This document shows positions 1 to 64,000 of a stretch of DNA of 64,000 nucleotides, one piece after another; position 1 is the first letter of the stretch, and the number at the start of each line of letters is the position of its first letter. The stretch is from the NCBI RefSeq assembly GCF_021191695.1, contig NZ_JAIWPT010000007.1, positions 124,001 to 188,000 of the forward strand, given 5' to 3'. The notes beneath the pieces were generated by a model. It had not been told where the DNA came from, did no database searches, and saw nothing but the letters and a program-made list of their open reading frames with translations. Source of the DNA: Proluteimonas luteida. GTDB lineage: Bacteria > Pseudomonadota > Gammaproteobacteria > Xanthomonadales > Xanthomonadaceae. A program made the translations under genes and the position numbers.

Positions 1-7
1 CTACTGT

Positions 8-475
8 CTATGCGGAGGCGAGGCGGGCGTGGATACGCTTCGCATCGCCGGGGGAGGAGGGGGCGGGATGGGCGGCATCGCCGAGCATCTGCGACAGGCT
101 CACGCCACGCAGCGCGTCGGCGACGACGTCGTTGATCCGGCGCCAGTTGGTGCGCACGCCGCACTGCGCGGATATGCCGCAGTGGCCGTCGTGCAGGCTG
201 CACTCGGTCATCGCCAGCGGGCCTTCCATCGCCTCGACGATCTCGACCAGGCTGATCGCATCGGCCGGGCGCGCCAGCCGGTAGCCGCCGTTGGCGCCGC
301 GGAAGCCCTCGACCAAGCCCGCCTGCGCCAGCGGCTTGAGCAGCTTGCTAACGGTCGGCGCTTCCAGCCCGGCCTGATCGGCCAGCTCGGTCGCGCTCAT
401 CACCGTATCCGGCCGCGCGGCGAGCACGGTCATGACCACGGTGGCGTAATCGGTGAGCTTGGTGACCCGGAGCAT
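8..475 (-). CDS. Rrf2-family SUF-system Fe-S regulator
   Basis: A 155-residue winged-helix regulator of the Rrf2 family. Residues 1-70 form the DNA-binding domain (MLRVTKLTDYA start, then SKLLKPLAQAGLV and the wing GFRGANGGYRLARP). Three cysteines, C92, C99 and C105, sit where Rrf2/IscR proteins bind an Fe-S cluster. The MLRVTKLTDYA start is typical of the SUF-linked member that controls sufBCDS in xanthomonads, which would lie beyond the left edge of the window; that location is inference. A strong promoter covered by a perfect inverted repeat lies directly upstream, so autorepression is likely. It is divergent from the SET-domain gene. IscR is less likely because the start resembles the SUF subgroup. 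Confidence 0.88.
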   Translation of the reverse strand: MLRVTKLTDYATVVMTVLAARPDTVMSATELADQAGLEAPTVSKLLKPLAQAGLVEGFRGANGGYRLARPADAISLVEIVEAMEGPLAMTECSLHDGHCGISAQCGVRTNWRRINDVVADALRGVSLSQMLGDAAHPAPSSPGDAKRIHARLASA

Positions 476-493
476 GCGGAGAGCCGGTCAAAA

Positions 494-531
494 CGGACCA
501 AAATTGTACGCTTTTGGTCCGTGCGACTCAA
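494..531 (-). promoter_or_regulatory. Promoter and inverted-repeat operator of the Rrf2 regulator
   Basis: On the minus strand, -35 TTGAGT (526-531) and -10 TACAAT (503-508) are separated by exactly 17 bp. A perfect 10-bp inverted repeat (CGGACCAAAA at 494-503 and TTTTGGTCCG at 512-521, 8-bp spacer) covers the -10 and part of the spacer, 19 bp from the regulator's start codon. A repressor bound here would block the promoter. The regulator itself is the obvious candidate ligand. Confidence 0.75.
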
Positions 532-648
532 CGTGTGTGCGACTTGGGGTTCAGCCGGACGGCGCACGGTCACGCGCTGCACGTGCATCGCTGGCGGCGG
601 GCGTGGATGTTGGACACAATGCGGCGACCAGTCCAGAACGAGCGTGCG

Positions 649-1137
649 ATGCCCAGGAAACACAAGAAGAAGCCGAAGAAGATCGAAGCCCGCCTGTCGA
701 GCATCCACGGCAATGGCGTGTTCGCCACCGAGGCGATCGCCAAGGGCGAGCGGATCATCCGCTACAAGGGTTTCCTGCGCAGCCACGCCGATGTGGACAA
801 CGAATACGGCGATCTCGAGGAGGACGGGCACACTTTCCTGTTCACCCTCAACGACGACTACGTCATCGATGCCAATGTCGATGGCAACGTCGCGCGCTGG
901 ATCAACCACAGCTGCGAGCCGAACTGCGAGGCCGTCGTCCAGGAGGACCCCAAGGACCGGCGGCACAAGGACAAGGTGTTCATCGAGGCGATCCGCGACA
1001 TCGCCGAGGGCGAGGAACTGACCTACAACTACGGCATCACCCTCGCCGAGCGGCATACGCCCAGGCTCAAGAAGCTCTGGGGTTGCCGCTGCGGATCGGC
1101 CAACTGCACCGGGACGATGCTGCAGCCCAAGAAATAG
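649..1137 (+). CDS. Small SET-domain protein methyltransferase
   Basis: A 162-residue protein made almost entirely of a SET domain. It begins with a lysine-rich segment (residues 2-11), followed by the SET core: GNGVFA at 21-26, the SAM and lysine-binding NHSC at 86-89 (WINHSCEPNC), and the GEELTYNY catalytic segment at 121-128. A post-SET zinc cluster of the CxCxxxxC type uses C146, C148 and C153, with C89 the probable fourth ligand. All catalytic landmarks are present, so it should be an active SAM-dependent lysine methyltransferase; the substrate is unknown. The ATG at 649 was chosen because the family starts near the basic tail, while upstream in-frame codons run into the regulator's promoter. 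It is divergent from the Rrf2 gene. Confidence 0.85.
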   Translation: MPRKHKKKPKKIEARLSSIHGNGVFATEAIAKGERIIRYKGFLRSHADVDNEYGDLEEDGHTFLFTLNDDYVIDANVDGNVARWINHSCEPNCEAVVQEDPKDRRHKDKVFIEAIRDIAEGEELTYNYGITLAERHTPRLKKLWGCRCGSANCTGTMLQPKK

Positions 1138-1170
1138 GTTCTTCGCCGATTCCGGGGCGCTCGATCGCAG

Positions 1171-1242
1171 GCCGGGGCAATGCCCCGACGCCGGGGCTTC
1201 GCGAATCCGCGACCCCGCGCGCGTCGGCCGCACGGGGCCGAC
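1171..1242. repeat. Hairpin cluster between convergent genes
   Basis: Between the SET gene and the convergent lipoprotein gene lie GGGGC/GCCCC (1174-1178 and 1182-1186) and GTCGGCC/GGCCGAC (1223-1229 and 1236-1242). The same word set (GGGGC...CCGACgCCGGGGCTT, then GTCGGC...GCCGACCT) recurs at 6877-6985 and in weaker form near 19385-19415. It is probably a dispersed repeat acting as a bidirectional terminator. There is no strong T-tract. Confidence 0.45.
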
Positions 1243-1306
1243 CTACGCGAAGCCGGATGGCCATGCCGCCTTCGCAGGGATGCCGGAGCACATCGAGGCG
1301 GCGTCG

Positions 1307-2035
1307 TCAGGGCGCCGGCACTTCGCGCAGGTCCGCCGAGGCGATCCGCCAGCTGCGCTGCACGTCGCTGGCACCGTCGACCACCGCGCGCCGCAGTACG
1401 TAGCTGCCGCTGAAGTGGCGGCTGCCGCCATCGCGCTGCTGGGCACGCAGCGTCACCGGCACCTCGATGTAGCGCGAACCGGCCGCGGCGTCGGCATTGC
1501 GCGGTGCGCCGATGTCGACCATCACCGCGGCGGTGTCGGCGAATCCGGCGGCGAACGCTTCCGGCGTCTGGCCGCTGCTGCGGCCGCCATCGGACCACAA
1601 CGCGTAGGCGCGGGGGTAGTCGAGGGCGTTGATCGCCGCGTAGTAGGTGCGGATCACCGCCGCGGCCTCCTCCGGGCCGGGCTCGGGTGGTTGCGTGGCC
1701 GCGTCCGCGTCGGGGGCGCCGGCGCCGGGCACCAGCAGGCCGCTTTCGGGCTCGTCCTCGAGCGGCGGCAACAGCGCGTCGGGGGCGGATGCCGGCGGCG
1801 TACCGCCCAGCGGCACGTCGCCGGGCCCCGGGTTCGCGGGCATCGCGGTCAGCGGGCCGTGCGGCGTCTGCGGCTGTGGCAGCGGCGCCTCGTCGGCAGT
1901 GTCTCCGGTCGGCGCGGGCTGGTCGCGTCCGCCGCAGGCGCACAGCCCGGATGCCACGACCAGCGCGGCGACGGCGATGCGCCAGTGCGCCGCGCGGGGC
2001 GCCTCAGCGCGCAAGATGCACCACCACGCGCGCAT
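1307..2035 (-). CDS. Lipoprotein with NTF2-like C-terminal domain, unknown function
   Basis: A predicted 242-residue lipoprotein. The N-terminus carries a hydrophobic stretch (RIAVAALVVASG) ending in an LCAC lipobox-like motif, then a long Pro/Ala/Asp-rich linker. The C-terminal ~120 residues (VIRTYYAAINALDYPRAYALW onward, ending in WRIASADLREVP) look like an NTF2/SnoaL-type alpha+beta fold. The ATG at 2035 is preceded by GAGG with 6-nt spacing and overlaps the upstream gene by 32 nt; a TTG at 2014 is the alternative. It probably forms a transcription unit with the DUF1439 lipoprotein upstream. The C-terminal domain resembles that of the protein at 3129-3689. No specific function can be assigned. 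Confidence 0.7.
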   Translation of the reverse strand: MRAWWCILRAEAPRAAHWRIAVAALVVASGLCACGGRDQPAPTGDTADEAPLPQPQTPHGPLTAMPANPGPGDVPLGGTPPASAPDALLPPLEDEPESGLLVPGAGAPDADAATQPPEPGPEEAAAVIRTYYAAINALDYPRAYALWSDGGRSSGQTPEAFAAGFADTAAVMVDIGAPRNADAAAGSRYIEVPVTLRAQQRDGGSRHFSGSYVLRRAVVDGASDVQRSWRIASADLREVPAP

Positions 2036-2561
2036 CCCGGACCTCGACATTGCCGATGTGCCGGCCTGCCGGCAGTCGCGACAGCAGGTCGTCGTCGATC
2101 CGGTACACCGGCTCGCTGCGCGCGTACTCGGCCAGCAGGCTGTTGACCACGCCGCGTGCACCGCCCTGGAGCAGGGCGTTGCTGCCCGGCAGGTCGAACT
2201 GCAGCAGTTCCGGATCCTGCAGGTGCAGGCCGCGGGTCGAGGGCTCGTAACGCAGTCCGCTGAGCAGCGCCAGGTGACCGGGACGGCTGGCGCCGCCAAG
2301 GCCGTCGAAGGCGATGTCGAAATCCAGCCGCAGGCGGTTGTCGCCCGCGGGCATGCTGAGCCTCGGGTGCTCGAGCGTCACCGAGACGATGCCGCCGAAC
2401 TTGTCGAAGCTGCGCGGGAAGCGGCTGTCGAGCTGGCGCTGCAGCTGCGGCGCGGTGAAGGCGACCTGGTCGTTGAGCCAGGCCGAGACCACGCCGATCG
2501 ACGTGCAGCCGGCGATGCACAGCAGCGTCAGGGCGAGGACGGGCAGGCGGAGCGTGCGCAT
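2004..2561 (-). CDS. DUF1439 family lipoprotein (YceB-like)
   Basis: A 185-residue lipoprotein with a signal peptide ending in a clean IAGC lipobox (C19). The mature part (VAFTAPQLQRQLDSRFPRSF, then a beta-rich body with LRLDFDIAFDG) matches the DUF1439/YceB family of outer-membrane-linked lipoproteins, which have a TULIP-like lipid-binding fold. The function is unknown; a role in envelope lipid handling is inference. Its 3' end overlaps the next lipoprotein gene, consistent with translational coupling. Confidence 0.72.
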   Translation of the reverse strand: MRTLRLPVLALTLLCIAGCTSIGVVSAWLNDQVAFTAPQLQRQLDSRFPRSFDKFGGIVSVTLEHPRLSMPAGDNRLRLDFDIAFDGLGGASRPGHLALLSGLRYEPSTRGLHLQDPELLQFDLPGSNALLQGGARGVVNSLLAEYARSEPVYRIDDDLLSRLPAGRHIGNVEVRDARVVVHLAR

Positions 2562-2651
2562 GGCGGGAAGTCGTTCCTGGCGGCGGATTCCGGCAAATTA
2601 CGCCGGCGCGGTGAACCTGCGGTTAGCGGCGTTGCGTCCGCTGCGCATCGC

Positions 2652-3086
2652 CTACTCGGGCGCCTCGGCCAGCGCCCGGCGGTGCGGCTGCAGCCATGCC
2701 AGCAGCAGGCCCAGCAACTGCATCGAGATCACGTCGAACACGATCTGCTTCAGCGTCAGCGACAGCGGGAACGGCTGGCCGGCATGCGCGAGCAGATGCC
2801 ACGGCACGAACGACACCAGTGCGATCGCCAGGCCGAAGCGCGCGCCATGCCAGCGCTTGCTGCGTTGCGGCTGCGGCAGCCAGCGGTACAGCCAGGTCAT
2901 CGCCAGGCCCAGCGATACGTAGGCCAGCACGATCCAGCCGGCCTTGGCGGTGGCGTCGGGCTGCGGCCGGAACAGGTGGGCCAGGGCGAGATAGTCGGTG
3001 CGCAGCGCCACGCCGTGGACCAGGAAGCCCAGCACCAGGCCGGTCATGGAGACGGTCAGCCCGCAGATCCAGAAACGTTTGTCCAT
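2652..3086 (-). CDS. Small four-helix inner-membrane protein
   Basis: A 144-residue protein with about four hydrophobic helices (WICGLTVSMTGLVLGFLVHG; IVLAYVSLGLAMTWLY; FGLAIALVSFVPWHLLA; IVFDVISMQLLGLLLAWL) joined by short basic loops. The ATG at 3086 was preferred over an upstream in-frame GTG because GGGAGG lies 4 nt before it. No catalytic motif was recognised. It lies among minus-strand envelope genes with about 90 bp on its 3' side, so co-transcription is possible. Confidence 0.68.
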   Translation of the reverse strand: MDKRFWICGLTVSMTGLVLGFLVHGVALRTDYLALAHLFRPQPDATAKAGWIVLAYVSLGLAMTWLYRWLPQPQRSKRWHGARFGLAIALVSFVPWHLLAHAGQPFPLSLTLKQIVFDVISMQLLGLLLAWLQPHRRALAEAPE

Positions 3087-3128
3087 CCAGCCTCCCACGA
3101 CCGGTCGATCCGGCGCGACCGGCCAAGA

Positions 3129-3689
3129 TTATCGCCGCTGCGGTGAAGCGTCGATCGACGCCGAGGTGATGCGCCAGATACCGTCATGGCCGCGCCGCAA
3201 CCGGTAGTGCCCGATGTACTCGCGAATCGGCGCGTTGCCGGCGGCGATGCGCAGGCGTACCGGGATCTCCAGTGCATCCGGCGGGGATGCGGTGTCGAGC
3301 GCGCGCGGCGTGCCGTTCTCGGTACGCAGCGACCGCACATCGTCGAGCGTGCGCAGGTCCGCCTCGCCCGACGCCGCGGGCCGTGCATCGACCCACAGGC
3401 GGTCGGCCTCGCTGCGGTCGGCATTGAACAGCACCGCGAAGTAGCGATGCAGGGCGCTGACCGCGGCGGTCAGCGCGGCGTCGTGTTCGGCGCGAGCCCT
3501 TGCCTGCCGGGCAGCGGTTTCGGCGGATGCGTCCGGTGCTGCGGCCGCGTCGGTGGCGGGCGCGGCGCCGTGGACTGCCTGGGGATGGCTGGCCGCGGGC
3601 GTGGAATCGTGCGTGCAGCGCCACAGCCCGAGCGCCAGCACGGCGATCGCGGTCACGACAATGACGGTCTTCAGGCGTTGTGACGGCAT
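3129..3689 (-). CDS. Membrane-anchored protein with NTF2-like domain
   Basis: A 186-residue protein with one N-terminal membrane segment (VIVVTAIAVLALGLW, about 9-23) followed by a Cys and an Ala-rich periplasmic linker. The C-terminal ~110 residues (VSALHRYFAVLFNADRSEADRLW, EIPVRLRIA, YRLRRGHDGIWRITSASIDASP) repeat the layout of the protein at 1307-2035: a helix ending in LW, paired beta strands, then a terminal WRI-SA strand. This suggests a shared NTF2/SnoaL fold and possible ancient duplication. Function unknown. Confidence 0.68.
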   Translation of the reverse strand: MPSQRLKTVIVVTAIAVLALGLWRCTHDSTPAASHPQAVHGAAPATDAAAAPDASAETAARQARARAEHDAALTAAVSALHRYFAVLFNADRSEADRLWVDARPAASGEADLRTLDDVRSLRTENGTPRALDTASPPDALEIPVRLRIAAGNAPIREYIGHYRLRRGHDGIWRITSASIDASPQRR

Positions 3690-3725
3690 CGTGGACCCGG
3701 GTGCGCGACTGGCGCAGCGCGGATG

Positions 3726-4331
3726 TTAGGGCCTGTCACCCGTGGCCGGGTAGCCCGCGTGCAGCAGCGGTAGCGGATCGAAGGCGCCGTCGCTGGCATA
3801 GACCCCATAATGCAGGTGCGGTGGCGTGCCGCGGGCATTTCCGGTCGTGCCGACCGTCCCCAGGGGGTCGCCGGCCTGGACCAGATCGCCGACCTGCAGC
3901 AGCGGTGCCCAGTCGTCGAGGTGCGCGTAGTAGTGGCGCTGGCGGCCGGGGCCCATGACCCAGACCTGGCGCCCGCCGAGGCCGCTGTCGCGGATCGCGA
4001 CGACCAGCCCGGGCGTGGCGCTGCGCACGGTCGTGCCGCGTGGCGCGAAGATGTCGACGCCTTCATGGCTCCGATCGGATCCGCGCGATGCGCCGAAGCT
4101 GTCGGCAACCTGGCGGGCGTGCACGCCGTCGACCGGCATCGCCAGCGCGTCCGGTGCTGGCATCGCGGCGAGCGCCGAAATCGCACGCGGCTTGGCCATG
4201 AACGGCTGGTGCCAGGCCCAGTGTCCGGCGGCGGCCAGCACCGCGGCCACGCAGACAACGCGCAGGATGCGCCGCAGCTGCGGCGCGTAGTCGCGGCGCG
4301 TACGGGCAGGGGTGTGGGGCGGTGACGACAT
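3726..4331 (-). CDS. M23 family peptidoglycan endopeptidase (LytM type)
   Basis: A 201-residue membrane-anchored M23 metallopeptidase. It has a short cytoplasmic N-terminus, one transmembrane segment (about 22-38), a linker, and a LytM domain from about 70. The zinc ligands are visible: H89 and D93 in SHEGVD, and H174 of the HLH motif (172-174), with H137 (YYAHL) as the catalytic general base. The domain is complete, so this is likely an active endopeptidase cutting peptide cross-links in the periplasm rather than a degenerate activator such as EnvC. It stands among other envelope genes. Confidence 0.88.
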   Translation of the reverse strand: MSSPPHTPARTRRDYAPQLRRILRVVCVAAVLAAAGHWAWHQPFMAKPRAISALAAMPAPDALAMPVDGVHARQVADSFGASRGSDRSHEGVDIFAPRGTTVRSATPGLVVAIRDSGLGGRQVWVMGPGRQRHYYAHLDDWAPLLQVGDLVQAGDPLGTVGTTGNARGTPPHLHYGVYASDGAFDPLPLLHAGYPATGDRP

Positions 4332-4426
4332 CGGCGCAGGTTAGCGTCGATGGCCGTGAGGCCACGTGCAGGGAATGCATCGCGGCCACCCGATGCGGGG
4401 CGTTTTTGCGCAAGCGCAAGCGCGGA

Positions 4427-5059
4427 TCAGCGCGCGGCCTGCACTTCCTGCTCCAGCCGCTGCCGCAGCGCGTCGTCGAGCTTCAGCTGCCGCGCCAGTT
4501 CGTCGAGATACGCGCGTTCCATGAAGTTCTGCTCGTCGGCGACCAGCACGCTGGCCAGGTACATCTCCGAGGCGATCTCCGGCGACGATGCCGCCGATGC
4601 GACTTCTGCCGGATCCAGCGGTTTTTCCAGCTCGGCCTGCAGCCAGCGCTGCACGTCGGTACCTGCATCGATACGCGCGAACTCGCCCTCGATGACCGCG
4701 CGCTCGCGGGCATCCATGTGGCCGTCGGCCTTGGCCGCGGCGACCAGCGCCTTGAGGATCGCCTGGCTGTGCAGGTCGGCCTGTGGCGCAGGCAGCCGGT
4801 CGACGGTCTGCGGGGCGGGTGCGGCGGCGCCGGCCTGCTGTTTCTGGTAGTCGCCATAGGCCTTGTAGGCCATCACGCCGATCGCGGCGAGGCCGCCGTA
4901 GGTGGCCAGTTTGCGGGTCGACTTGTTCCTGCCCAGCAGCAGGCCGAGCGCGCCGCCGCTGATCGCGCCCTTGCCGAAATCCGCGTTGAGCAGGCTGCCG
5001 CCGGGCTTGCCGCCCGATTGCGAGGTCAGAAGGTGGTCGAGGAAACCCTTGAAGCTCAT
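4427..5059 (-). CDS. DUF533 (YebE-like) membrane-associated protein with TerB-like domain
   Basis: A 210-residue protein. The N-terminal ~70 residues contain a Gly-rich amphipathic or membrane segment (KGAISGGALGLLLGRN, LATYGGLAAIGVMAYKAYGDYQ). The C-terminal half (SQAILKALVAAAKADGHMDARERAVIEG) is an all-helical TerB-like domain with the conserved acidic KADGHMDARE motif. This is the DUF533/YebE arrangement. The family is linked to envelope stress in enterobacteria, but its biochemical role is unknown. Confidence 0.85.
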   Translation of the reverse strand: MSFKGFLDHLLTSQSGGKPGGSLLNADFGKGAISGGALGLLLGRNKSTRKLATYGGLAAIGVMAYKAYGDYQKQQAGAAAPAPQTVDRLPAPQADLHSQAILKALVAAAKADGHMDARERAVIEGEFARIDAGTDVQRWLQAELEKPLDPAEVASAASSPEIASEMYLASVLVADEQNFMERAYLDELARQLKLDDALRQRLEQEVQAAR

Positions 5060-5280
5060 CGGTCTTGTCCGTTGGTGGGGGAGTGTGCGGCAGGGGAACC
5101 GACGCCATCGCGCGATCGTGCCGCCGGCGAGGATGCACGGCGGCCGGTGGACTGCGGATAAATGCCGGGCGTTGCGGACGGGAGCGTCGCAGCGTTGGCT
5201 GCATTGCCGGGCGGAGGCCGCCAGCGGAAACGGCCTGCACCGAACGGGAAGGGAAGCTCGTCGGGGAGCCGAAACGAAAT

Positions 5281-5302
5281 CGGGACGGCCAAGGCCGTCC
5301 CG
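5281..5302 (-). terminator. Rho-independent terminator of the HU gene
   Basis: A perfect 10-bp stem (CGGGACGGCC/GGCCGTCCCG) with a 2-nt AA spacer lies about 30 bp past the HU stop codon. On the minus strand it is followed by ATTTCGTTT, a fair T-rich tail. Confidence 0.75.
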
Positions 5303-5331
5303 ATCGAAGCAACTGCGTCAGGGCGCGCGTC

Positions 5332-5730
5332 TCAGGACGCGGCGTCCTTGAGCTTCTTCAGCGGGCGCACCTTGACCTTGACCGAAGCCGGCTTGGCGGC
5401 GAACCACTGCTCTTCCTTGGTGAAGGGGTTGATGCCTTTGCGCTTCGGCTTGGCCGGCACGCTGACCGAGGTGATCTTCAGCAGGCCCGGCAGGGTGAAC
5501 GAACCGGCGCCCTTCTTGCTGATCGAGCCGTGCACGGCATGTTCGAGCGCGGTGAGCACGGCGCGGACGTCCTTGGCGATGACGCCGGTGCCTTCGGAGA
5601 TGTGCGCGACCAGACCCGACTTGCTCAGGGCTTCCTTGATCGGCTTCGGCGCTGCCGGCTTCGCAGCGGCCTTCTTCGGTGCCGCTTTCTTGGTCGCGAC
5701 TTTCTTGGTGGTGGCCTTCTTCGTTGCCAT
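5332..5730 (-). CDS. HU-family DNA-binding protein with Lys/Ala-rich N-terminal tail
   Basis: A 132-residue nucleoid protein. Residues 1-30 are an alternating Lys/Ala/Thr tail with repeated KKA units, like eukaryotic histone H1 tails. The HU fold follows (PIKEALSKSGLVAHISEGTG, dimerisation helices, and the beta-arm region SFTLPGLLKITSVSVPAKPKRKGINPF). Such extended HU proteins are typical of xanthomonads. A good promoter lies 63 nt upstream and a strong hairpin terminator downstream, so it is probably monocistronic and well expressed. The tail is a plausible target for lysine modification, for example by the SET protein at 649-1137; that link is speculation. Confidence 0.92.
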   Translation of the reverse strand: MATKKATTKKVATKKAAPKKAAAKPAAPKPIKEALSKSGLVAHISEGTGVIAKDVRAVLTALEHAVHGSISKKGAGSFTLPGLLKITSVSVPAKPKRKGINPFTKEEQWFAAKPASVKVKVRPLKKLKDAAS

Positions 5731-5793
5731 GGGTGTCTAGTTCCCTCAGAGAATTTTGGAGTGATGGTCCTGGCCGAGCGAGCCGGCAAGCGA

Positions 5794-5822
5794 AATGTAG
5801 GGCATCGCGACACCCCCGCCAA
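5794..5822 (-). promoter_or_regulatory. Probable sigma-70 promoter of the HU gene
   Basis: On the minus strand, -35 TTGGCG (5817-5822) and -10 TACATT (5794-5799) have a 17-bp spacer, leaving a leader of about 55 nt before the HU start codon. Confidence 0.55.
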
Positions 5823-5858
5823 TAGGAAATCGCAAAAAAACAGCGGATTTATCGCTTG

Positions 5859-6299
5859 TCAGCGCCTGTCGGCGGGCGTGGCGTCCGCAACGTCGGGTCC
5901 GGGGCGTGGCGGCCACCGCCACCATCCGAGGACGACCAGCAGTGCCAGCAGCGAGTAGGCGGCCACGAACAGCCACCAGGGCGCCTCGAAAAACAGCATC
6001 CGCGACAGCCAGTGCTGGATGAAGGATTCGCCGTAGGTGGCCTGCCCGGCGATGTTTCTGAGCTGCTGCTCCCAGATTGTCAGCGGACACAGGCGGCCGA
6101 GCCAGGCCTGCAGCGCGATCACCGCCACCAGCGCCAAATGCACGAGGCGCGGCGTCCGGCGCCGCACCCAGCGCCAGCCGAGCGGGCCACCGGCGACGAC
6201 GGCAAGCGTCATCAGCACGACGAACGCGGCGATGCCGGCGTGCAGGGCCAGCAGCAGGTCGGCAAGCAGCGCGGCGGTTTGCGGGGACAACGCGGACAT
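5859..6299 (-). CDS. DUF2784 family membrane protein
   Basis: A 146-residue protein with four predicted membrane helices: residues 8-38, 50-67 (LVHLALVAVIALQAWLG), about 101-110, and LFVAAYSLLALLVVLGWW near 110-127. The conserved CPLTIWEQQLR segment after helix 2 is the DUF2784 signature. Its role is unknown. It precedes HU on the same strand, but HU has its own promoter. Confidence 0.85.
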   Translation of the reverse strand: MSALSPQTAALLADLLLALHAGIAAFVVLMTLAVVAGGPLGWRWVRRRTPRLVHLALVAVIALQAWLGRLCPLTIWEQQLRNIAGQATYGESFIQHWLSRMLFFEAPWWLFVAAYSLLALLVVLGWWRWPPRPGPDVADATPADRR

Positions 6300-6418
6300 C
6301 GGCGGCGCCGGGAGGAAGGCACGCCGATCGTCGCATGGCGCCCGTGCCGTTGCCCGGACACGGGCGTAACGGAGGACGGCGTATGCTCGCCCGTCATCCC
6401 CCGATCAGGAGAACAGAC

Positions 6419-6853
6419 ATGGGTATTTCCCGTCACGCGACCGCGCACTGGGCCGGCGACCTCAAGTCCGGCAAGGGCACGCTGTCGACACCGCAGAGCG
6501 GCCTGCTCGACGACACCCGCTACGCCTTCAACACCCGCTTCGGCGACGAGAAGGGCACCAACCCCGAGGAACTGATCGCCGCCGCGCATGCCGGCTGCTT
6601 CTCGATGGCGCTGTCGGCCAAGCTCAGCGAGGCGGGCTTTCCGCCGGACACCATCGACACCCGTGCCGACGTGGACCTGTCGACCGATGGCGGCCCGACG
6701 CTCAGCGCGATCCGGCTCAAGACCCTCGCCAAGGTGCCCGGCATCGATGCGGTGAAGTTCCGCGAGATCGCCGAGGACGCGAAGGAGAACTGCCCGGTAT
6801 CGAAGGCGCTGTCGGCGGTGCCGATCACGCTCGAGGCCGAGCTGCAGGGCTGA
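6419..6853 (+). CDS. osmC: OsmC-family peroxiredoxin
   Basis: A 144-residue OsmC protein. The redox cysteines are C60 (AHAGCFSMAL) and C125 (ENCPVSKAL), the thiol pair that reduces organic hydroperoxides; R40 and E51 fit the usual supporting Arg and Glu. SRHATAHWAGDLKSGKGTLST at the start is typical of OsmC rather than Ohr. The ATG at 6419 is preceded by AGGAG. OsmC enzymes are cytoplasmic, act as dimers and are commonly induced by osmotic or stationary-phase stress. It is transcribed alone and ends in a hairpin-rich convergent region. Confidence 0.93.
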   Translation: MGISRHATAHWAGDLKSGKGTLSTPQSGLLDDTRYAFNTRFGDEKGTNPEELIAAAHAGCFSMALSAKLSEAGFPPDTIDTRADVDLSTDGGPTLSAIRLKTLAKVPGIDAVKFREIAEDAKENCPVSKALSAVPITLEAELQG

Positions 6854-6876
6854 CGGGCGGCTTCGGCCGCGGGCCG

Positions 6877-6985
6877 GGCAAGCCCCCGACACCGGGGGCT
6901 TGCCGCCGGGCCGGATCGGCGGAGTCCACGACTCCCCGTGAACCCGAAACGCCGCGCAGGTCGGCTGCGCGATGCCGACCTGCGC
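6877..6985. repeat. Two strong hairpins between convergent osmC and dkgB-like genes
   Basis: The first hairpin has 12-bp perfect arms (GGCAAGCCCCCG at 6877-6888, CGGGGGCTTGCC at 6893-6904). The second has 12-bp perfect arms (GCGCAGGTCGGC at 6954-6965, GCCGACCTGCGC at 6974-6985). Neither has a T-run. The pair resembles the cluster at 1171-1242, so it is probably a dispersed repeat doing bidirectional termination. Confidence 0.6.
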
Positions 6986-7040
6986 AGGGCCCGGGCAGCC
7001 GTCTTCCCCTGTCATCGGAGAAGAACCTGTTTTCAGCCGC

Positions 7041-7844
7041 TCAGTCCCACTGCGGGGCGATGCCGTCGGGGCTCGCCAGTCTGGCGTTGCGGTCCAGCGC
7101 GGCGATGGCGGCGAGGTCGTCCGCGCCCAGGCGCAGGCGGGTCGCGGCGAGGTTGCTTTCGAGGTTTGCCCGCTTGGTCGACGAGGGGATCACCGAGAAC
7201 CCCTGCTGCAGGGCCCAGGCCAGCGCCACCTGCACCGCAGTCGCGTCGTGCCTGCCGGCGATCTCCTGCAGCACCGGGTCGTGCACCACCTCGCCGTAGG
7301 CCAGGGTCATGTACGAGGTCAGGTGGATGCCCTGTTCGCGGGCGAAGGCGGCCAGCCTGCGGTTCTGCAGGTAGGGACTGATCTCCACCTGGTTGGTGGC
7401 GATGCTGTCTGCGCCGGCGATGGCGATGGCTTCTTCCAGCAGCGCGATCGTGAAGTTCGATACGCCGATCTCGCCGGTCAGGCCCTGCGCCCGCGCTTCG
7501 AGCAGGGCCTCCAGCGACTCGGCCAGCGGCACTGCGCCACCCGGCGAGGGCCAATGGATCAGGGTCAGGTCCACGTGGTCGGTGCGCAGTTTTCGCAGGC
7601 TCTCGCGCAGGCTGGGGATCAGCCTGTCCTTCGACAGGTTGTCGATCCAGATCTTGGTGGTCAGGTACAGCGCGTCACGGGCAACGCCGGATTCCTCGAT
7701 TGCCTGGCCGACGTCGGCCTCGTTGTCGTAGATCTGCGCGGTATCGATCGCGCGGTAGCCGAGGTCCAGCGCGGTGCGCACCGAGTCGATGACGGTCTGG
7801 CCCTTGAGGCGGTAGGTGCCGAGGCCGAAGGCGGGAACAGGCAT
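7041..7844 (-). CDS. dkgB: Aldo/keto reductase, DkgB type
   Basis: A 267-residue NADPH-dependent aldo/keto reductase, the same length as E. coli DkgB (2,5-diketo-D-gluconate/methylglyoxal reductase). The catalytic tetrad is intact: D34 and Y39 (DTAQIYDN), K64 (TTKIW) and H97 (LIHWPSP). The C-terminal cofactor motif [15 protein letters not shown] is present. The start [15 protein letters not shown] matches the family. It is divergent from the amidohydrolase gene. Physiological substrates of AKRs cannot be read from sequence, so detoxification of small carbonyls is inference. Confidence 0.85.
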
Positions 7845-8154
7845 GTGCAGGCTCCATGGGGGGTCGGGATGGCGGTCGCGGCGCAGGCGCGCGGCGGCCC
7901 GCCGCAATGATGGACCTCCCGGCGGCGCTTGCGTGTGGCGCAGGCGAAACGATGCGGATCGTCCCCGGCTGGTCATGCCTTCAGCGGCGGGCACAACGGC
8001 GCCCGCCCGCGTCGTCCCGCGCGCTCGGCGACCGGATGCGCAGGCGCGGCCGGCGGCGATGCGACGACCGGCAGGACGCCTGCCCGCCGCGATTTGCCCG
8101 CCGCGCCGGGCGCGTCCATAGTCCGTGGCCATGCCCAGACGATGCGGAGGCGGT
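7845..8154. other. Divergent intergenic region, no gene seen
   Basis: A GC-rich 310-bp spacer between the divergent dkgB-like and amidohydrolase genes. It must hold both promoters, but no convincing -35/-10 pair, operator palindrome or small gene was found. GGAGG just before 8155 supports the amidohydrolase start. Confidence 0.5.
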
Positions 8155-9861
8155 ATGCGTGGACTGTGGACGTTCGTGTCCGGGATCTGCCTGTCGGCAT
8201 GCGTGCTGGCCGCGCCGGCGGCGTCGGCTGCGCAGTTGCAGCTGCTGCAGGCGCAACGCGTCCATACCATGGACCCGGGGCGGCCGCAGGCCGATGCGCT
8301 GGTCTGGGACGGTGACGGTGTGCTGGTCGATGTCGGCGATGCCGCCACGCTGCGCGCGCGCTGGCCGCAGGCGGCGGTCGTCGACGCCGGCAACGCGGTG
8401 GTCGTGCCGGGCCTGATCGATGCCCACGCCCACCTCATGGGCCTGGGGTTTGCGCTGATGCGCGTCGACCTGGCCGGCGCGCGCAGCAAGCAGGAGATCG
8501 TCGAGCGCCTGCGCGCCTACGCCGCAGACCTCGCGCCGGATGCCTGGCTGCTGGGCGGTGGCTGGGACCAGAACCTGTGGCCCGAGGCCGCGTTTCCGAC
8601 CGCGGCCGATCTCGATGCCGCGTTCCCCGGGCGCCCGGTGTGGCTGTACCGCGTCGACGGCCATGCCGGCTGGGCCAACAGCGCCGCGCTGCGCGCGGCG
8701 GAGGCGGCCGGCGCAAGCCTGCATGGCGACGCGCAGCCCCAGGGCGGGCGCATCGTGCGCGACGCGGCCGGTGCGCCTTCGGGCGTGTTCGTCGACGAGG
8801 CCATGCGCCTGGTCGACCGCGCCGTGCCCGCGCCCACGCCCGACGACGACCGCCAGGCCTTCGCGCGCGCGCTCGATGCCGCCGTCGGCAACGGCCTGAC
8901 CGGCGTGCACGACATGGGCGTCTCGCGCGACGAGCTGGCGCTGTACCGCGAGTTCGCCGATGCCGGTCGCCTGCCGTTGCGGGTGACGGCGTATGCCGAC
9001 GGCGACGACGCTGCGCTGCAGGATCTGTGCACCGATGGCCTCTATTCGCACGCCGGCGGCCGCCTGCGGATGCGCGGGGTCAAGCTCTACATCGATGGCG
9101 CGCTGGGCAGCCGCGGCGCGGCGATGCTGGAGGACTACGCCGACGAACACGGCAACACCGGCCTGCTGGTGACCGAGCCCGCCGCATTCCGTGCCGCGGT
9201 CGAGAAAGCCGCGCGCTGCGGCGTGCAGGTGGCGACCCACGCGATCGGCGACCATGGCAACCGGCTGGTGCTCGACACCTATGCCGACGTGCTCGCCGGC
9301 ATCGACGGCAATGACGATGCCGGCGGCGAGACGCTGCGCTGGCGGGTGGAGCATGCGCAGATCGTCGCGTCCGAGGACATCCCGCGTTTCGCCGGGCTGG
9401 GCGTGATCGCGTCGATGCAGCCCACCCATGCGACGTCCGACATGCCGTGGGCCGGCGCGCGTGTCGGCGAGGCGCGGCTGGCCGGTGCCTACGCCTGGCG
9501 CCGGTTCCTCGGCAGTGGCGCGCGCATGGCGCTGGGGTCCGATTTTCCGGTCGAGGCGGTGGATCCGCGGCTGGGCCTTTACGCGGCGGTGACCCGCCAG
9601 GACCGCGACGGCCAGCCGCCCGGCGGCTGGCTGGCCGACCAGAAGCTCACCGTCGACGAGGCGTTGCGCGGCTTCACCGCCGATGCCGCATATGCCGGTT
9701 TCGCGGAAGGCGAGGTCGGGCGCCTGGCGCCGGGTCTGCGCGCGGACTTCGTGCTGCTGGCCGATGACCCGCTGACGGTGCCGGTCGCGCAGCTGGACGG
9801 GCTGCGGCTGCTGTCGACATGGGTCGACGGCCAGCGCGTGTACGAGGCGCCGGCGGACTGA
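8155..9861 (+). CDS. Exported YtcJ-type amidohydrolase
   Basis: A 568-residue metal-dependent amidohydrolase of the YtcJ/NfdA branch. A signal peptide (residues 1-25, cut after APAASA) suggests periplasmic location, which is unusual for this branch. The TIM-barrel metal motifs are present: GLIDAHAH (H91, H93), [29 protein letters not shown] and ALGSDFPVE. The ATG at 8155 follows GGAGG and immediately opens the signal peptide. Substrate unknown; relatives hydrolyse N-substituted formamides or other amides. It is monocistronic. Confidence 0.85.
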
Positions 9862-10037
9862 GGCCGAGTGCGGCCACGGTGGTTACGCGCATGCCGCTCG
9901 GAAGGCAGAGCAGGTGCGTAACCTCGAATACCAGGCTGGTCGCTTCCGGACCGTGGCTGTCAGGCATGGGGCGCAGGGCCTGTGGCTGCTTGGGGCAGCG
10001 CGGGTTAGGAGCCCGGCTTTGGCTTTGCCTTAGGTCT

Positions 10038-10562
10038 TCAGGATATAGGTGAGCAGTTCGTCACCCGTTCTTGAGAGTAGCTGGTCATAACCCAAAGGCC
10101 GTTGGACCCCCGCACGAACGTGCCTGACGTTCTCGTGCCTCCGCCGCAAGACTCCAACTTGACCGAAGACCCATTTGGGAGGTTGGTAAACTCATTGGGA
10201 ACGCTACCGACGCAGCCTACGAAGTCGCAACCGCCAATAGAGAGGGCTCCGGCGTCCGGTCTCGTTGACCCATCGGTGCATGACAACGCGTCGATTTCGA
10301 TTCTCAGAACCTCTGTCGCGTCGTTCACGAAACGTCGAGAGGTCTGCGGCAGCTGCACCTTGTCGTAGCTAGCTTCGGGCGACACAACGAATGCATTCAA
10401 TCCGTCGGCCGCCTCTTGAAAGCCGGGCTCGCCGCGGGCGATTTCGTAATGCCTAGACTGCGATGTACAAACTGAACTTGCGGAACGGCCTCCCTGTGAT
10501 GCAAATGCTGGTAAAGCGATTCCGACGCACAATGCAGCAACCACAAGATTATAGAACTTCAT
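10038..10562 (-). CDS. Small secreted orphan protein, Cys-rich
   Basis: A 174-residue protein with a classical signal peptide (MKFYNLVVAALCVGIALPAFAS). The mature part has seven or so cysteines (VCTSQ, LSCTDG, GGCDFVGCVG, ESCGG, TNCSP), suggesting disulfides in the periplasm or outside the cell. The middle resembles beta-rich secreted domains, but no family was recognised. The ATG at 10562 has an AAGG/GGAG leader. The coding region uses many A/T-ending codons, unlike its neighbours, hinting at recent acquisition. No partner gene is adjacent. Confidence 0.6.
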   Translation of the reverse strand: MKFYNLVVAALCVGIALPAFASQGGRSASSVCTSQSRHYEIARGEPGFQEAADGLNAFVVSPEASYDKVQLPQTSRRFVNDATEVLRIEIDALSCTDGSTRPDAGALSIGGCDFVGCVGSVPNEFTNLPNGSSVKLESCGGGTRTSGTFVRGSNGLWVMTSYSQERVTNCSPIS

Positions 10563-11089
10563 CCTTAATTCTCCATGGAATAGTGGAATCAACGTCCCCT
10601 GAACTTCCTGATAACACGCGAGAGTGCGCTGCATGAGAGCTTTAATTTATGAACAGGCGATGCAGTTTGCTGGATGACGAGAAGCGAGACTTCGATCGCA
10701 TCGACGATGCGGGCATCGTTATCTTCGACACGGATTTCGGACGCAGTGCAGCAGGGTAGCGCGCACGACGCTCAGTCTGTCATCGACGCTCGGTGAGGAC
10801 GCCCTGGCCAGGATGCCGAGCATGGCTGCTGCAGGTGCGGGCGTTCATGGTTCGATCCCGGCGCAATGCGGAGTCTGGAGTCTGTTGAACCCCCCTCAGC
10901 GTGACGTCCGGTCATGATCGGTACGCAGCTTGGCGTGGTTGATCGCCCCCCATCGTTCGAGTGGTGATGCGCCTGGCCCGCAGCGATGCGCATCGGTCGA
11001 CCGTGCCGATGGTTGGGGGACCGGCGGCACAGGTGCCGGCGACGGCGTGCGGTTAGGGTCCGGGGACCTCGGCAATCCGGAGACCCGGC
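10563..11089. other. Intergenic region of lower GC with a possible micro-ORF
   Basis: Next to the orphan gene, about 10563-10760 is visibly AT-richer than the rest of the window. It holds a plus-strand frame at 10649-10759 (36 codons, MNRRCSLLDD start, ending IVIFDTDFGRSAAG) without a ribosome binding site, perhaps a remnant of a larger gene. From about 10760 the base composition returns to normal and nothing was recognised. Confidence 0.35.
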
Positions 11090-12208
11090 ATGCGTATTCG
11101 ATCGATGTTGTGCGCGCTGCTGCTGTGCGGCGCGGGCGCCGCGCAGGCGCAGGTGGACCTGTCCGGGCTGGACCGCGACATGGCCGGACCGCGCGCGCAG
11201 GTGCTGGTGCTGGGCTCGGCGCACCTGGCCGAGCATGCCGACGGCGATTTCGACCCGGCGACGCTGGAGCCGCTGCTCGCGCGGCTGGCCGCATTTGCGC
11301 CGGACGTGATCACCGTCGAATCGATCTCCGGCGTCGAATGCGACTTCTATGCGCGCCACCCTGCGCGGTTCCCGTCCGATGCCGTGGGGCGCTATTGCCC
11401 GGACACCGGGCCCGCACGCGACGCGACCGGACTCGATGTGCCGGCCGCCGCCGCAGCGGTCGAGGCGACATTGCGCGACTGGCCCGAAGCGCCCACACCG
11501 GCGCAGCGTCGCCGGCTGGCGTCGCTGTTCCTGGCGGCCGGCGAAACGGACTCGGCGCTGGTGCAGTGGTGGCAGCTGCCGGCAGCGGAGCGGCGCGCGG
11601 GCGACGGACTCGATGCGGCGCTGGTCACGCAGATGCGCCGCCGCGAGGCTTCGCCCAACGAAAGCCGCCAGGTCGGCGCGCGGTTGGCGGCCCGCCTGGG
11701 GCTGGCGCGCGTGCATGCGACCGACGACCACACCGGCGACAATGTCGACATCCCGGCCGACCGGATGGACGCCTACGCCGCCGCGCTGTACGGCGCATGG
11801 GAGACCGCGTCAGCGCAGCTGGAACCGATCAATGCGCGCGCGGACGCGCTGGCGAAATCCGGCGACATGCTGGCGCTGTACCGCTATATGAATCGCATCG
11901 ATGTCCGCCAGGCCACCGCCGACGGCGATTTCGCTTCTGCGTTGCGCGTGGCCGCCTCGCAGCCGTGGGGACAGATGTACGTGGCCGGCTGGGAGACCCG
12001 CAATTTGCGCATGGTTGCCAACATCCGCGCCACGTTCGCCGCGCGTCCCGGCGCGCGGGTGCTGTCGATCGTCGGCGCCAGTCACAAGCCCTGGTTCGAC
12101 AGCCTGCTCGGGCAGATGCAGGGCGTGGACATTGTCGACGTCGACCAGGTGCTCGGCCCGGACGGGGATGCGCCCGTCGACCCGGCCGCCGAACCGGGCG
12201 AGCCGTAG
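11090..12208 (+). CDS. Exported DUF5694 protein (TraB/ChaN-like fold)
   Basis: A 372-residue protein with a signal peptide (residues 1-20, ...GAAQAQ). The mature part shows a scaffold like the TraB/ChaN/EreA-like superfamily: a first strand with His (VLVLGSAHL, H45), an acidic turn (VITVESISGVEC), a central N.RM region (WETRNLRMVANIRATF), and a last strand VLSIVGASHKPWF. The spaced His residues could bind metal or act in hydrolysis; the reaction is unknown. GGAGA precedes the ATG. It is convergent with the PhzF-like gene, 13 bp away. Confidence 0.72.
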   Translation: MRIRSMLCALLLCGAGAAQAQVDLSGLDRDMAGPRAQVLVLGSAHLAEHADGDFDPATLEPLLARLAAFAPDVITVESISGVECDFYARHPARFPSDAVGRYCPDTGPARDATGLDVPAAAAAVEATLRDWPEAPTPAQRRRLASLFLAAGETDSALVQWWQLPAAERRAGDGLDAALVTQMRRREASPNESRQVGARLAARLGLARVHATDDHTGDNVDIPADRMDAYAAALYGAWETASAQLEPINARADALAKSGDMLALYRYMNRIDVRQATADGDFASALRVAASQPWGQMYVAGWETRNLRMVANIRATFAARPGARVLSIVGASHKPWFDSLLGQMQGVDIVDVDQVLGPDGDAPVDPAAEPGEP

Positions 12209-12221
12209 GCGGACCCGTGCG

Positions 12222-13121
12222 TTACGGGTTGCCGCTTCCTTCGTGCCAGTCGAGCGTGCCCTCGACCACGAATGCGACCTGGCCACCGGACCAGACTTCG
12301 CCGTCGTCGTCGATCTCCAGCTGCAGCCGCGCGTCGTAGCCGACCTCGCGGCCCTGGCTGACCACGTAGCGGCGCCTGCCGCCGGGCAGGGCGTCGCGCG
12401 ATGCCAGCCATGCGGCGAGGGTGGCGTTGGCCGCGCCCGACGCCGCGTCCTCGAAACGCGCCGGCGCACCGACCCAGGCGCGCACCACCAGGTCATAGGG
12501 CTGGCCGGCATCGGCGCGCGCGAACGCGCACAGGCCCATGCTGTCGGTCGATTCGGCGAGCCGGGCGATCGCGTCCCAGTCCGGTTGCGCGCCGCGCAGG
12601 CCGTGCTCGTCGGCCAGTTCCGCCAGCCACCAGCGCCTGCCACCGTACATCAGCGCCGGCGGCAGCGCGCCCGGCGCCAGCCCGGCCAGCGCATCGCGCA
12701 GCCGCGGATCGTCCGCCGCCGCGACCTCGACCACGTGGGCCCTGGGCGTGCGCACGGCGACGCTGCGCGCCTGGCCCTCGCCGCGCACCTGCAGCGGCAG
12801 GCGGCCGGCGATGCCGTCCTGCAGCACCCGTCCGTCCGCATCCGGCGCGATGCGGCCTGCCGCGAGCAACGCCTGCGCGGTGCCGACGCTGGGATGGCCG
12901 GCGAACGGCACCTCGCGGCGCGGGCTGAACATGCGGATGCGGTAGTCGCCGCCGGCATCGGGCGCGAACACGAATGTGGTCTCCGGCAGGCGGGTCCAGC
13001 GGGCGATGGCCTGCATCGTGGCGTCGTCGAGGCCTTCGGCGTCGAGCACGACGGCCAGCGGATTGCCGGCGCCGGGCCGGTCGGCGAACACGTCCAGCTG
13101 GACGAAACGGCGTGAGGTCAT
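12222..13121 (-). CDS. PhzF-family isomerase
   Basis: A 299-residue PhzF-like protein with the duplicated DapF-like fold. The catalytic Glu is E47 (LPETTFVF); EVPFAGHPSVGTA (70-82) is the conserved first-half motif and FEDAASGAANATLAAWL its second-half counterpart. PhzF proper isomerises dihydro-3-hydroxyanthranilate in phenazine synthesis. No other phz genes are present, so this is one of the many PhzF-like isomerases of unknown substrate. The start MTSRRFVQLDVFADRPGAGNP is typical. Confidence 0.87.
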   Translation of the reverse strand: MTSRRFVQLDVFADRPGAGNPLAVVLDAEGLDDATMQAIARWTRLPETTFVFAPDAGGDYRIRMFSPRREVPFAGHPSVGTAQALLAAGRIAPDADGRVLQDGIAGRLPLQVRGEGQARSVAVRTPRAHVVEVAAADDPRLRDALAGLAPGALPPALMYGGRRWWLAELADEHGLRGAQPDWDAIARLAESTDSMGLCAFARADAGQPYDLVVRAWVGAPARFEDAASGAANATLAAWLASRDALPGGRRRYVVSQGREVGYDARLQLEIDDDGEVWSGGQVAFVVEGTLDWHEGSGNP

Positions 13122-13430
13122 GGGCAGGGGCGACGCGGGGCGCGACAGCTTAGCAAGCCGGCCGGGACCATGGCCCGCTCCTGTCCATGGCCGGCGTGCG
13201 CTGCAACCGGATTCATGGGGCGTCCGGGGCACGGCCAGGCGCACGGCGGGTGTCGCCCTGCCCGCATGTCGACCGTCCTGACGGGTCGAGACCCGCGTGA
13301 CGCGGCCCGGCCGGCAGTTTCCGCCGCAGCGTCGCGGCGGGGGCTTGCTTTAGAATCGGGCGATTGGCCCACCATCCGCCACGCGGCGATGCGGGCCGCG
13401 CTTTCCCCACCGCTCGAGACCCCACGTCCG
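13122..13430. other. Upstream region of lysC-lysA fusion
   Basis: A 309-bp region between the divergent PhzF-like and lysC-lysA genes. A TAGAAT -10 candidate with preceding TTGC lies at 13351-13356, about 75 bp before the start codon. No lysine-riboswitch-like stem set or operator palindrome was recognised. Confidence 0.4.
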
Positions 13431-16037
13431 ATGTCCTCTTCTTCCTCCGATCGCTGGATCGTGCTCAAGTTCGGCGGCACCTCGGTGTCGCGTCGCCACC
13501 GCTGGGACACCATCGGCCGGCTGGCGAAACGCCGGGCGCAGGCGCATGCCGACGGTGGGCGCGACGCGCGGGTGCTGGTGGTGGTGTCGGCGTTGTCGGG
13601 GGTGACCAACGAACTGACCGCGATCGCCGACGGCGCCGACGACGGCGCCGCGCGCGTCGATGCGCTGATCGACCGTCACCGCGCGTTCGCGCAGGAACTC
13701 GAACTTGATGTCGATGCGGTGCTCGGCACGCGCCTGGACGCGTTGCGCGCATTGCACAGGGATCCGCGCGCGGCCACGCGCACGCTCGACTGGCAGGCCG
13801 AGGTGCTGGGGCAGGGCGAACTGCTGTCCTCGACGCTCGGCGCCGCGTACCTGCGCGCGCAGGGCCTGGATTTCGGCTGGTGCGACGCGCGCGAGTGGCT
13901 GGACGCGCTGCAGCTGCCGAACCAGAGTGCGTGGGCCACGCGGCTGTCGGTCAACTGCCGGCGCGAGGCCGATGGCGACTGGCGCGCGCGCTTCGCCGCG
14001 CAGGCGCCGCGCATGCTGCTGACCCAGGGCTTCATCGCCCGCCATGCCGACGGCGGCACCGCGATCCTCGGCCGTGGCGGCTCGGATACCTCGGCGGCGT
14101 ATTTCGGTGCGCTGCTGGGCGCGCGCCGGGTGGAGATCTGGACCGACGTGCCGGGCATGTTCAGCGCCAATCCGCGCGACGTGCCGGACGCGCGGCTGCT
14201 CGCGCGGCTCGACTATGCCGAGGCGCAGGAGATCGCGACCACCGGGGCCAAGGTGCTGCATCCGCGCTCGATCAAGCCCTGCCGCGACGGCGGCGTGGCG
14301 ATGGCGATCCTCGACACCGAGCGCCCGGAGCTGCCGGGCACCACGATCGACGCCAGCGCCGTGCCTGTGCCGGGGGTCAAGGCGATCAGCCGCCGCAACG
14401 GCATCGTGCTGGTGTCGATGGAAGGCATCGGCATGTGGCAGCAGGTCGGCTTCCTCGCCGACGTGTTCGAGCGCTTCAAGCGCCACGGCCTGTCGGTCGA
14501 CCTGATCGGCTCGTCGGAGACCAACGTCACCGTGTCGCTGGACCCCAGCGAGAACCTGGTCAGCACCGACGTGCTGGCGCGTCTGTCGGACGACCTGGCC
14601 GAAGTGTGCCGGGTCAAGGTGATCGCGCCGTGCGCGGCGATCACCCTGGTCGGCCGCGGCATGCGCTCGCTGCTGCACAGGCTGTCGGACGTCTGGGCGA
14701 CGATGGGCCGCGAGCGCGTGCACCTGATCTCGCAGTCGTCCAACGACCTCAACCTGACCTTCGTCATCGACGAGGCCGACGCCGACGGCCTGCTGCCGGT
14801 ACTGCATGCCGAACTGATCGACAGCGGGGCGATGCCGGTGCACGACGCCGGCGTGTTCGGGCCGAGCTGGCACGAGATCATGCACGGCCGCCGCGCGCGC
14901 CCGGCGCCGTGGTGGCAGGGCGCGCGCGCACGGCTGCTGGCGCTGGCTGCCGCCGGCACCCCGCACTATGCCTACCACCTGCCGACGGTGCGCGCACGGG
15001 CCGGGTCGCTGCAGGCGATCGCGGCGATCGACCGGCGCTTCTACGCGATCAAGGCCAACGCGCACCCGGTCATCCTGCGCACGCTGACCGAGCTGGACTT
15101 CGGTCTGGAGTGCGTGTCGCTCGGCGAACTCGAGCACGTGTTCGCGGTGCTGCCCGACCTCGCGCCGTCGCGCGTGCTGTTCACGCCCAGCTTCGCGCCG
15201 CGCGCCGAGTACGACGCCGCGTTCGCGCTCGGCGTCACGGTGACGCTGGACAACGTCGAGGCGCTGCGCAACTGGCCGGAGACCTTCCGCGGCCGGGACC
15301 TGTGGCTGCGCATCGACCTGGGCCGCGGCGACGGCCACCATGCCAAGGTCGTCACCGGCGGCGCGGCGTCGAAGTTCGGCCTGCCGCTGGGTGCGTTCGG
15401 CGATTTCCTGCAGGCTGCGCGCGCGCTGGACGTGCGCATCACCGGCATCCACGCGCACCTGGGCAGCGGCATCGACACGGCCGCGCACTGGCGCGAGGTC
15501 TATGCCGAACTGGCCGGCTTCGCCGACGCGGTCGGCACCGTCGACACCATCGACATCGGCGGCGGCCTGCCGATCCCGTACCGGCCCGACGACCAGCCGT
15601 TCGACCTCGACGCCTGGGCCGCGGGACTGGCGGACATCAAGGCCGCGTACCCGAACTATGCGCTGGCGATCGAGCCGGGGCGTTTCCTCGTCGCCGAGGC
15701 CGGCGTGCTGCTGGCGACGGTGACCCAGGTCGTCGACAAGCTCGGCACGCGCCGGGTGGGCCTGGATGCCGGCATGCACAGCCTGATGCGGCCGGCGATG
15801 TACGACGCCTGGCATGCGATCGCCAATCTCTCGCGCCTCGACGACGCGGCCGACGCGCCGTGCGACGTCGTCGGCCCGATCTGCGAATCCAGCGACGTGT
15901 TCGGCACCCGGCGCATGCTGCCGGCGGCGACCGCCGAGGGCGACGTGATGCTGGTCGCCGATGCGGGCGCCTATGGCTTCGTCATGGCCAACACCTACAA
16001 CCGGCGGGCGCTGCCGCTCGAGGACGTGCTCGAGTGA
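13431..16037 (+). CDS. lysAC: Bifunctional aspartate kinase / diaminopimelate decarboxylase
   Basis: An 868-residue fusion carrying out the first and last steps of lysine synthesis. Residues 1-290 are aspartokinase (KFGGTSV at 13-19, GRGGSDTSAAY, and a TTGAKVLHPRS loop). Two ACT domains follow (about 310-455), the usual site of lysine feedback. After a linker, residues about 490-868 are a PLP-dependent DAP decarboxylase: PLP lysine K541 (FYAIKANAHP), HLGSGID, DIGGGLPIPY, EPGRFLV, the substrate Cys C818 (CESSDVF) and GAYGFVMANTYN. The fusion is characteristic of xanthomonads. It opens a tight cluster with murL and murD2. Confidence 0.95.
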   Translation: MSSSSSDRWIVLKFGGTSVSRRHRWDTIGRLAKRRAQAHADGGRDARVLVVVSALSGVTNELTAIADGADDGAARVDALIDRHRAFAQELELDVDAVLGTRLDALRALHRDPRAATRTLDWQAEVLGQGELLSSTLGAAYLRAQGLDFGWCDAREWLDALQLPNQSAWATRLSVNCRREADGDWRARFAAQAPRMLLTQGFIARHADGGTAILGRGGSDTSAAYFGALLGARRVEIWTDVPGMFSANPRDVPDARLLARLDYAEAQEIATTGAKVLHPRSIKPCRDGGVAMAILDTERPELPGTTIDASAVPVPGVKAISRRNGIVLVSMEGIGMWQQVGFLADVFERFKRHGLSVDLIGSSETNVTVSLDPSENLVSTDVLARLSDDLAEVCRVKVIAPCAAITLVGRGMRSLLHRLSDVWATMGRERVHLISQSSNDLNLTFVIDEADADGLLPVLHAELIDSGAMPVHDAGVFGPSWHEIMHGRRARPAPWWQGARARLLALAAAGTPHYAYHLPTVRARAGSLQAIAAIDRRFYAIKANAHPVILRTLTELDFGLECVSLGELEHVFAVLPDLAPSRVLFTPSFAPRAEYDAAFALGVTVTLDNVEALRNWPETFRGRDLWLRIDLGRGDGHHAKVVTGGAASKFGLPLGAFGDFLQAARALDVRITGIHAHLGSGIDTAAHWREVYAELAGFADAVGTVDTIDIGGGLPIPYRPDDQPFDLDAWAAGLADIKAAYPNYALAIEPGRFLVAEAGVLLATVTQVVDKLGTRRVGLDAGMHSLMRPAMYDAWHAIANLSRLDDAADAPCDVVGPICESSDVFGTRRMLPAATAEGDVMLVADAGAYGFVMANTYNRRALPLEDVLE

Positions 16038-16468
16038 GCCCGCGACTGGAGTACACGCTGTCGACCGGGGCGCTTGCGCTTGCGTTGACCCTGCTGGTCG
16101 GCATCTGGCTCGAGATGGGGGCGGGCAACGCGTTCCTGTGGCGACTGGGGATGACGGCCGGGGTGGCGGCGATGCTGGCCGCGGCCTGGGTCTGTGGCTG
16201 GCGCTGGCTGGTGGCCGCAAGACCCGGTATCCGGCGGCTGGCCGGCATGGCGGCATCCACCGTGCTGGTGGCCATGGTCCTGTTCTTTCCGCTTTGCCTG
16301 GGGCTGACCGCGGCCCTGGCGCCGGAGGAGGGGATGGCCATGTGGCTGCACGGTGCCGCGCTGTTCGGACTGTTCGGCCTGGTATTCGGTACCCTGCCGG
16401 CGTTGCTGGCAACCACCCCGCTGGCCTGGCGTTTCCTGCACAGAAGCGACCGCAGGGCGGCCGCATGA
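16034..16468 (+). CDS. Small four-helix membrane protein of unknown function
   Basis: A 144-residue inner-membrane protein with four hydrophobic helices (ALALALTLLVGIWLEM; GMTAGVAAMLAAAWVCGW; STVLVAMVLFFPLCLGLT; LHGAALFGLFGLVFGTLPAL). Its GTG start overlaps the lysAC stop by 4 nt (GTGA), so translation is probably coupled. Lying between DAP decarboxylase and MurL it may serve envelope synthesis, but nothing in the protein indicates how. Confidence 0.65.
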   Translation: MSPRLEYTLSTGALALALTLLVGIWLEMGAGNAFLWRLGMTAGVAAMLAAAWVCGWRWLVAARPGIRRLAGMAASTVLVAMVLFFPLCLGLTAALAPEEGMAMWLHGAALFGLFGLVFGTLPALLATTPLAWRFLHRSDRRAAA

Positions 16469-16537
16469 GGCTGGTGGTTTTCTTCGCGCCCATTGCCGTG
16501 CCCGGCGCGTTCCGACCCGGGTGGAGACCTGAGAAGC

Positions 16538-17956
16538 ATGTTTGATCGTGATTCCATCGCAGCGTTCCGCTTCGTCGACTGCGACCTCGACGCCGCGACC
16601 GGCGTCGCGCGCCTGCGCTATGCCTTCGACGATGGCCCCGAGCTGGTCGAGACGGTCACCGTGCCGGGCGCGCCGTTCGTGCTGGACGACGCACGCGCAG
16701 CGGCCGCGACCCGTGCGCTGCGGCTGCTGCACCTGATCGCCGGCGTCAGCTACTACAAGGCCGCGGTGCCGCCGGAGATCCGCATCGACGGTTACGCGAT
16801 CGATGCCGACACCGCCGCGCTGCTCGAGGACGTCTACGTGCACGGCCTCGGCGAGTTCGCCTACCGCAACGGGCTGGACCTGCACGGGCGGGTGCGGTTC
16901 CCGGCGGCGCCCTCATCCGCCCGCCGGGCACCTTCTCCCGCAGGCGGGAGAAGGGAACCGGAGGCGGTCGCCGCTGGCGACCGGGCATGTCTGGGCCTGC
17001 GCCACCACGCGCTGGTGGCGATCGGCGGCGGCAAGGATTCGCTGGTGTCGATCGAGGCGCTGCGTGCGCTGGGCGTCGGGCAGACGGTGTCCTGGATCGG
17101 CGGCTCGCAGCTGATCCGGGTCTGCGCCGAGCGCACCGGCCTGCCGACGCTGAACATCGGCCGCCAGCTGGCGCCGGAACTGTTCGAGTACAACCGCCAG
17201 GGCGCGTGGAACGGGCACATCCCGGTCACCGCGATCAATTCGGCGATCCTGGTGCTGGCCGCGGTGCTGCTGGATGTCGACCAGGTGGTGTTCTCCAACG
17301 AGCGCTCGGCCAGCTACGGCAGCCTGATCAAGGCCGCCGACGGCAGCACGACCAGCGAGGTCAACCACCAGTGGTCGAAGGGCTGGGCGTTCGAACGGGC
17401 GTTCGGCGCGTACGTGCAGCGGCACGTCGCCGCCGACCTGCACTACTACTCGCTGCTGCGGCCGCTGTCGGAGCTGGCGGTGGCGCGGCAGTTCGCCCGC
17501 AGCGACCGCTACGACGCGTATTTCTCCAGCTGCAACCGCAATTTCCACCTGCTGGGCGAGCGCCCGGTCAATCGCTGGTGCGGGATCTGCCCGAAGTGCC
17601 ATTTCGTGTTCCTGGCGCTGGCGCCGTTCATGCCCAAGCCGCGGCTGGTGGCGATCTTCGGCCGCAACCTGCTCGACGATCCGGCGCAGGTGCCGGGCTT
17701 CGACGCGCTGCTGGAGTACCAGGACCACAAGCCGTTCGAATGCGTCGGCGAAGGCCGCGAGTCGCGCGCGGCGATGGCGGCGCTGGGCCAGCGCCCGGAG
17801 TGGCGCGAGGATGCGGTGGTCGCGCGTTTCGTGCGCGAGATCCAGCCGCAGCTCGACGCCGGCGAACTCGCGATCGCACCGCTGCTGGCGATCGACGACG
17901 AGCAGCGCATCCCGCCCGCGCTGTGGGAACGCCTGCGTGCGCATCTCGCAGCTTGA
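16538..17956 (+). CDS. murL: MurL, UDP-MurNAc-L-Ala-L-Glu epimerase
   Basis: A 472-residue enzyme that epimerises the terminal L-Glu of UDP-MurNAc-L-Ala-L-Glu to D-Glu, using ATP, in cytoplasmic peptidoglycan precursor synthesis; with MurD2 it bypasses glutamate racemase and MurD. The ATP-pyrophosphatase-like loop [11 protein letters not shown] is at 161-171, NERSAS follows near 250, and a Cys cluster CGICPKC lies at 348-354. Identification rests on these motifs and overlap with murD2. Residues 124-139 are encoded by a REP-type palindrome read in frame, giving a low-complexity insert ([16 protein letters not shown]) between the N-terminal domain and the catalytic core. ATG 16538 follows GGAGACCTGAGAAGC. 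Confidence 0.9.
16907..16954 (+). repeat. REP-type palindrome inserted within murL
   Basis: CCTTCTCCCGC (16931-16941), AG, GCGGGAGAAGG (16944-16954) is a perfect 11-bp stem identical in its arms to those at 46582-46605 and 51900-51923. The preceding GCGCCCTCATCCG (16907-16919) is the reverse complement of the flank that follows those copies. It is therefore an inverted copy of the same element, read in frame. Confidence 0.85.
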
Positions 17957-19364
17957 GGCGATCGCCGCCGGCGGCGGCCGCATCGCGCTGTGGGGCTGGG
18001 GACGGGAAGGGCATGCCGCGTGGCGCGCGATCCGCGCCCATGCGCCGGCGCTGCCGCTGACCCTGCTGTGCAACGCCGCCGAGGCGGCCGACGCGGCGAC
18101 GCTCGGCGACGCGCTGCTGGCCTGCGAGACGCAGGTCGATGCGGCGCGGCTGTCAGCCTGCGCGGTCGTGGTCAAGTCGCCGGGCATCAGCCCGTATGCG
18201 CCCGATGCACTGGCGGCCGCGGCGGCGGGCACGCGTTTCATCGGCGGTACCGCGCTGTGGTTCGGCGCGCGCGCGGCACCGGGGGAGGTCGCCGCGGGCA
18301 CCGTCTGCGTCACCGGCACCAAGGGCAAGAGCACGACCACCGCGCTGCTGGCGCACCTGCTGCGATGCGCCGGGCGGCGCACCGCGCTGGCCGGCAACAT
18401 CGGCCTGCCGCTGCTGGACCTGATCGATGCGGACGCGGACGCGTGGGCGATCGAACTGTCGAGCTACCAGACCCGCGACGTCGCCGCCAGCGGCGTGCGC
18501 CCGGACATCGCCGTGGTCACCAATGTCTTCCCCGAGCACCTGGACTGGCACGGCAGCGAGCAGCGCTATGTCGACGACAAGCTGGCGCTGGTGACCCAGG
18601 CGCGGCCGCGCATCGCCGTGCTCAACGCCGCCGACCCGCGGCTGTCGGCGCTGGCGCTGCCGCACGGCGAAGTGCGCTGGTTCGGCCGTGAGGACGGCTG
18701 GCACCTGCGCGGCGACGTGCTGCACCGTGCCGGCGACGCGGTGCTCGACACCTCGGCCCTGCCGCTGCCCGGCCGCCACAACCGTGGCAACCTGTGCGCG
18801 GTGCTGACCGCGATCGAGGCGCTGGGCATCGATGCGGCGCCGCTGGCCGCGGCCGCCGCGGACTTCGTGCCGCTGCCGCATCGCCTGCAGACCCTGGGCA
18901 CGCGTGACGGGGTGACCTGGGTCAACGACTCGATCAGCACCACGCCGCACGCCAGCCTCGCCGCGCTGGACGTGTTCCGCGGGCGCCGGGTCGCGATCCT
19001 GCTCGGCGGCCACGACCGCGGCCTCGACTGGCAGGCCTTCGCCGACGCCATGCGCACTGCCGCGCCGGTCGCGATCGTGACCATGGGCCGGAACGGTCCG
19101 CGCATCCACGACCTGCTGCAGCCGCTGGCGGCCACGGCCGGCTTCTCGCTGCATGCGGCCGACGATCTCGAATCGGCCGTCGGTCTTGCCCGTTCGGCGC
19201 TCGCCCGCGACGCACTGGCCGGCGACGGCGTGCTGCTGCTCTCGCCCGGCGCGCCGAGCTTCGGCGCCTACCGCGACTACACCGCGCGCGGCCGCCACTT
19301 CGCTGCGCTCGGCGGCTTCGATCCCGACGCGATCACCGCGATCCCCGGGCTCGGCATCGCCTAG
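17937..19364 (+). CDS. murD2: MurD2, UDP-MurNAc-L-Ala--L-Glu ligase
   Basis: A 475-residue Mur ligase. It adds L-glutamate to UDP-MurNAc-L-Ala with ATP in the cytoplasm, making the substrate of MurL. The three Mur-ligase domains are visible: an N-terminal UDP-binding region with [12 protein letters not shown], a P-loop GTKGKST (127-133), ELSSYQTRD and [11 protein letters not shown] with metal and ATP contacts, and the C-terminal domain with [15 protein letters not shown] and [10 protein letters not shown]. It is called MurD2 rather than MurD because it directly follows murL, overlapping it by 20 nt. No ATG is available near the overlap; GTG at 17937 is the best start. Confidence 0.88.
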
Positions 19365-19415
19365 AAGCCGACGCCCGGGATTCGCAGGTCGGGGCAACGC
19401 CGCCGACGCCGGGAC

Positions 19416-20951
19416 TCAGCAGGAGAACGGCACGGTCCGCGTCAGCGACAGGCCGCCGTCGTTGCGCACGCCATACCAGGTGTCGGTGCCGCCGTCGTGC
19501 AGATGCCAGTGGCCGCAGCCGGCGTCGATGAAGCCGTCGAAGCGGGTCGGCGACAGGGCGCGGCCGTCGAGGTCGTACAGGCGGAACCGGGTTCCGCTGC
19601 CGTCGCCCTCGGCGGTGACGACCAGTCCGGGCATGCCGGCGGGGTAGTCCGGTGGCGCCTGGAGGACGGCGATGCGTGCGCGCAGGTCGCTGATGCCGAG
19701 CCTGCGCGGCGCGGCGTCGGCATCGGTCTCCGACACCTGCAGCACGGTGCCGTGGCCGCGACCGTCGTCGAGCAGCAACAGGCCGCGCTCGGGTTCCGGG
19801 CAGCGCGCGCTGCCGTCGCTGTAGCCACGGACATCGACCAGCCTGCCGTCGGCCATCAGGTAGGCGCAGGCGTTGCCGGCGCTGGCACGCGCGCGATGCG
19901 CGTCGAGCATTTCCCGCTGCGACCAGCTGAGTGCGATGCCATCGGCCGCCGCGTCGGCGGCCGCCGCGGCGTCGTCTGCGAACCGGTCCCGCACCGGCAC
20001 CGGTGCCGGTGCTGGCGGCGGCAACGCCGGATCGTGCAGCCGCAGCGGCAGCAGGTTGCCGCGAACTGCGGGTTCGATCGCGCCGATGTGCAAGCCGGCG
20101 AGCAAGGGCTGGCCGGCAGGGTCGAACAGCTGGATCGGCGCGTCCGCATCGCCCGGCGCGGCCTCCAGAGCAGCCCAGAAGCGGATGCGCGCGCCCTGCT
20201 CGAGCGGCAGGCCATGGCCGCGGATCTCGCTAAAGCGTGGCGGCAGCAGGTAGTCCATGCTGCGGGCGTCGAGCACGCCGAAACCGCCGCCGGGCGGGCG
20301 CACGATCCATGCAGGCGTGTCGCCGTTGCCGCGCAGGCCGAACGAGGGGGTGGGGTAATCGCCGTAGCGTTCGCGCGGATACAGCCGGTGCGGCCAGCCA
20401 TCGGGGTCGAGCTGCGGAAACATCTGCAGCGGCGGCGACAGCCTCGCGTCGCTGCGGTCGTGGCGCAGCAGGCGCCCCACTGGTGCCGGAAACACGCGCT
20501 GGTCGTGCTCGGCGTCCCAGCCGAACTCGAGCAGCAGCAGGTCGCCGTCAGCGTCATTGCGGTACAGCGGCTGCGTGTCGGTCAGCAGTTGCTCCGGCGC
20601 GGCGACATCCAGCACGCGCCCGCGTGCGTCGAGCAGCCAGCGGCAGTCGCCACGGCCGGCCCATTGCAGACCGGTGGCGTAGACCGGCTCGACCCATTCC
20701 CAGCCATGCCGCGCGGCCCATCGGGCGCGCCGGCGCGCGGCGGGATCGTCGGCCATGTCCAGCGGGTCGAACTGGTTGCCGAAAAAGTTGTCTTCCTCGA
20801 CGGGCGGTGCGGCCCGGAACGGACAGCCCTGGTCGGCCAAGGCCGCACCGGCACCGGCAGGCGCGCTGCCGCCGCTCGCACAGCCGGCAGCGGCTGCGGC
20901 CAGAGACAGGGCCAGCAGCAATGCGCGTGCACCGGCCGGCAAGGTGTGCAT
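19416..20951 (-). CDS. Large orphan lipoprotein
   Basis: A 511-residue predicted lipoprotein: signal peptide rich in Ala/Leu ending in AAAGCAS (C24). The rest lacks membrane segments and contains repeated short beta-like units (DCRWLLDARGRVLDV, RLYDLDGRALSP, ACAYLMADGRLVDVRGYSDG) reminiscent of WG- or beta-propeller-type repeats, plus a Pro-rich segment near 305-318. No family was recognised. Its ATG overlaps the ispB stop (TGATG), so it is translationally coupled to ispB, though a role in quinone or prenyl metabolism cannot be inferred from that alone. Confidence 0.65.
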   Translation of the reverse strand: MHTLPAGARALLLALSLAAAAAGCASGGSAPAGAGAALADQGCPFRAAPPVEEDNFFGNQFDPLDMADDPAARRRARWAARHGWEWVEPVYATGLQWAGRGDCRWLLDARGRVLDVAAPEQLLTDTQPLYRNDADGDLLLLEFGWDAEHDQRVFPAPVGRLLRHDRSDARLSPPLQMFPQLDPDGWPHRLYPRERYGDYPTPSFGLRGNGDTPAWIVRPPGGGFGVLDARSMDYLLPPRFSEIRGHGLPLEQGARIRFWAALEAAPGDADAPIQLFDPAGQPLLAGLHIGAIEPAVRGNLLPLRLHDPALPPPAPAPVPVRDRFADDAAAAADAAADGIALSWSQREMLDAHRARASAGNACAYLMADGRLVDVRGYSDGSARCPEPERGLLLLDDGRGHGTVLQVSETDADAAPRRLGISDLRARIAVLQAPPDYPAGMPGLVVTAEGDGSGTRFRLYDLDGRALSPTRFDGFIDAGCGHWHLHDGGTDTWYGVRNDGGLSLTRTVPFSC

Positions 20952-21949
20952 CAGTGCCCGCGTTCGACCGCGTAGCGCGCTAGGCCGCGCAGCGCGGCGA
21001 CGGCGTCGTTGTCGGGCAGGCCGTCGAGCGCGCGTTCGGCGGCCTCGGCGTAGGCGGTCGCGCGGGCGCGGCTGTAGTCCAGGCTGCCGGCGTCGCCGAT
21101 CGCCGCCAGCACTTCCGGCAGCGCGCCGGTGTCGCCCTGTTCCACGATCGCGCGCAGCCGGGCGCGGCGTTCGGGCGCGGCATGGGCCATGGCGTGGATC
21201 AGCGGCAGCGTCGCCTTGCCTTCGGCGAGGTCGTCGCCGAGGTTCTTGCCCAGCGCGTCGGCATCGCCCGAGTAGTCGAGCACGTCGTCGGCGATCTGGA
21301 AGGCGTAGCCCAGTTGCATGCCGTAGTCGTACAGCGCCTGCTGCGTGGTTTCGTCCGCGGCGGAGGCCAGTGCGCCGAGCTTCGTGCCGGCGGCGAACAG
21401 CACCGCGGTCTTGCGCTCGATGACGTTCAGGTACGCGGCCTCGTCGGTGTCGGGATTGCGCACGTGCAGCAGCTGCAGCACCTCGCCCTCGGCGATGCGG
21501 TTGGTGGTGTCGGCGAGGATCCGCATCACCGCCATGCGGTCCAGTTCGACCATCAGCTGGAAGCTGCGCGAATACAGGAAGTCGCCGACCAGCACGCTGG
21601 CCGCATTGCCCCAGATCGCGTTGGCGGTGCTGCGGCCGCGGCGCAGGTCGGACTCGTCGACGACGTCGTCGTGCAGCAGGGTCGAGGTGTGGATGAACTC
21701 GATGATCGCGGCCAGCTGGTGGTGCTCGGCGCCGACCTCGCCGGTCGCGCGTCCGGCCAGCGCCACCAGCATCGGTCGCAGGCGCTTGCCGCCGGCCGAG
21801 ACGATGTGCTCGGCGACCTGGTTGATCAGCACCACGTCCGAGGCCAGCCGGCGCCGGATCAGCGCATCGATGTCGGCCATGTCCGCGGCGGCGAGCGACT
21901 GGATCGCCGGCAGGTCGAGCCTGGCGGCCGGGGCGGCGGCGTTGTTCAT
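20951..21949 (-). CDS. ispB: Octaprenyl diphosphate synthase
   Basis: A 332-residue trans-prenyltransferase that elongates farnesyl-PP with isopentenyl-PP to make the ubiquinone side chain. It has GGKRLRP (IPP binding), the first Asp-rich motif [12 protein letters not shown] (about 94-105) and the second, [13 protein letters not shown]. Small residues before the first motif ([11 protein letters not shown]) fit a long-chain product. The start at 21949 gives the family length. It is the upstream gene of a two-gene unit with the orphan lipoprotein and is divergent from ssb. Confidence 0.93.
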
Positions 21950-22120
21950 GCGGTGTCCGGGGCGGGCAGGCCGGGAATTATAGGAGAGCGCCGACAATGG
22001 CGCGTGGACTTTCCCGATGCCGCGCTGCGGCAACCCCGGACGGCGCCGGCCGCGGCGTTATACTGCACTATTCGCATCACCCCACGCCGGGCCCGCGCCG
22101 GCGCACTCCAAGGAATTCCC

Positions 22121-22615
22121 ATGGCCCGTGGCATCAACAAAGTGATCCTTGTCGGCAACCTCGGCAACGATCCGGACATCAAGTACACCCAGAGCGGCAT
22201 GGCCGTGACCCGCATCAGCCTGGCCACGACCAGCGTGCGCAAGGACCGCGACGGCAACACCCAGGAGCGCACCGAATGGCACCGCGTGGTGTTCTTCGGC
22301 AAGCTCGGCGAGATCGCCGGCGAGTACCTGCGCAAGGGCAGCCAGGTCTATGTCGAGGGCTCGATCCGCTACGACAAGTACACCGGCCAGGACGGCGTCG
22401 AGAAGTACTCGACCGACATCATCGCCGACGAGATGCAGATGCTCGGTGGCCGTGGCGAAGGCGGCGGCGGTGGCGGTGGCAACTACGAGCGCGCCGCCCG
22501 TCCGCAGCGCCCGGAACGCAGCGACGCCCCGGCGGCGCAGCAGCAGCGCCGTCCCGCGCCGCAGCAGCAGCCGGCGCCGATGGACGACTTCTCGGACGAC
22601 GACATTCCGTTCTAG
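22121..22615 (+). CDS. ssb: Single-stranded DNA-binding protein
   Basis: A 164-residue SSB. The OB fold spans residues 1-112 ([52 protein letters not shown]). It is followed by a Gly-rich then Gln/Pro-rich linker and the acidic tip DDDIPF that recruits partner proteins. AAGGAA precedes the ATG. A strong terminator follows. Confidence 0.97.
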
Positions 22616-22651
22616 GACCTGTCCAGGTTTTCTCTGCTGCCTCGTGTTCCA

Positions 22652-22676
22652 AGCCCGCTCTTCGAGCGGGCTTTTT
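22652..22676 (+). terminator. Rho-independent terminator of ssb
   Basis: A perfect 9-bp stem AGCCCGCTC/GAGCGGGCT with a TTC loop, followed directly by TTTT, 36 bp after the ssb stop. Confidence 0.92.
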
Positions 22677-22690
22677 CGTGGGTCTTCGAC

Positions 22691-22727
22691 ACATGGTGGA
22701 CAGGTGTTCGGAGACATGGTGGACAGG
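22691..22727. repeat. Two 14-bp direct repeats, possible IS-end remnant
   Basis: ACATGGTGGACAGG occurs at 22691-22704 and 22714-22727, separated by TGTTCGGAG. From memory, spaced TGTCCACCATGT words like these resemble the terminal region of some IS481/IS3-type elements in xanthomonads. No transposase remains nearby, so this is at most an end fragment. Confidence 0.45.
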
Positions 22728-22820
22728 CAGCGCCTCTGCGCGGGGCCCCAAGGCTTCGCCTGTCCGCGCGGCCATGGGGGATTTCCGGTCCGCGACATCG
22801 CTTTCCGGTGCGCCGTAGGC

Positions 22821-22850
22821 TGGACAGCTCTTATGTAATAACATTACATT
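22821..22850 (+). promoter_or_regulatory. Promoter with Zur-like operator for the TonB/CobN operon
   Basis: -35 TGGACA (22821-22826) and -10 TACATT (22845-22850) are separated by 18 bp. Over the spacer and -10 lies ATGTAATAACATTACAT (22833-22849), perfect 7-bp arms with a 3-bp centre. Aligned with the E. coli-type Zur core ATGTTATANTATAACAT, it has the same length and centre and differs at three defined positions. Its position over the -10 fits repression. No Zur gene is in the window. Confidence 0.65.
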
Positions 22851-22890
22851 ATCTGGATTCCGCGTCCCGCGGGCGTTTCCAGGGTCTCCA

Positions 22891-24846
22891 GTGCGTAGCC
22901 AGTCGTCCCTCGTCCCAATGGCGGCATGCCTTGCCGCGTTCGTCCCCATCTCGTCCGCCGCTGCCAGCAACGCCCCGGATGCCGCCGCGGTGGACCTCGA
23001 CACCATCGTCGTCACCGCCAGCGCGCACGAAACCAGGCTGCGGGATGCGCCGGCCTTCGTCGACGTCGTCACCCGCGACGAACTGCTGTCGCGGCCTGTG
23101 CTGGATCTTGCCGACGCCTTGCGCGGCTCCCCCGGCGTCTCGCTGAGCGGCATCGGCTTCAGCCGGCGGGGCATCCGCCTGCGCGGCATGGACAGCGAGT
23201 ACACGCTGGTGCTGGTCGACGGCAAGCGGGTCAGCGCGGCCAGCGATGCGATCGCCCATGCCGACTTCGACCTCGGCTGGATGCCGGTGGAGGCGATCGA
23301 GCGCATCGAGGTGGTGCGTGGACCGATGTCGTCGCTGTATGGCTCCGAGGCCCTGGGCGGCGTCGTCAACATCATCACCCGCCGGGCCACCGACCAGTGG
23401 CGCGGCAGTGCTGCCTACAACGGCGGTGTGGTTGCGGGCGGTCACGGCGGAGGCGTCTACCAGGCCGGCGTCTATGCCGGTGGCCCGCTGGTGCCGGACG
23501 TGCTGGGCCTGAGTTTCAACGGCGAGACGCGGCGCAAGGACGACACGCAGGATCCGGCGGACCCGAGGCTGTCGGAACAGGAAGGACGCGATGCCCAAAG
23601 CGGCAACCTCACTCTGACGTGGACGCCCGACGCGCGCCAGCGCATCGACGCGAGTCACCTGCAGGGTCGGGAGCGGCGCTGGCGCGACACCCTCCAGGCC
23701 GGTGGGGTACCGTACGTCTACGAGTCCGTCGACCATCTGGACCGGCGCCAGAGTTCGCTCAGCCACCAGGGCAGCTGGGGCTGGGGCGATACCCGCATCC
23801 GTGCTTACCGCTCGACGCTCGACCGCAGCAACCGCCGCAGCCAGGGCGCGGCGACCGCGCCGCAGTCGCTGGTCGACGACATCGTCGATGCGCAGGCCTC
23901 GACCCGTTTCGGCGAACGGCACCGGGTCACGGTCGGCGGCGAGTGGCGCCGCGAGCGACTGGAGGACGACACCGTCTCCGCCGGCGGCAGCGCCGGCCTG
24001 GTGCACCGTGCGTTGCTGCTGCAGGACGAGATCGACTTCGACGACACCTGGTCGCTGGTGCTGGGCAGTCGCGCCGACCATCACGACAAGTTCGGCTGGC
24101 ACCACAGCCCGCGTGCCTACGGCATCTTCCATGCCAGCGACCGCCTGACCTTCAAGGGCGGCGTGGGCAGCGGTTTCAAGGCGCCGACGCTCAAGCAACT
24201 GTCGCCGGAATACTCGGCGGTCGGCGGTGGCGGCATGTTCACCATCGTCGGCAACCCGGCGCTCAAGCCCGAGATCGCCACGACCTGGGAGCTGGGCGCG
24301 ACCTGGAGCGGAAGCGGCTGGTCCGCACAGGCCACCGCGTTCCAGAGCGACCTCGAGGATCTCGTGCAGACCCTGTGCCTGTCGGACTGCGGGATCCGCG
24401 GGCGTGAACTGCGCAGCTACGTGAATGTCTCGAAGGCGCGCATCCGCGGCGTGGAGCTGGCGGCAGACATCGCGCTGCCGGGCGGCTTCTCGCTGGACGC
24501 GAACTACAACTGGCTGCAGCCGCGCGACCGGGAGACCGGCCTGCCGCTGGTCGAGCGGCCGCGACACGGCGCGGCGGCGGCGCTGGCGTGGGCCGGCGAT
24601 GCGTGGCGCAGCGCGCTGCGTGCCGAGTACAAGGGCACGCAATGGCAGTCGGGCGCGGGCGCGCTGGTCGAACTGCCGGACTACACGCTGTGGTCGCTGG
24701 ACCTGGGCTATCGCATCACCGACCGGGTGCGCCTGCGTGGCGGGGTCGAGAACCTGACCGACGAGCGTCTCGCCGAGACCTCGGCGCTGTACGCCTATCC
24801 CGAAACCGGCCGCTACTACCACGTCGGCGTGAACCTGAGCTTCTGA
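22891..24846 (+). CDS. TonB-dependent receptor, BtuB/HmuR-like
   Basis: A 651-residue outer-membrane receptor, the usual length of the BtuB/FepA/heme-receptor group. The signal peptide ends near AASNA. A TonB-box-like stretch DLDTIVVTAS (about 33-42) is followed by the plug (DVVTRDELLSRPVLDLADALRGSPGV, VEVVRGP-type RIEVVRGPMSSLYGSEALGGVVNIITRR) and a 22-strand barrel ending in the canonical aromatic terminus YYHVGVNLSF. The GTG start has AGGG 6 nt upstream; an ATG at 22918 would leave a poor signal peptide. It is the first gene of the operon behind the Zur-like box; the CobN-like gene starts 2 bp after its stop. The ligand is unknown; a zinc complex or metallated tetrapyrrole is inferred from the operon. 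Confidence 0.9.
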   Translation: MRSQSSLVPMAACLAAFVPISSAAASNAPDAAAVDLDTIVVTASAHETRLRDAPAFVDVVTRDELLSRPVLDLADALRGSPGVSLSGIGFSRRGIRLRGMDSEYTLVLVDGKRVSAASDAIAHADFDLGWMPVEAIERIEVVRGPMSSLYGSEALGGVVNIITRRATDQWRGSAAYNGGVVAGGHGGGVYQAGVYAGGPLVPDVLGLSFNGETRRKDDTQDPADPRLSEQEGRDAQSGNLTLTWTPDARQRIDASHLQGRERRWRDTLQAGGVPYVYESVDHLDRRQSSLSHQGSWGWGDTRIRAYRSTLDRSNRRSQGAATAPQSLVDDIVDAQASTRFGERHRVTVGGEWRRERLEDDTVSAGGSAGLVHRALLLQDEIDFDDTWSLVLGSRADHHDKFGWHHSPRAYGIFHASDRLTFKGGVGSGFKAPTLKQLSPEYSAVGGGGMFTIVGNPALKPEIATTWELGATWSGSGWSAQATAFQSDLEDLVQTLCLSDCGIRGRELRSYVNVSKARIRGVELAADIALPGGFSLDANYNWLQPRDRETGLPLVERPRHGAAAALAWAGDAWRSALRAEYKGTQWQSGAGALVELPDYTLWSLDLGYRITDRVRLRGGVENLTDERLAETSALYAYPETGRYYHVGVNLSF

Positions 24847-24848
24847 AC

Positions 24849-27800
24849 ATGCGACGGTGGTTGTGCAGGGGGCTGGCCTGCCTGGCGCTGACGATGTCAT
24901 TGTGCGCGGGTGCATCGGCGGACGATGGCGCAGGGCCACAGGTGCTGGTCCAGGTCGTCGCCAGCGATTTCGTGCTGCCGTCCAAGGTCGCGCGGCTCGA
25001 TGCGCTGGGTCGCGACCAAGGTGTCCGCTTCGAATACGTCCCGGTCGAGCGCGATGGCGCGGCCGCGCGCGTCGCCGGTGCGGATCTGGTGATCCTGGAT
25101 ACGCCGCGGCCGTCGGACGTCGAACGCGTGCAGTCGGTGCTGGGCGACGCGCTCGCCACCAGCGCTGCGCCATGGGTGCGCGTGGGTGGCGGTCCGCCCG
25201 CGTCCGGTGCGCTGGACGGAGCGCAGGCCCGGCGCATCGCGGGCTACTACGCGGGCGGCGGCGAAGCCAACTACCGGCACCTGGCCGACTATCTGCTGCA
25301 GTGGAAACGCGGCGGTGATCTCGATGCGGTTCCGGCGCCGCGGCCGATGCCGGACACCGGCTACTATCATCCGGCCGCCGGGGACATCTTCGACCGGCGC
25401 GCGGATTTCGCCGCGTGGCGGCAACGGCACGCGCCGGGGCCGGGCGTCGCGCTGCTGGTCTCCGCCGGCAGCGTGGCCGCGCTGCAGACCGCGCTGGTCG
25501 ACAAGGTGATCGAACGCGCGGCGGCGCACGGCATCGGCGCCTTCGGCGTGTGGTTCGACGACGACGATCCCGCGGCGCTGCGCGAAGCGCTCGACGGCCT
25601 CGGGGCCGTCGCGGTCGTCAACATGACCCATCTGCAGCAGGGCGGCTTGCGCGCGGCGGAATTCCTCGCGCTCGACGTGCCGGTGATCCAGGGCCTCAAC
25701 GCCCGCCAGCAGGACCCGGACGCCTGGCGCGCGGCCGCCAGCGGCGTGCCGGCATCGCTCGCGGCCACCTTCATCGCCGTGCCCGAGATCTGGGGCGCGA
25801 GCGATCCACTGGTGCTGGGCGCGGTGGCGCGCGGCGAGCAGGTCGCGATTCCCGAGCAGGTCGAGCTGCTGGCCGGCAGGCTGGCGCGCATCGCGGCCCT
25901 GCGCGCCGAGCCGGCGGCGGACAAGCGCCTGGCGCTGTTGTTCTGGAACTACCCCGCCGGCGAGAAGAACCTGTCGGCGTCGAACCTCAACCTGCCGCGC
26001 AGCATCGCCGCGCTGTCGCAGCGCCTGCGCGACGCAGGCTATCGCGTCGACGCCGCCAGCGAGCGCGAGATCGTGGACATGGGCCAGGCGATGCTCGGCG
26101 GCTACTACCGACCGGAAACGCTCGACGCGCTGCTGCGCGACGATCTCGCCGACAGCCTGCCCGTGGCGCGCTACCGGCAGTGGCTGGACACGCTGCCCCC
26201 GCCGCGGCGAGATGCGCTGCTGGCGCAGTGGGGCGATCCGGCGCGGCACGCGTCGGTGCGCACGATCGACGGCGAACCTGCGTTCGTGTTCCCGCGCGCG
26301 CGCCTGGGCGACCTGCTGCTGATGCCGCAGCCGCCACGCGCGGGCCGGATCGGCGAGGCCGCGCACGACCAGGAGGCGGTGCCCAGCCACTACTACCTGG
26401 CCGCGTACCTGTACCTGCGCGAGGGTTTCGCCGCGGACGCGCTGATCCATTTCGGTACCCACGGTACCCAGGAATGGACCCCGGGCAAGGACCGCGCGCT
26501 GTGGGCCGGCGATTACCCGTACCTGGCGGTCGGCGACGTGCCGGTGTTCTATCCCTACGTCCAGGACAACATCGGCGAGGCGATGCAGGCCAAGCGCCGC
26601 GGCCGCGCGGTCACGATCAGCCACCAGGTGCCGGCGTTCGCGCCGGCCGGCCTCTACGACGAGATGCGCGACCTGCATGCGCTGATCCACCAGTACCAGC
26701 AACTGGATGCGGGCGGCGTGCGCCTGCGCACCGGCGCGGCGATCGGCGAGGCGGCGCTCGCCGCGGGCATCGCCGGCGACATGGGCTGGGACCGGGCGGC
26801 GATCGCCGCCGACATCGACGGGTTCCTGCCGCTGTTGCACGACCACCTGCACGAGCTGGCGCGCAGCGCGATGCCGCTCGGCCTGCACACCTTCGGCGAG
26901 CCGGCTGCCGACGAGCACCGGCTCTCGACCGTGATGCAGCAGCTCGGTGCGCCGTTCTACGAGGCGCTGGGCCTGGATCCGGACGAAGTGTTCGCCGCGG
27001 ACTTCGCGGCGCTGGCGCAGAGCCTGCCCTACCGCACGCTTGCGCACCATCTGCACGGCGCGGGCCGGATCGAGGAAACCGGCCATCCCGCGCTGCGCGC
27101 GCAGCTTGCGCGTGCGCGCGAACTCGACGCCGCACTGCTCGACACCCAGGAAACCGAATCGCTGCTGCGCGGCCTGGCCGGTGGATTCGTGCCGCCGGGG
27201 CCGGGCGGGGATCCACTGCGCGATCCGGGCCTGCGCAGCGGCCGCAACCTGCACGCGCTCGAACCCGACAAGGTGCCCACGCCCGCCGCCTACGAGACCG
27301 GAGGCGAGGCCCTGCAGCAGTTGGTCGATGCCTACCGGCGCGACCATGGCGGCGACGCTCCGGCCAAGCTCGCCTTCAGCCTGTGGTCGTCGGAAACCAT
27401 CCGCCAGCTCGGCGTGCAGGAGGCGCAGGTGCTGCACGCGCTCGGCCTGCGGCCGGTGTGGGACGCGGGTGGCCGGCTGACCGCGCTGGAGATCATCCCG
27501 GCCTCGGAGCTGGGGCGCCCGCGCATCGATGTCGTGGTCCAGGCGACCAGCGTCTACCGCGACCAGTTCGATGGTTTCATGCGCCTGCTGGCCGCGGCCA
27601 TCGAGCGGCTGGCTGCCGAGGGCGATGCCGGCAATGCGGTCGCGCGCAACAGCGCCGCGGTCGCCGAGCGCCTGCGCGCGCAGGGCGTGGAGGCGGCGCG
27701 TGCGCAGGCGCTCTCGACGCTGCGCATCTTCAGCAACGCGCCCGGCGAGTACGGCAGCGACCTGAGCGGTGCGGTACTGGATGACGGCGAAGATGCCGCC

Positions 27801-28775
27801 AAGGACGACGCCACCCTGGCCGGCGTGTTCCTCTCGCGGCTGCAATACGGCTACGGCGCCAGCGAGCAGGGCGTTTCGGTCGAGGGCGCCAACGTCTTCG
27901 CCGAGCAGTTGCGCGGCGTGCAGGCCGCGGTGCTGTCGCGCTCGTCCAACACCCATGGCGTGCTGTCGACCGACCACCCCTTCGAGTACCTCGGCGGACT
28001 GTCGCTGGCGATCCGCCACCTCGACGGCGCCAGCCCCGCGCTGTACGTCAGCGACCTGCGCAGCGCCGCGCCGCGCACCACCGGCGCCGCCCAGTTCCTG
28101 GCCGCCGAGCTGCGCAGCCGGCAGCTCAACCCGCAGTGGATCGGTGCCATGCAGCAGGAGGGCTACGCCGGCACGCTGCAGGTGCTCGATGCGGTCAACA
28201 ACCTGTACGGCTGGCAGAGCACGGCGCCGGACGTGGTGCGCGACGCGCAGTGGCAGGCGATGCACGACACCTACGTGCGCGACGTGCGCCAGCTGGGTAT
28301 CGACCAGTGGTTCGAACGCGACAATCCGACCGCGCAGGCGCAGATGATCCAGCGCATGCGCGAGGCCATCGCGCGCGGCTACTGGCAGGCCGATGCCCGC
28401 ACCCGGGCCGAACTGGAGGCGCGGCTGCAGGCCATCGGGCAGGCGTTGTCGGCGACCGATACCACCGCGTCGGCAGCGCCTGCGCCCGGCTTCGGCACCA
28501 ACGCGCCTGACGTCCCTGCGCATCCCGCCGTTGCGGCGCCCGTGGTCGAGCCACCGGCGGACGCGGCAACCGCGCCGGAGCCGGCCGCTGCGCCGCCGCA
28601 GGTCCGCGGGCGGGTCATGCGCCAGGTCGAACCCCCGCCTGCGGTGCAGACCGGCTTGCGCGTGCCGGTGCTGTTGCTGCTGGCGCTGTGCCTCGTGGCC
28701 GGCGCCTGGCGACAACTTCGCGGCGGCCATCGCCGTATCCATTCCCTCTTCCCGGACAACCGGACAACGCAATGA
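24849..28775 (+). CDS. Exported, tail-anchored CobN/HmuS-like chelatase
   Basis: A 1308-residue member of the CobN / Mg-chelatase H family. Unlike cytoplasmic CobN it has an N-terminal signal peptide (residues 1-24, ASA/DD) and one C-terminal transmembrane helix (about 1272-1290) after a Pro/Ala-rich linker, so the enzyme body should face the periplasm. Family motifs are intact: HFGTHGTQEWTPGK (from H534), GRNLHALEPDKVPTPAAYETG, LWSSETIRQLGVQEAQVLHALGLRP, RIDVVVQATSVYRDQF, RIFSNAPGEYGSDL, and SSNTHGVLSTDHPFEYLGGLSLA. This architecture matches HmuS of the Bacteroidota hmuYRSTUV heme operons, and, as I recall, the Zur-controlled PA1922-PA1925 operon of Pseudomonas aeruginosa. It may insert or remove metal from a tetrapyrrole, or strip metal from a chelate; the direction cannot be told from sequence. 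There are no CobS/CobT AAA+ partners in the window. Confidence 0.88.
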   Translation: MRRWLCRGLACLALTMSLCAGASADDGAGPQVLVQVVASDFVLPSKVARLDALGRDQGVRFEYVPVERDGAAARVAGADLVILDTPRPSDVERVQSVLGDALATSAAPWVRVGGGPPASGALDGAQARRIAGYYAGGGEANYRHLADYLLQWKRGGDLDAVPAPRPMPDTGYYHPAAGDIFDRRADFAAWRQRHAPGPGVALLVSAGSVAALQTALVDKVIERAAAHGIGAFGVWFDDDDPAALREALDGLGAVAVVNMTHLQQGGLRAAEFLALDVPVIQGLNARQQDPDAWRAAASGVPASLAATFIAVPEIWGASDPLVLGAVARGEQVAIPEQVELLAGRLARIAALRAEPAADKRLALLFWNYPAGEKNLSASNLNLPRSIAALSQRLRDAGYRVDAASEREIVDMGQAMLGGYYRPETLDALLRDDLADSLPVARYRQWLDTLPPPRRDALLAQWGDPARHASVRTIDGEPAFVFPRARLGDLLLMPQPPRAGRIGEAAHDQEAVPSHYYLAAYLYLREGFAADALIHFGTHGTQEWTPGKDRALWAGDYPYLAVGDVPVFYPYVQDNIGEAMQAKRRGRAVTISHQVPAFAPAGLYDEMRDLHALIHQYQQLDAGGVRLRTGAAIGEAALAAGIAGDMGWDRAAIAADIDGFLPLLHDHLHELARSAMPLGLHTFGEPAADEHRLSTVMQQLGAPFYEALGLDPDEVFAADFAALAQSLPYRTLAHHLHGAGRIEETGHPALRAQLARARELDAALLDTQETESLLRGLAGGFVPPGPGGDPLRDPGLRSGRNLHALEPDKVPTPAAYETGGEALQQLVDAYRRDHGGDAPAKLAFSLWSSETIRQLGVQEAQVLHALGLRPVWDAGGRLTALEIIPASELGRPRIDVVVQATSVYRDQFDGFMRLLAAAIERLAAEGDAGNAVARNSAAVAERLRAQGVEAARAQALSTLRIFSNAPGEYGSDLSGAVLDDGEDAAKDDATLAGVFLSRLQYGYGASEQGVSVEGANVFAEQLRGVQAAVLSRSSNTHGVLSTDHPFEYLGGLSLAIRHLDGASPALYVSDLRSAAPRTTGAAQFLAAELRSRQLNPQWIGAMQQEGYAGTLQVLDAVNNLYGWQSTAPDVVRDAQWQAMHDTYVRDVRQLGIDQWFERDNPTAQAQMIQRMREAIARGYWQADARTRAELEARLQAIGQALSATDTTASAAPAPGFGTNAPDVPAHPAVAAPVVEPPADAATAPEPAAAPPQVRGRVMRQVEPPPAVQTGLRVPVLLLLALCLVAGAWRQLRGGHRRIHSLFPDNRTTQ

Positions 28776-29260
28776 ACATCCTCGAAGCTGGTCTCTACGA
28801 CCTCGCCCACCTGTTCCTGGTGCCGGTGCTGGTACTGATCCTCGCGTCGCTGGCCTACGCCTTCTTCGCACTCGGCGCGTTCCTGGTCGAGGCGCTGCAG
28901 CGCCGGCTCGGCAGCTACCGCTCGCGGCTGCAAGCCTTCCAGGCCCGCAGCGGCGGCAGCAGCGACGATCTCGAACTCTGGATCCTCAAGCGCCTGGAAT
29001 GGCTGCGGGTGACCTCGCGCATCGCGCCGATGCTCGGCTTGGTCGCGACCATGATCCCGATGGGACCGGCATTGCTCGCCCTGACCCGAAACGACGCACA
29101 GGGGGTCGGCGAGAACCTGGTCGTCGCGTTCTCGTCGGTGATCCTGGCGTTGATCGCGGCCAGCATCACCTTCCTGGTGCTGACCATCCGCCGGCGCTGG
29201 CTGCTGCAGGAACTGCGCGATATCGAGCGCGCCCGGGACGCCGGCGGAGTGGCCGGCTGA
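28772..29260 (+). CDS. MotA/TolQ/ExbB-family proton-channel protein (HmuU-like)
   Basis: A 162-residue inner-membrane protein with three predicted helices: about 10-38 (AHLFLVPVLVLILASLAYAFFALGAFLV), about 85-108 (RIAPMLGLVATMIPMGPALLAL, the ExbB/TolQ-type pore segment with a Gly and Pro) and about 118-142 (VAFSSVILALIAASITFLVLTI). The start overlaps the CobN-like stop by 4 nt (ATGA) and the next gene overlaps its own stop, so the three proteins should be made together. It likely couples proton flow to the receptor or to the chelatase. It is short compared with true ExbB. Confidence 0.85.
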   Translation: MNILEAGLYDLAHLFLVPVLVLILASLAYAFFALGAFLVEALQRRLGSYRSRLQAFQARSGGSSDDLELWILKRLEWLRVTSRIAPMLGLVATMIPMGPALLALTRNDAQGVGENLVVAFSSVILALIAASITFLVLTIRRRWLLQELRDIERARDAGGVAG

Positions 29261-29589
29261 TGCGCTTCCTCGAACACGACGAGGCCGACGACCCGATCCT
29301 GTCGGTGGTCAACCTGATCGACCTGTTCCTGGTGGTCATCGGCATCCTGATGATCGTCATCGTGCGCAACCCGCTCAACCCCTTCGCCAGCGAACGGGTG
29401 ACGGTGATCGAGAACCCCGGCGCCGCGGACATGCGCATCACCGTCAAGGACGGCGAGGAACTGACCCGCTACGAGTCCACCGGCGAGATCGGAGAAGGTG
29501 GCGGCGTACGCGCCGGCGTCACCTACCGGCTGCCGGACGGACGCATGGTGTACGTGCCCGAGGGCGGCGGGCAGGCGGAGGCGGAGTGA
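29260..29589 (+). CDS. DUF2149 protein (HmuV-like)
   Basis: A 109-residue protein: a short cytoplasmic start (MRFLEHDEADDPILSVVNLIDLF), one transmembrane helix (about 22-36, FLVVIGILMIVIV) and a small periplasmic domain. The topology is like ExbD/TolR: the acidic NLIDLF segment sits at the start of the helix where ExbD carries its proton-carrying Asp. This is the DUF2149 family, which occurs beside CobN-like and MotA/ExbB-like genes. It probably forms the ExbD-like partner of the upstream channel. Its ATG overlaps the previous stop (TGATG). Confidence 0.85.
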   Translation: MRFLEHDEADDPILSVVNLIDLFLVVIGILMIVIVRNPLNPFASERVTVIENPGAADMRITVKDGEELTRYESTGEIGEGGGVRAGVTYRLPDGRMVYVPEGGGQAEAE

Positions 29590-29635
29590 CTGCGCGGCGC
29601 CTGCCGATGCCGCGCCGGCGGACGGCGACAGTGCG

Positions 29636-31363
29636 TCAGCGCACCCCGTGCATCCAGCGCCGCACCAGCGGCGCCAGCACGAAGTAGGCGATGCCCGAGC
29701 CGACACCGATCCACAGCATCAGCTGGAACAGTTCGCCGTACTTCGCCGCGGCCGCCGCCATGTCCAGCACCTCGCCTTCCAGTACGTCCATCGAGGTCAG
29801 TTTGCCGAACTGTGCGGCCAGCACCTCCGAGTACGCGGTCGCCAGCCAGAACGCCCCCATCATCAGCCCGACCACGCGCGTGACCGACAGCTGGGTCACC
29901 GCCGACAGGCCGATCGGCGACAGGCACATCTCGCCCAGTTCCAGCAGGAAGTAGGCCAGCACCAGCCACCAGACGCTGGCCAGCACCCCGCCGCCGGCCG
30001 ACTGCGCGGCCAGCATCAGCGGCACGAACGCCAGGCCGGCGAACACCAGTCCGATCGCCATCTTCGCCGGCTTGCTCGGATTGAGGCCGCGCCGGTCCAG
30101 CCACGGCCACAGCCACGAGAACACCGGCGCCAGCACCACGATGAAGAACGCGCCGAGGAAGGTCAGCGAGCCCGCGGTCTGCGGCACCAGCACCACGTCG
30201 TGGACCAGCGCGACCGCCAGCGCGGCCACCATCGCGACGACCGCGGCCCTGGCCAGCCCGGCATTGCCGCGGTCGCTGGCGCGCAACGCGGTCACCATCA
30301 GCAGCGGGCTGCCGGCCAGCGCGAAGATCGCCCACGGGATGCCGGGCTGGTAGCCGCCGGGGGTCAGGCCGAACAGGTCCTTGGTCAGCATGCGGTCGGT
30401 GAACGTGACCCAGGAGCCGTAGGTCTGCTCGTACAGGGTGAAGAAGATCAGCACGCCGACGATCAGCAGCACCAGCGCGAGCATCTGCTGGCGCTCGACC
30501 TTCGTGCAATGGCGCACCAGGAACCAGACGAACCAGGCCGCCAGTGCGACGGCGATCAGGTGCATCGCCCCGTGCACGGTCCAGGTGCGCTGGATCAGTT
30601 GCCACACCACCAGCGCGCCGGCGAAGCTGCCCAGATAGATCCACCATTCGCGCGACAGCGGACCGACGCGCTGGCGCAGCTTCTCCGGGTCGTTGGGCTC
30701 TGCGTGGCCGTACAGGTACTTCTGGCCCCAGACGAACACGATCAGGCCGGCGACCATGCCGATGCCCGCGGCGCCGAAGCCGTACTTCCAGCCATAGGTT
30801 TCGCCGAGGAACGCGCAGACCAGGCTGGCGAACAGCGCGCCGACGTTGATGCCGGCATAGAACAGGGTGAAGCCCGAATCCCGGCGCGGGTCGTCGGGCG
30901 CATAGAGCTTGCCGACGATCGTCGAGATGTTGGGCTTGAGGAAGCCCACGCCCATGATGATCAGCGCCAGCGACAGGTAGAACACCTGTAGCGCGGCGGT
31001 GTCGCGGACCACCACGCCGTCGACGATGCGCGCCTGCTCGCCCTCGTATGCCATGCCCAGGTGCCCGAGCACCAGCAGCACGCCACCGAGCACCACCGCC
31101 TTGCGCATGCCCAGGTAGCGGTCGGCCAGCAGCCCGCCGATCACCGGTACCGCGTAGACCAGGCCGCCGTAGGCGCCGAGCAGGTCGTAGCCGGCGTCGT
31201 CGCCGAACAGGTGGTACTTGAGGATGTACAGCAGCAGCAGCGCCTTCATCCCGTAGAACGAGAAGCGTTCCCACATCTCGGTGAAGAAGCAGACGAAGAC
31301 GCCCTTGGGGTGGCCGAGGAAGTCGGTGCCGGCGCCGTCGCCGGAAGGAATGGCTGCGCCCAA
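29636..31363 (-). CDS. POT-family proton-coupled oligopeptide transporter
   Basis: A 575-residue inner-membrane symporter of di- and tripeptides, with about 14 helices. The E-x-x-E-R signature of helix 1 (FFTEMWERFSFYGMKALL) and the helix 4-5 region LALIIMGVGFLKPNISTIVG with FYAGINVGALFA are diagnostic. The TTG at 31363 is preferred as start: GGAG lies 8 nt upstream, and a good promoter ends 30 nt before it, ruling out longer versions. It is divergent from the tandem S9 peptidases, which could supply its substrates. Confidence 0.9.
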   Translation of the reverse strand: MGAAIPSGDGAGTDFLGHPKGVFVCFFTEMWERFSFYGMKALLLLYILKYHLFGDDAGYDLLGAYGGLVYAVPVIGGLLADRYLGMRKAVVLGGVLLVLGHLGMAYEGEQARIVDGVVVRDTAALQVFYLSLALIIMGVGFLKPNISTIVGKLYAPDDPRRDSGFTLFYAGINVGALFASLVCAFLGETYGWKYGFGAAGIGMVAGLIVFVWGQKYLYGHAEPNDPEKLRQRVGPLSREWWIYLGSFAGALVVWQLIQRTWTVHGAMHLIAVALAAWFVWFLVRHCTKVERQQMLALVLLIVGVLIFFTLYEQTYGSWVTFTDRMLTKDLFGLTPGGYQPGIPWAIFALAGSPLLMVTALRASDRGNAGLARAAVVAMVAALAVALVHDVVLVPQTAGSLTFLGAFFIVVLAPVFSWLWPWLDRRGLNPSKPAKMAIGLVFAGLAFVPLMLAAQSAGGGVLASVWWLVLAYFLLELGEMCLSPIGLSAVTQLSVTRVVGLMMGAFWLATAYSEVLAAQFGKLTSMDVLEGEVLDMAAAAAKYGELFQLMLWIGVGSGIAYFVLAPLVRRWMHGVR

Positions 31364-31393
31364 GGCCCGTGCTCCGGCTCGATCGAAGGCGCG

Positions 31394-31421
31394 AGTATAG
31401 GCCCGTGCCACCATCCGGCAA
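31394..31421 (-). promoter_or_regulatory. Promoter of the POT transporter gene
   Basis: Minus strand -35 TTGCCG (31416-31421) and -10 TATACT (31394-31399) with a 16-bp spacer, 30 bp upstream of the TTG start. Confidence 0.6.
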
Positions 31422-31547
31422 CATGACGGAAGGCACGCCGGACGGCCCGGGGCTGGGCTAGTATCCGCCTGACCGCCTTTCCCGGGGAGCGTCCGTCCGG
31501 ACGCGTGGAGGGCGGTTTTCGACAACATCCTCAAAGGGGGAGACAAC

Positions 31548-33515
31548 ATGATCCGCAAGGGATTGCAGTGGCTGTGCATGGTGATGGTGCTGGCGGCCTG
31601 CCTGGACCTGCATGCGCAGGTCGACCTGGCGCCGTTCGTCGAGGAAGACGGCATCCGCGACATCAAGATCTCGCCGACCGGCGAGTACTACGCGGTGACG
31701 TTGCCGCTGGGCGACCGCACCGCCGTGGGCATCATGCGCCGCGCGGACCGGACGATCGCGGGCAGCTTCCGCCTGCCGAAGAACACCCATGTCGCCGACT
31801 TCTGGTGGGCCAACGACGAGCGTCTGGTGTTCGGCCTGGCAGAGCGTTTCGGCTCGCGCGATTTTCCGTCGGCGACCGGCGAACTGTATGGCATGAACGT
31901 CGACGGCGGCCGCGCGCAGTTGCTGGTCGGCTGGCGCGTGCAGGGCACCCAGACCGGCACGCGCATCCAGAGCGGTGCCAAGGAAGAGTTCGTCCATGCC
32001 TGGCCGATCGACCTGCTGCCGGACGACCCGCGCAACATCCTGGTGTCGGTCTCTCCGTTCACCCGGGACCCGGTGAGCCGGGTCGATCGCATGGACGTCT
32101 ATACCGGCCGGCGCACGACGGTGGCGACGGTGCCCGTCAATCGCGCGAGTTTCCTGACCGACCATGCCGGCGAAGTCCGGTTCGCGGTCGGCGCGCGCGC
32201 CGACAACCTCAGCCGTCTCTACTACCGCGACGGACGCGGCGCGGACTGGCAGCTGATCAACGACGAGCGCACCAGCGGCCGCCTGGAATCGCCGGTCGGC
32301 TTCTCCGGCGACGATCGCAAGGCCTACCTGCGCGTGTCCCAGCCCAGCGGGCCGGATGCGATCGTCGAGCTGGACGTCGCCAGCGGCGAACGGCGGGAAC
32401 TGCTGCGCGACGCGCTGGTCGACCCGGAGATCGTCTACCGGCCGGGCACTTCCACGCCGGTCGGCGTGCGCTACCTCGGCGCGACGCCGCGACTGGTGTT
32501 CTTCGACGAAGCGTCCGAGGACGCGCGGCTCGGGCGCATGTTCGAGAAGGCCTTCCCCGGACAGGTCGTCAGGATCGCGTCGGCGACCCGCGATGCCTCG
32601 GTCAAGCTGTTGCTTGCGACCAGCGATGTCGATCCGGGCAGTTTCTTCACCTACGATGCGCCGACCAAGAAGGCCGATTTCGCGCTCGCGCGCCGCAACC
32701 AGGTCGATCCCGAGCGGATGGCACCGATGCAGGGCGTCTCGCTGCCGGCACGCGACGGCCTGATGCTGCATGGCTATCTCACCCGGCCGGCGTCCGCAGC
32801 CGCGGACCGGCCGTTGCCGCTCGTCGTCCTTCCGCACGGCGGGCCGTTCGGCATCTTCGACGACTGGGCGTTCGATCCCGACGTGCAGTTGCTGGCGCAG
32901 GCCGGCTATGCGGTGCTGCAGCTCAACTTCCGTGGCTCGGGCAACTACGGCCGCAGCTTCCGCCAGGCCGGCGCGCGCCAGTGGGGCGGCACCATGCAGG
33001 ACGACCTGACCGACGCGACGCGCTGGGCGATCGAACAGGGCCACGCCGACCCGCAGCGCATCTGCATCTACGGCGGCAGCTACGGCGGCTATGCCGCGCT
33101 GATGGGGGTGGCCAGGGAGCCGGACCTGTACCGCTGTGCAGTCGGCTACGTGGGCGTCTACGACCTGCCGCTGATGCGCAGCCAGGACCGGCGCGGCGGC
33201 ATGTGGCTGCGCACCTGGGTGGACGAATGGGTCGGCAACGACGTGCAGCGGCTCGGCGAGACCTCGCCGACGCGGCTTGCCGGCCGGATCCGGGCGCCGG
33301 TGCTGCTGGTCGCCGGCGGCGAGGACGAGATCGCGCCGGTCGAGCACACCCGGCGCATGGAGCGCGCGCTGCGCGGCGCCGGCGTGCCGGTGGAGACGAT
33401 GTACGTGGACAACGAAGGCCACGGCTTCTACAAGCCCGAGAACCGGCGCGCCTACTACACCCGGCTGCTCGCGTTCCTGTCGACGCACCTGGGCGGCGCG
33501 ACCGCCGCGGAGTGA
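31548..33515 (+). CDS. Exported S9 family (prolyl-oligopeptidase-like) peptidase, copy A
   Basis: A 655-residue serine peptidase with a signal peptide (MIRKGLQWLCMVMVLAACLDLHAQ; the Cys could also be lipidated). A seven-bladed propeller-like N-terminal half is followed by an alpha/beta-hydrolase domain with S511 (GGSYGGYA), D593 (GGEDEIAP) and H625 (NEGHGF). HGGPFG marks the oxyanion region. It should cleave short peptides in the periplasm or outside. It is the first of two tandem paralogues; copy B follows after 125 bp. It is divergent from the POT importer, suggesting a shared peptide-use role. Confidence 0.9.
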   Translation: MIRKGLQWLCMVMVLAACLDLHAQVDLAPFVEEDGIRDIKISPTGEYYAVTLPLGDRTAVGIMRRADRTIAGSFRLPKNTHVADFWWANDERLVFGLAERFGSRDFPSATGELYGMNVDGGRAQLLVGWRVQGTQTGTRIQSGAKEEFVHAWPIDLLPDDPRNILVSVSPFTRDPVSRVDRMDVYTGRRTTVATVPVNRASFLTDHAGEVRFAVGARADNLSRLYYRDGRGADWQLINDERTSGRLESPVGFSGDDRKAYLRVSQPSGPDAIVELDVASGERRELLRDALVDPEIVYRPGTSTPVGVRYLGATPRLVFFDEASEDARLGRMFEKAFPGQVVRIASATRDASVKLLLATSDVDPGSFFTYDAPTKKADFALARRNQVDPERMAPMQGVSLPARDGLMLHGYLTRPASAAADRPLPLVVLPHGGPFGIFDDWAFDPDVQLLAQAGYAVLQLNFRGSGNYGRSFRQAGARQWGGTMQDDLTDATRWAIEQGHADPQRICIYGGSYGGYAALMGVAREPDLYRCAVGYVGVYDLPLMRSQDRRGGMWLRTWVDEWVGNDVQRLGETSPTRLAGRIRAPVLLVAGGEDEIAPVEHTRRMERALRGAGVPVETMYVDNEGHGFYKPENRRAYYTRLLAFLSTHLGGATAAE

Positions 33516-33548
33516 GGGAATCCGGCGCCGCCTTGCCACTGCGGCTGC
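33411..33548 (+). repeat. Near-identical 3' segment of S9 paralogues (first copy)
   Basis: It aligns without gaps to 35507-35644. The first ~85 bp are identical, and about five mismatches fall in the rest, which extends past the stop codon into the spacer. The genes just upstream of this stretch are clearly more diverged. Confidence 0.85.
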
Positions 33549-33640
33549 GCCCGATGTCTGCAACAGACCGACTGGCACGCCTTGGTGCCTGCGGTGCGCA
33601 CCGTAGGCGAGGGCGTCGGCAGGCGCCCGGGAGGGAAGGG

Positions 33641-35611
33641 ATGAAACGGTTTCTGCTGCCGGCCTTGCTGGGCCTTGCCTGCATGGCGCTGCCCGCGATG
33701 GCGCTGCCCCCGGTCGACGTCGCGATCCATGCCGATGAAGGCGGGTTCCGCGACGTCCGGCTGTCTCCGACCGGCGAGTATCTGGCGGTCACGATTCCAT
33801 CGGGCGACCACACGGTATTCGCCGTGCTGCGGCGTGACAGCAGGGCGGTCGTCGGCAACTTCCAATTCCCCAAGGGCGTCCACGTCGCCGATTTCTGGTG
33901 GGCCAACGCCGGACGGGTACTGATCGCGGTCGCCGAACGCTTCGGATCCCGCGACTATCCATCGGCCACCGGCGAGCTGTACGCAATGAACGTCGATGGT
34001 GGCGAGCGCGGGTTGCTGGTCGGCTGGCGGGTGGCGCTGCAGCCCACGGGGTCGCGCCTGCTCGACCAGAAGCGCGAGGGCGGCGCGGTGTTCGCCTGGC
34101 CGGTCGACCTGCTGCCGGACGACGACCGCCACGTCCTGGTGTCGGTTTCCCCGTTCTCCCGGGAGCCGCAGACGCGGGTCGAGCGGATGAACGTCTATAC
34201 CGGACGCCGCACGCAGGTGGCGTCCGTGCCGGTCACGCGGGCCAGCTTCCTCACCGACAACACGGGCGCGATCCGCTTCGCCAATGGTGCGCGATCGGAC
34301 AATCTGAGCCAGCTCTACCATCGCGCCGATGACGGCGCCCCCTGGCAACTGCTCAATGACGAGCGCCAGAGTGGAGTCCTGCAGATCCCGCTCGGCTTCG
34401 CCGACGACAACGTGACCGCATATCTGCAGGTCAGCACGCCCAGCGGACCGGACGAAGTGGTCGCACTGGACACCCGCTCCGGCGAGCGCCGGGTGGTCGC
34501 GCGCGACACGGTGGCCGATCCGCGGCCGATCCATCGTGACGGCGTTGGTGCAACCGTCGGCGTGCGCTTCCTGTCTGGCAAGGCGCGGACGCAGTTCTTC
34601 GACCCGCAGTCCGGGGATGCGAATTTCCATGCGCTGCTGGAGAACGCGTTTCCCGACAGCGAGGTATCGGTGTCCTCGGCCACCCGCGACGGGCGCCTGA
34701 AGCTGGTGCTCGTCGCCAGCGATATCGACCCCGGCAGTTTCTATCTGTTCGATTCGGTCAGCAAGCAGGCTTCGTTCCTGCTTGCGAGGCAGGATCGTAT
34801 CGATCCTGCCGTGATGGCGCACATGCGCCCGGTGTCTTTGGCCGCGCGCGACGGCCTGCCGTTGCACGGCTATCTGACCTTGCCGCCGGGGGCCACGCCG
34901 GCAACCCGATTGCCGACGGTGGTCGTGCCGCATGGCGGGCCGTTCGGCATCTTCGATCGATGGGGCTTCGACGCCGATGCGCAACTGCTTGCGGCTGCCG
35001 GCTACGCGGTGCTGCAGGTCAATTTCCGCGGCTCCGGCAACTACGGCCGCAGCTTCCGGCAGGCCGGCGCCAGGCAATGGGGCGGCACGATGCAGGACGA
35101 CGTCACCGATGCCACGCGCTGGCTGGTCGGGCAGGGGATCGCCGATCCCGGACGCATCTGCATCTATGGTGCCAGCTACGGAGCCTATGCCGCGTTGATG
35201 GGCGTCGTGCGCGAGCCCGACCTGTACCGCTGCGCTGCCGGCTATGTCGGCGTCTACGATCTTCCCAAGATGCGGACCGAGGACGGCCGGGTCAGCCGCT
35301 CCATGCGGACCTGGAGCAGCGAATGGGTCGGGACCGACCAGACAGCACTGGCCGCGGTGTCTCCGAACCGGCTGGCCGACCGCATCAAGGTGCCTGTGCT
35401 GCTGGCGGCGGGTGGCGAGGACGAGATCGCGCCGATCGAACACAGCCGCATGATGGAGCGCGCGCTGCGCGGTGCCGGGGTACCGGTGGAAACGCTGTAC
35501 TACCCGAACGAAGGCCACGGCTTCTACAAGCCCGAGAACCGGCGCGCCTACTACACCCGGCTGCTCGCGTTCCTGTCGACGCACCTGGGCGGCGCGGCCG
35601 CCGCGGAGTGA
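33641..35611 (+). CDS. Exported S9 family peptidase, copy B
   Basis: A 656-residue paralogue of the preceding gene, alike along its full length (shared blocks such as HVADFWWAN, AERFGSRD-PSATGELY-MNVDGG and NFRGSGNYGRSFRQAGARQWGGTMQDD). It has a signal peptide ending at PAMA. The triad is S512, D594 and H626. The nucleophile elbow reads GASYGAYA, where most S9 enzymes including copy A have Gly in place of the second Ala, so activity may differ. GGGAAGGG precedes the ATG. Its last ~105 coding bases and ~35 following bases are nearly identical to copy A. Confidence 0.88.
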   Translation: MKRFLLPALLGLACMALPAMALPPVDVAIHADEGGFRDVRLSPTGEYLAVTIPSGDHTVFAVLRRDSRAVVGNFQFPKGVHVADFWWANAGRVLIAVAERFGSRDYPSATGELYAMNVDGGERGLLVGWRVALQPTGSRLLDQKREGGAVFAWPVDLLPDDDRHVLVSVSPFSREPQTRVERMNVYTGRRTQVASVPVTRASFLTDNTGAIRFANGARSDNLSQLYHRADDGAPWQLLNDERQSGVLQIPLGFADDNVTAYLQVSTPSGPDEVVALDTRSGERRVVARDTVADPRPIHRDGVGATVGVRFLSGKARTQFFDPQSGDANFHALLENAFPDSEVSVSSATRDGRLKLVLVASDIDPGSFYLFDSVSKQASFLLARQDRIDPAVMAHMRPVSLAARDGLPLHGYLTLPPGATPATRLPTVVVPHGGPFGIFDRWGFDADAQLLAAAGYAVLQVNFRGSGNYGRSFRQAGARQWGGTMQDDVTDATRWLVGQGIADPGRICIYGASYGAYAALMGVVREPDLYRCAAGYVGVYDLPKMRTEDGRVSRSMRTWSSEWVGTDQTALAAVSPNRLADRIKVPVLLAAGGEDEIAPIEHSRMMERALRGAGVPVETLYYPNEGHGFYKPENRRAYYTRLLAFLSTHLGGAAAAE

Positions 35612-35644
35612 GGGAACCCGGCGCCGCTTTGCCACCGCGGCGGC
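35507..35644 (+). repeat. Near-identical 3' segment of S9 paralogues (second copy)
   Basis: This is the partner of 33411-33548, offset by 2096 bp. Identity across the stop codon and spacer points to gene conversion or to the breakpoint of the tandem duplication. Confidence 0.85.
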
Positions 35645-35685
35645 GCCGGCCTACCATGCGGGCTCTTTGTCCGGAGCCGCCCGCC

Positions 35686-37779
35686 ATGTCCCTGCGTCTT
35701 GCGCTGTTGCCCTTGTGCCTGCTGGTGGCGTTGCCCGCCGCCGCCCAGACCCGGGGCCTCGATGTCCGCGACCTGGTGCAGCTCGACCGGGTGTCGTCGC
35801 CACTGCTCAGCGACGACGGCCGGCTGCTGGTGTTCGCGCAGCGCGCGCTGGACTTCGATTCGGGCAAGGCCGAGACGGCGCTCTACGCCCGCAACCTGCT
35901 GACCCGCGACATGGCGCCGCCGCGGCGGATCACGCCCGAGGGCTGGAACGTGAACTCGGCGACGCTGTCGCCCGACGGGCAGACGCTGTACTTCCTCAGC
36001 GGCAGGAACGGCAGCTCGCAGCTGTATGCGATGCCGGCCACCGGCGGCGAGCCGCGGCAGCTGACCGACGTCGCGGTCGACATCGGCAGCTACCAGCTTT
36101 CGCCCGACGGTACGCGCATCGCCTTCAGCGCCGACACCTTCGGCGAGTGCGGCGCGGACCTTGCGTGCACGAAGCGCAAGCACGCGGAGGCCGCGGACGC
36201 CAAGTCCACGGGCGTCGTCTACGACCAGCTGTTCGTGCGCCACTGGGACACCTGGCGCGACGGCACCCGCAGCCGCCTGTTCGTCGCCGAGCTGCCGGCC
36301 GCCGGCGCCGCGCCGGTGACGACTGTGCGCGCGGCCGGCCATGCGCTCGAAGGCGACATCCCGTCCAAGCCGTTCGGCGGCGCCGAGGATTACGTCTGGT
36401 CGCCCGACGGCCGCACCCTGGTCGCCAGCGTCAAGGTGGCCGGCGCGGCGGAACCGTGGTCGACCAACTTCGATCTGTACCGCATCGACGCGCTCGGCGA
36501 TGCCGCCCCGGTCAACCTGACCGCGGACAATCCGGCCTGGGACACCGGCCCGGTGTTCAGCGACGACGGCGCGACCCTGTTCTACCGCGCGATGAAGCGC
36601 CCGGGTTTCGAAGCCGACCGCTACGCGCTGATGGCGCTGGACGTCGCCAGCGGCGCCGCGCGCGAGATCGCGCCGGACTGGGACCGTTCGCCGAGCAGCG
36701 TGGCGCCGTCGGCCGATGGCAGCGCGCTGTACGTGGCTGCGCAGGACACCGGCGAGTACCCGCTGTTCCGGGTCGATGTCGCCAGCGGCGAAGTCACGAA
36801 ACTGCTGGCCGACGGCACCGTGTCGTCGTTCGTCGTCGCCGGCGACACCGTCGCACTGACGCGCAACACGATCGACAGTGGCGACACGCTCTACACCGCG
36901 TCGCTGCAGGGTCTCGAGACCGGCGCCGCGCTGCGCCAGATCACCCCGACCGCCGCCGAGCGCCTGCCCGACGTCGCCTTCGGCGACTACGAGCAGTTCT
37001 CGTTCAAGGGCGCCGGCAACGCCACCGTCTACGGCTACGTGGTCAAGCCGTGGAATTACCAGGAAGGCCAGACCTATCCGGTCGCCTTCCTGATCCATGG
37101 CGGTCCGCAGGGCAGCTTCGGCAACGGCTGGAGCTACCGCTGGAACCCGCAGACCTATGCCGGGCAGGGCTATGCGGTGGTGATGATCGATTTCCACGGC
37201 TCGACCGGTTATGGCCAGGCGTTCACCGATGCGATCAGTGGCGACTGGGGCGGCAAGCCGCTCGAGGACCTGCAGAAGGGCTGGGCCGCCGCGCAGCAGC
37301 AGTATGCGTTCCTCGACGGCGACCGCGCCTGCGCGCTCGGGGCCAGCTACGGCGGTTACATGATCAACTGGATCGCCGGCAACTGGTTCGACCGCCAGGG
37401 CAACTCGCCGTGGAAGTGCCTGGTCAACCACGACGGCGTGTTCGACACGCGGTCGATGGGATACGTGACCGAGGAGTTGTGGTTCACCGAATGGGAGAAC
37501 GGGGGCACGCCGTTCGACCAGCCGAGCAACTACGAACGCTTCAACCCGGTCAACCATGTCGCCAACTGGAAAGTACCGATGCTGGTGGTCCAGGGCGAGA
37601 AGGACTACCGCGTGCCGGTCGACCAGGGCCTGTCGACGTTCACCGCGCTGCAGCGCAAGGGCATCGAGTCGAAGCTGCTGTACTTCCCTGACGAGAACCA
37701 CTGGGTCCTGCAGCCGCACAACAGCGTGCTGTGGCACGACACCGTCAACGCCTGGCTCAGGCAGTACATCGGCCGGTAG
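35686..37779 (+). CDS. Exported S9 family dipeptidyl/oligopeptidase
   Basis: A 697-residue S9 peptidase from a different subgroup than the two upstream copies. It has a signal peptide (residues 1-20, ...PAAAQ), a beta-propeller half with WD40-like blades (LSPDGQTLYFLSG, LSPDGTRIAFSADTFGECGAD, WSPDGRTLVAS, FSDDGATLFYRA), and a catalytic domain with HGGPQGSFGNGW, S554 (GASYGGYM), D640 (GEKDYRVP) and H672 (DENHW). These features resemble DPP5-type enzymes. It is probably co-directional with, but may be separately transcribed from, copy B. Confidence 0.9.
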   Translation: MSLRLALLPLCLLVALPAAAQTRGLDVRDLVQLDRVSSPLLSDDGRLLVFAQRALDFDSGKAETALYARNLLTRDMAPPRRITPEGWNVNSATLSPDGQTLYFLSGRNGSSQLYAMPATGGEPRQLTDVAVDIGSYQLSPDGTRIAFSADTFGECGADLACTKRKHAEAADAKSTGVVYDQLFVRHWDTWRDGTRSRLFVAELPAAGAAPVTTVRAAGHALEGDIPSKPFGGAEDYVWSPDGRTLVASVKVAGAAEPWSTNFDLYRIDALGDAAPVNLTADNPAWDTGPVFSDDGATLFYRAMKRPGFEADRYALMALDVASGAAREIAPDWDRSPSSVAPSADGSALYVAAQDTGEYPLFRVDVASGEVTKLLADGTVSSFVVAGDTVALTRNTIDSGDTLYTASLQGLETGAALRQITPTAAERLPDVAFGDYEQFSFKGAGNATVYGYVVKPWNYQEGQTYPVAFLIHGGPQGSFGNGWSYRWNPQTYAGQGYAVVMIDFHGSTGYGQAFTDAISGDWGGKPLEDLQKGWAAAQQQYAFLDGDRACALGASYGGYMINWIAGNWFDRQGNSPWKCLVNHDGVFDTRSMGYVTEELWFTEWENGGTPFDQPSNYERFNPVNHVANWKVPMLVVQGEKDYRVPVDQGLSTFTALQRKGIESKLLYFPDENHWVLQPHNSVLWHDTVNAWLRQYIGR

Positions 37780-37864
37780 GCCCTCGTCCCGGGGGCGGCC
37801 TTCCGGTCCCCCGGCGTCTGCGCGCGCGCAGCACACCGTACCGCACTCTGGAGTCCTGCCGCCG

Positions 37865-39121
37865 ATGGCGATCGCATCCGTCGACACGTCCGCCCCGCTG
37901 ATCACCAACGACATCGTCCTGTTCGGCCTGATCGCCGCGACCCTGGGGCTGATCTTCTGGCTGGCCAGCGGCCCCACGCCGTTCTGGAGGAAGTTCTTCG
38001 CCTGGATCCCCGCGCTGCTGCTGTGCTACTTCGTGCCGGCGTTCTACAACACCGTTGGTCTGATCGACGGCGAGAACAACAGCCTCTACAACCCGATCGC
38101 CAGCCGTGTGCTGCTGCCCGCCGCGCTGGTGCTGCTGACCCTGTCGATCGACCTCAAGGGCGTCCTCAAGCTCGGGCCGAGGCTGCTGTTCGTATTCCTC
38201 GCCGGTACCGTCGGCGTCGTGCTCGGCGCCATCGTCTCGTTCCAGGTCATGGAATGGGTGCATCCGCCGGCGGTCGCCGGGGATACCTGGAAGGGCATGG
38301 CGGCCCTGGCCGGCAGCTGGATCGGCGGCGGCGCGAACATGGTCGCGATCCGCGAGGTCTACGGCGTCGATGCCACCCTGTTCGGCCAGTTCGCCGTGGT
38401 CGACGTGGCGATGGCGAGCCTGCTGATGGCGACCCTGCTGTTCCTGGCCAACCGCTCGGCGCAGATCGATGCGCGCTCCGGCGCCGACACCAGCGCGATC
38501 GACGAGATGAAGCACCGCATCGCCGCCTACGAGGCCGCCAATGCCCGCATCCCGACCCTGACCGACCTGATGGTGATCATCGCGGTGGCGTTCGGCGTCG
38601 TCGGCCTGGCGCATGCGATCGGCGGTCCGGTCTCGGCCTGGTTCGGCGGCTTCGAATGGGCGGCGCGCTTCAGCCTGGACTCGTCGTTCGTCTGGGTCGT
38701 GGTGATCTCGACCCTGGCCGGCCTGCTGCTGAGCTTCACGCCTGCCCGCAGGCTGGAGAACGCCGGCGCGTCGAGGATCGGCACGGTCTGCCTGTACTTC
38801 CTGATCGCCTGCATCGGCATGCAGATGGATTTCCTCAAGCTGTTCGACCGGCTGGAGCTGATCGCGATCGGGGCGATCTGGATGGCGGTGCACGTGCTGG
38901 TGATCTGGGGCGCGGCGCGGCTGGTCAGGGCGCCGCTGTTCTACGTCGGCGTCGGCTCGATGGGCAACATCGGCGCGGCCGCGTCCGCGCCGGTGGTCGC
39001 CGCGGCGTTCCATCCGTCGCTGGCGCCGGTCGGCGTGCTGCTGGGTACGGTCGGCTATGCGACCGGCACGCTGATCGCGTATTTCGTCGGCCAGATCCTG
39101 CGGGTCATGGCCGGGGCTTGA
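37865..39121 (+). CDS. DUF819 family membrane protein
   Basis: A 418-residue integral membrane protein with about 10-12 helices. The GSWIGGGANMVAIREVYG segment (about 155-172) and its distant echo GSMGNIGAAASAPVVAAAFHPSLAPVGVLLGTVGYATGT near the C-terminus are typical of DUF819, a family of presumed transporters with two inverted halves. The substrate is unknown; its position behind three exported peptidases makes an amino acid or peptide product possible (inference). The stop codon lies 2 bp before a palindromic element that likely terminates transcription. Confidence 0.85.
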   Translation: MAIASVDTSAPLITNDIVLFGLIAATLGLIFWLASGPTPFWRKFFAWIPALLLCYFVPAFYNTVGLIDGENNSLYNPIASRVLLPAALVLLTLSIDLKGVLKLGPRLLFVFLAGTVGVVLGAIVSFQVMEWVHPPAVAGDTWKGMAALAGSWIGGGANMVAIREVYGVDATLFGQFAVVDVAMASLLMATLLFLANRSAQIDARSGADTSAIDEMKHRIAAYEAANARIPTLTDLMVIIAVAFGVVGLAHAIGGPVSAWFGGFEWAARFSLDSSFVWVVVISTLAGLLLSFTPARRLENAGASRIGTVCLYFLIACIGMQMDFLKLFDRLELIAIGAIWMAVHVLVIWGAARLVRAPLFYVGVGSMGNIGAAASAPVVAAAFHPSLAPVGVLLGTVGYATGTLIAYFVGQILRVMAGA

Positions 39122-39123
39122 GA

Positions 39124-39300
39124 GGCCCTAGGAGCGTGGGCGGTAGAAATTGTCCGGACTGCAAAACCCGCTGATGCGGTCCATATTTCCGCCGATTCTT
39201 GGCCCGTAGCACCACTACGGGCCTGCAAATCGACGAAAATCTGGCCTCGCACAGCGTGTTTTTCGCCTCGAACATTTCTACCGCCCACGCTCCTAGGGCC
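39124..39300. repeat. 177-bp palindromic MITE-like element
   Basis: Terminal inverted repeats of 27 bp are perfect (39124-39150 with 39274-39300, beginning GGCCCTAGGAGCGTGGGCGG). At the centre GGCCCGTAG (39201-39209) and CTACGGGCC (39215-39223) form a 9-bp hairpin, and the flanks pair partly (CGATT/AATCG), so the whole element can fold into one long hairpin. It sits between convergent genes and supplies the stop codon (TAG) of the DUF4426 gene. No ORF is inside. Confidence 0.85.
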
Positions 39301-39793
39301 GCGCGATGTCGCGGCTGAAGCGCAGCGTGGTGCGCCGGCCGTCGGCCAGCACGACGTCGATGTCCAGGCGCAGCGTGTCGGGCGGCGTCACCCGGGCGAT
39401 GCCGACGTAGTCGACCAGATCCCCGGTCCGCACTTCGCGGAAGGCGATCGATTGCCGCACGCCGCGCAGGTCGCGCGCGGTCGCGCCGACATGGCCCTGC
39501 CGTGCGTCGTCGCCGGCGCGCAGGCTGACCAGCACCAGCACCCGGTCGCGCGCCCGGTCGATGCCGTACTGCGCGGCGATGGCGTCGTTCAACGCGAGCG
39601 TCGGCACCACACTGGCCAGCACCTCGGTGTCGCCGACGGACATCGTCGCCGGCATCCGGCTTTCCTCGCTGCCGGCCGCCGAGGCCGCGGGCGTCGACGG
39701 CGCGCGGCTGCAGCCAAGCGCGAGCAGTAGCAGCGGCAGGGCGGCGATGCGCAGGGTGCGCGGGCAGGCGGCGCGATGGTCCGCGTCAGTCAT
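39293..39793 (-). CDS. DUF4426 family exported protein
   Basis: A 166-residue protein with an N-terminal membrane or lipoprotein signal (LRIAALPLLLLALGCSRAP, lipobox-like LALGC). The mature part has MPATMSVGDTEVLASVVPTLALNDAIAAQYGIDRARDRVLVLVSLR and a terminal DVVLADGRRTTLRFSRD, typical of DUF4426, which is commonly linked to proC/met genes in gammaproteobacteria. Function unknown. Its start overlaps the proC stop by 8 nt. Its last codon and stop lie inside the palindromic element, so the C-terminus may have been altered by it. Confidence 0.82.
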   Translation of the reverse strand: MTDADHRAACPRTLRIAALPLLLLALGCSRAPSTPAASAAGSEESRMPATMSVGDTEVLASVVPTLALNDAIAAQYGIDRARDRVLVLVSLRAGDDARQGHVGATARDLRGVRQSIAFREVRTGDLVDYVGIARVTPPDTLRLDIDVVLADGRRTTLRFSRDIARP

Positions 39794-40613
39794 TGGCGGC
39801 CGACAGCTCGCCGCCGCGTGCCGCCGCGCGATGGATCGCATCGGCGGCCAGCGTGCGCAGCCCGCCCGCTTCGAAGACCTCGATCGCGGCCTGCGTGGTG
39901 CCTCCCGGCGAGGTCACGCGCCGGCGCAGTTCCGCGGGCGCTTCGCCGGACTCGACCAGCATCCGCGCCGCGCCGAGTACCGTCTGCAGCACCAGCGTGT
40001 GCGCGTCGGCGGCCGGCAGGCCCTCGGCGATCGCCGCGTCCTCCATCGCCTCGGCAAGCAGGAATATGTAGGCCGGCCCGCTGCCGGAGACCGCGGTCAC
40101 CGCATCCATCCGCGCCTCGTCGTCGACCCACACGGTTTCCCCCGCGCTTGCCAGCAGCGCCTGCGCGCGCTCGCGGCCGGCGGCGTCGACCCGCGCGTTG
40201 GCGAACAGTCCGGTGACGCCGGCGCCGAGCAGGGCGGGCGTGTTGGGCATCGTGCGTACGAGTGCAACCCCACCGCCGAGCCAGCGGTCGAGCTGCGCCG
40301 AGGTGATGCCGGCGGCGATCGACAACACCAGCGGACGCTGCGCCTGCGCGGTACCGGCCAGGCGCGTGCAGACCTCGCGCAACACCTGCGGCTTGGTCGC
40401 CAGCACCCACATCGTCGCGTCCGCGACCGCCGCGTCGGCGCTGTCGAACGCCTGCACGCCGAAGTCGCGGATCAGCGCGTCGCGGGTGTCGGCATTGGGG
40501 TCGGCGACGCGGATCGTCGCTGGATCGGCGCCGCGGGCGACCAGGCCGCCGATCAGGCTGCGGGCCATGTTGCCGCCGCCGATGAACGCGACGGTCGCGG
40601 AAGGGGTGGGCAT
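39786..40613 (-). CDS. proC: Pyrroline-5-carboxylate reductase
   Basis: A 275-residue NAD(P)H-dependent enzyme making L-proline from pyrroline-5-carboxylate. A Rossmann domain (IGGGNMARSLIGGL at 11-24) is followed by ATKPQVLREV, IAAGI and RTMPNTPALLGAG. The C-terminal dimer domain has TAVSGSGPAYIFLLAEAM and the signature TSPGGTTQAAIEVFE near 238. The family-typical length and all motifs are present. It forms an operon with DUF4426. The other gene often found next to it, yggS, lies elsewhere in this window at 59136. Confidence 0.95.
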   Translation of the reverse strand: MPTPSATVAFIGGGNMARSLIGGLVARGADPATIRVADPNADTRDALIRDFGVQAFDSADAAVADATMWVLATKPQVLREVCTRLAGTAQAQRPLVLSIAAGITSAQLDRWLGGGVALVRTMPNTPALLGAGVTGLFANARVDAAGRERAQALLASAGETVWVDDEARMDAVTAVSGSGPAYIFLLAEAMEDAAIAEGLPAADAHTLVLQTVLGAARMLVESGEAPAELRRRVTSPGGTTQAAIEVFEAGGLRTLAADAIHRAAARGGELSAAND

Positions 40614-40772
40614 GTCGATCGGCTCCTCGTGTGGGATGCGTCGTGCATCCGGCGCGACAGATTACCGCTCCGGCGCCCGCCGCGTGCCGGGGTGTCCCGG
40701 CTGTCGGGGCGCGGTCCGGAAGCGCGCATCAGGCCGCTCCGTGCGCCTTGCGCCGTCGGCCCGGCAGTCCGC

Positions 40773-42398
40773 TCATTCCCGGCCCGGCGGGGCGGCGCCG
40801 GCGAGGCCGAACGTCCGGCGCAGGAAGGCGGCGCCGTCCTCCAGCGCCTGCCGGGCGATCGACGATACCGACACCGCCTCGATGAAGCTGTGCGGCGCGC
40901 CCTTGTACAGCTTCACGTCGACCGGCACGCCGGCGGCGAGCAGCTTGCCGGCCATGGTCAGGTTCTGCTCGGCCAGCACGTCGCACTCGCCGATGCCGAT
41001 GAAGTAGGGCGGCAAGTCCTCCACGTCGGCCAGCAGGCCATGGATGCAGGGATCGTTGCGGTCGTTCGGCCCGGAGATGTAGTAGTTCCAGAACGTGTCG
41101 ACCTCGGCCGCGGTCAGCATGTCCTCGTCGGTGCCGTAGCGGCGGCGCGAGTGCGGCGAGCAGTCGGGTGTGAAACCGGCGTAGTAGCTCAGCACGGCGG
41201 AGACGCGGCCGCCCTCGCCGAGGTCGCGCAGTTTCAGGGCCGCGCCGGTGCTCAGGTTGCCGCCGGCCGAGTCCCCGCCGAGCGCCAGCCGCTCCCCGTC
41301 GAGCCCGTGCGCCGCGCCGTGCGCCTGCAGCCAGCGCACCACGTCCACGACCTGTTCCAGCGCCACCGGATAGCGCACCTCGGGCGACAGCGCATAGTCG
41401 ATGCCGACCACCGCGACGCCGGCGCGCGCGGCCAGTTCGCGCATCACCCGGTCGTGGGTGTCCAGGCTGAACATCGCCCAGCCGCCGCCGTGCAGGAAGC
41501 CGAGCGTCGGCTTGGCCGTGCCGGGCGCGGGGTCGTGGATGCGCAGGCGCACGGGCCCATGGCGGGTGTCGGCGAGGATCTCCTCGGTCCGCGGCATGGC
41601 CGGGCCGCCCGCGCGCCAGGGGCGCCGCACCTGCTCCACGATCTCGCGACGCGTCGGCCAGTCCAGCGTGCGGCCGGCGGTGATCCGCCGGCCCTCGGCG
41701 ATCACGCTGTCGATGAAGCCGGCGATCTCCGGGTCGATCGGCCTGGCGCGCGGCGCGATGGCCGCGATGGCATCGGCGCCGCGGCCGCCGTCGAAGCGGC
41801 GCATCCAGCCGGCCAGGGCGTGCTGCCGGGTGTTCCAGAGTCCGCGCAGGATGTCGTCGAAGACGTCGTCGCGCTCGTCCTGGCCCAGCTTGAAGGTGGC
41901 GCGGACGTCGCGGACGTGGGCATGGAAGCCGACCACGTGCTCGCGCAGCGACAGGTAGCGCGGCCCCATTTCCTCGATCGACCACGGGCCCGGGCGCCCG
42001 CGCTCGACGTCGTCGACCAGGTGCCGCAGCAGCCGGTCGGCATCGCCTGGCGTGTCGCGCAGTTCGATGTCCACCTCGAACACGGCGCTGGCGTAGTTCC
42101 AAGTCGGCGCGCGGCTGCGGTCGGCGAACCACGACGGCGAGACGTAGCCGTGCGGGCCGATCAGCAGCACGGTCGCGCGCGGGTCTTCGGCGAACGCGCG
42201 CCATTGCGGGTTGCTGCGGGCGAAGTGCCCGAGCAGGCGCAGCGGGCGGTCCTCCGCATCGCATTCGAGCTGGACCGGCAGCGGCGTGGCCGACAGCGCG
42301 CCGGCCGGGCCGGAGACGATCCAGGCGAGCGGCTGCCCGGCGACGAGGTCGGCAAGGTCGCGCGGAGAGCGGGGTTGGAACAGGGCGGGGTCGGACAT
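40773..42398 (-). CDS. Fusion of PaiB-type FMN-binding domain and HSL-family esterase
   Basis: A 541-residue protein with two usually separate parts. Residues 1-205 match PaiB-type FMN-binding proteins (PLLGHFARSNPQW-like ligand region, GYVSPSWFADRSRAPTWNYASAVFEVDIEL). Residues about 215-541 form an alpha/beta-hydrolase of the hormone-sensitive-lipase group: HGGGW oxyanion motif 303-307, S377 in GDSAGG, D473 (ECDVL) and H503 (APHSF). The join near 205-225 reads continuously with no frameshift. Single-gene continuity in a tight minus-strand series (amidase 30 bp upstream) supports a real fusion. Function unknown; the flavin domain might sense or bind a ligand of the esterase. Confidence 0.85.
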   Translation of the reverse strand: MSDPALFQPRSPRDLADLVAGQPLAWIVSGPAGALSATPLPVQLECDAEDRPLRLLGHFARSNPQWRAFAEDPRATVLLIGPHGYVSPSWFADRSRAPTWNYASAVFEVDIELRDTPGDADRLLRHLVDDVERGRPGPWSIEEMGPRYLSLREHVVGFHAHVRDVRATFKLGQDERDDVFDDILRGLWNTRQHALAGWMRRFDGGRGADAIAAIAPRARPIDPEIAGFIDSVIAEGRRITAGRTLDWPTRREIVEQVRRPWRAGGPAMPRTEEILADTRHGPVRLRIHDPAPGTAKPTLGFLHGGGWAMFSLDTHDRVMRELAARAGVAVVGIDYALSPEVRYPVALEQVVDVVRWLQAHGAAHGLDGERLALGGDSAGGNLSTGAALKLRDLGEGGRVSAVLSYYAGFTPDCSPHSRRRYGTDEDMLTAAEVDTFWNYYISGPNDRNDPCIHGLLADVEDLPPYFIGIGECDVLAEQNLTMAGKLLAAGVPVDVKLYKGAPHSFIEAVSVSSIARQALEDGAAFLRRTFGLAGAAPPGRE

Positions 42399-42428
42399 GA
42401 TCTGTTTGCGATGGGGGCGGGGCTTGTT

Positions 42429-43877
42429 TCAGGCAGCGGCGCCGGCCACGGAATGGGCCGGCCAGCGGTCGGCCCAGGGCGCCGCCGCTTCGAGTTCGTA
42501 GGAGAGTGCGAGCAGGGTGTCCTCCTGGCCGCGGTCGGCCGCGAACATGCTGCCGATCGGCAGGCCGTCGCGGCTGTGCGACAGCGGCAGCGAGATCGCC
42601 GGCGTGCCGGCCATGTTCTGCAGCGGCGTGTAGTCGATCCAGGCGAACATCGTCCGCAGCAGGGTGTCGGCCGGCACGTCCGGGGCGAAGGTGCCCAGCG
42701 GCGGCGGCGGCGCGCTGACGACCGGGGTCAGGACGAGGTCGTGATCGGCGAAGAACGCCGACAATTGTCGCGGCAATTGCGCGATCTGCCGGTAGGCCGC
42801 CTCCAGCGCATGCGTGGGCAGGCGGCGCGCGCGCTCGGCCAGGCCCAGCGTCCACGGTTCCACCGCGTCCTCGATCCGGCGCCCGCCGACCAGCGCCGTG
42901 GCGGCATCGACCGCGTCGGCGGCCAGGTGCGACCACAGGTCCTCGAATGCGCCCAGGAAGGCGTCGCCGTCGAGCGGCCAGGCGGCGCGTTCCACGCGAT
43001 GGCCGAGGCTTGCGCACAGGTCCGCGGTGCGCGCGATGGCATCGCCGACGTCGGGGTGCGGGGCCGCGCCGCGCAGGCCGTGCCCGATCACCGCGATCCG
43101 CAGGCGCCGGCTGGACGGGCCTTTCACCATCGCGCGTCCGGCCTGCAGGTGGGTCGCGGCGAACGCCCAGGCGGCGTCGCGCACGCTGCGCGCATGCAGG
43201 CCGTCGGCGACCAGCAGGTCCTCGACCAGGTGCCGGCCGCGCACGCGCACGGTGCTGTCGCGACCGGGCTTCAGGCCGACCACGCCGCAGCATGAGGACG
43301 GCAGCCGGATCGAGCCGCCGCCGTCGCTGCCGTGCGCGAAGGGCACCAGGCCGGCGGCGACCGCGGCCGCGGCACCGCCGCTGGAGCCGCCCGGCGAATG
43401 CGCCAGCGACCACGGGTTGCGGGTCACCGGCCCCTGCAGCGGTTCGGTCGAGGCGAGCAGTCCGAACTCGGGCATCGACGACTTGCCCACCGCGACCAGG
43501 CCCTCGGCGATGAGCCGCTGGACATACGGATAGCCGGTTTCCACCAGGACGCCGCTGCGGCTGCGCGAGCACGCGCGCGTCGGCATGCCCGGATGGTCCA
43601 GCGAATCCTTCGCCAGCCAGGGCACGCCGGCCATCGGACCGCGGGCCGCGGCGCCGCCGCTTGCGGCATCCAGGGCCGCGGCCTCGTGGCGGGCCAGCGC
43701 GAAGGCGCGGTGGCTCAATGCCTGCAGCGTCGGGTCCAGCGCCTCGATCCGCAGGATCGCCGCCTCGACCAGGCCGCCGGCATCGATGTCCCCGGACCGC
43801 ACCAGGGCGGCCTGGTCGTGCGCGTCCAGGCGGCCGATGGCGAAGGCATCGGGGCGCGTGAGGAGGTTGCGGGACAT
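42429..43877 (-). CDS. Amidase-signature family hydrolase
   Basis: A 482-residue cytoplasmic amidase. The Ser-cisSer-Lys triad is K90 (WLAKDSL), cis-S165 (GGSSGG) and S189 (GSDGGGSIR). The long signature region 150-195 is intact. The ATG at 43877 gives the family length. There is no export signal, and GatA is unlikely without neighbouring gatB/gatC. It lies between an APC permease (46 bp upstream) and the PaiB-esterase fusion (30 bp downstream) on the same strand, so the three probably form one operon for uptake and hydrolysis of an amide. Confidence 0.88.
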   Translation of the reverse strand: MSRNLLTRPDAFAIGRLDAHDQAALVRSGDIDAGGLVEAAILRIEALDPTLQALSHRAFALARHEAAALDAASGGAAARGPMAGVPWLAKDSLDHPGMPTRACSRSRSGVLVETGYPYVQRLIAEGLVAVGKSSMPEFGLLASTEPLQGPVTRNPWSLAHSPGGSSGGAAAAVAAGLVPFAHGSDGGGSIRLPSSCCGVVGLKPGRDSTVRVRGRHLVEDLLVADGLHARSVRDAAWAFAATHLQAGRAMVKGPSSRRLRIAVIGHGLRGAAPHPDVGDAIARTADLCASLGHRVERAAWPLDGDAFLGAFEDLWSHLAADAVDAATALVGGRRIEDAVEPWTLGLAERARRLPTHALEAAYRQIAQLPRQLSAFFADHDLVLTPVVSAPPPPLGTFAPDVPADTLLRTMFAWIDYTPLQNMAGTPAISLPLSHSRDGLPIGSMFAADRGQEDTLLALSYELEAAAPWADRWPAHSVAGAAA

Positions 43878-43923
43878 GCGGCGGGTTCCGTCGGGTTTCG
43901 GCAGCGGGGAAGGGGAGGACGCG

Positions 43924-45396
43924 TCAGGCGCTGCGGCGCCGTGCGCGGTCGCGGCCGTAGAAGCGGTAGAGCGCGGCGCCGATCGCGGCATAGACGGCCA
44001 GCAGCACGACCGGCAGCAGGTCGCCGTTGCGGGCCTGCTGCAGGATGTCCAGCGCCACCGGCAGGGTCATCGCGAAACTCATCACGATCGCGCAGACCGG
44101 CACCACGCCGAGCCACACGCCGCCGATGCGCACGCCGCCCAGCGGTACGCGGAAACGGCCCGGCCGTTCCGGCTGGGTGCTGCGTATCCGGATCAGGCTG
44201 ATCGCCACCATCGCGAACATGAAGGCCACTCCGAACGAGATCAGGTCCGCCATCACCGAGATCGGCAGCAGCGCGGCGTTGATCGCGGCGAGTCCGGCCA
44301 GCAGCAGGTTGGCGATCCACAGGCTGTTGCGGGTGGGATGCAGCCGGCTGAACGCGTCGGGCAGCAGGCCGTCGCGGGACATCGCGTAGCAGACCCGCGA
44401 ATGCCCGAAGGCGTTGGCCAGCAGCACCGAGGCCAGGCCGGCCAGCGCGCCGATCTTGATCACCACCGCGAACTGCGGCCAGCCGATGCGGTCCACCGCC
44501 AGCGCGATCGGGTCGGGCACGTCGAGTTCGCGGAACGGGACGAGCCCGGTCAGCACCACCGCCGCCAGCACGTACAGGGTGGCGCAGATCGCCAGCGAGC
44601 CGAGGATGCCGATCGGCACGTCGCGCTGCGGATTGCGGGTCTCGGCCGCCGCCGTGGACACCGTCTCGAAGCCGAGGAAGGCGAAGAACAGCAGCGCGGC
44701 GGCCCGCGCCACGCCTTCCCAGCCGTAGGTGAACCCGCCCTCGTTGGGCGGCACGAACGGCGACCAGTTGCCGGGATCGACCGCCGTCGCGCCGACGACG
44801 ATGAAGCCGGCCAGCACCAGCACCTTCACGACGACGAGGACCATGTTGGCCAGCGACGAGCGCGAGGTGCCCAGCGCGACGATCGCGCCCGCGGCCAGCA
44901 CCGCGCCCGCGGCGACCAGGTTGGCATGGCCGCTGACGACCAGCGATTTGCCGCCGTCCACCGGCAGCAGCTGGATCGCGGGCGTCGAGATCGCCTCCGG
45001 CAGGATGAGGCCGAGGTCTGCCAGCAGGCTGCCGAGGTAGCCGGAAAAGCCGACCGCCAGCAGCGAGGCGGCCACGCTGAATTCCAGGAACAGCAGCCAG
45101 CCCAGTGCCCAGGCCGGCCCGATCCCCAGCGTGTGCCTGCAGTAGCTGTAGGCCGAACCCGATTCGGGCACGCTGGAGGCCAGTTCGGCATAGCACAGGC
45201 CGACCAGCAGGCAGGCCAGTCCGGCGATCAGGAACGACAGCGTCACCGCCGGCCCCGCGTACAGCGACGCGGCGGTCCCGACCAGGACGTATACGCCGGC
45301 ACCGAGGATCTGGGCCACGCCCAGGACCAGCAGCGAACCCCAGCCGAGGCGGAGCTGCAGTCCCGGCGCCCCGACCGCGCGCGCAGGCACCGTCAC
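43924..45396 (-). CDS. APC superfamily amino acid permease (CAT-like)
   Basis: A 490-residue transporter with about 12 helices. The helix-1 signature GWGSLLVLGVAQILGAGVYVLVGTAAS contains the unwound GAG motif that binds amino-acid backbone; helix 6 contains FFAFLGFETVSTAAAETRNPQRDVPIGI, typical of the cationic amino acid transporter (CAT) branch. The substrate is not certain; an amino acid or amine is likely. It is the first gene of the probable permease-amidase-esterase operon. Confidence 0.88.
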   Translation of the reverse strand: MTVPARAVGAPGLQLRLGWGSLLVLGVAQILGAGVYVLVGTAASLYAGPAVTLSFLIAGLACLLVGLCYAELASSVPESGSAYSYCRHTLGIGPAWALGWLLFLEFSVAASLLAVGFSGYLGSLLADLGLILPEAISTPAIQLLPVDGGKSLVVSGHANLVAAGAVLAAGAIVALGTSRSSLANMVLVVVKVLVLAGFIVVGATAVDPGNWSPFVPPNEGGFTYGWEGVARAAALLFFAFLGFETVSTAAAETRNPQRDVPIGILGSLAICATLYVLAAVVLTGLVPFRELDVPDPIALAVDRIGWPQFAVVIKIGALAGLASVLLANAFGHSRVCYAMSRDGLLPDAFSRLHPTRNSLWIANLLLAGLAAINAALLPISVMADLISFGVAFMFAMVAISLIRIRSTQPERPGRFRVPLGGVRIGGVWLGVVPVCAIVMSFAMTLPVALDILQQARNGDLLPVVLLAVYAAIGAALYRFYGRDRARRRSA

Positions 45397-45615
45397 CGTG
45401 CCGGCTCCGCGGGAGCCGCGGATGGCGGGGCTGGGGCAGGTGCACCGCTGCGGGAAGCGGAGAAGCGTGGTCGATCGATCATGGCGGTTTCATGCTGTCC
45501 GCGGCGATGCTTCGCTGCTTCGCCATCCCGCCCCCGGACTTTGCCGAACCGGCCATCCGCCGCTGCGCGTCTTCGGGCGCAGTGCCCGACGGATCGGTAC
45601 CGCGACCGTTGAGGC

Positions 45616-46533
45616 TCAGCGGATCTCGAACGCGAACCGCAGCACGTCGGTCACCGAGCGCGCCGGCACGCTGACATGGATTTCCTCCGGATAGCGGCGC
45701 AGGCGCACGCGCAGGCCATGGCCGGACAGCCGGTCCAGCCGCTCGACCAGCGCACGCGCCGGTTCCGGATCGTCGTCGGTGTCGCGGTCGCCGACGATCA
45801 CCATCAGCCGGCTGGTCCTGCCGGCGACCTGCCCGCTGGCCAGCCGTGCGGTGAACGCGCGCTCGTCCTCGAGGATGCCCTGCGCGTTCCATTCCATCGA
45901 GGGGCTGGCGGCCACGATCGAATGGAAGGCGCCGGGCCGCTCGTAGAGCGCGTACAGCGCGAACAGGCCGCCCAGCGAGTGGCCGAACAGCGAATGACGG
46001 TCGGGATCGACGCGATGGCGGCGGCCAATCTCCTCGCGCAACTTGCCGGTCAGGAAGTCGAGGAACTGCCGGCGCGCGCCGCTCTCGTACTGCGCCAGCG
46101 CGCGCCACTGCCGCGGCGGCGGGTCGAGCAGCGGTGCGGTGAAGTCCTTGAGCCGACGCACGTCCCAGGCCTCGTCGGTGGGATAGCCGACGCCGACGAC
46201 GATCGACTTGCCGACCGGCAGGTACTCCTGCACCCACCGCGCCTGCGCGAAGGACGCGAAGTAGGCATTGCCGTCGAGCACGTACAGCACCGGATACCCG
46301 TCCTCGGGCGCCTCGGCCTCCTTGCCCGCCGGGTAGGACACGAAGATCCGGTACACCTCGCCGCTGTCGGCGGCGAGGTCCCAGACCTGGGTGGCGGGCA
46401 TCGTGTAGCTCGGTGCGGCCGGCGGCGCCTGTTGCGCCCAGGCCTGCACGGCCCACAGGCAGGCGGCCGCACCGATCGCGACGCGACGGAACGCGGTCCC
46501 GGCCCTCTCGCGAATCCCGCTCGTTCCCGCCAT
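45616..46533 (-). CDS. Exported esterase, Fes/IroE (PF00756)-like
   Basis: A 305-residue alpha/beta-hydrolase with a signal peptide (cut near VQAWAQ). The nucleophile is S186 in FGHSLGGLFALYAL. Asp in VGDRDTD (about 251) and His in EEIHVSV (about 289) complete the triad. YPVLYVLDGNAYF is typical of the ferric-enterobactin-esterase/IroE group, which hydrolyses siderophore trilactones in the periplasm. GGGAG lies 7 nt before the chosen ATG. A siderophore substrate is inference, helped by a siderophore-type receptor at 49660-51804; generic esterases share the fold. Confidence 0.8.
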   Translation of the reverse strand: MAGTSGIRERAGTAFRRVAIGAAACLWAVQAWAQQAPPAAPSYTMPATQVWDLAADSGEVYRIFVSYPAGKEAEAPEDGYPVLYVLDGNAYFASFAQARWVQEYLPVGKSIVVGVGYPTDEAWDVRRLKDFTAPLLDPPPRQWRALAQYESGARRQFLDFLTGKLREEIGRRHRVDPDRHSLFGHSLGGLFALYALYERPGAFHSIVAASPSMEWNAQGILEDERAFTARLASGQVAGRTSRLMVIVGDRDTDDDPEPARALVERLDRLSGHGLRVRLRRYPEEIHVSVPARSVTDVLRFAFEIR

Positions 46534-46581
46534 GTCGCGCTCCCGTCTCGTCATCGTGCCGTTGGCCCTTCTGCCGTTGGC

Positions 46582-46720
46582 CCTTCTCCCGCAAGCGGGA
46601 GAAGGTGGCGCGCAGCGCCGGATGAGGGGGCTGTTCGCGCCCGCGGCGCGCCCCCATCCGCCTTCGGCACCTTCCCCCGCTTGCGGGGGAAGGGAAATAC
46701 AACATGCCCCCCGCTTGCGG
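46582..46720. repeat. Composite REP element (inverted REP pair), copy 1
   Basis: Palindrome CCTTCTCCCGC-AA-GCGGGAGAAGG (46582-46605) is followed by a ~64-bp conserved spacer (ATGAGGG...CATCCGCCTTCGGCA) and a second palindrome CCTTCCCCCGC-TT-GCGGGGGAAGG (46670-46693), then a partial third (CCCCGC-TT-GCGGGG, about 46707-46720). The remaining bases of the 371-bp gap (46534-46904) show nothing further apart from the start region of the next gene. A second copy in the same orientation is at 51870-52030. Confidence 0.85.
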
Positions 46721-46904
46721 GGAAGGGACATGCCTCGACATGTCGATACAATCCCAGGGCAAGCCATTGAGGCAGCAAGCCCGCTCGATGGCAAGACGCC
46801 CGGGGCGGTCCGGGGCGTTTCGGATAAGCCGCGGGACCGATCGGCATGTCCATCGCGGCGGGGCGCGGCTAGGCTCGGGGCTCATCCCCGCAACAGGCCA
46901 GGCC

Positions 46905-48077
46905 TTGACCACCACGCCTCCCGCCTTCCCCGCCAGCGCCCGCGAGTGGCTCGCGCGGCTGATCGCGTTCGACACGACGTCGCGCAACTCCAACCTTGCG
47001 CTGGTCGATGCGATCGCGGCGTGGCTCGACGCGATGGGCGTGCGCTCGACGCGGATCGCCGGCGCGGCGGGTCGCAAGGCGAACCTGCTGTTCTCCATCG
47101 GTCCGGAGGTTGCGGGCGGCGTGGTCCTGTCCGGGCATACCGATGTGGTCCCGGTCGACGGGCAGGACTGGAGCAGCGATCCCTGGACGCTGTGCGAGCG
47201 CGACGGCCGGCTGCACGGCCGCGGCACGGCCGACATGAAGGGCTTCCTCGCCGCCGGCCTGTCGCGGGTACCGGCGATGCTCGCCGCCGGCCTGAAGCGG
47301 CCCGTGCATTTCGCATTGTCCTACGACGAGGAGGTCGGCCTGCTCGGTGCGCCGTCGCTGATCGAGGCATTGCTCGCCGGCGTGCCGCGTCCCGGCCTGG
47401 TCGTGGTCGGCGAGCCCACCGGCATGCGCATCGTCGACCGGCACAAGGGCATCATGGGCCTGCGCACCACCGTGCTCGGCCACGAGGCGCATTCCAGCCA
47501 GACCCACCTGGGCGTCAGCGCGAACATGGTCGCGACGCGGCTGATGGCGCGGATCGTCGAGATCGCCGACCGCCTGGCCGCGGCCCCGCAGGACGCCAGC
47601 GGGTTCGAGCCGTCGCACACCACGACGACCATCGGCCTGATCAACGGCGGCACCGCGCCGAACATCCTGGCGCGCGAATGCAGCTTCGTCTGGGACATCC
47701 GCTCGGCCTCGCCGACCGAGGCACGGGCGGTGTACGACGAGGTGGAGGCCTGCGCGCGCGAACTGGACGCCGCGATCCGCGCGCGCTTCGCCGACTGCGG
47801 CATCGCCACCGAGATCCTGTCCGACGTGCCGCCGCTGACCGGCGTCGGCAACGCGCCCGCGCTGGAACTGGTATCGCGGCTGACCGACACGCCCGAGCGC
47901 GAGGTCGCCTCCTATGTCGCCGAGGCGGGATTGTTCGAGCGCGCCGGATTGCCGACGGTGATCTGCGGGCCTGGCCGGATCGCCCAGGCCCACCAGCCGG
48001 ACGAGTACATCGAGACCAGCCAGCTCGCGGCCGGCGAAGCGTTCATGGACCGCCTGGTCGAAGCGCTGTGCAGGTGA
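46905..48077 (+). CDS. argE: M20 deacylase, ArgE-like (acetylornithine deacetylase family)
   Basis: A 390-residue dizinc M20 amidohydrolase. Metal ligands and catalytic residues appear in H78/D80 (SGHTDVVPVDGQDW), D110 (GRGTADMKGF), E142-E143 (SYDEEVG), E in GEPTGM, and H in AQAHQPDEY. Length and motifs fit ArgE, which frees ornithine from N-acetylornithine in the cytoplasm. No ATG fits; the TTG at 46905 gives the family N-terminus (REWLARLIAFDTTS). It overlaps an MFS transporter by 4 nt and has no arg genes nearby, so a catabolic N-acyl-amino-acid deacylase is a real alternative. Confidence 0.75.
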   Translation: MTTTPPAFPASAREWLARLIAFDTTSRNSNLALVDAIAAWLDAMGVRSTRIAGAAGRKANLLFSIGPEVAGGVVLSGHTDVVPVDGQDWSSDPWTLCERDGRLHGRGTADMKGFLAAGLSRVPAMLAAGLKRPVHFALSYDEEVGLLGAPSLIEALLAGVPRPGLVVVGEPTGMRIVDRHKGIMGLRTTVLGHEAHSSQTHLGVSANMVATRLMARIVEIADRLAAAPQDASGFEPSHTTTTIGLINGGTAPNILARECSFVWDIRSASPTEARAVYDEVEACARELDAAIRARFADCGIATEILSDVPPLTGVGNAPALELVSRLTDTPEREVASYVAEAGLFERAGLPTVICGPGRIAQAHQPDEYIETSQLAAGEAFMDRLVEALCR

Positions 48078-49387
48078 CCGACGACCGCACCAGCGTCCCG
48101 GGCCGGATCGTCGGCGGCCGCAACTGGGTGCTCGGCGTCCTGACATCGATCTACCTGGTCAACTTCATCGACCGCCAGATCCTGGCGATCCTGCTGCCGC
48201 AGGTGAAGGCGGAATTCGACCTGTCGGACACCGCGTTGGGCTTGCTGGTGGGGCCGACCTTCGCGTTCTTCTACGCCACGATGGGCGTGCCGCTGGCGCT
48301 GCTCGCCGACCGGGTCAACCGCCGCCGGCTGATCGCGGCCTCGCTGGCGTTGTTCTCGGCGATGACCATCGCCTGCGGCCTCGTCGTGCAGTTCTGGCAG
48401 CTGGCCGTGGCGCGGATCCTGACCGGCGTCGGCGAGGCCGGCACCGGGCCTGCGTCGCAGACGATGATCACCGACCTCTACCCGCCGGAACGGCGCGCCC
48501 GCGCGCAGGCGGTCTATGCCACCGGCGCGAACCTCGGCGTGCTGGTCGCGTTCGCCGCGGGCGGCGCGATCGCCGAGGCCTGGGGCTGGCGCACCGCGTT
48601 CATCGCCGCCGGTGCCCCGGGGCTGGTGCTGACGGTGGTGTTGCTGGCGACCGTGCGCGACCCGCAGCGTGGCGCGAGCGACCCCGCGGCCGTGCACGAG
48701 GACGCGCCGGGCTTCGCCACGGTGATGCGGCAGCTCTGGCACAGCCGCGCGTTCCGCTATACCGCGCTGGGCGCCTGCTCGACCTGCTTCACCGCCTACG
48801 CCCTGGGCAGTTTCTTCCCGCTGTTCCTCAGCCGCAGCCATGGCCTGTCGACCAGCGAGATCGGCATCGCCATGGCCCTGATCATGGGCGTCTGCGGCGG
48901 CCTGGCGACCTACATGGCCGGCCATCTCGCCGACCGCTTCGGGCGCCAGGACCGGCGCTGGTACGCCTGGGTCCCTGCGCTCGCGGCCCTCGCCCCTCTG
49001 CCGCTGGCGCCGATCTGCTTCCTTGCGCAGGACACCGGCGTCGCACTGGCGGCGGCGATCGTCCCGCTGTCGCTGACCGCCGCGTTCATCGGCCCGACGA
49101 TCGCCGTCGTCCAGCGGCTGGTGCCGTTGCGCAGCCGCGCGACCGCGGTCGCGACCCTGATCCTGATCGACAACGTCGTCGGCTTGGGGCTCGGACCGCA
49201 GTTCGTGGGCCTCGCCAGCGACCTGTGGAAGCCGGCGTTGGGCGAGGATTCGCTGCGCTACGCCATGCTCGCAGCGATGGCCGGCTCCGCCGTGTCGGTA
49301 TTCGGTTTCGTCATGGCGGCACGGCACCTGCGCGCCGACATCGACGCTCGCGAGACCGCGGCACCGGCGCCGGCATCGAATGGATAA
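48074..49387 (+). CDS. MFS transporter, Spinster-like
   Basis: A 437-residue major facilitator with 12 predicted helices. The start region VLTSIYLVNFIDRQILAILLPQVKAEFDLSD and LLADRVNRRRLI (the helix 2-3 loop motif) are typical of Spinster-like MFS proteins. The GTG at 48074 overlaps the deacylase stop as GTGA; a GTG two codons earlier is the alternative. Co-translation suggests it moves the deacylase's substrate or product. Substrate unknown. Confidence 0.83.
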   Translation: MTDDRTSVPGRIVGGRNWVLGVLTSIYLVNFIDRQILAILLPQVKAEFDLSDTALGLLVGPTFAFFYATMGVPLALLADRVNRRRLIAASLALFSAMTIACGLVVQFWQLAVARILTGVGEAGTGPASQTMITDLYPPERRARAQAVYATGANLGVLVAFAAGGAIAEAWGWRTAFIAAGAPGLVLTVVLLATVRDPQRGASDPAAVHEDAPGFATVMRQLWHSRAFRYTALGACSTCFTAYALGSFFPLFLSRSHGLSTSEIGIAMALIMGVCGGLATYMAGHLADRFGRQDRRWYAWVPALAALAPLPLAPICFLAQDTGVALAAAIVPLSLTAAFIGPTIAVVQRLVPLRSRATAVATLILIDNVVGLGLGPQFVGLASDLWKPALGEDSLRYAMLAAMAGSAVSVFGFVMAARHLRADIDARETAAPAPASNG

Positions 49388-49659
49388 GGGAAGGCGCCGA
49401 TCCGCCAAGCAGGACGCGGCGCGCTGCACCAAGGTCGTCAAACGCCGGGCGTGAGCGTCATCGCCGCCCGGCGACACGAGCCTCCGGGGAGGGAGGCCCG
49501 ATCGGAATGCCCGAAGCCTGCGGACCTGCAGGCCGTCGCTGGCCTTCGGCATGCGCCGGGCCCAGCGGACATCCCGGAACGGGAATCATCGCCGTGTGAG
49601 GTTTCAGTTTGATGTCTCTTCTCCGCCACGTCCGCCCGCTAGTCCGCCCAGGAGTTCCC

Positions 49660-51804
49660 ATGACCACCTCGTCCCAACGCGCTGTCGGCCTGCCTTCCCT
49701 TTCCCTGCTGGCGGTAGGCCTGCTGACCGCCGTACACGCGCATGCGCAGACCGCCGGAACGGACACGCCGGACGCGCAGGCCACGGAACTGGACCGGATC
49801 CTGGTCGTCGGCCAGCGCGCCAGCCGCGTCAGCAACGGCGCGACCAACCTCGACCTGGACATCAAGGAGACCCCGCAGTCGATCAGCGTCATCACCAAGG
49901 AGCAGATGGACCAGTTCGGCGCCGACAGCCTCGACGACGCCCTGCGCCTGGCCACCGGCATCCAGGTCGAGCAGACCTCGACCAACCAGACCCAGTACCT
50001 GGCGCGCGGATTCGAGATCAAGAACACCCAGATCGACGGCGTCGGCCTGCCCAACGGCTGGGGCGTGGTCACCAATGCGATGGATTCCTTCGGCTTCGAG
50101 AAGCTGGAGGTGATCCGCGGCGCCAACGGCCTGCTGACCGGCGTGGGCAATTCGTCCGGCACGATCAACTACGTGCGCAAGCGTCCGACCAACGACGCAC
50201 AGGGGCAGGTCGGCCTGACCCTCGGCTCCCATGGCCGCCGCCGCGTCGAGGCGGACTACTCGACGCCGTTCACCGAGGACGGCACCTGGGCGGGCCGCGT
50301 GGTGGCCGTGCGCGAGGAGAGCGATTCCTACCTGCGCGACTTCGAAAGCGATCGCAGCTACCTCTACGGCGTGGTCGACGGCCAGGTCGGCGAGAACGGC
50401 ACGCTGGCGCTCGGGTATTCCTGGCAGAAGGCCGATACCAGCGGCAACATGTGGGGCGCGTTGAGCTTCATCGACACCGGCGGCAACCAGCTCGAATGGG
50501 ACCGCAGCGCCTCGACCACGCAGGACTGGACCTACTGGAATTCGACCACCCATGCCGGGTTCGTCGACTACACGCACCGGCTCGGCGACAGCTGGCAGGT
50601 GAAGGCCTCGTACAACTACCGCGTCTACGACCACGACGCCAAGCTGTTCATGGCGTATTCCTTCGGGCTGGATCCGGCGACCGGCGAAGGCCTGTACGGC
50701 TGGGCCTACAAGAGCCCCTACGAGACCAGGGCGCACCTCGGCGACATCACCGTCCACGGTCGCTTCGAGCTGTTCGGACAGGAACAGGAGGCGATGTTCG
50801 GCGTGAGCTCGGCAAGGAGCGAGGGCACCGACTGGTACAACCCGACCGACACCAGCGGCCCGCAGTTCGGTGCACTCCCCGGGTTTCCCTACGCGGGCGA
50901 CGCGATCCCGGAGCCTGTCTGGGGCGACCGCGCCGTCTACACCACGCTGAACCAGCGCCTGACCCGCGTGTTCGGCGCGACCCGCCTGGCGTTCACCGAC
51001 CGCTTCAAGACCATCCTCGGCTTCAACTGGGCGCAGTTCCAGCGCGACAGCACCGACAACGCCGGCGGGACCTCCGACATCACCGACCGCAACCTGGCGC
51101 CGTATGCCGGCGTGACCTTCGACTTCACCGATCGCATCACCGGCTACGCCAACTACTCGTACATCTACCAGCCGCAGGACGAGGTCGACTACGACCGGCG
51201 CTACTTCGACCCCAGCAAGGGCACCAACTACGAGATCGGCGTCAAGGCCGAGTGGCTGGACCAGCGGCTGCTGACCACCCTGGCCTGGTTCAGCGCCAGA
51301 CAGGACGGGCTGGCCACCTACGTGGGCACGCGGTTCATGGACGGCTATGCCTACGGTTACTCCAGGCCCGTCGACATCGATTCCCGGGGCTTCGAATTCG
51401 AGGCGACCGGAAGGCTCGGCGAGCACACCAACCTGCTGTTCGGCTACACCCAGCTGTCGATGGATGGCGAAGACGGCAGCGACACCTACAGTTGGGTGCC
51501 GCGCCGGACCGCGAACCTGCTGCTCAGTACGCGCCTGTCGGGCCACCCGGCGCTGTCCTTCGGTTTCGGCGGCCGCTGGCAGGGCCGCATCTCCAACGTG
51601 GAGAGCTACATTCCCGACGTACCGGTGCGGCAGGGCGGCTACACGCTGTTCAACGCCTTTGCGGCCTGGGACATCCGTCCGGACGTCACCCTGCGCGCGA
51701 ACGTCAACAACATCACCGACAAGAAGTACATCCAGAGCCTGTACTCGGTCAGCTACTACGGCGCGCCGCGCGAGTACGCGCTCAGCCTGGACTGGCGCTT
51801 CTGA
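49660..51804 (+). CDS. TonB-dependent siderophore receptor
   Basis: A 714-residue outer-membrane receptor of the siderophore branch (FhuE/FoxA/FpvA-like). Signal peptide 1-30 (...AVHAHAQ), a TonB-box-like ELDRILVVGQ, plug with KETPQSISVITKEQMDQFG and YLARGFEIKNTQIDGVGLP, RGANGLLTGVGNSSGTINYVRKRP, and a 22-strand barrel ending NITDKKYIQSLYSVSYYGAPREYALSLDWRF. Start chosen because AGGAG lies 6 nt before ATG 49660. No Fur-like or Zur-like box was found upstream. Ligand: probably a hydroxamate-type ferric siderophore, by resemblance to FhuE-like C-termini; low certainty. It precedes a repeat element and is flanked by hydrolase and AraC genes. Confidence 0.9.
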   Translation: MTTSSQRAVGLPSLSLLAVGLLTAVHAHAQTAGTDTPDAQATELDRILVVGQRASRVSNGATNLDLDIKETPQSISVITKEQMDQFGADSLDDALRLATGIQVEQTSTNQTQYLARGFEIKNTQIDGVGLPNGWGVVTNAMDSFGFEKLEVIRGANGLLTGVGNSSGTINYVRKRPTNDAQGQVGLTLGSHGRRRVEADYSTPFTEDGTWAGRVVAVREESDSYLRDFESDRSYLYGVVDGQVGENGTLALGYSWQKADTSGNMWGALSFIDTGGNQLEWDRSASTTQDWTYWNSTTHAGFVDYTHRLGDSWQVKASYNYRVYDHDAKLFMAYSFGLDPATGEGLYGWAYKSPYETRAHLGDITVHGRFELFGQEQEAMFGVSSARSEGTDWYNPTDTSGPQFGALPGFPYAGDAIPEPVWGDRAVYTTLNQRLTRVFGATRLAFTDRFKTILGFNWAQFQRDSTDNAGGTSDITDRNLAPYAGVTFDFTDRITGYANYSYIYQPQDEVDYDRRYFDPSKGTNYEIGVKAEWLDQRLLTTLAWFSARQDGLATYVGTRFMDGYAYGYSRPVDIDSRGFEFEATGRLGEHTNLLFGYTQLSMDGEDGSDTYSWVPRRTANLLLSTRLSGHPALSFGFGGRWQGRISNVESYIPDVPVRQGGYTLFNAFAAWDIRPDVTLRANVNNITDKKYIQSLYSVSYYGAPREYALSLDWRF

Positions 51805-51869
51805 GCACTCCCTTCGCCGGACACGGCGGGCCCCGGCCTGATCGACATCCTCGCTGCGATCGCGGGTGT

Positions 51870-52030
51870 CCCTTCTCCCGCAAGCGGCGCATTTCCATTC
51901 CTTCTCCCGCAAGCGGGAGAAGGTGGCGCGCAGCGCCGGATGAGGGCGCTGTTCGCGCCTGCGGCGCCCCCCATCCGCCTTCGGCACCTTCCACCCGTAA
52001 AGGGCGCAATGCCCCGCAAGCGGGGGAAGC
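51870..52030. repeat. Composite REP element, copy 2
   Basis: It starts with a broken palindrome (51870-51888), then the perfect CCTTCTCCCGC-AA-GCGGGAGAAGG (51900-51923), the same spacer as copy 1 in the same orientation (GATGAGGGCGCTGTTCGCGCC to CATCCGCCTTCGGCACCTTCC), and a degraded second palindrome ending CCCCGC-AA-GCGGGG (52012-52025). It lies between the convergent receptor and PAF-acetylhydrolase-like genes and may help terminate both. Confidence 0.83.
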
Positions 52031-52053
52031 GAGAAAAGCAGCCGACACGCCGC

Positions 52054-53382
52054 TCACGGCAGGTCGGAAGCGGCCTCGCGCTGTGCCGTCGTCCAAGCCC
52101 TCAGCCGGGAAGGCACATGCCGCACGAGCGCGGGATGGCGCTCGATCGCGCGGTCGACGTCCGCGGCATCGCCATCGCGCAGATGCGTGTCCAGGAACGC
52201 CAGGACCATGTCCCCGATCGCCGCCAACGCCTCGCCACCCCCGATCTCGCCGACGCGTTCTTCCCGCTTCGGGTCGTCCAGCAGGGCGGCCAGATCGGTG
52301 AATCCCATGTGGCGGATGCCCTGCAGGCGGACGCGCACCACGTCATCGTCCCGTCCCGCGTCGTTCCATGCTTCGTAGGCCAGGTCGTTCGGGCTGAAGT
52401 CCGCGTCCCGCGGCTGCCCTTCGAGCAGACCGTAGCGGGTCCAGTCGCTCAGCATCAGCAGCATCGGCCGCCCGACGGAGCGGTCGTAGAGGTCCGGATC
52501 GAAATTCTGCCCGTCGAGGTTGACCGCCGCCCGGCAGGCGTCCACCAGCCTGCAGGTCGTGGCCGAGGTGGCGCCGCCGAACGACATGCCGGCGAATGCC
52601 AGCCGACCGCGGTCCGCGCCCGCCAGCACGTCGCGGATGGCCTCGGGCTCGCGGCCTTCGAGGATGCTCCCGGCAACCGCCACGGTGTCGTCGCGCCAGT
52701 CGGCAAAGGAACGGCCGATCCGCGTGGCGGGTAGCGCGTCGGCGTAGACGGACAGCGCATCGCGGCGCACGGCCAGGTCCGGCCCTCCCGCCAGGACCTT
52801 CAACGCGTCCGCCAGACGTGGGTCGTCGCCTTCGCCGGCGATCGTGGTCGCGACGACGCGCCCGTCCTCCAGGCGTACGTCCGCCGCGTCCCCCGGGTGT
52901 GCGATCGACACCACGATGTAGCCATGGCTCGCCAGTCGCGATGCAAGGACGCTGTTCTGTTCCGGGTACAGGAAGAAGCCGTGGCTGTAGACCACCACCG
53001 GGAATCCGTGCGGGTGCCGCGCCGGAGGTACGCCCGGATGCACCGTCATGCGGGCGGTCGCCAGCGGTCGCAGTTCGTCTTCGGCATAGCCGAAGTTCCG
53101 GGCGATGGCCGGCAGCGTCGTGGCGGCGACCTCGTCCTCCAGGTAGGCGGCGGGTTCGCCGGCGGCCGGCGCGTCCGCGGGATACCACACGATCGCTGGG
53201 AGCCGCCGCGGTCCGCCGGCCCGGTCGCCGGCATCGAGGGGACGCGACGGATCGACGAACTCGGCCCTGACCACGCCGACGGCATGTTCGCCATCGGGTG
53301 CGGGCAGGGCCGACGCGGATGCGGCCGACATGCCGATCCAGGCGGCGATGGCAACGGCGATGATTGAGTACCTCGGGATCAT
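52054..53382 (-). CDS. Exported PAF-acetylhydrolase-like alpha/beta hydrolase
   Basis: A 442-residue protein with a signal peptide (cut near ASASA). The hydrolase core resembles the platelet-activating-factor acetylhydrolase / dienelactone group: oxyanion strand VVVYSHGFFLYPEQNSVLASRLASHGYIVVSIAHP, nucleophile S267 (GMSFGGAT), and a His in GIRHMGFTDL (about 372) as in PAF-AH. A natural ester or lactone substrate is likely but unknown. It is downstream of, and on the same strand as, the AraC regulator gene (109 bp apart), so it may be in that regulator's unit. Confidence 0.8.
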   Translation of the reverse strand: MIPRYSIIAVAIAAWIGMSAASASALPAPDGEHAVGVVRAEFVDPSRPLDAGDRAGGPRRLPAIVWYPADAPAAGEPAAYLEDEVAATTLPAIARNFGYAEDELRPLATARMTVHPGVPPARHPHGFPVVVYSHGFFLYPEQNSVLASRLASHGYIVVSIAHPGDAADVRLEDGRVVATTIAGEGDDPRLADALKVLAGGPDLAVRRDALSVYADALPATRIGRSFADWRDDTVAVAGSILEGREPEAIRDVLAGADRGRLAFAGMSFGGATSATTCRLVDACRAAVNLDGQNFDPDLYDRSVGRPMLLMLSDWTRYGLLEGQPRDADFSPNDLAYEAWNDAGRDDDVVRVRLQGIRHMGFTDLAALLDDPKREERVGEIGGGEALAAIGDMVLAFLDTHLRDGDAADVDRAIERHPALVRHVPSRLRAWTTAQREAASDLP

Positions 53383-53491
53383 GCAGCTTCCTCGACGACA
53401 GCAGATGGACGATCGACGCCTCGATCATCGATGGCAGGGCGACGGCCGCCACCGCGGAGGCGGGGGCGGCGCGCGGCGCGTCCGGCGCCAG

Positions 53492-54595
53492 CTAGTTCAC
53501 GAGCGACCCGTTGCCCGACGCCGGCACGCAACCGCTCCGGTCGCGCGGCGGTCCGGCCATCGCGGCGCGGCTCGCCGTGCCCCGGACCAGGGTCGGGCAG
53601 GAACCGAACGCCAGCTTGAACGCGCGGGTGAAGCTCCCGGGGCATTCGTAGCCGCATTCGATCGCGATGTCGATCATCGGCATGTCGCTCTTGCTCACCA
53701 GCGCCATCGCCCTCGACAACCTGACCTGCTTGTAGACCTGTCCCACGCTGCCGCGGAACATGACCTGGAATCCGTACTGCAGCTTCTTGATCGTCATGCC
53801 GACCGCGGCGGCGAGCTCGGAGACGCTCAGGGGCTCGTCGAGGTTTCTTTCAATGATCTCCCGGGCCAGCTTGACCTTCTCGACATCCGCCCGTCGCAAC
53901 CCGTGGCCGTCGCCGCGGTTGTCCTCCGCATGCGACTGGATTACCGCACATACGATCTCGATCGCCTTCGCGATCAGGTAGAGCCGTCGCAGTTCGCCTT
54001 CGTAGGGACATTCGAACGCCTGGGTCGCGGCGATGCTCGCGGCACTGCCCAGCGGCACGTGGCGCAGGCCTGTCGGCGCCCGGTGCAGGATGTAGTCGCG
54101 GAAGATCGCCGGCAATGCCTGGGCGTCCAGGCCGAGGACATCCTTGACGCGGTCGCGCCGCAGGAAGATCGAGACCCAGCGCAGGGGGCGATCGGGCTCG
54201 TACACGGTACGCACGGCATCGCCGCTCGGCAGGCCGTAGAACGTGCAGAACCCGTGGGCGAGTTCCTCGTCGGCCAGGTCGCCGCCGGCGGAGATCGTGC
54301 TTCGCCCCTCGATCCAGGCGCAGAACACGAGATGATCGTCGTGGCGGTGCAGCCGCGAGAGCGGGCGCGCGGCGCGGAAATCGACGATCGCCATCGACAG
54401 GGCGTCGTTGAGCTGGTGGAACACCCAGCCGCCATCGCCGAGGGATTCATCGTAGCGGTGCCGGAAACCCTGTCCGGAAACGAGCGGCTCGCGCCAGCCT
54501 TCGTGGACCGCCGCGCTGCGCCAGCAGGCCGCTTCCGCCGGCTGTCCCGCACAACCCAGCATGTCTTCGATGGTGCGATCGTCGAGAATCATCAA
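53492..54595 (-). CDS. AraC-family transcriptional regulator
   Basis: A 367-residue regulator. The N-terminal ~220 residues form a ligand-sensing domain (SRLHRHDDHLVFCAWIEGRSTI, cupin-like) and the C-terminus (about 238-335) the double helix-turn-helix of AraC/XylS: PLSVSELAAAVGMTIKKLQYGFQVMFRGSVGQVYKQVRLSRAM and IDIAIECGYECPGSFTRAFKLAFG. The layout is like PchR-type regulators of siderophore uptake, but no siderophore link is shown. The plausible targets are the adjacent hydrolase and the receptor at 49660. Confidence 0.85.
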   Translation of the reverse strand: MMILDDRTIEDMLGCAGQPAEAACWRSAAVHEGWREPLVSGQGFRHRYDESLGDGGWVFHQLNDALSMAIVDFRAARPLSRLHRHDDHLVFCAWIEGRSTISAGGDLADEELAHGFCTFYGLPSGDAVRTVYEPDRPLRWVSIFLRRDRVKDVLGLDAQALPAIFRDYILHRAPTGLRHVPLGSAASIAATQAFECPYEGELRRLYLIAKAIEIVCAVIQSHAEDNRGDGHGLRRADVEKVKLAREIIERNLDEPLSVSELAAAVGMTIKKLQYGFQVMFRGSVGQVYKQVRLSRAMALVSKSDMPMIDIAIECGYECPGSFTRAFKLAFGSCPTLVRGTASRAAMAGPPRDRSGCVPASGNGSLVN

Positions 54596-55148
54596 GCCTC
54601 ACTCCCGTGCCTGCCCGAACCGCGGACTCCGTGTCCGGGTCGTGCTCGAGATCGCCAGCATCCTGATGGCGGCGTACGCCCGCACCTTGACATGGAACGG
54701 ACCGGGAACGGGGGGCGCAGGTCCTGCACGCCAGCGCATGTCGCCGCGCGTCCCGGACCGCTTCGGCGAAGTCGCCGCCCGGATCGGCATGTCTGTCGCG
54801 ATGCCCGGGGGCTAGGCTCGAACCACGTTCCGTCGACCGCCCGGACCATGGCCGCCAGATTCCCCTTCCACTCCCGCATGAAAAGATGCCCGGTGTCCGC
54901 TGTCCAGTGGCGGCAGGACCCGCGCGGAATCCGCTATGTGGCTGTTCTGCAAGGGAATGGGCGGGGGATGACGCAACAATTCGGCGTATGGACGGTCGCA
55001 GACGCTTGTGCCACACCTGCCGATGCGTGCAATACGCCGATTAATTCCGGCTCCCTCCGCAGTCCGGCGGCGGCCGCATCGTCGGACCGGTTGTTGCCCG
55101 CCGGTCCACGGGCGACACTTCGGGCAATCGCGATGTCCGGTGCCAGGC
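54596..55148. other. 553-bp divergent intergenic region
   Basis: This lies between the AraC gene and the Lrp/CoA-transferase operon. No ORF with plausible composition and ribosome binding site was found on either strand, and no repeat or convincing palindromic operator was seen. It must contain at least the promoters for both flanking units. Confidence 0.45.
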
Positions 55149-55640
55149 ATGCCCCACAAAGATTCCCTCGACCGGATCGACCTGAGGATCCTCCAGGCGC
55201 TGCAGGAGGATGCGCAGATCAAGAACCGGGAGCTGGCCGACCGGGTGGCGCTGTCGCCCAGCGCATGCCTGCGCCGGATCCGCGACCTGGAGGCGAGGGG
55301 ACTGATCACCGGCTACCGTGCGCACGTCGCGGTCGACCGGATACGGACCGTCACCATCGTGATCGCGCAGGTGTCCTTCGAGCGTCATTCGGCTGGCAGG
55401 TTCGTGGATTTCGACGCCTGGGCCGGGCGCACGCCGGAGATCGTGGAATCGGCGCGCATCAGCGGCCACTACGACTACCTGCTGCGGGTTGTGGTCAGCG
55501 ACATCCACGACTGGAAGCGGATCATGCGGGAGATGACCGACGGCGACTTCGGCGTGGAGAAGATCGTCTCCAGCTTCCTGATGGAGGAGATGAAGTCCTT
55601 CGCGGGCTATCCGCTGACGCCGGCCGGCGGCCCGGGCTGA
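55149..55640 (+). CDS. Lrp/AsnC-family transcriptional regulator
   Basis: A 163-residue regulator. The N-terminal HTH (LDRIDLRILQALQEDAQIKNRELADRVALSPSACLRRIRDLEARGLITGY, residues 8-57) and the C-terminal RAM/ligand domain (TVTIVIAQVSFERH..., ISGHYDYLLRVVVSDIHDWKRIMRE) are complete. It leads a four-gene same-strand cluster (spacers 52, 27 and 36 bp), so it probably regulates the CoA-transferase/hydratase/HMG-CoA reductase genes in response to an amino acid or acyl metabolite. Confidence 0.88.
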   Translation: MPHKDSLDRIDLRILQALQEDAQIKNRELADRVALSPSACLRRIRDLEARGLITGYRAHVAVDRIRTVTIVIAQVSFERHSAGRFVDFDAWAGRTPEIVESARISGHYDYLLRVVVSDIHDWKRIMREMTDGDFGVEKIVSSFLMEEMKSFAGYPLTPAGGPG

Positions 55641-55692
55641 TCCCGGCGCCACGGCGGACGCCGCCGACGCATCGTGCCCGGGAGGACGCGCG

Positions 55693-56937
55693 ATGACCGC
55701 CGCCGGTCTCGATGGCGCGCCGCCCGCCGCGCCACGCCGCGGCTCCCTGCACGGGCTCGTGGTGCTGGACATCACCCGGGTCGTGGCCGGTCCCTACTGC
55801 GCGATGATCCTGGCCGACCTGGGCGCGCGGGTGATCAAGGTCGAGCATCCCGACGATCCGGACTACGTCCGCGATTTTCCGCCGTTCGTCGGCGAGGGAG
55901 ACCAACGCTTCAGTGCCTTCTTCGCGCAGTACAACCGACACAAGCAGGGCATCACCCTGAACCTCAAGCACGAGGCCGGCCGCGAACTGCTGAAGAAACT
56001 GGTGGCCCGCGCCGACGTGCTGGTGGAGAACTTCCGCCCCGGCACGATGCAGCGTTTCGGCGTGGGCTACGAGGTGCTGCGCGAAGCGAATCCCCGGCTG
56101 GTCTACGCGGCGATCAGCGGCTTCGGCCAGACCGGTCCGAACGCGCGCAAGCCCGGGTTCGACAACAGCGGCCAGGCCACCGGCGGGCTGTGGTCGATGA
56201 ACGGGTTCCCGGACCGGCCGCCGGTGCGCGTGGGCACGATCGTCGGCGACGTGTCCGCCACCCTGTTCGCCACCATCGGCGTGCTGGCCGCGGTGCGCGA
56301 AGCCGAGCGCACGGGGCTGGGGCAGATGGTCGACGTGTCGCAGCAGGATGCGGTCCTCGCGCTGACCGAGAACGCGGTGGTCAAGTACACCGTCGACGGC
56401 GAGATCGCCGGCCCACTCGGCAACGAGCATCCGTTCGTGCGGCCCTACGGGCAGTTTCCGTGCAGGGACGGCCACGTCTTCTTCGGCGGCTACAACGACA
56501 AGCTGTGGGCGCTGTCGTGCCGCAAGTTCGGCACGCCCGAGCTGATCTCCGACCCGGAGATCGACACGATGGCCAAGCGTTTCGACCCGGCGGTGTATGC
56601 GCGCCGCGTCAAGCCGGTCGTGGAGGCGTGGTTCCGGGAACGCGGCAAGGCCGAACTGGAGGCCCTGGCGGGCGACGACATTCCGCTGTGCGCGGTGAAG
56701 AACATCAAGGAGGTGGTCGAGGATCCGCATGTCGCCGCGCGCGACATGATCGTCGACGTCGAGTATCCGCAAGGCCGGGTCGGCATGTTCGGCACGCCGA
56801 TCAAGCTCTCCGGCACGCCGGCGGAGGCACGCGGGCACGCGCCGCGGCCCGGCCAGCACAACGCCGAAGTCTATGCGGACCTGCTGGGCATCGACGCGGA
56901 AGAACTGCGGCGTCTCAGGGCGCTGGGCGCAGTGTGA
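55693..56937 (+). CDS. Class III (CaiB/BaiF) CoA-transferase
   Basis: A 414-residue CoA-transferase of family III. The N-terminal GLVVLDITRVVAGPYCAMILADLGARVIKVEHP, LLKKLVARADVLVENFRPGTMQRFG and SGFGQTG, the catalytic Asp D186 (TIVGDVSATLFA), and the C-terminal GHAPRPGQHNAEV are all typical. It moves CoA between carboxylic acids in the cytoplasm. With the downstream HMG-CoA reductase, a succinyl-CoA:3-hydroxy-3-methylglutarate or similar transferase is the most economical idea (inference). GGGAGGACGCGCG precedes ATG. Confidence 0.85.
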   Translation: MTAAGLDGAPPAAPRRGSLHGLVVLDITRVVAGPYCAMILADLGARVIKVEHPDDPDYVRDFPPFVGEGDQRFSAFFAQYNRHKQGITLNLKHEAGRELLKKLVARADVLVENFRPGTMQRFGVGYEVLREANPRLVYAAISGFGQTGPNARKPGFDNSGQATGGLWSMNGFPDRPPVRVGTIVGDVSATLFATIGVLAAVREAERTGLGQMVDVSQQDAVLALTENAVVKYTVDGEIAGPLGNEHPFVRPYGQFPCRDGHVFFGGYNDKLWALSCRKFGTPELISDPEIDTMAKRFDPAVYARRVKPVVEAWFRERGKAELEALAGDDIPLCAVKNIKEVVEDPHVAARDMIVDVEYPQGRVGMFGTPIKLSGTPAEARGHAPRPGQHNAEVYADLLGIDAEELRRLRALGAV

Positions 56938-56964
56938 TGGGCGCATGCTGACGGGAGCACGCTG

Positions 56965-57729
56965 ATGGGAATCGCCTACGAGGTGTCCGACGGCATCGCG
57001 ATGGTCCGTTTCGACCGTCCGAAGAAACTCAACGCGCTGACGCTCGCGATGTACCGTGAGCTCGGGGACGCGTTCATCGCCGCGCGCGACGACCCGCGCG
57101 TGCGCGTGGTGATCCTGACCGCCAGCGGCCAGCGCGCGTTCTGCGTCGGCGCCGACCTCGGCGAGTCGATTCCCGCGCTGATGGAGGACAGGTTCGACAT
57201 CTCGCAATGGGACGACGCCCACCTCAAGAACCTGCGGCTCTACAAGCCGGTACTGTGCGCGATCAACGGCCTGTGCCTGGGCGGCGGCTTCGAGATCATG
57301 CTGGGCACCGACATCCGCATCGCGGCCGAGCACGCGACGTTCGCGCTGCCGGAGCCGTCGCTGGGCATCGTGCCGGCGGGCGGCACGCTGGTACGCCTGG
57401 TCCGGCAGATTCCCTACGCGCACGCGATGGAGCTGCTGCTCACCGCCAACGGCTTCAGCGCGCACGAGCTGCTCGCCAAGGGGCTGATCAACCGCGTCGT
57501 GCCGGCGGCGGAGCTGATGCCGCAGACGCTGGCGCTCGCCGAGCGGATCAAGGCGCTCAGCCCGACCGCCCTGGCCGTGATCAAGGAGTCGGTGCACCGC
57601 CTCGCCCACCTGCCGGAGGCAGAGGCGTTCGCCGAGGAGGCCCGGCTCGGCCAGCGCGCCTTCACCAGCGACGACGCACGGCGCGGGCTGGCCGCGTTCG
57701 CGCGGAAGCAGACCCCGGTTTTCGATTGA
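56965..57729 (+). CDS. Enoyl-CoA hydratase/isomerase family protein
   Basis: A 254-residue crotonase-fold enzyme. Both catalytic glutamates of true hydratases are in place: E110 (GLCLGGGFEIML) and E130 (FALPEPSLGIVPAGG), aligned with rat ECH E144 and E164. The oxyanion-hole strands are FCVGADL and the GGG loop. In this operon a role as methylglutaconyl-CoA hydratase (HMG-CoA <-> 3-methylglutaconyl-CoA) would connect it to the HMG-CoA reductase; this is inference from context, as the family is too broad to call from motif alone. Confidence 0.88.
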   Translation: MGIAYEVSDGIAMVRFDRPKKLNALTLAMYRELGDAFIAARDDPRVRVVILTASGQRAFCVGADLGESIPALMEDRFDISQWDDAHLKNLRLYKPVLCAINGLCLGGGFEIMLGTDIRIAAEHATFALPEPSLGIVPAGGTLVRLVRQIPYAHAMELLLTANGFSAHELLAKGLINRVVPAAELMPQTLALAERIKALSPTALAVIKESVHRLAHLPEAEAFAEEARLGQRAFTSDDARRGLAAFARKQTPVFD

Positions 57730-57765
57730 TCCCCGGTTCCCCCCGGAACGACCTCCAGGACCGCC

Positions 57766-59052
<1,287 letters not shown>

Positions 59053-59135
59053 TCTCCAGTGCCCTGCCGGCGTACGAACCGGATGGGCGCGGGTCGCTCA
59101 ACGGCCGGGCGGTGGAGCGACAGCCTGCCGGAGGG

Positions 59136-59840
59136 TCACGAGGAAGGTCGCGGCGCGGGGCGCGGCCCGAACAGCGCGGTGCCGACCCGGACCAGCGTCG
59201 CGCCCTCGGCGATCGCCAGTTCCAGGTCGTCGCTCATGCCCATCGACAGCGTGTCGATCGCCGGATCCTGGCCGGCCACGGTGTCGAACAGGCGCCGCAT
59301 CCGCGCGAACGCATCGCGCCGGCGCGACGGCTCGGCATGCGGCGCGGGAATCGCCATCAGTCCGCGCAGGCGCAGCATCGGCGCGGCGCGTATCGCCGCG
59401 ACCAGCGCCGGCACCTCCGCCGGCTGGCAGCCGTGCTTGCTCGATTCGTCGTCGATGTTGACCTGCACCAGCACGTTCAGCGGCCCACGCGCTGCGGGGC
59501 GGTGCGCGGCCAGCGCATCGACCAGTTTCGGCCGGTCGACGGTCTGCACCCAGTCGAACAGGGTGGCGGCGAGCCTGGCCTTGTTCGACTGCAGGTGGCC
59601 GATCAGGTGCCATTCCAGGCCCAGCCCGGCCAGCGCCTCGATCTTGCCCGCGGCCTCCTGCACGTAGTTCTCGCCGAACGCCCGCTGCCCGGCAGCCGCC
59701 AGCGCGCCCAGTTCGGCGGCGCTGCGGGTCTTGCCGACCGCCAGCAGGCGCGCCGGCACTGGCCGGCCGGCCCGTCGGCTGGCGTTGTCGATGCGTAGCA
59801 GGACGGCATCCAGGGCAGGGGCGGGGGTAGGGTCGGGCAC
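59136..59840 (-). CDS. yggS: YggS family PLP homeostasis protein
   Basis: A 234-residue PLP-binding protein with a TIM-barrel like alanine racemase. The PLP lysine is K37 (LLAVGKTRSAAEL); FGENYVQEA, EWHLIGHLQSNK and the phosphate-binding MGMSDDLELAIAEGATLVRVGTALFG are typical. Such proteins keep free PLP under control and have no catalytic role. It is divergent from pilT-pilU, the usual xanthomonad and pseudomonad neighbourhood. Confidence 0.93.
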   Translation of the reverse strand: MPDPTPAPALDAVLLRIDNASRRAGRPVPARLLAVGKTRSAAELGALAAAGQRAFGENYVQEAAGKIEALAGLGLEWHLIGHLQSNKARLAATLFDWVQTVDRPKLVDALAAHRPAARGPLNVLVQVNIDDESSKHGCQPAEVPALVAAIRAAPMLRLRGLMAIPAPHAEPSRRRDAFARMRRLFDTVAGQDPAIDTLSMGMSDDLELAIAEGATLVRVGTALFGPRPAPRPSS

Positions 59841-59867
59841 GTGTCGCGATCCGTGTGAATGGGCTGG

Positions 59868-59895
59868 TTTTGGGCCGGGAATACCGGTCTATACT
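59868..59895 (+). promoter_or_regulatory. Possible pilT promoter
   Basis: -10 TATACT (59890-59895) is clear. A weak -35 TTTTGG (59868-59873) stands 16 bp upstream. The leader to the pilT start would be about 75 nt. Confidence 0.45.
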
Positions 59896-59973
59896 GCCGC
59901 CGGGGACAGGGCAGCGCCAACCAGCGGACCGGCGCCGCGCCCTGTGGCATTCAGCAGCATCATGGGGAGTCGC

Positions 59974-61011
59974 ATGGATATCGCCGAACTGTTGGCGTTC
60001 TCGGTCAAGAACAAGGCATCGGACCTGCATCTGTCGGCAGGCCTGCCGCCGATGATCCGGGTCGATGGCGACGTGCGCCGGATCAACATTCCCGCGCTCG
60101 AGCACAAGCAGGTGCACGCGCTGATCTACGACATCATGTCGGACAAGCAGCGCCGCGACTACGAGGAATTCCTCGAGGTCGACTTCTCGTTCGAGATCCC
60201 GGGCCTGGCGCGCTTCCGCGTCAACGCGTTCAACCAGAACCGCGGCGCCGGCGCGGTGTTCCGCACCATTCCCTCCGAGGTGCTGACCCTCGAGGACCTC
60301 AACACGCCGCCGATCTTCCGCCAGCTGATCGACCAGCCGCAGGGCCTGATCCTGGTCACCGGCCCGACCGGCTCGGGCAAGTCGACCACGCTCGCGGCGA
60401 TGCTCGACCACATCAACAAGAACGAATACGCGCACATCCTCTCGGTCGAGGATCCGATCGAGTTCGTGCACACCTCGCAGAAGTGCCTGATCAACCAGCG
60501 CGAGGTGCACCGCGACACCCACGGCTTCAACGAGGCGCTGCGCTCGGCGCTGCGCGAGGATCCCGACTACATCCTGGTCGGCGAGCTGCGCGACCTGGAG
60601 ACGATCCGCCTGGCGCTGACCGCCGCCGAGACCGGCCATCTGGTGTTCGGCACGCTGCACACCTCCAGCGCGGCCAAGACCATCGACCGCATCATCGACG
60701 TGTTCCCCGCCGGCGAGAAGCCGATGGTGCGCTCGATGCTGTCGGAGTCGCTGCGCGCGGTGATCTCGCAGGCGCTGCTGAAGAAGGTCGGCGGCGGGCG
60801 TACCGCGGCCTGGGAGATCATGGTCGGCACCCCGGCCATCCGCAATCTGATCCGCGAGGACAAGGTCGCGCAGATGTACTCGGCGATCCAGACCGGCCAG
60901 TCGGTCGGCATGATGACCCTCGACCAGCATCTGCAGGACCTGGTCAAGCGCGGCCTGATCACGCGGCCGCACGCCAAGGAATACGCCAAGGACAAGCGGC
61001 TGTTCGAGTGA
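59974..61011 (+). CDS. pilT: Type IV pilus retraction ATPase PilT
   Basis: A 345-residue cytoplasmic hexameric ATPase that retracts type IV pili for twitching. N-terminal PAS-like domain (ASDLHLSAGLPPMIRVDGDVR), Walker A GPTGSGKST (130-138), the Asp box LSVEDPIEF, Walker B LREDPDYILVGELRD, His box HLVFGTLHTSSAAKTIDRIID. The C-terminal MMTLDQHLQDLVKRGLI is typical PilT. pilU follows after 124 bp. Confidence 0.97.
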   Translation: MDIAELLAFSVKNKASDLHLSAGLPPMIRVDGDVRRINIPALEHKQVHALIYDIMSDKQRRDYEEFLEVDFSFEIPGLARFRVNAFNQNRGAGAVFRTIPSEVLTLEDLNTPPIFRQLIDQPQGLILVTGPTGSGKSTTLAAMLDHINKNEYAHILSVEDPIEFVHTSQKCLINQREVHRDTHGFNEALRSALREDPDYILVGELRDLETIRLALTAAETGHLVFGTLHTSSAAKTIDRIIDVFPAGEKPMVRSMLSESLRAVISQALLKKVGGGRTAAWEIMVGTPAIRNLIREDKVAQMYSAIQTGQSVGMMTLDQHLQDLVKRGLITRPHAKEYAKDKRLFE

Positions 61012-61025
61012 GTTCGAACAGACGC

Positions 61026-61117
61026 CGGGATTCGGGAATCGGGATTAGAACAAGCCAGGCTTCGCGATCGGGATGGATTCGCTCTTTCGAATCCCGAATC
61101 CCGAATCCCGAATCCCG
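61026..61117. repeat. Inverted heptamer repeats between pilT and pilU
   Basis: Near 61026-61047 the unit GGATTCG/GGAATCG is repeated about three times. At 61088-61117 CGAATCC is repeated four times in perfect tandem, the reverse complement of the first set. The two runs can pair into a long hairpin in the pilT-pilU spacer, which may tune readthrough or mRNA stability. Copy number may vary by slippage. Confidence 0.7.
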
Positions 61118-61135
61118 GCTCCAACGGAGCCACTC

Positions 61136-62266
61136 ATGAGCAGCATCGATTTCACCTCGTTCCTCAAGCTGATGGCGCACCAGAAGGCGTCGGACCTGTT
61201 CATCACCGCCGGCATGCCGCCGTCGATGAAGGTCCACGGCAAGATCTCGCCGATCACCCAGAACCCGCTGACGCCGCAACAGGCGCGCGATCTGGTGCTC
61301 AACGTGATGACGCCGGCCCAGCGCGAGGAATTCGAGAAGACCCACGAGTGCAACTTCGCGATCGGCGTGGCCGGGGTGGGGCGCTTCCGCATCTCGTGCT
61401 TCTACCAGCGCAACCAGGTCGGCATGGTGCTGCGCCGCATCGAGACGCACATCCCCAGCATCGAAGAGCTGAATCTGCCGCCGATCATCAAGACGCTGGC
61501 GATGACCAAGCGCGGCATCGTGATCTTCGTCGGCGCCACCGGCACCGGCAAGTCGACGTCGCTGGCGGCGATGATCGGTTACCGCAACCAGAACTCGACC
61601 GGCCACATCATCACCATCGAGGACCCGATCGAATTCGTGCACAAGCACGCCGGCTGCATCATCACCCAGCGCGAGGTCGGCATCGACACCGACAGCTGGG
61701 AGAATGCGCTGAAGAACACCCTGCGCCAGGCGCCGGACGTGATCATGATCGGCGAGGTGCGCACCCGCGAGGGCATGGACCACGCCATCGCCTTCGCCGA
61801 GACCGGCCACCTGGTGCTGTGCACGCTGCACGCCAACAACGCCAACCAGGCGATGGACCGCATCATCAACTTCTTTCCCGAGGACCGTCGCAGCCAGCTG
61901 CTGATGGACCTGTCGCTGAACCTCAAGGGTGTGGTCGCCCAGCAGCTGATCCCCACGCCCGACGGCAAGTCGCGGCGCGCGGCGATGGAGATCCTGCTCG
62001 GCACGCCGCTGGTCCAGGACTACATCCGCGACGGCGAGATCCACAAGCTCAAGGAAGTCATGAAGGAGTCGACCAACCTCGGCATGAAGACCTTCGACCA
62101 GGCGCTGTTCGAGCTCTACCAGGCCGGCGAGATCTCCTACGAGGACGCGCTGCGCTACGCCGACTCCGCCAACGAGGTGCGCCTGCGCATCAAGCTGGCC
62201 CAGGGCGGCGACGCGCGCACGCTGGCACAGGGGCTCGATGGCGTCGAGGTGGCGGAGGTCCGCTGA
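61136..62266 (+). CDS. pilU: PilT-like accessory retraction ATPase PilU
   Basis: A 376-residue paralogue of PilT. SSIDFTSFLKLMAHQKASDLFITAGMPP at the start, Walker A GATGTGKST (133-141), EDPIEFVHKHAGCIITQREVG, Walker B LRQAPDVIMIGEVRT, His box HLVLCTLHANNANQAMDRIINFFPE, and a C-terminal extension (NEVRLRIKLAQGGDARTL) are typical of PilU, which adds force to PilT-driven retraction. Confidence 0.96.
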   Translation: MSSIDFTSFLKLMAHQKASDLFITAGMPPSMKVHGKISPITQNPLTPQQARDLVLNVMTPAQREEFEKTHECNFAIGVAGVGRFRISCFYQRNQVGMVLRRIETHIPSIEELNLPPIIKTLAMTKRGIVIFVGATGTGKSTSLAAMIGYRNQNSTGHIITIEDPIEFVHKHAGCIITQREVGIDTDSWENALKNTLRQAPDVIMIGEVRTREGMDHAIAFAETGHLVLCTLHANNANQAMDRIINFFPEDRRSQLLMDLSLNLKGVVAQQLIPTPDGKSRRAAMEILLGTPLVQDYIRDGEIHKLKEVMKESTNLGMKTFDQALFELYQAGEISYEDALRYADSANEVRLRIKLAQGGDARTLAQGLDGVEVAEVR

Positions 62267-62605
62267 CGCCGCGCTTCCCCGGCGGGATCGCCGGCAGTCG
62301 GTAGGCCCGGGCCGGGAAGGCCGCGCCGGCCGCGCAGTCGGGGCATTTCGGCAGCAGCAAAGGCCCGTGCAGGCGGGCCCGCTTGCCTTGTAATCCGCCG
62401 CAGCGGACCCGGACAGTCGCCGGCCAGTGCCTCCAGGTGCTGCGGTGCGGCAGTGCCGGCACGAGGCCACTGTCGGGCGCCACGCAACACAGCATTCCCG
62501 CAGCCGGTGCCGGCACGCTGCTATCGTGCGCCGGTCTTGTCGCCAACTTGATCCCCGACAGGGGACAATGCCGCGTTCATTCCCGAATCCCAAGGAGATC
62601 CGCAG
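62267..62605. other. Intergenic region pilU-sodA
   Basis: A 339-bp GC-rich stretch. A modest hairpin GGCCCG/CGGGCC (62362-62367 with 62374-62379) without T-tract may help end pilU transcription. CAAGGAGAT before 62606 is the sodA ribosome binding site. No clear promoter pair or small gene was recognised. Confidence 0.45.
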
Positions 62606-63232
<627 letters not shown>

Positions 63233-63346
63233 GCCTGCGGCACCGTGCCTGGATTCCGGCCGCGCAAGCGGCCGGAATGCGTTTCGCCGCGCGGATGGCG
63301 GCCCGTCATCGCCACATGCGCTCCGCGAGTCCTGGATCGACCGGCG

Positions 63347-63877
63347 CTAACTGCGGGCGAGCTTCCGCGCCACCGGGCAATCCGGCCGATGCGCGCCGGG
63401 CAGGTAGCCCAGGCTCATCAGGAACTCGCCGGTGATCTCGCCGCCGGTGAAGCGAAAGGTTCGCTTGAACAGCTTGACCCACGAGGCCTTGTCGCGCGGC
63501 TTTCCTTCTTCGCTGGCGTGCGCGTCCAGCCACCGGGCGAATCCGCCATGCGAGGTGCGCATTTCCTGGATGACCTGCGCATTGTGGATCGCGGCATCCA
63601 CCTTCATGCGGTTGCGGATGATGCCCGGATCGCCCAGCAGCCGCGCGCGATCGGTTTCGTCGAACGCGGCGACGGTATCGACATCGAAGCCGGCATAGGC
63701 CGCGCGGAACCCGGCGCGTTTCTTCAGCACCGTCTCCCAGCTCAGCCCGGCCTGGTTGATCTCCAGCAGCAGGCGTTCGAACAGCACCGACTCGTCGCGC
63801 TGCGGGAATCCGTACTCGGTGTCGTGGTAGGGGCCGTGCAGCGGATGGCCCGGGGCGAAGTCGCAATAGCCGCTCAT
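63347..63877 (-). CDS. tag: DNA-3-methyladenine glycosylase I
   Basis: A 176-residue base-excision glycosylase for alkylated adenine. YHDTEYGFPQRDESVLFERLLLEINQAGLSWETVLKKRAGFRAAY is the family core, including the Trp/Glu substrate pocket. The zinc-snap ligands fit C5, H18, H163 and C167, in line with E. coli Tag C4, H17, H175 and C179. The start at 63877 places the first Cys correctly; longer upstream starts have no better ribosome binding site. Confidence 0.93.
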   Translation of the reverse strand: MSGYCDFAPGHPLHGPYHDTEYGFPQRDESVLFERLLLEINQAGLSWETVLKKRAGFRAAYAGFDVDTVAAFDETDRARLLGDPGIIRNRMKVDAAIHNAQVIQEMRTSHGGFARWLDAHASEEGKPRDKASWVKLFKRTFRFTGGEITGEFLMSLGYLPGAHRPDCPVARKLARS

Positions 63878-64000
63878 CGGCGCAGCATAGTGAATCGGGC
63901 GCGACATGCCCATCGGGATCGTCCCGGGTTGCGTGCGCCCGCGTCGCCACGCCACCATGCGGCAACGCCCAGCAGGAATCGCCGATGGAAATCGCCCACC

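Follow-up and report, generated by a model that had tools for sequence, protein, structure and literature searches.

What might a CobN-like chelatase do if its body lies on the periplasmic side of the inner membrane? CobN itself is cytoplasmic and is driven with ATP by CobS/CobT, whereas the stretch of DNA analysed here (hereafter the window; 64,000 nucleotides of Proluteimonas luteida) encodes a relative with a predicted signal peptide and membrane anchor, as the second gene of an operon that reads TonB-dependent receptor, chelatase, ExbB-like protein and DUF2149 protein. We propose that this operon serves zinc acquisition by means of its receptor, a periplasmic chelatase that runs in reverse and an ExbB/DUF2149 motor, and we give this proposal as a whole a probability of roughly 50%.

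The chelatase gene (24849–28775, forward strand) is an open reading frame of 1308 aa with no internal stop, and residues 132–1185 of the product match the Pfam family CobN-Mg_chel along positions 2–1089 of the 1090 in the profile (E = 4.4e-285). As read from the sequence, residues 1–24 (24849–24920, forward strand) have the features of a signal peptide (that is, MRR, then a hydrophobic core and A-S-A ahead of DD), and the C-terminus has one hydrophobic stretch from about residue 1270, predicted to form a transmembrane helix at about residues 1270–1288 (28656–28712, forward strand), followed by a short Arg/His-rich tail. When 84 homologue rows (including two further window copies, L001 and L082, and two same-genus copies, L085 and L086; the frames of L021, L033 and L085 are cut short) were scanned for hydropathy by a simple method, the N-terminal core reached at least 1.5 in 75 and the C-terminal segment in 80. 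Because both segments recur across these rows, the predicted layout is a trait of most of about 80 proteobacterial homologues and not chance, and we regard the location of the predicted periplasmic body as well supported. The first-pass annotation had described a chelatase turned inside out, with a signal at residues 1–24, a single C-terminal helix near 1272–1290 and the CobN-fold body outside the cytoplasm; the predicted topology agrees with this, but is not unprecedented, as HmuS of Bacteroides already has it. HmuS is a membrane-anchored, CobN-like heme de-chelatase published in 2025 (PMC12583661, PMC13227078). The lack of a CobS/CobT-type partner was also borne out, given that a search of the genome for CobT and CobS_N gave no match.

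The neighbouring genes are tightly packed. Upstream lies a TonB-dependent outer-membrane receptor (22891–24846, forward strand; 651 aa; Pfam TonB_dep_Rec_b-barrel and Plug), the top NCBIfam score of which, to the CirA model, falls under that model's cut-off. Downstream, the chelatase stop overlaps (ATGA) the start of a MotA/TolQ/ExbB-like, HmuU-type proton-channel protein (28772–29260, forward strand; 162 aa; Pfam MotA_ExbB, E = 1.2e-06, 28.8 bits against a cut-off of 22.9), and this gene in turn overlaps (TGATG) that of an HmuV-type DUF2149 protein with one transmembrane helix and an ExbD-like transmembrane motif (29260–29589, forward strand; 109 aa). Of the overlapping ExbB/ExbD-like pair named earlier, the overlaps and the first protein therefore stand, but the second belongs to DUF2149 and not to the Pfam ExbD family: all 47 second proteins matched DUF2149, and only one matched ExbD (E = 0.15). 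Asp21 in the transmembrane segment of DUF2149 is invariant (47 of 47 aligned), and hhalign sets it in register with the transmembrane Asp of ExbD, though weakly (probability 24.5%); the AlphaFold2 model of the protein has a pTM of 0.33, a value too low to base a fold search on. The physical linkage of the chelatase to this pair proved to be general. In all 80 named loci the ExbB-like gene comes after that of the chelatase, and the DUF2149 gene comes next in order. Among 398 Pseudomonadota genomes DUF2149 is present in 17 (18 copies); 17 of these copies are no more than 1 kb from a CobN/Mg-chelatase match and the remaining one is 2.4 kb off.

It is possible that ExbB/DUF2149 couples the proton-motive force to the chelatase. 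Alternatively, the pair may be an auxiliary TonB motor that energizes the receptor but not the chelatase, which would be compatible with the first two parts of our proposal and which we hold to be a substantial possibility, if short of even odds. HmuU/HmuV, whose ExbB-like and DUF2149 genes also belong to the HmuS operon (with hmuR, S, U and V as companions; PMC12583661, PMC10434189), are drawn as serving the outer-membrane receptor (PMC12583661, Fig. 1 legend), and the same role has been suggested for PA1924 (PMC4542158). Against this, the chelatase–ExbB–DUF2149 core is intact with another type of receptor in six loci (L015, L018, L023, L054, L068 and L080; all TonB receptors by Pfam), and is kept on an Azospirillum plasmid (L123) where, in a gene table that is incomplete, the receptor is not adjacent. 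Moreover, DUF2149 and CobN/Mg-chelatase are both encoded in Methanosarcina acetivorans (a co-occurrence in the genome), an archaeon without an outer membrane.

What the chelatase might act on is best approached through its fold and active site. The AlphaFold2 model of residues 25–1195 (pLDDT 91.3) has as its best structural matches (Foldseek, VIA-align) CobN 7c6o, HmuS 9d26 and ChlH 4zhj, and the protein is predicted to have a full-length CobN/ChlH fold. Foldseek placed CobN slightly ahead of HmuS and VIA-align gave Z = 50.3 against 40.7, whereas sequence-profile scores favoured HmuS (HmuS 658 bits; CobN 565 and 542; ChlH 540), which also leads the sequence matches in the PDB. The HmuS motif HFG(T/A)HG with catalytic His538 is present as HFGTHG (His538 equivalent at 26460–26462, forward strand, by alignment to 9d26; His in 79 of 79 homologues). 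Residues 1042–1046, DHPFE (27972–27986, forward strand), correspond to Asp1208-His1209-Glu1212 of HmuS, with Asp1042 in 79, His1043 in 78 and Glu1046 in 78 of 79 homologues, compared with Asp/Asn-Asp-x-x-Gln in five of six CobN rows; the one BchH row likewise has His at the His1209 position, which is therefore no marker of a de-chelatase on its own. With respect to the site-1 heme ligands of HmuS, the His254 equivalent is kept in 77 of 79, and the Met79 position, in the register of a profile alignment to HmuS, is Pro in 78 of 79 and Ser in one. The methionine-rich insertion of HmuS domain IV is missing (0 Met in a 75-residue stretch of the window protein and 2 Met in the corresponding stretch of its relatives L165 and L166, the three sequences counted). 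Among the HmuS cavity residues, Gln1198 is replaced by Ser/Thr and Trp1202 by His, Asn, Tyr or Gln, and binding of a tetrapyrrole is therefore not assured.

These data bear on the view that the protein is an ordinary heme de-chelatase, that is, an orthologue of HmuS whose task is to take the iron out of heme, zinc control having been acquired secondarily or heme playing an indirect part. The top PDB match, the retained catalytic residues and His254 equivalent, and companion genes like those of hmuR, S, U and V (PMC10434189) speak for it, but we consider it unlikely: the altered Met79 position, the missing methionine-rich insert and the operon content (neither hmuY nor hmuT was found in the operon, leaving the hmuYRSTUV set incomplete) speak against HmuS orthology. 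In the tree, HmuS, represented by an incomplete sequence, is provisionally placed apart, with a long branch, from the chelatase family, which forms one clade (SH-aLRT 100), and seven CobN rows form a separate clade (SH-aLRT 100) that does not include the window family. Five loci considered as proteobacterial HmuS (L169–L173) were rejected as such; they make up another clade of membrane-anchored proteins, whose active-site segments read Asn-Asp-x-x-Asp, and the one member scored gave 349 bits to HmuS and 345 to CobN. The sister clade has Fur-like matches (4 to 6 mismatches of 19) upstream of five of six receptors, reached by 1 to 7 of 500 shuffles, in contrast to the Zur-like sites of the window family.

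Upstream of the window receptor, a Zur-operator-like site, CTTATGTAATAAC (22830–22842, unstranded), has one mismatch to GTTATNNNATAAC, and its score was reached by 1 of 2000 dinucleotide shuffles of the same region. The overlapping palindrome GTAATAACATTAC was rejected as the operator, since CTTATGTAATAAC is the better match, with one mismatch to the Zur core; this core has the backing of a published consensus, GWWAYWNNNTWHCR (PMC10393844), and of the zrm operator (PMC8456098). At no more than one mismatch, the pattern occurs at five places in the 4.1-Mb genome, this site among them, as does a reversed control, so that position, not genome-wide count, carries the weight. Such sites precede 50 of 73 scored receptors, the window included, and 22 of them are perfect. 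By comparison, a site turned up in 0.94% of 7300 shuffles and ahead of 15 of 229 other genes in these loci, some of them cobW-like; within 450 bp of the receptors they are missing from 23 of the 73, among them the close relatives L003 and L005. COG0523/cobW-type genes (GFLG[AV]GK motif) lie near the operon in at least 9 of 81 loci (12 by single-linkage clustering, 9 after inspection of the members), and in Bosea (L015) a Fur-family gene and a cobW gene adjoin it. The window genome encodes a second Fur-family protein with Zur as its best NCBIfam model (131.9 bits, under the cut-off of 167). Control by cobalamin found no support: none of the Rfam riboswitches scored above its threshold, either in the window or across 18 of the loci.

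The operon has an apparent equivalent in PA1922–PA1925 of Pseudomonas aeruginosa, to which it is likened by gene order and annotation (PA1923 being the chelatase). The order there is receptor, CobN-like protein, ExbD-annotated protein and hypothetical protein, matched in the window by receptor, chelatase, ExbB-like and small protein, and Zur control would likewise be common to both, the window having a putative operator by sequence match. PA1922–25, which zinc starvation is published to induce, rose 147-, 122-, 45- and 56-fold in a znuA mutant (PMC4542158), and Zur bound the PA1922 promoter in gel shifts, even without added metal (PMC8531726). On the basis of the Zur-like sites and this published binding, zinc regulation of the operon type is well supported. 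The earlier interpretation keeps its topology, its lack of CobS/CobT and its motor-pair linkage, but had overlooked the Zur-type control and the P. aeruginosa counterpart.

The published readings of PA1922–PA1925 are free-zinc import or cobalt handling, not de-chelation. The former, suspected in reviews (PMC8456098, PMC10393844), would have the receptor take unchelated zinc and the CobN-like protein act as a periplasmic zinc store or chaperone without chelatase chemistry. A family-enriched His triplet, HDHLH (residues 664–668; 26838–26852, forward strand; His664 in 75, His666 in 70 and His668 in 74 of 81), is a possible metal site and would suit such a role, but an intact, conserved catalytic His set in a 1300-residue enzyme would be odd for a metal chaperone and the motor genes track the chelatase, which makes this improbable. 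Cobalt standing in for zinc has been suggested for PA1922–25 from the cobalt rise in the znuA mutant and its authors' speculation (PMC4542158, PMC11761036) and from a possible cobalt link of metal-independent Zur binding (PMC8531726). On this view a cobalt corrinoid, or cobalt itself, would come in through the receptor and the cobalt would be dealt with by the chelatase. Such a route would agree with the CobN annotation but is very doubtful given the HmuS-like Asp-His-x-x-Glu, the lack of a CobT or CobS_N match in the genome and the lack of a cobalamin riboswitch in the window and the 18 loci.

Under our proposal of zinc de-chelation, zinc starvation would release Zur from its operator and the operon would be expressed, and the TonB-dependent receptor would bring a zinc-carrying chelate into the periplasm. 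There, the class I chelatase-fold enzyme, anchored to the inner membrane from the periplasmic side, would run in reverse and strip the metal from the imported chelate, with the proton-driven ExbB/DUF2149 unit supplying the work that ATP-using partners give to CobN and ChlH. The freed Zn(II) would then cross into the cell by way of a carrier, for which the ZIP protein encoded in the genome is one candidate (no ZnuA was found in this genome). We infer the direction of the reaction, its substrate and the coupling of motor to chelatase. In our reading, the enzyme would free Zn(II) from an imported chelate, probably a tetrapyrrole; a zinc tetrapyrrole would be the likeliest chelate because the active-site His and the Asp-His-Glu set of HmuS are kept, and loss of the Met79 ligand would fit a metal that needs no reduction. 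More tentatively, and with considerable doubt, we suggest that this is the first zinc de-chelatase, a periplasmic enzyme driven by the proton-motive force without ATP that takes Zn(II) off a zinc tetrapyrrole (for example, a zinc coproporphyrin-type zincophore) imported by its own receptor. If so, periplasmic reverse chelatases would be a wider class, divided according to metal and regulator, with HmuS as one of its branches. In many proteobacteria, CobN-like genes of this layout are annotated as cobaltochelatases; taking them for zinc-starvation de-chelatases would correct that annotation, provide PA1923-type proteins with a testable chemistry and indicate zinc tetrapyrroles as a zinc source for bacteria. 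One could then also ask if motors of the ExbB type are able to power an enzyme instead of a transporter.

Among known systems, HmuS and the hmuYRSTUV operon of Bacteroides and Porphyromonas share with the window the signal peptide, C-terminal anchor, chelatase fold, catalytic His538, Asp-His-x-x-Glu, a TonB receptor upstream and ExbB-like and DUF2149 genes downstream; they differ in the methionine-rich insert, the Met79 ligand, hmuY/hmuT, iron-type instead of Zur-type control and apparent position in the tree, and HmuS is defined by NADH-dependent conversion of heme to protoporphyrin. In the literature covered, which takes in few subscription papers or bioRxiv preprints, no paper came up that connects HmuS with a zinc uptake regulator. 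CobN has the same fold and Pfam family, but lies in cob gene clusters and has a different active-site segment. BchH/ChlH magnesium chelatase, cytoplasmic and driven with ATP by ChlI/ChlD, shares the fold and the catalytic His538 equivalent, and the BchH row (L121) lies within a bacteriochlorophyll cluster. The window chelatase is neither HmuS nor a cobaltochelatase, but a zinc-linked relative of HmuS.

The open reading frame at 24849-28775 (forward strand) encodes a protein of 1308 aa that is the sole CobN/Mg-chelatase match in its source genome (4.1 Mb, 99.98% complete; the window corresponds to G000:C49:124001-188000). The gene starts 2 bp past the end of a TonB-dependent receptor gene, and the overlapping ExbB/ExbD-like pair described in the first-pass annotation is indeed present: the chelatase and ExbB-like genes overlap in ATGA, and the ExbB-like and DUF2149 genes in TGATG. 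This gene content is conserved. An ExbB-like gene and then a DUF2149 gene lie downstream of the chelatase in all 80 named loci (that is, the best 80 of 94 relatives, 39–66% identity), and the window-type receptor has an anchorable start in 73 of 81 loci including the window, its frame being broken in L032 and L066; of the remaining eight, six carry a TonB-dependent receptor of another type (Pfam) in the same place (L015, L018, L023, L054, L068 and L080) and two (L033 and L065) are cut at a contig end. The operon is a real, conserved system that is probably misannotated, and the NCBIfam CobN model (NF004644) covers the window protein above cut-off (residues 11-1296, 1717 bits versus 1248), so proteins built in this way carry the cobaltochelatase name. 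Hosts are Alpha-, Beta- and Gammaproteobacteria and one MAG with a cyanobacterial label (L068), which may be contaminated; its sequence ends resemble the Bosea copy. The window's own genus appears to be Luteimonas, as tblastn values of the same-genus copies L083 and L084 are identical to those of the named Luteimonas loci L005 and L009. Of 37 genomes of this genus, only 6, counting the window's, have the gene, a patchy distribution. Further along the window, at 29636-37779, the gene for a POT-family peptide transporter precedes one for an S9 prolyl-oligopeptidase at 31548-33515 (both Pfam-scanned). After these come a similar region ending at 35611 that by eye resembles a tandem copy, and a third peptidase-like reading frame, which suggests a peptide-use cluster.

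The link to zinc comes from the receptor upstream regions. Searching for the Zur operator core GTTATNNNATAAC with at most one mismatch between -250 and +30 of the receptor start, we observed a site in 42 of 73 loci versus 0.5% of 13799 windows drawn at random from these loci; upstream regions of other genes there had one in 15 of 229 cases. Extension to -450 raised this to 50 of 73 (22 perfect) versus 0.94% of 7300 dinucleotide shuffles, although these 50 sites do not represent 50 independent events, given that related species share ancestry. The eight loci without an anchored window-type receptor were excluded from these counts; five of them (L015, L018, L023, L068 and L080) have a flanking site. 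The window's own site (22830-22842) has one mismatch and was equalled once when that region was shuffled 2000 times. Genome-wide, five places match at this threshold, a count that is uninformative alone because the reversed control pattern also gives five. One of the five, the second near-consensus site of the genome (G000:C1:20885-20897, also L101:3386-3398), is outside the window. On one side it has a second TonB-dependent receptor, whose earliest possible start codon it overlaps, and on the other a divergently encoded periplasmic binding protein that carries a FecCD permease domain, an arrangement that resembles P. aeruginosa PA2911-PA2914. The genome encodes one Fur above its NCBIfam cut-off and another Fur-family protein that is best matched by the Zur model but scores below that model's cut-off. 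The Bosea locus L015 lines up a Fur-family gene, a cobW-family gene, a receptor and the chelatase, and at least 9 of the 81 loci have COG0523-type motifs.

The apparent P. aeruginosa equivalent, PA1922-PA1925, is reported to be induced in a znuA mutant (147-fold for the receptor PA1922, 122-fold for the CobN-like PA1923, 45-fold for PA1924 and 56-fold for PA1925) and to have a predicted Zur site (PMC4542158). Gel shifts indicate that Zur binds the PA1922 promoter, also without added metal (PMC8531726), and in zinc-depleted cells PA1922, PA1923 and PA1925 were more abundant (p > 0.05 for PA1923 and PA1925), PA1924 being undetected in those data (PMC11761036). These genes have been read as handling cobalt or importing free zinc (PMC4542158, PMC11761036, PMC8456098, PMC10393844). 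A review describes Zur control of PA1922 as seemingly specific to P. aeruginosa within the genus, on the basis of 150 bp upstream (PMC10393844); this looks too narrow, given that other pseudomonads also have a perfect site ahead of the receptor (L046, L052, L071 and L077), as do, further out, several Stutzerimonas loci (L012, L013, L020, L025, L034 and L044).

The AlphaFold2 model of residues 25-1195 (mean pLDDT 91.3, pTM 0.91; input of 50 rows, the window and 49 of the 80 named loci) is ranked by Foldseek closest to CobN 7c6o (TMq 0.85), then HmuS 9d26 (0.83) and then ChlH. VIA-align gives Z 50.3 for CobN (rmsd 3.6, 1086 aligned), 48.4 for ChlH 4zhj (rmsd 10.3, 1039 aligned) and 40.7 for HmuS (rmsd 4.9, 1103 aligned); by sequence profile HmuS is top (658 bits versus 565 and 542 for CobN and 540 for ChlH). 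Residues from the HmuS paper were mapped onto 79 family sequences (two window copies, two same-genus copies and one broken frame dropped). The equivalent of the catalytic His538 is invariant (79/79); Asp1208, His1209 and Glu1212 correspond to Asp1042, His1043 and Glu1046 of the window protein (conserved in 79, 78 and 78 sequences), and Ser1014 and Ser1199 are kept in 71 and 79. CobN, by contrast, has Asp/Asn-Asp-x-x-Gln at the Asp1042–Glu1046 segment in five of six rows and Gly for Ser1014 in all six, and the one BchH row reads Asp-His-x-x-Asp. At the position of HmuS Trp1202 the family has His in 53 sequences, Asn in 21, Tyr in 4 and Gln in 1; Gln1198 becomes Ser or Thr, the heme ligand Met79 is Pro in 78 of 79 sequences and Ser in one although His254 is retained in 77, and the window protein lacks the methionine-rich insert. 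From these sequences we infer an active site of the de-chelatase type whose substrate pocket differs from that of HmuS and which lacks its site-1 heme. Both the direction of the reaction and its substrate are putative assignments. An HDHLH motif (26838-26852, residues 664-668), enriched in the family and not seen in full in the aligned HmuS and CobN rows, is a possible zinc-binding site. Given that the genome has a ZIP-family gene and no ZnuA-family match, though a Zur-like regulator is present, Zn(II) released in the periplasm would need ZIP or another carrier. The host is probably able to make its own heme, as a ferrochelatase is present.

With respect to energy, the genome has no CobT or CobS_N match. 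DUF2149 occurs in 17 of 398 Pseudomonadota genomes (18 copies), and by tabulated distances 17 copies are no more than 1 kb away from a CobN/Mg-chelatase match, the remaining copy being 2.4 kb away. Its single transmembrane helix carries an Asp found in every sequence (47 of 47), and a weak profile alignment (probability 24.5%) places this residue against the transmembrane Asp of ExbD. The chelatase/ExbB-like/DUF2149 core persists beside other receptor types or with none adjacent, and Methanosarcina acetivorans has both the DUF2149 and CobN/Mg-chelatase families. This favours the ExbB/DUF2149 pair as a motor that would couple energy to the chelatase, but the pair is attributed to the receptor by the authors of the HmuS work (PMC12583661), a role that is also plausible here.

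In a quick tree (53 rows, LG+G4, SH-aLRT only), 26 of the 79 family sequences with L165 and L166 form a single clade of 28 rows (support 100), sister to a group of six further membrane-anchored proteins (support for the pairing, 99). On the other side are CobN, BchH, three unplaced rows, a third membrane-anchored clade (L169-L173) and HmuS, whose row is incomplete because it was assembled from segments of printed alignments. Given the long branches, arbitrary root and aberrant L122, which lacks the catalytic His, the anchored forms may be of one lineage or of several. In the sister clade (L157 and L159-L163), ExbB-like and DUF2149 genes precede the chelatase in four of six; the third clade has HSTYEFLP and Asn-Asp-x-x-Asp active-site segments and is linked to divergent ExbB/DUF2149. 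Five of the six sister-clade receptor upstream regions have Fur-like matches (4–6 mismatches of 19) reached by 1–7 of 500 shuffles, the sixth by 70 of 500, and their best Zur-core match has two or three mismatches; the Fur-like matches suggest an iron-linked counterpart.

The N-terminal signal and C-terminal helix noted at first pass are both predicted here: a plausible cleavable signal, and a single helix at approximately 1270-1288 followed by a basic tail. By the positive-inside rule such a tail is cytoplasmic, so the chelatase body is predicted to be periplasmic. At the chosen threshold, hydrophobic segments were found N-terminally in 75 and C-terminally in 80 of 84 homologue rows, those without including cut frames and doubtful start codons. 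The published layout of HmuS is similar, with helices at both ends (PMC13227078). P. gingivalis HmuS expressed in E. coli was located to the inner membrane with a C-terminus possibly exposed to the periplasm, as its authors cautiously report (PMC13227078), which is no simple match to the cytoplasmic tail predicted here. The topology and chemistry class of this system are already known from HmuS; what is new is the zinc link across Proteobacteria and, with it, a putative zinc de-chelatase.
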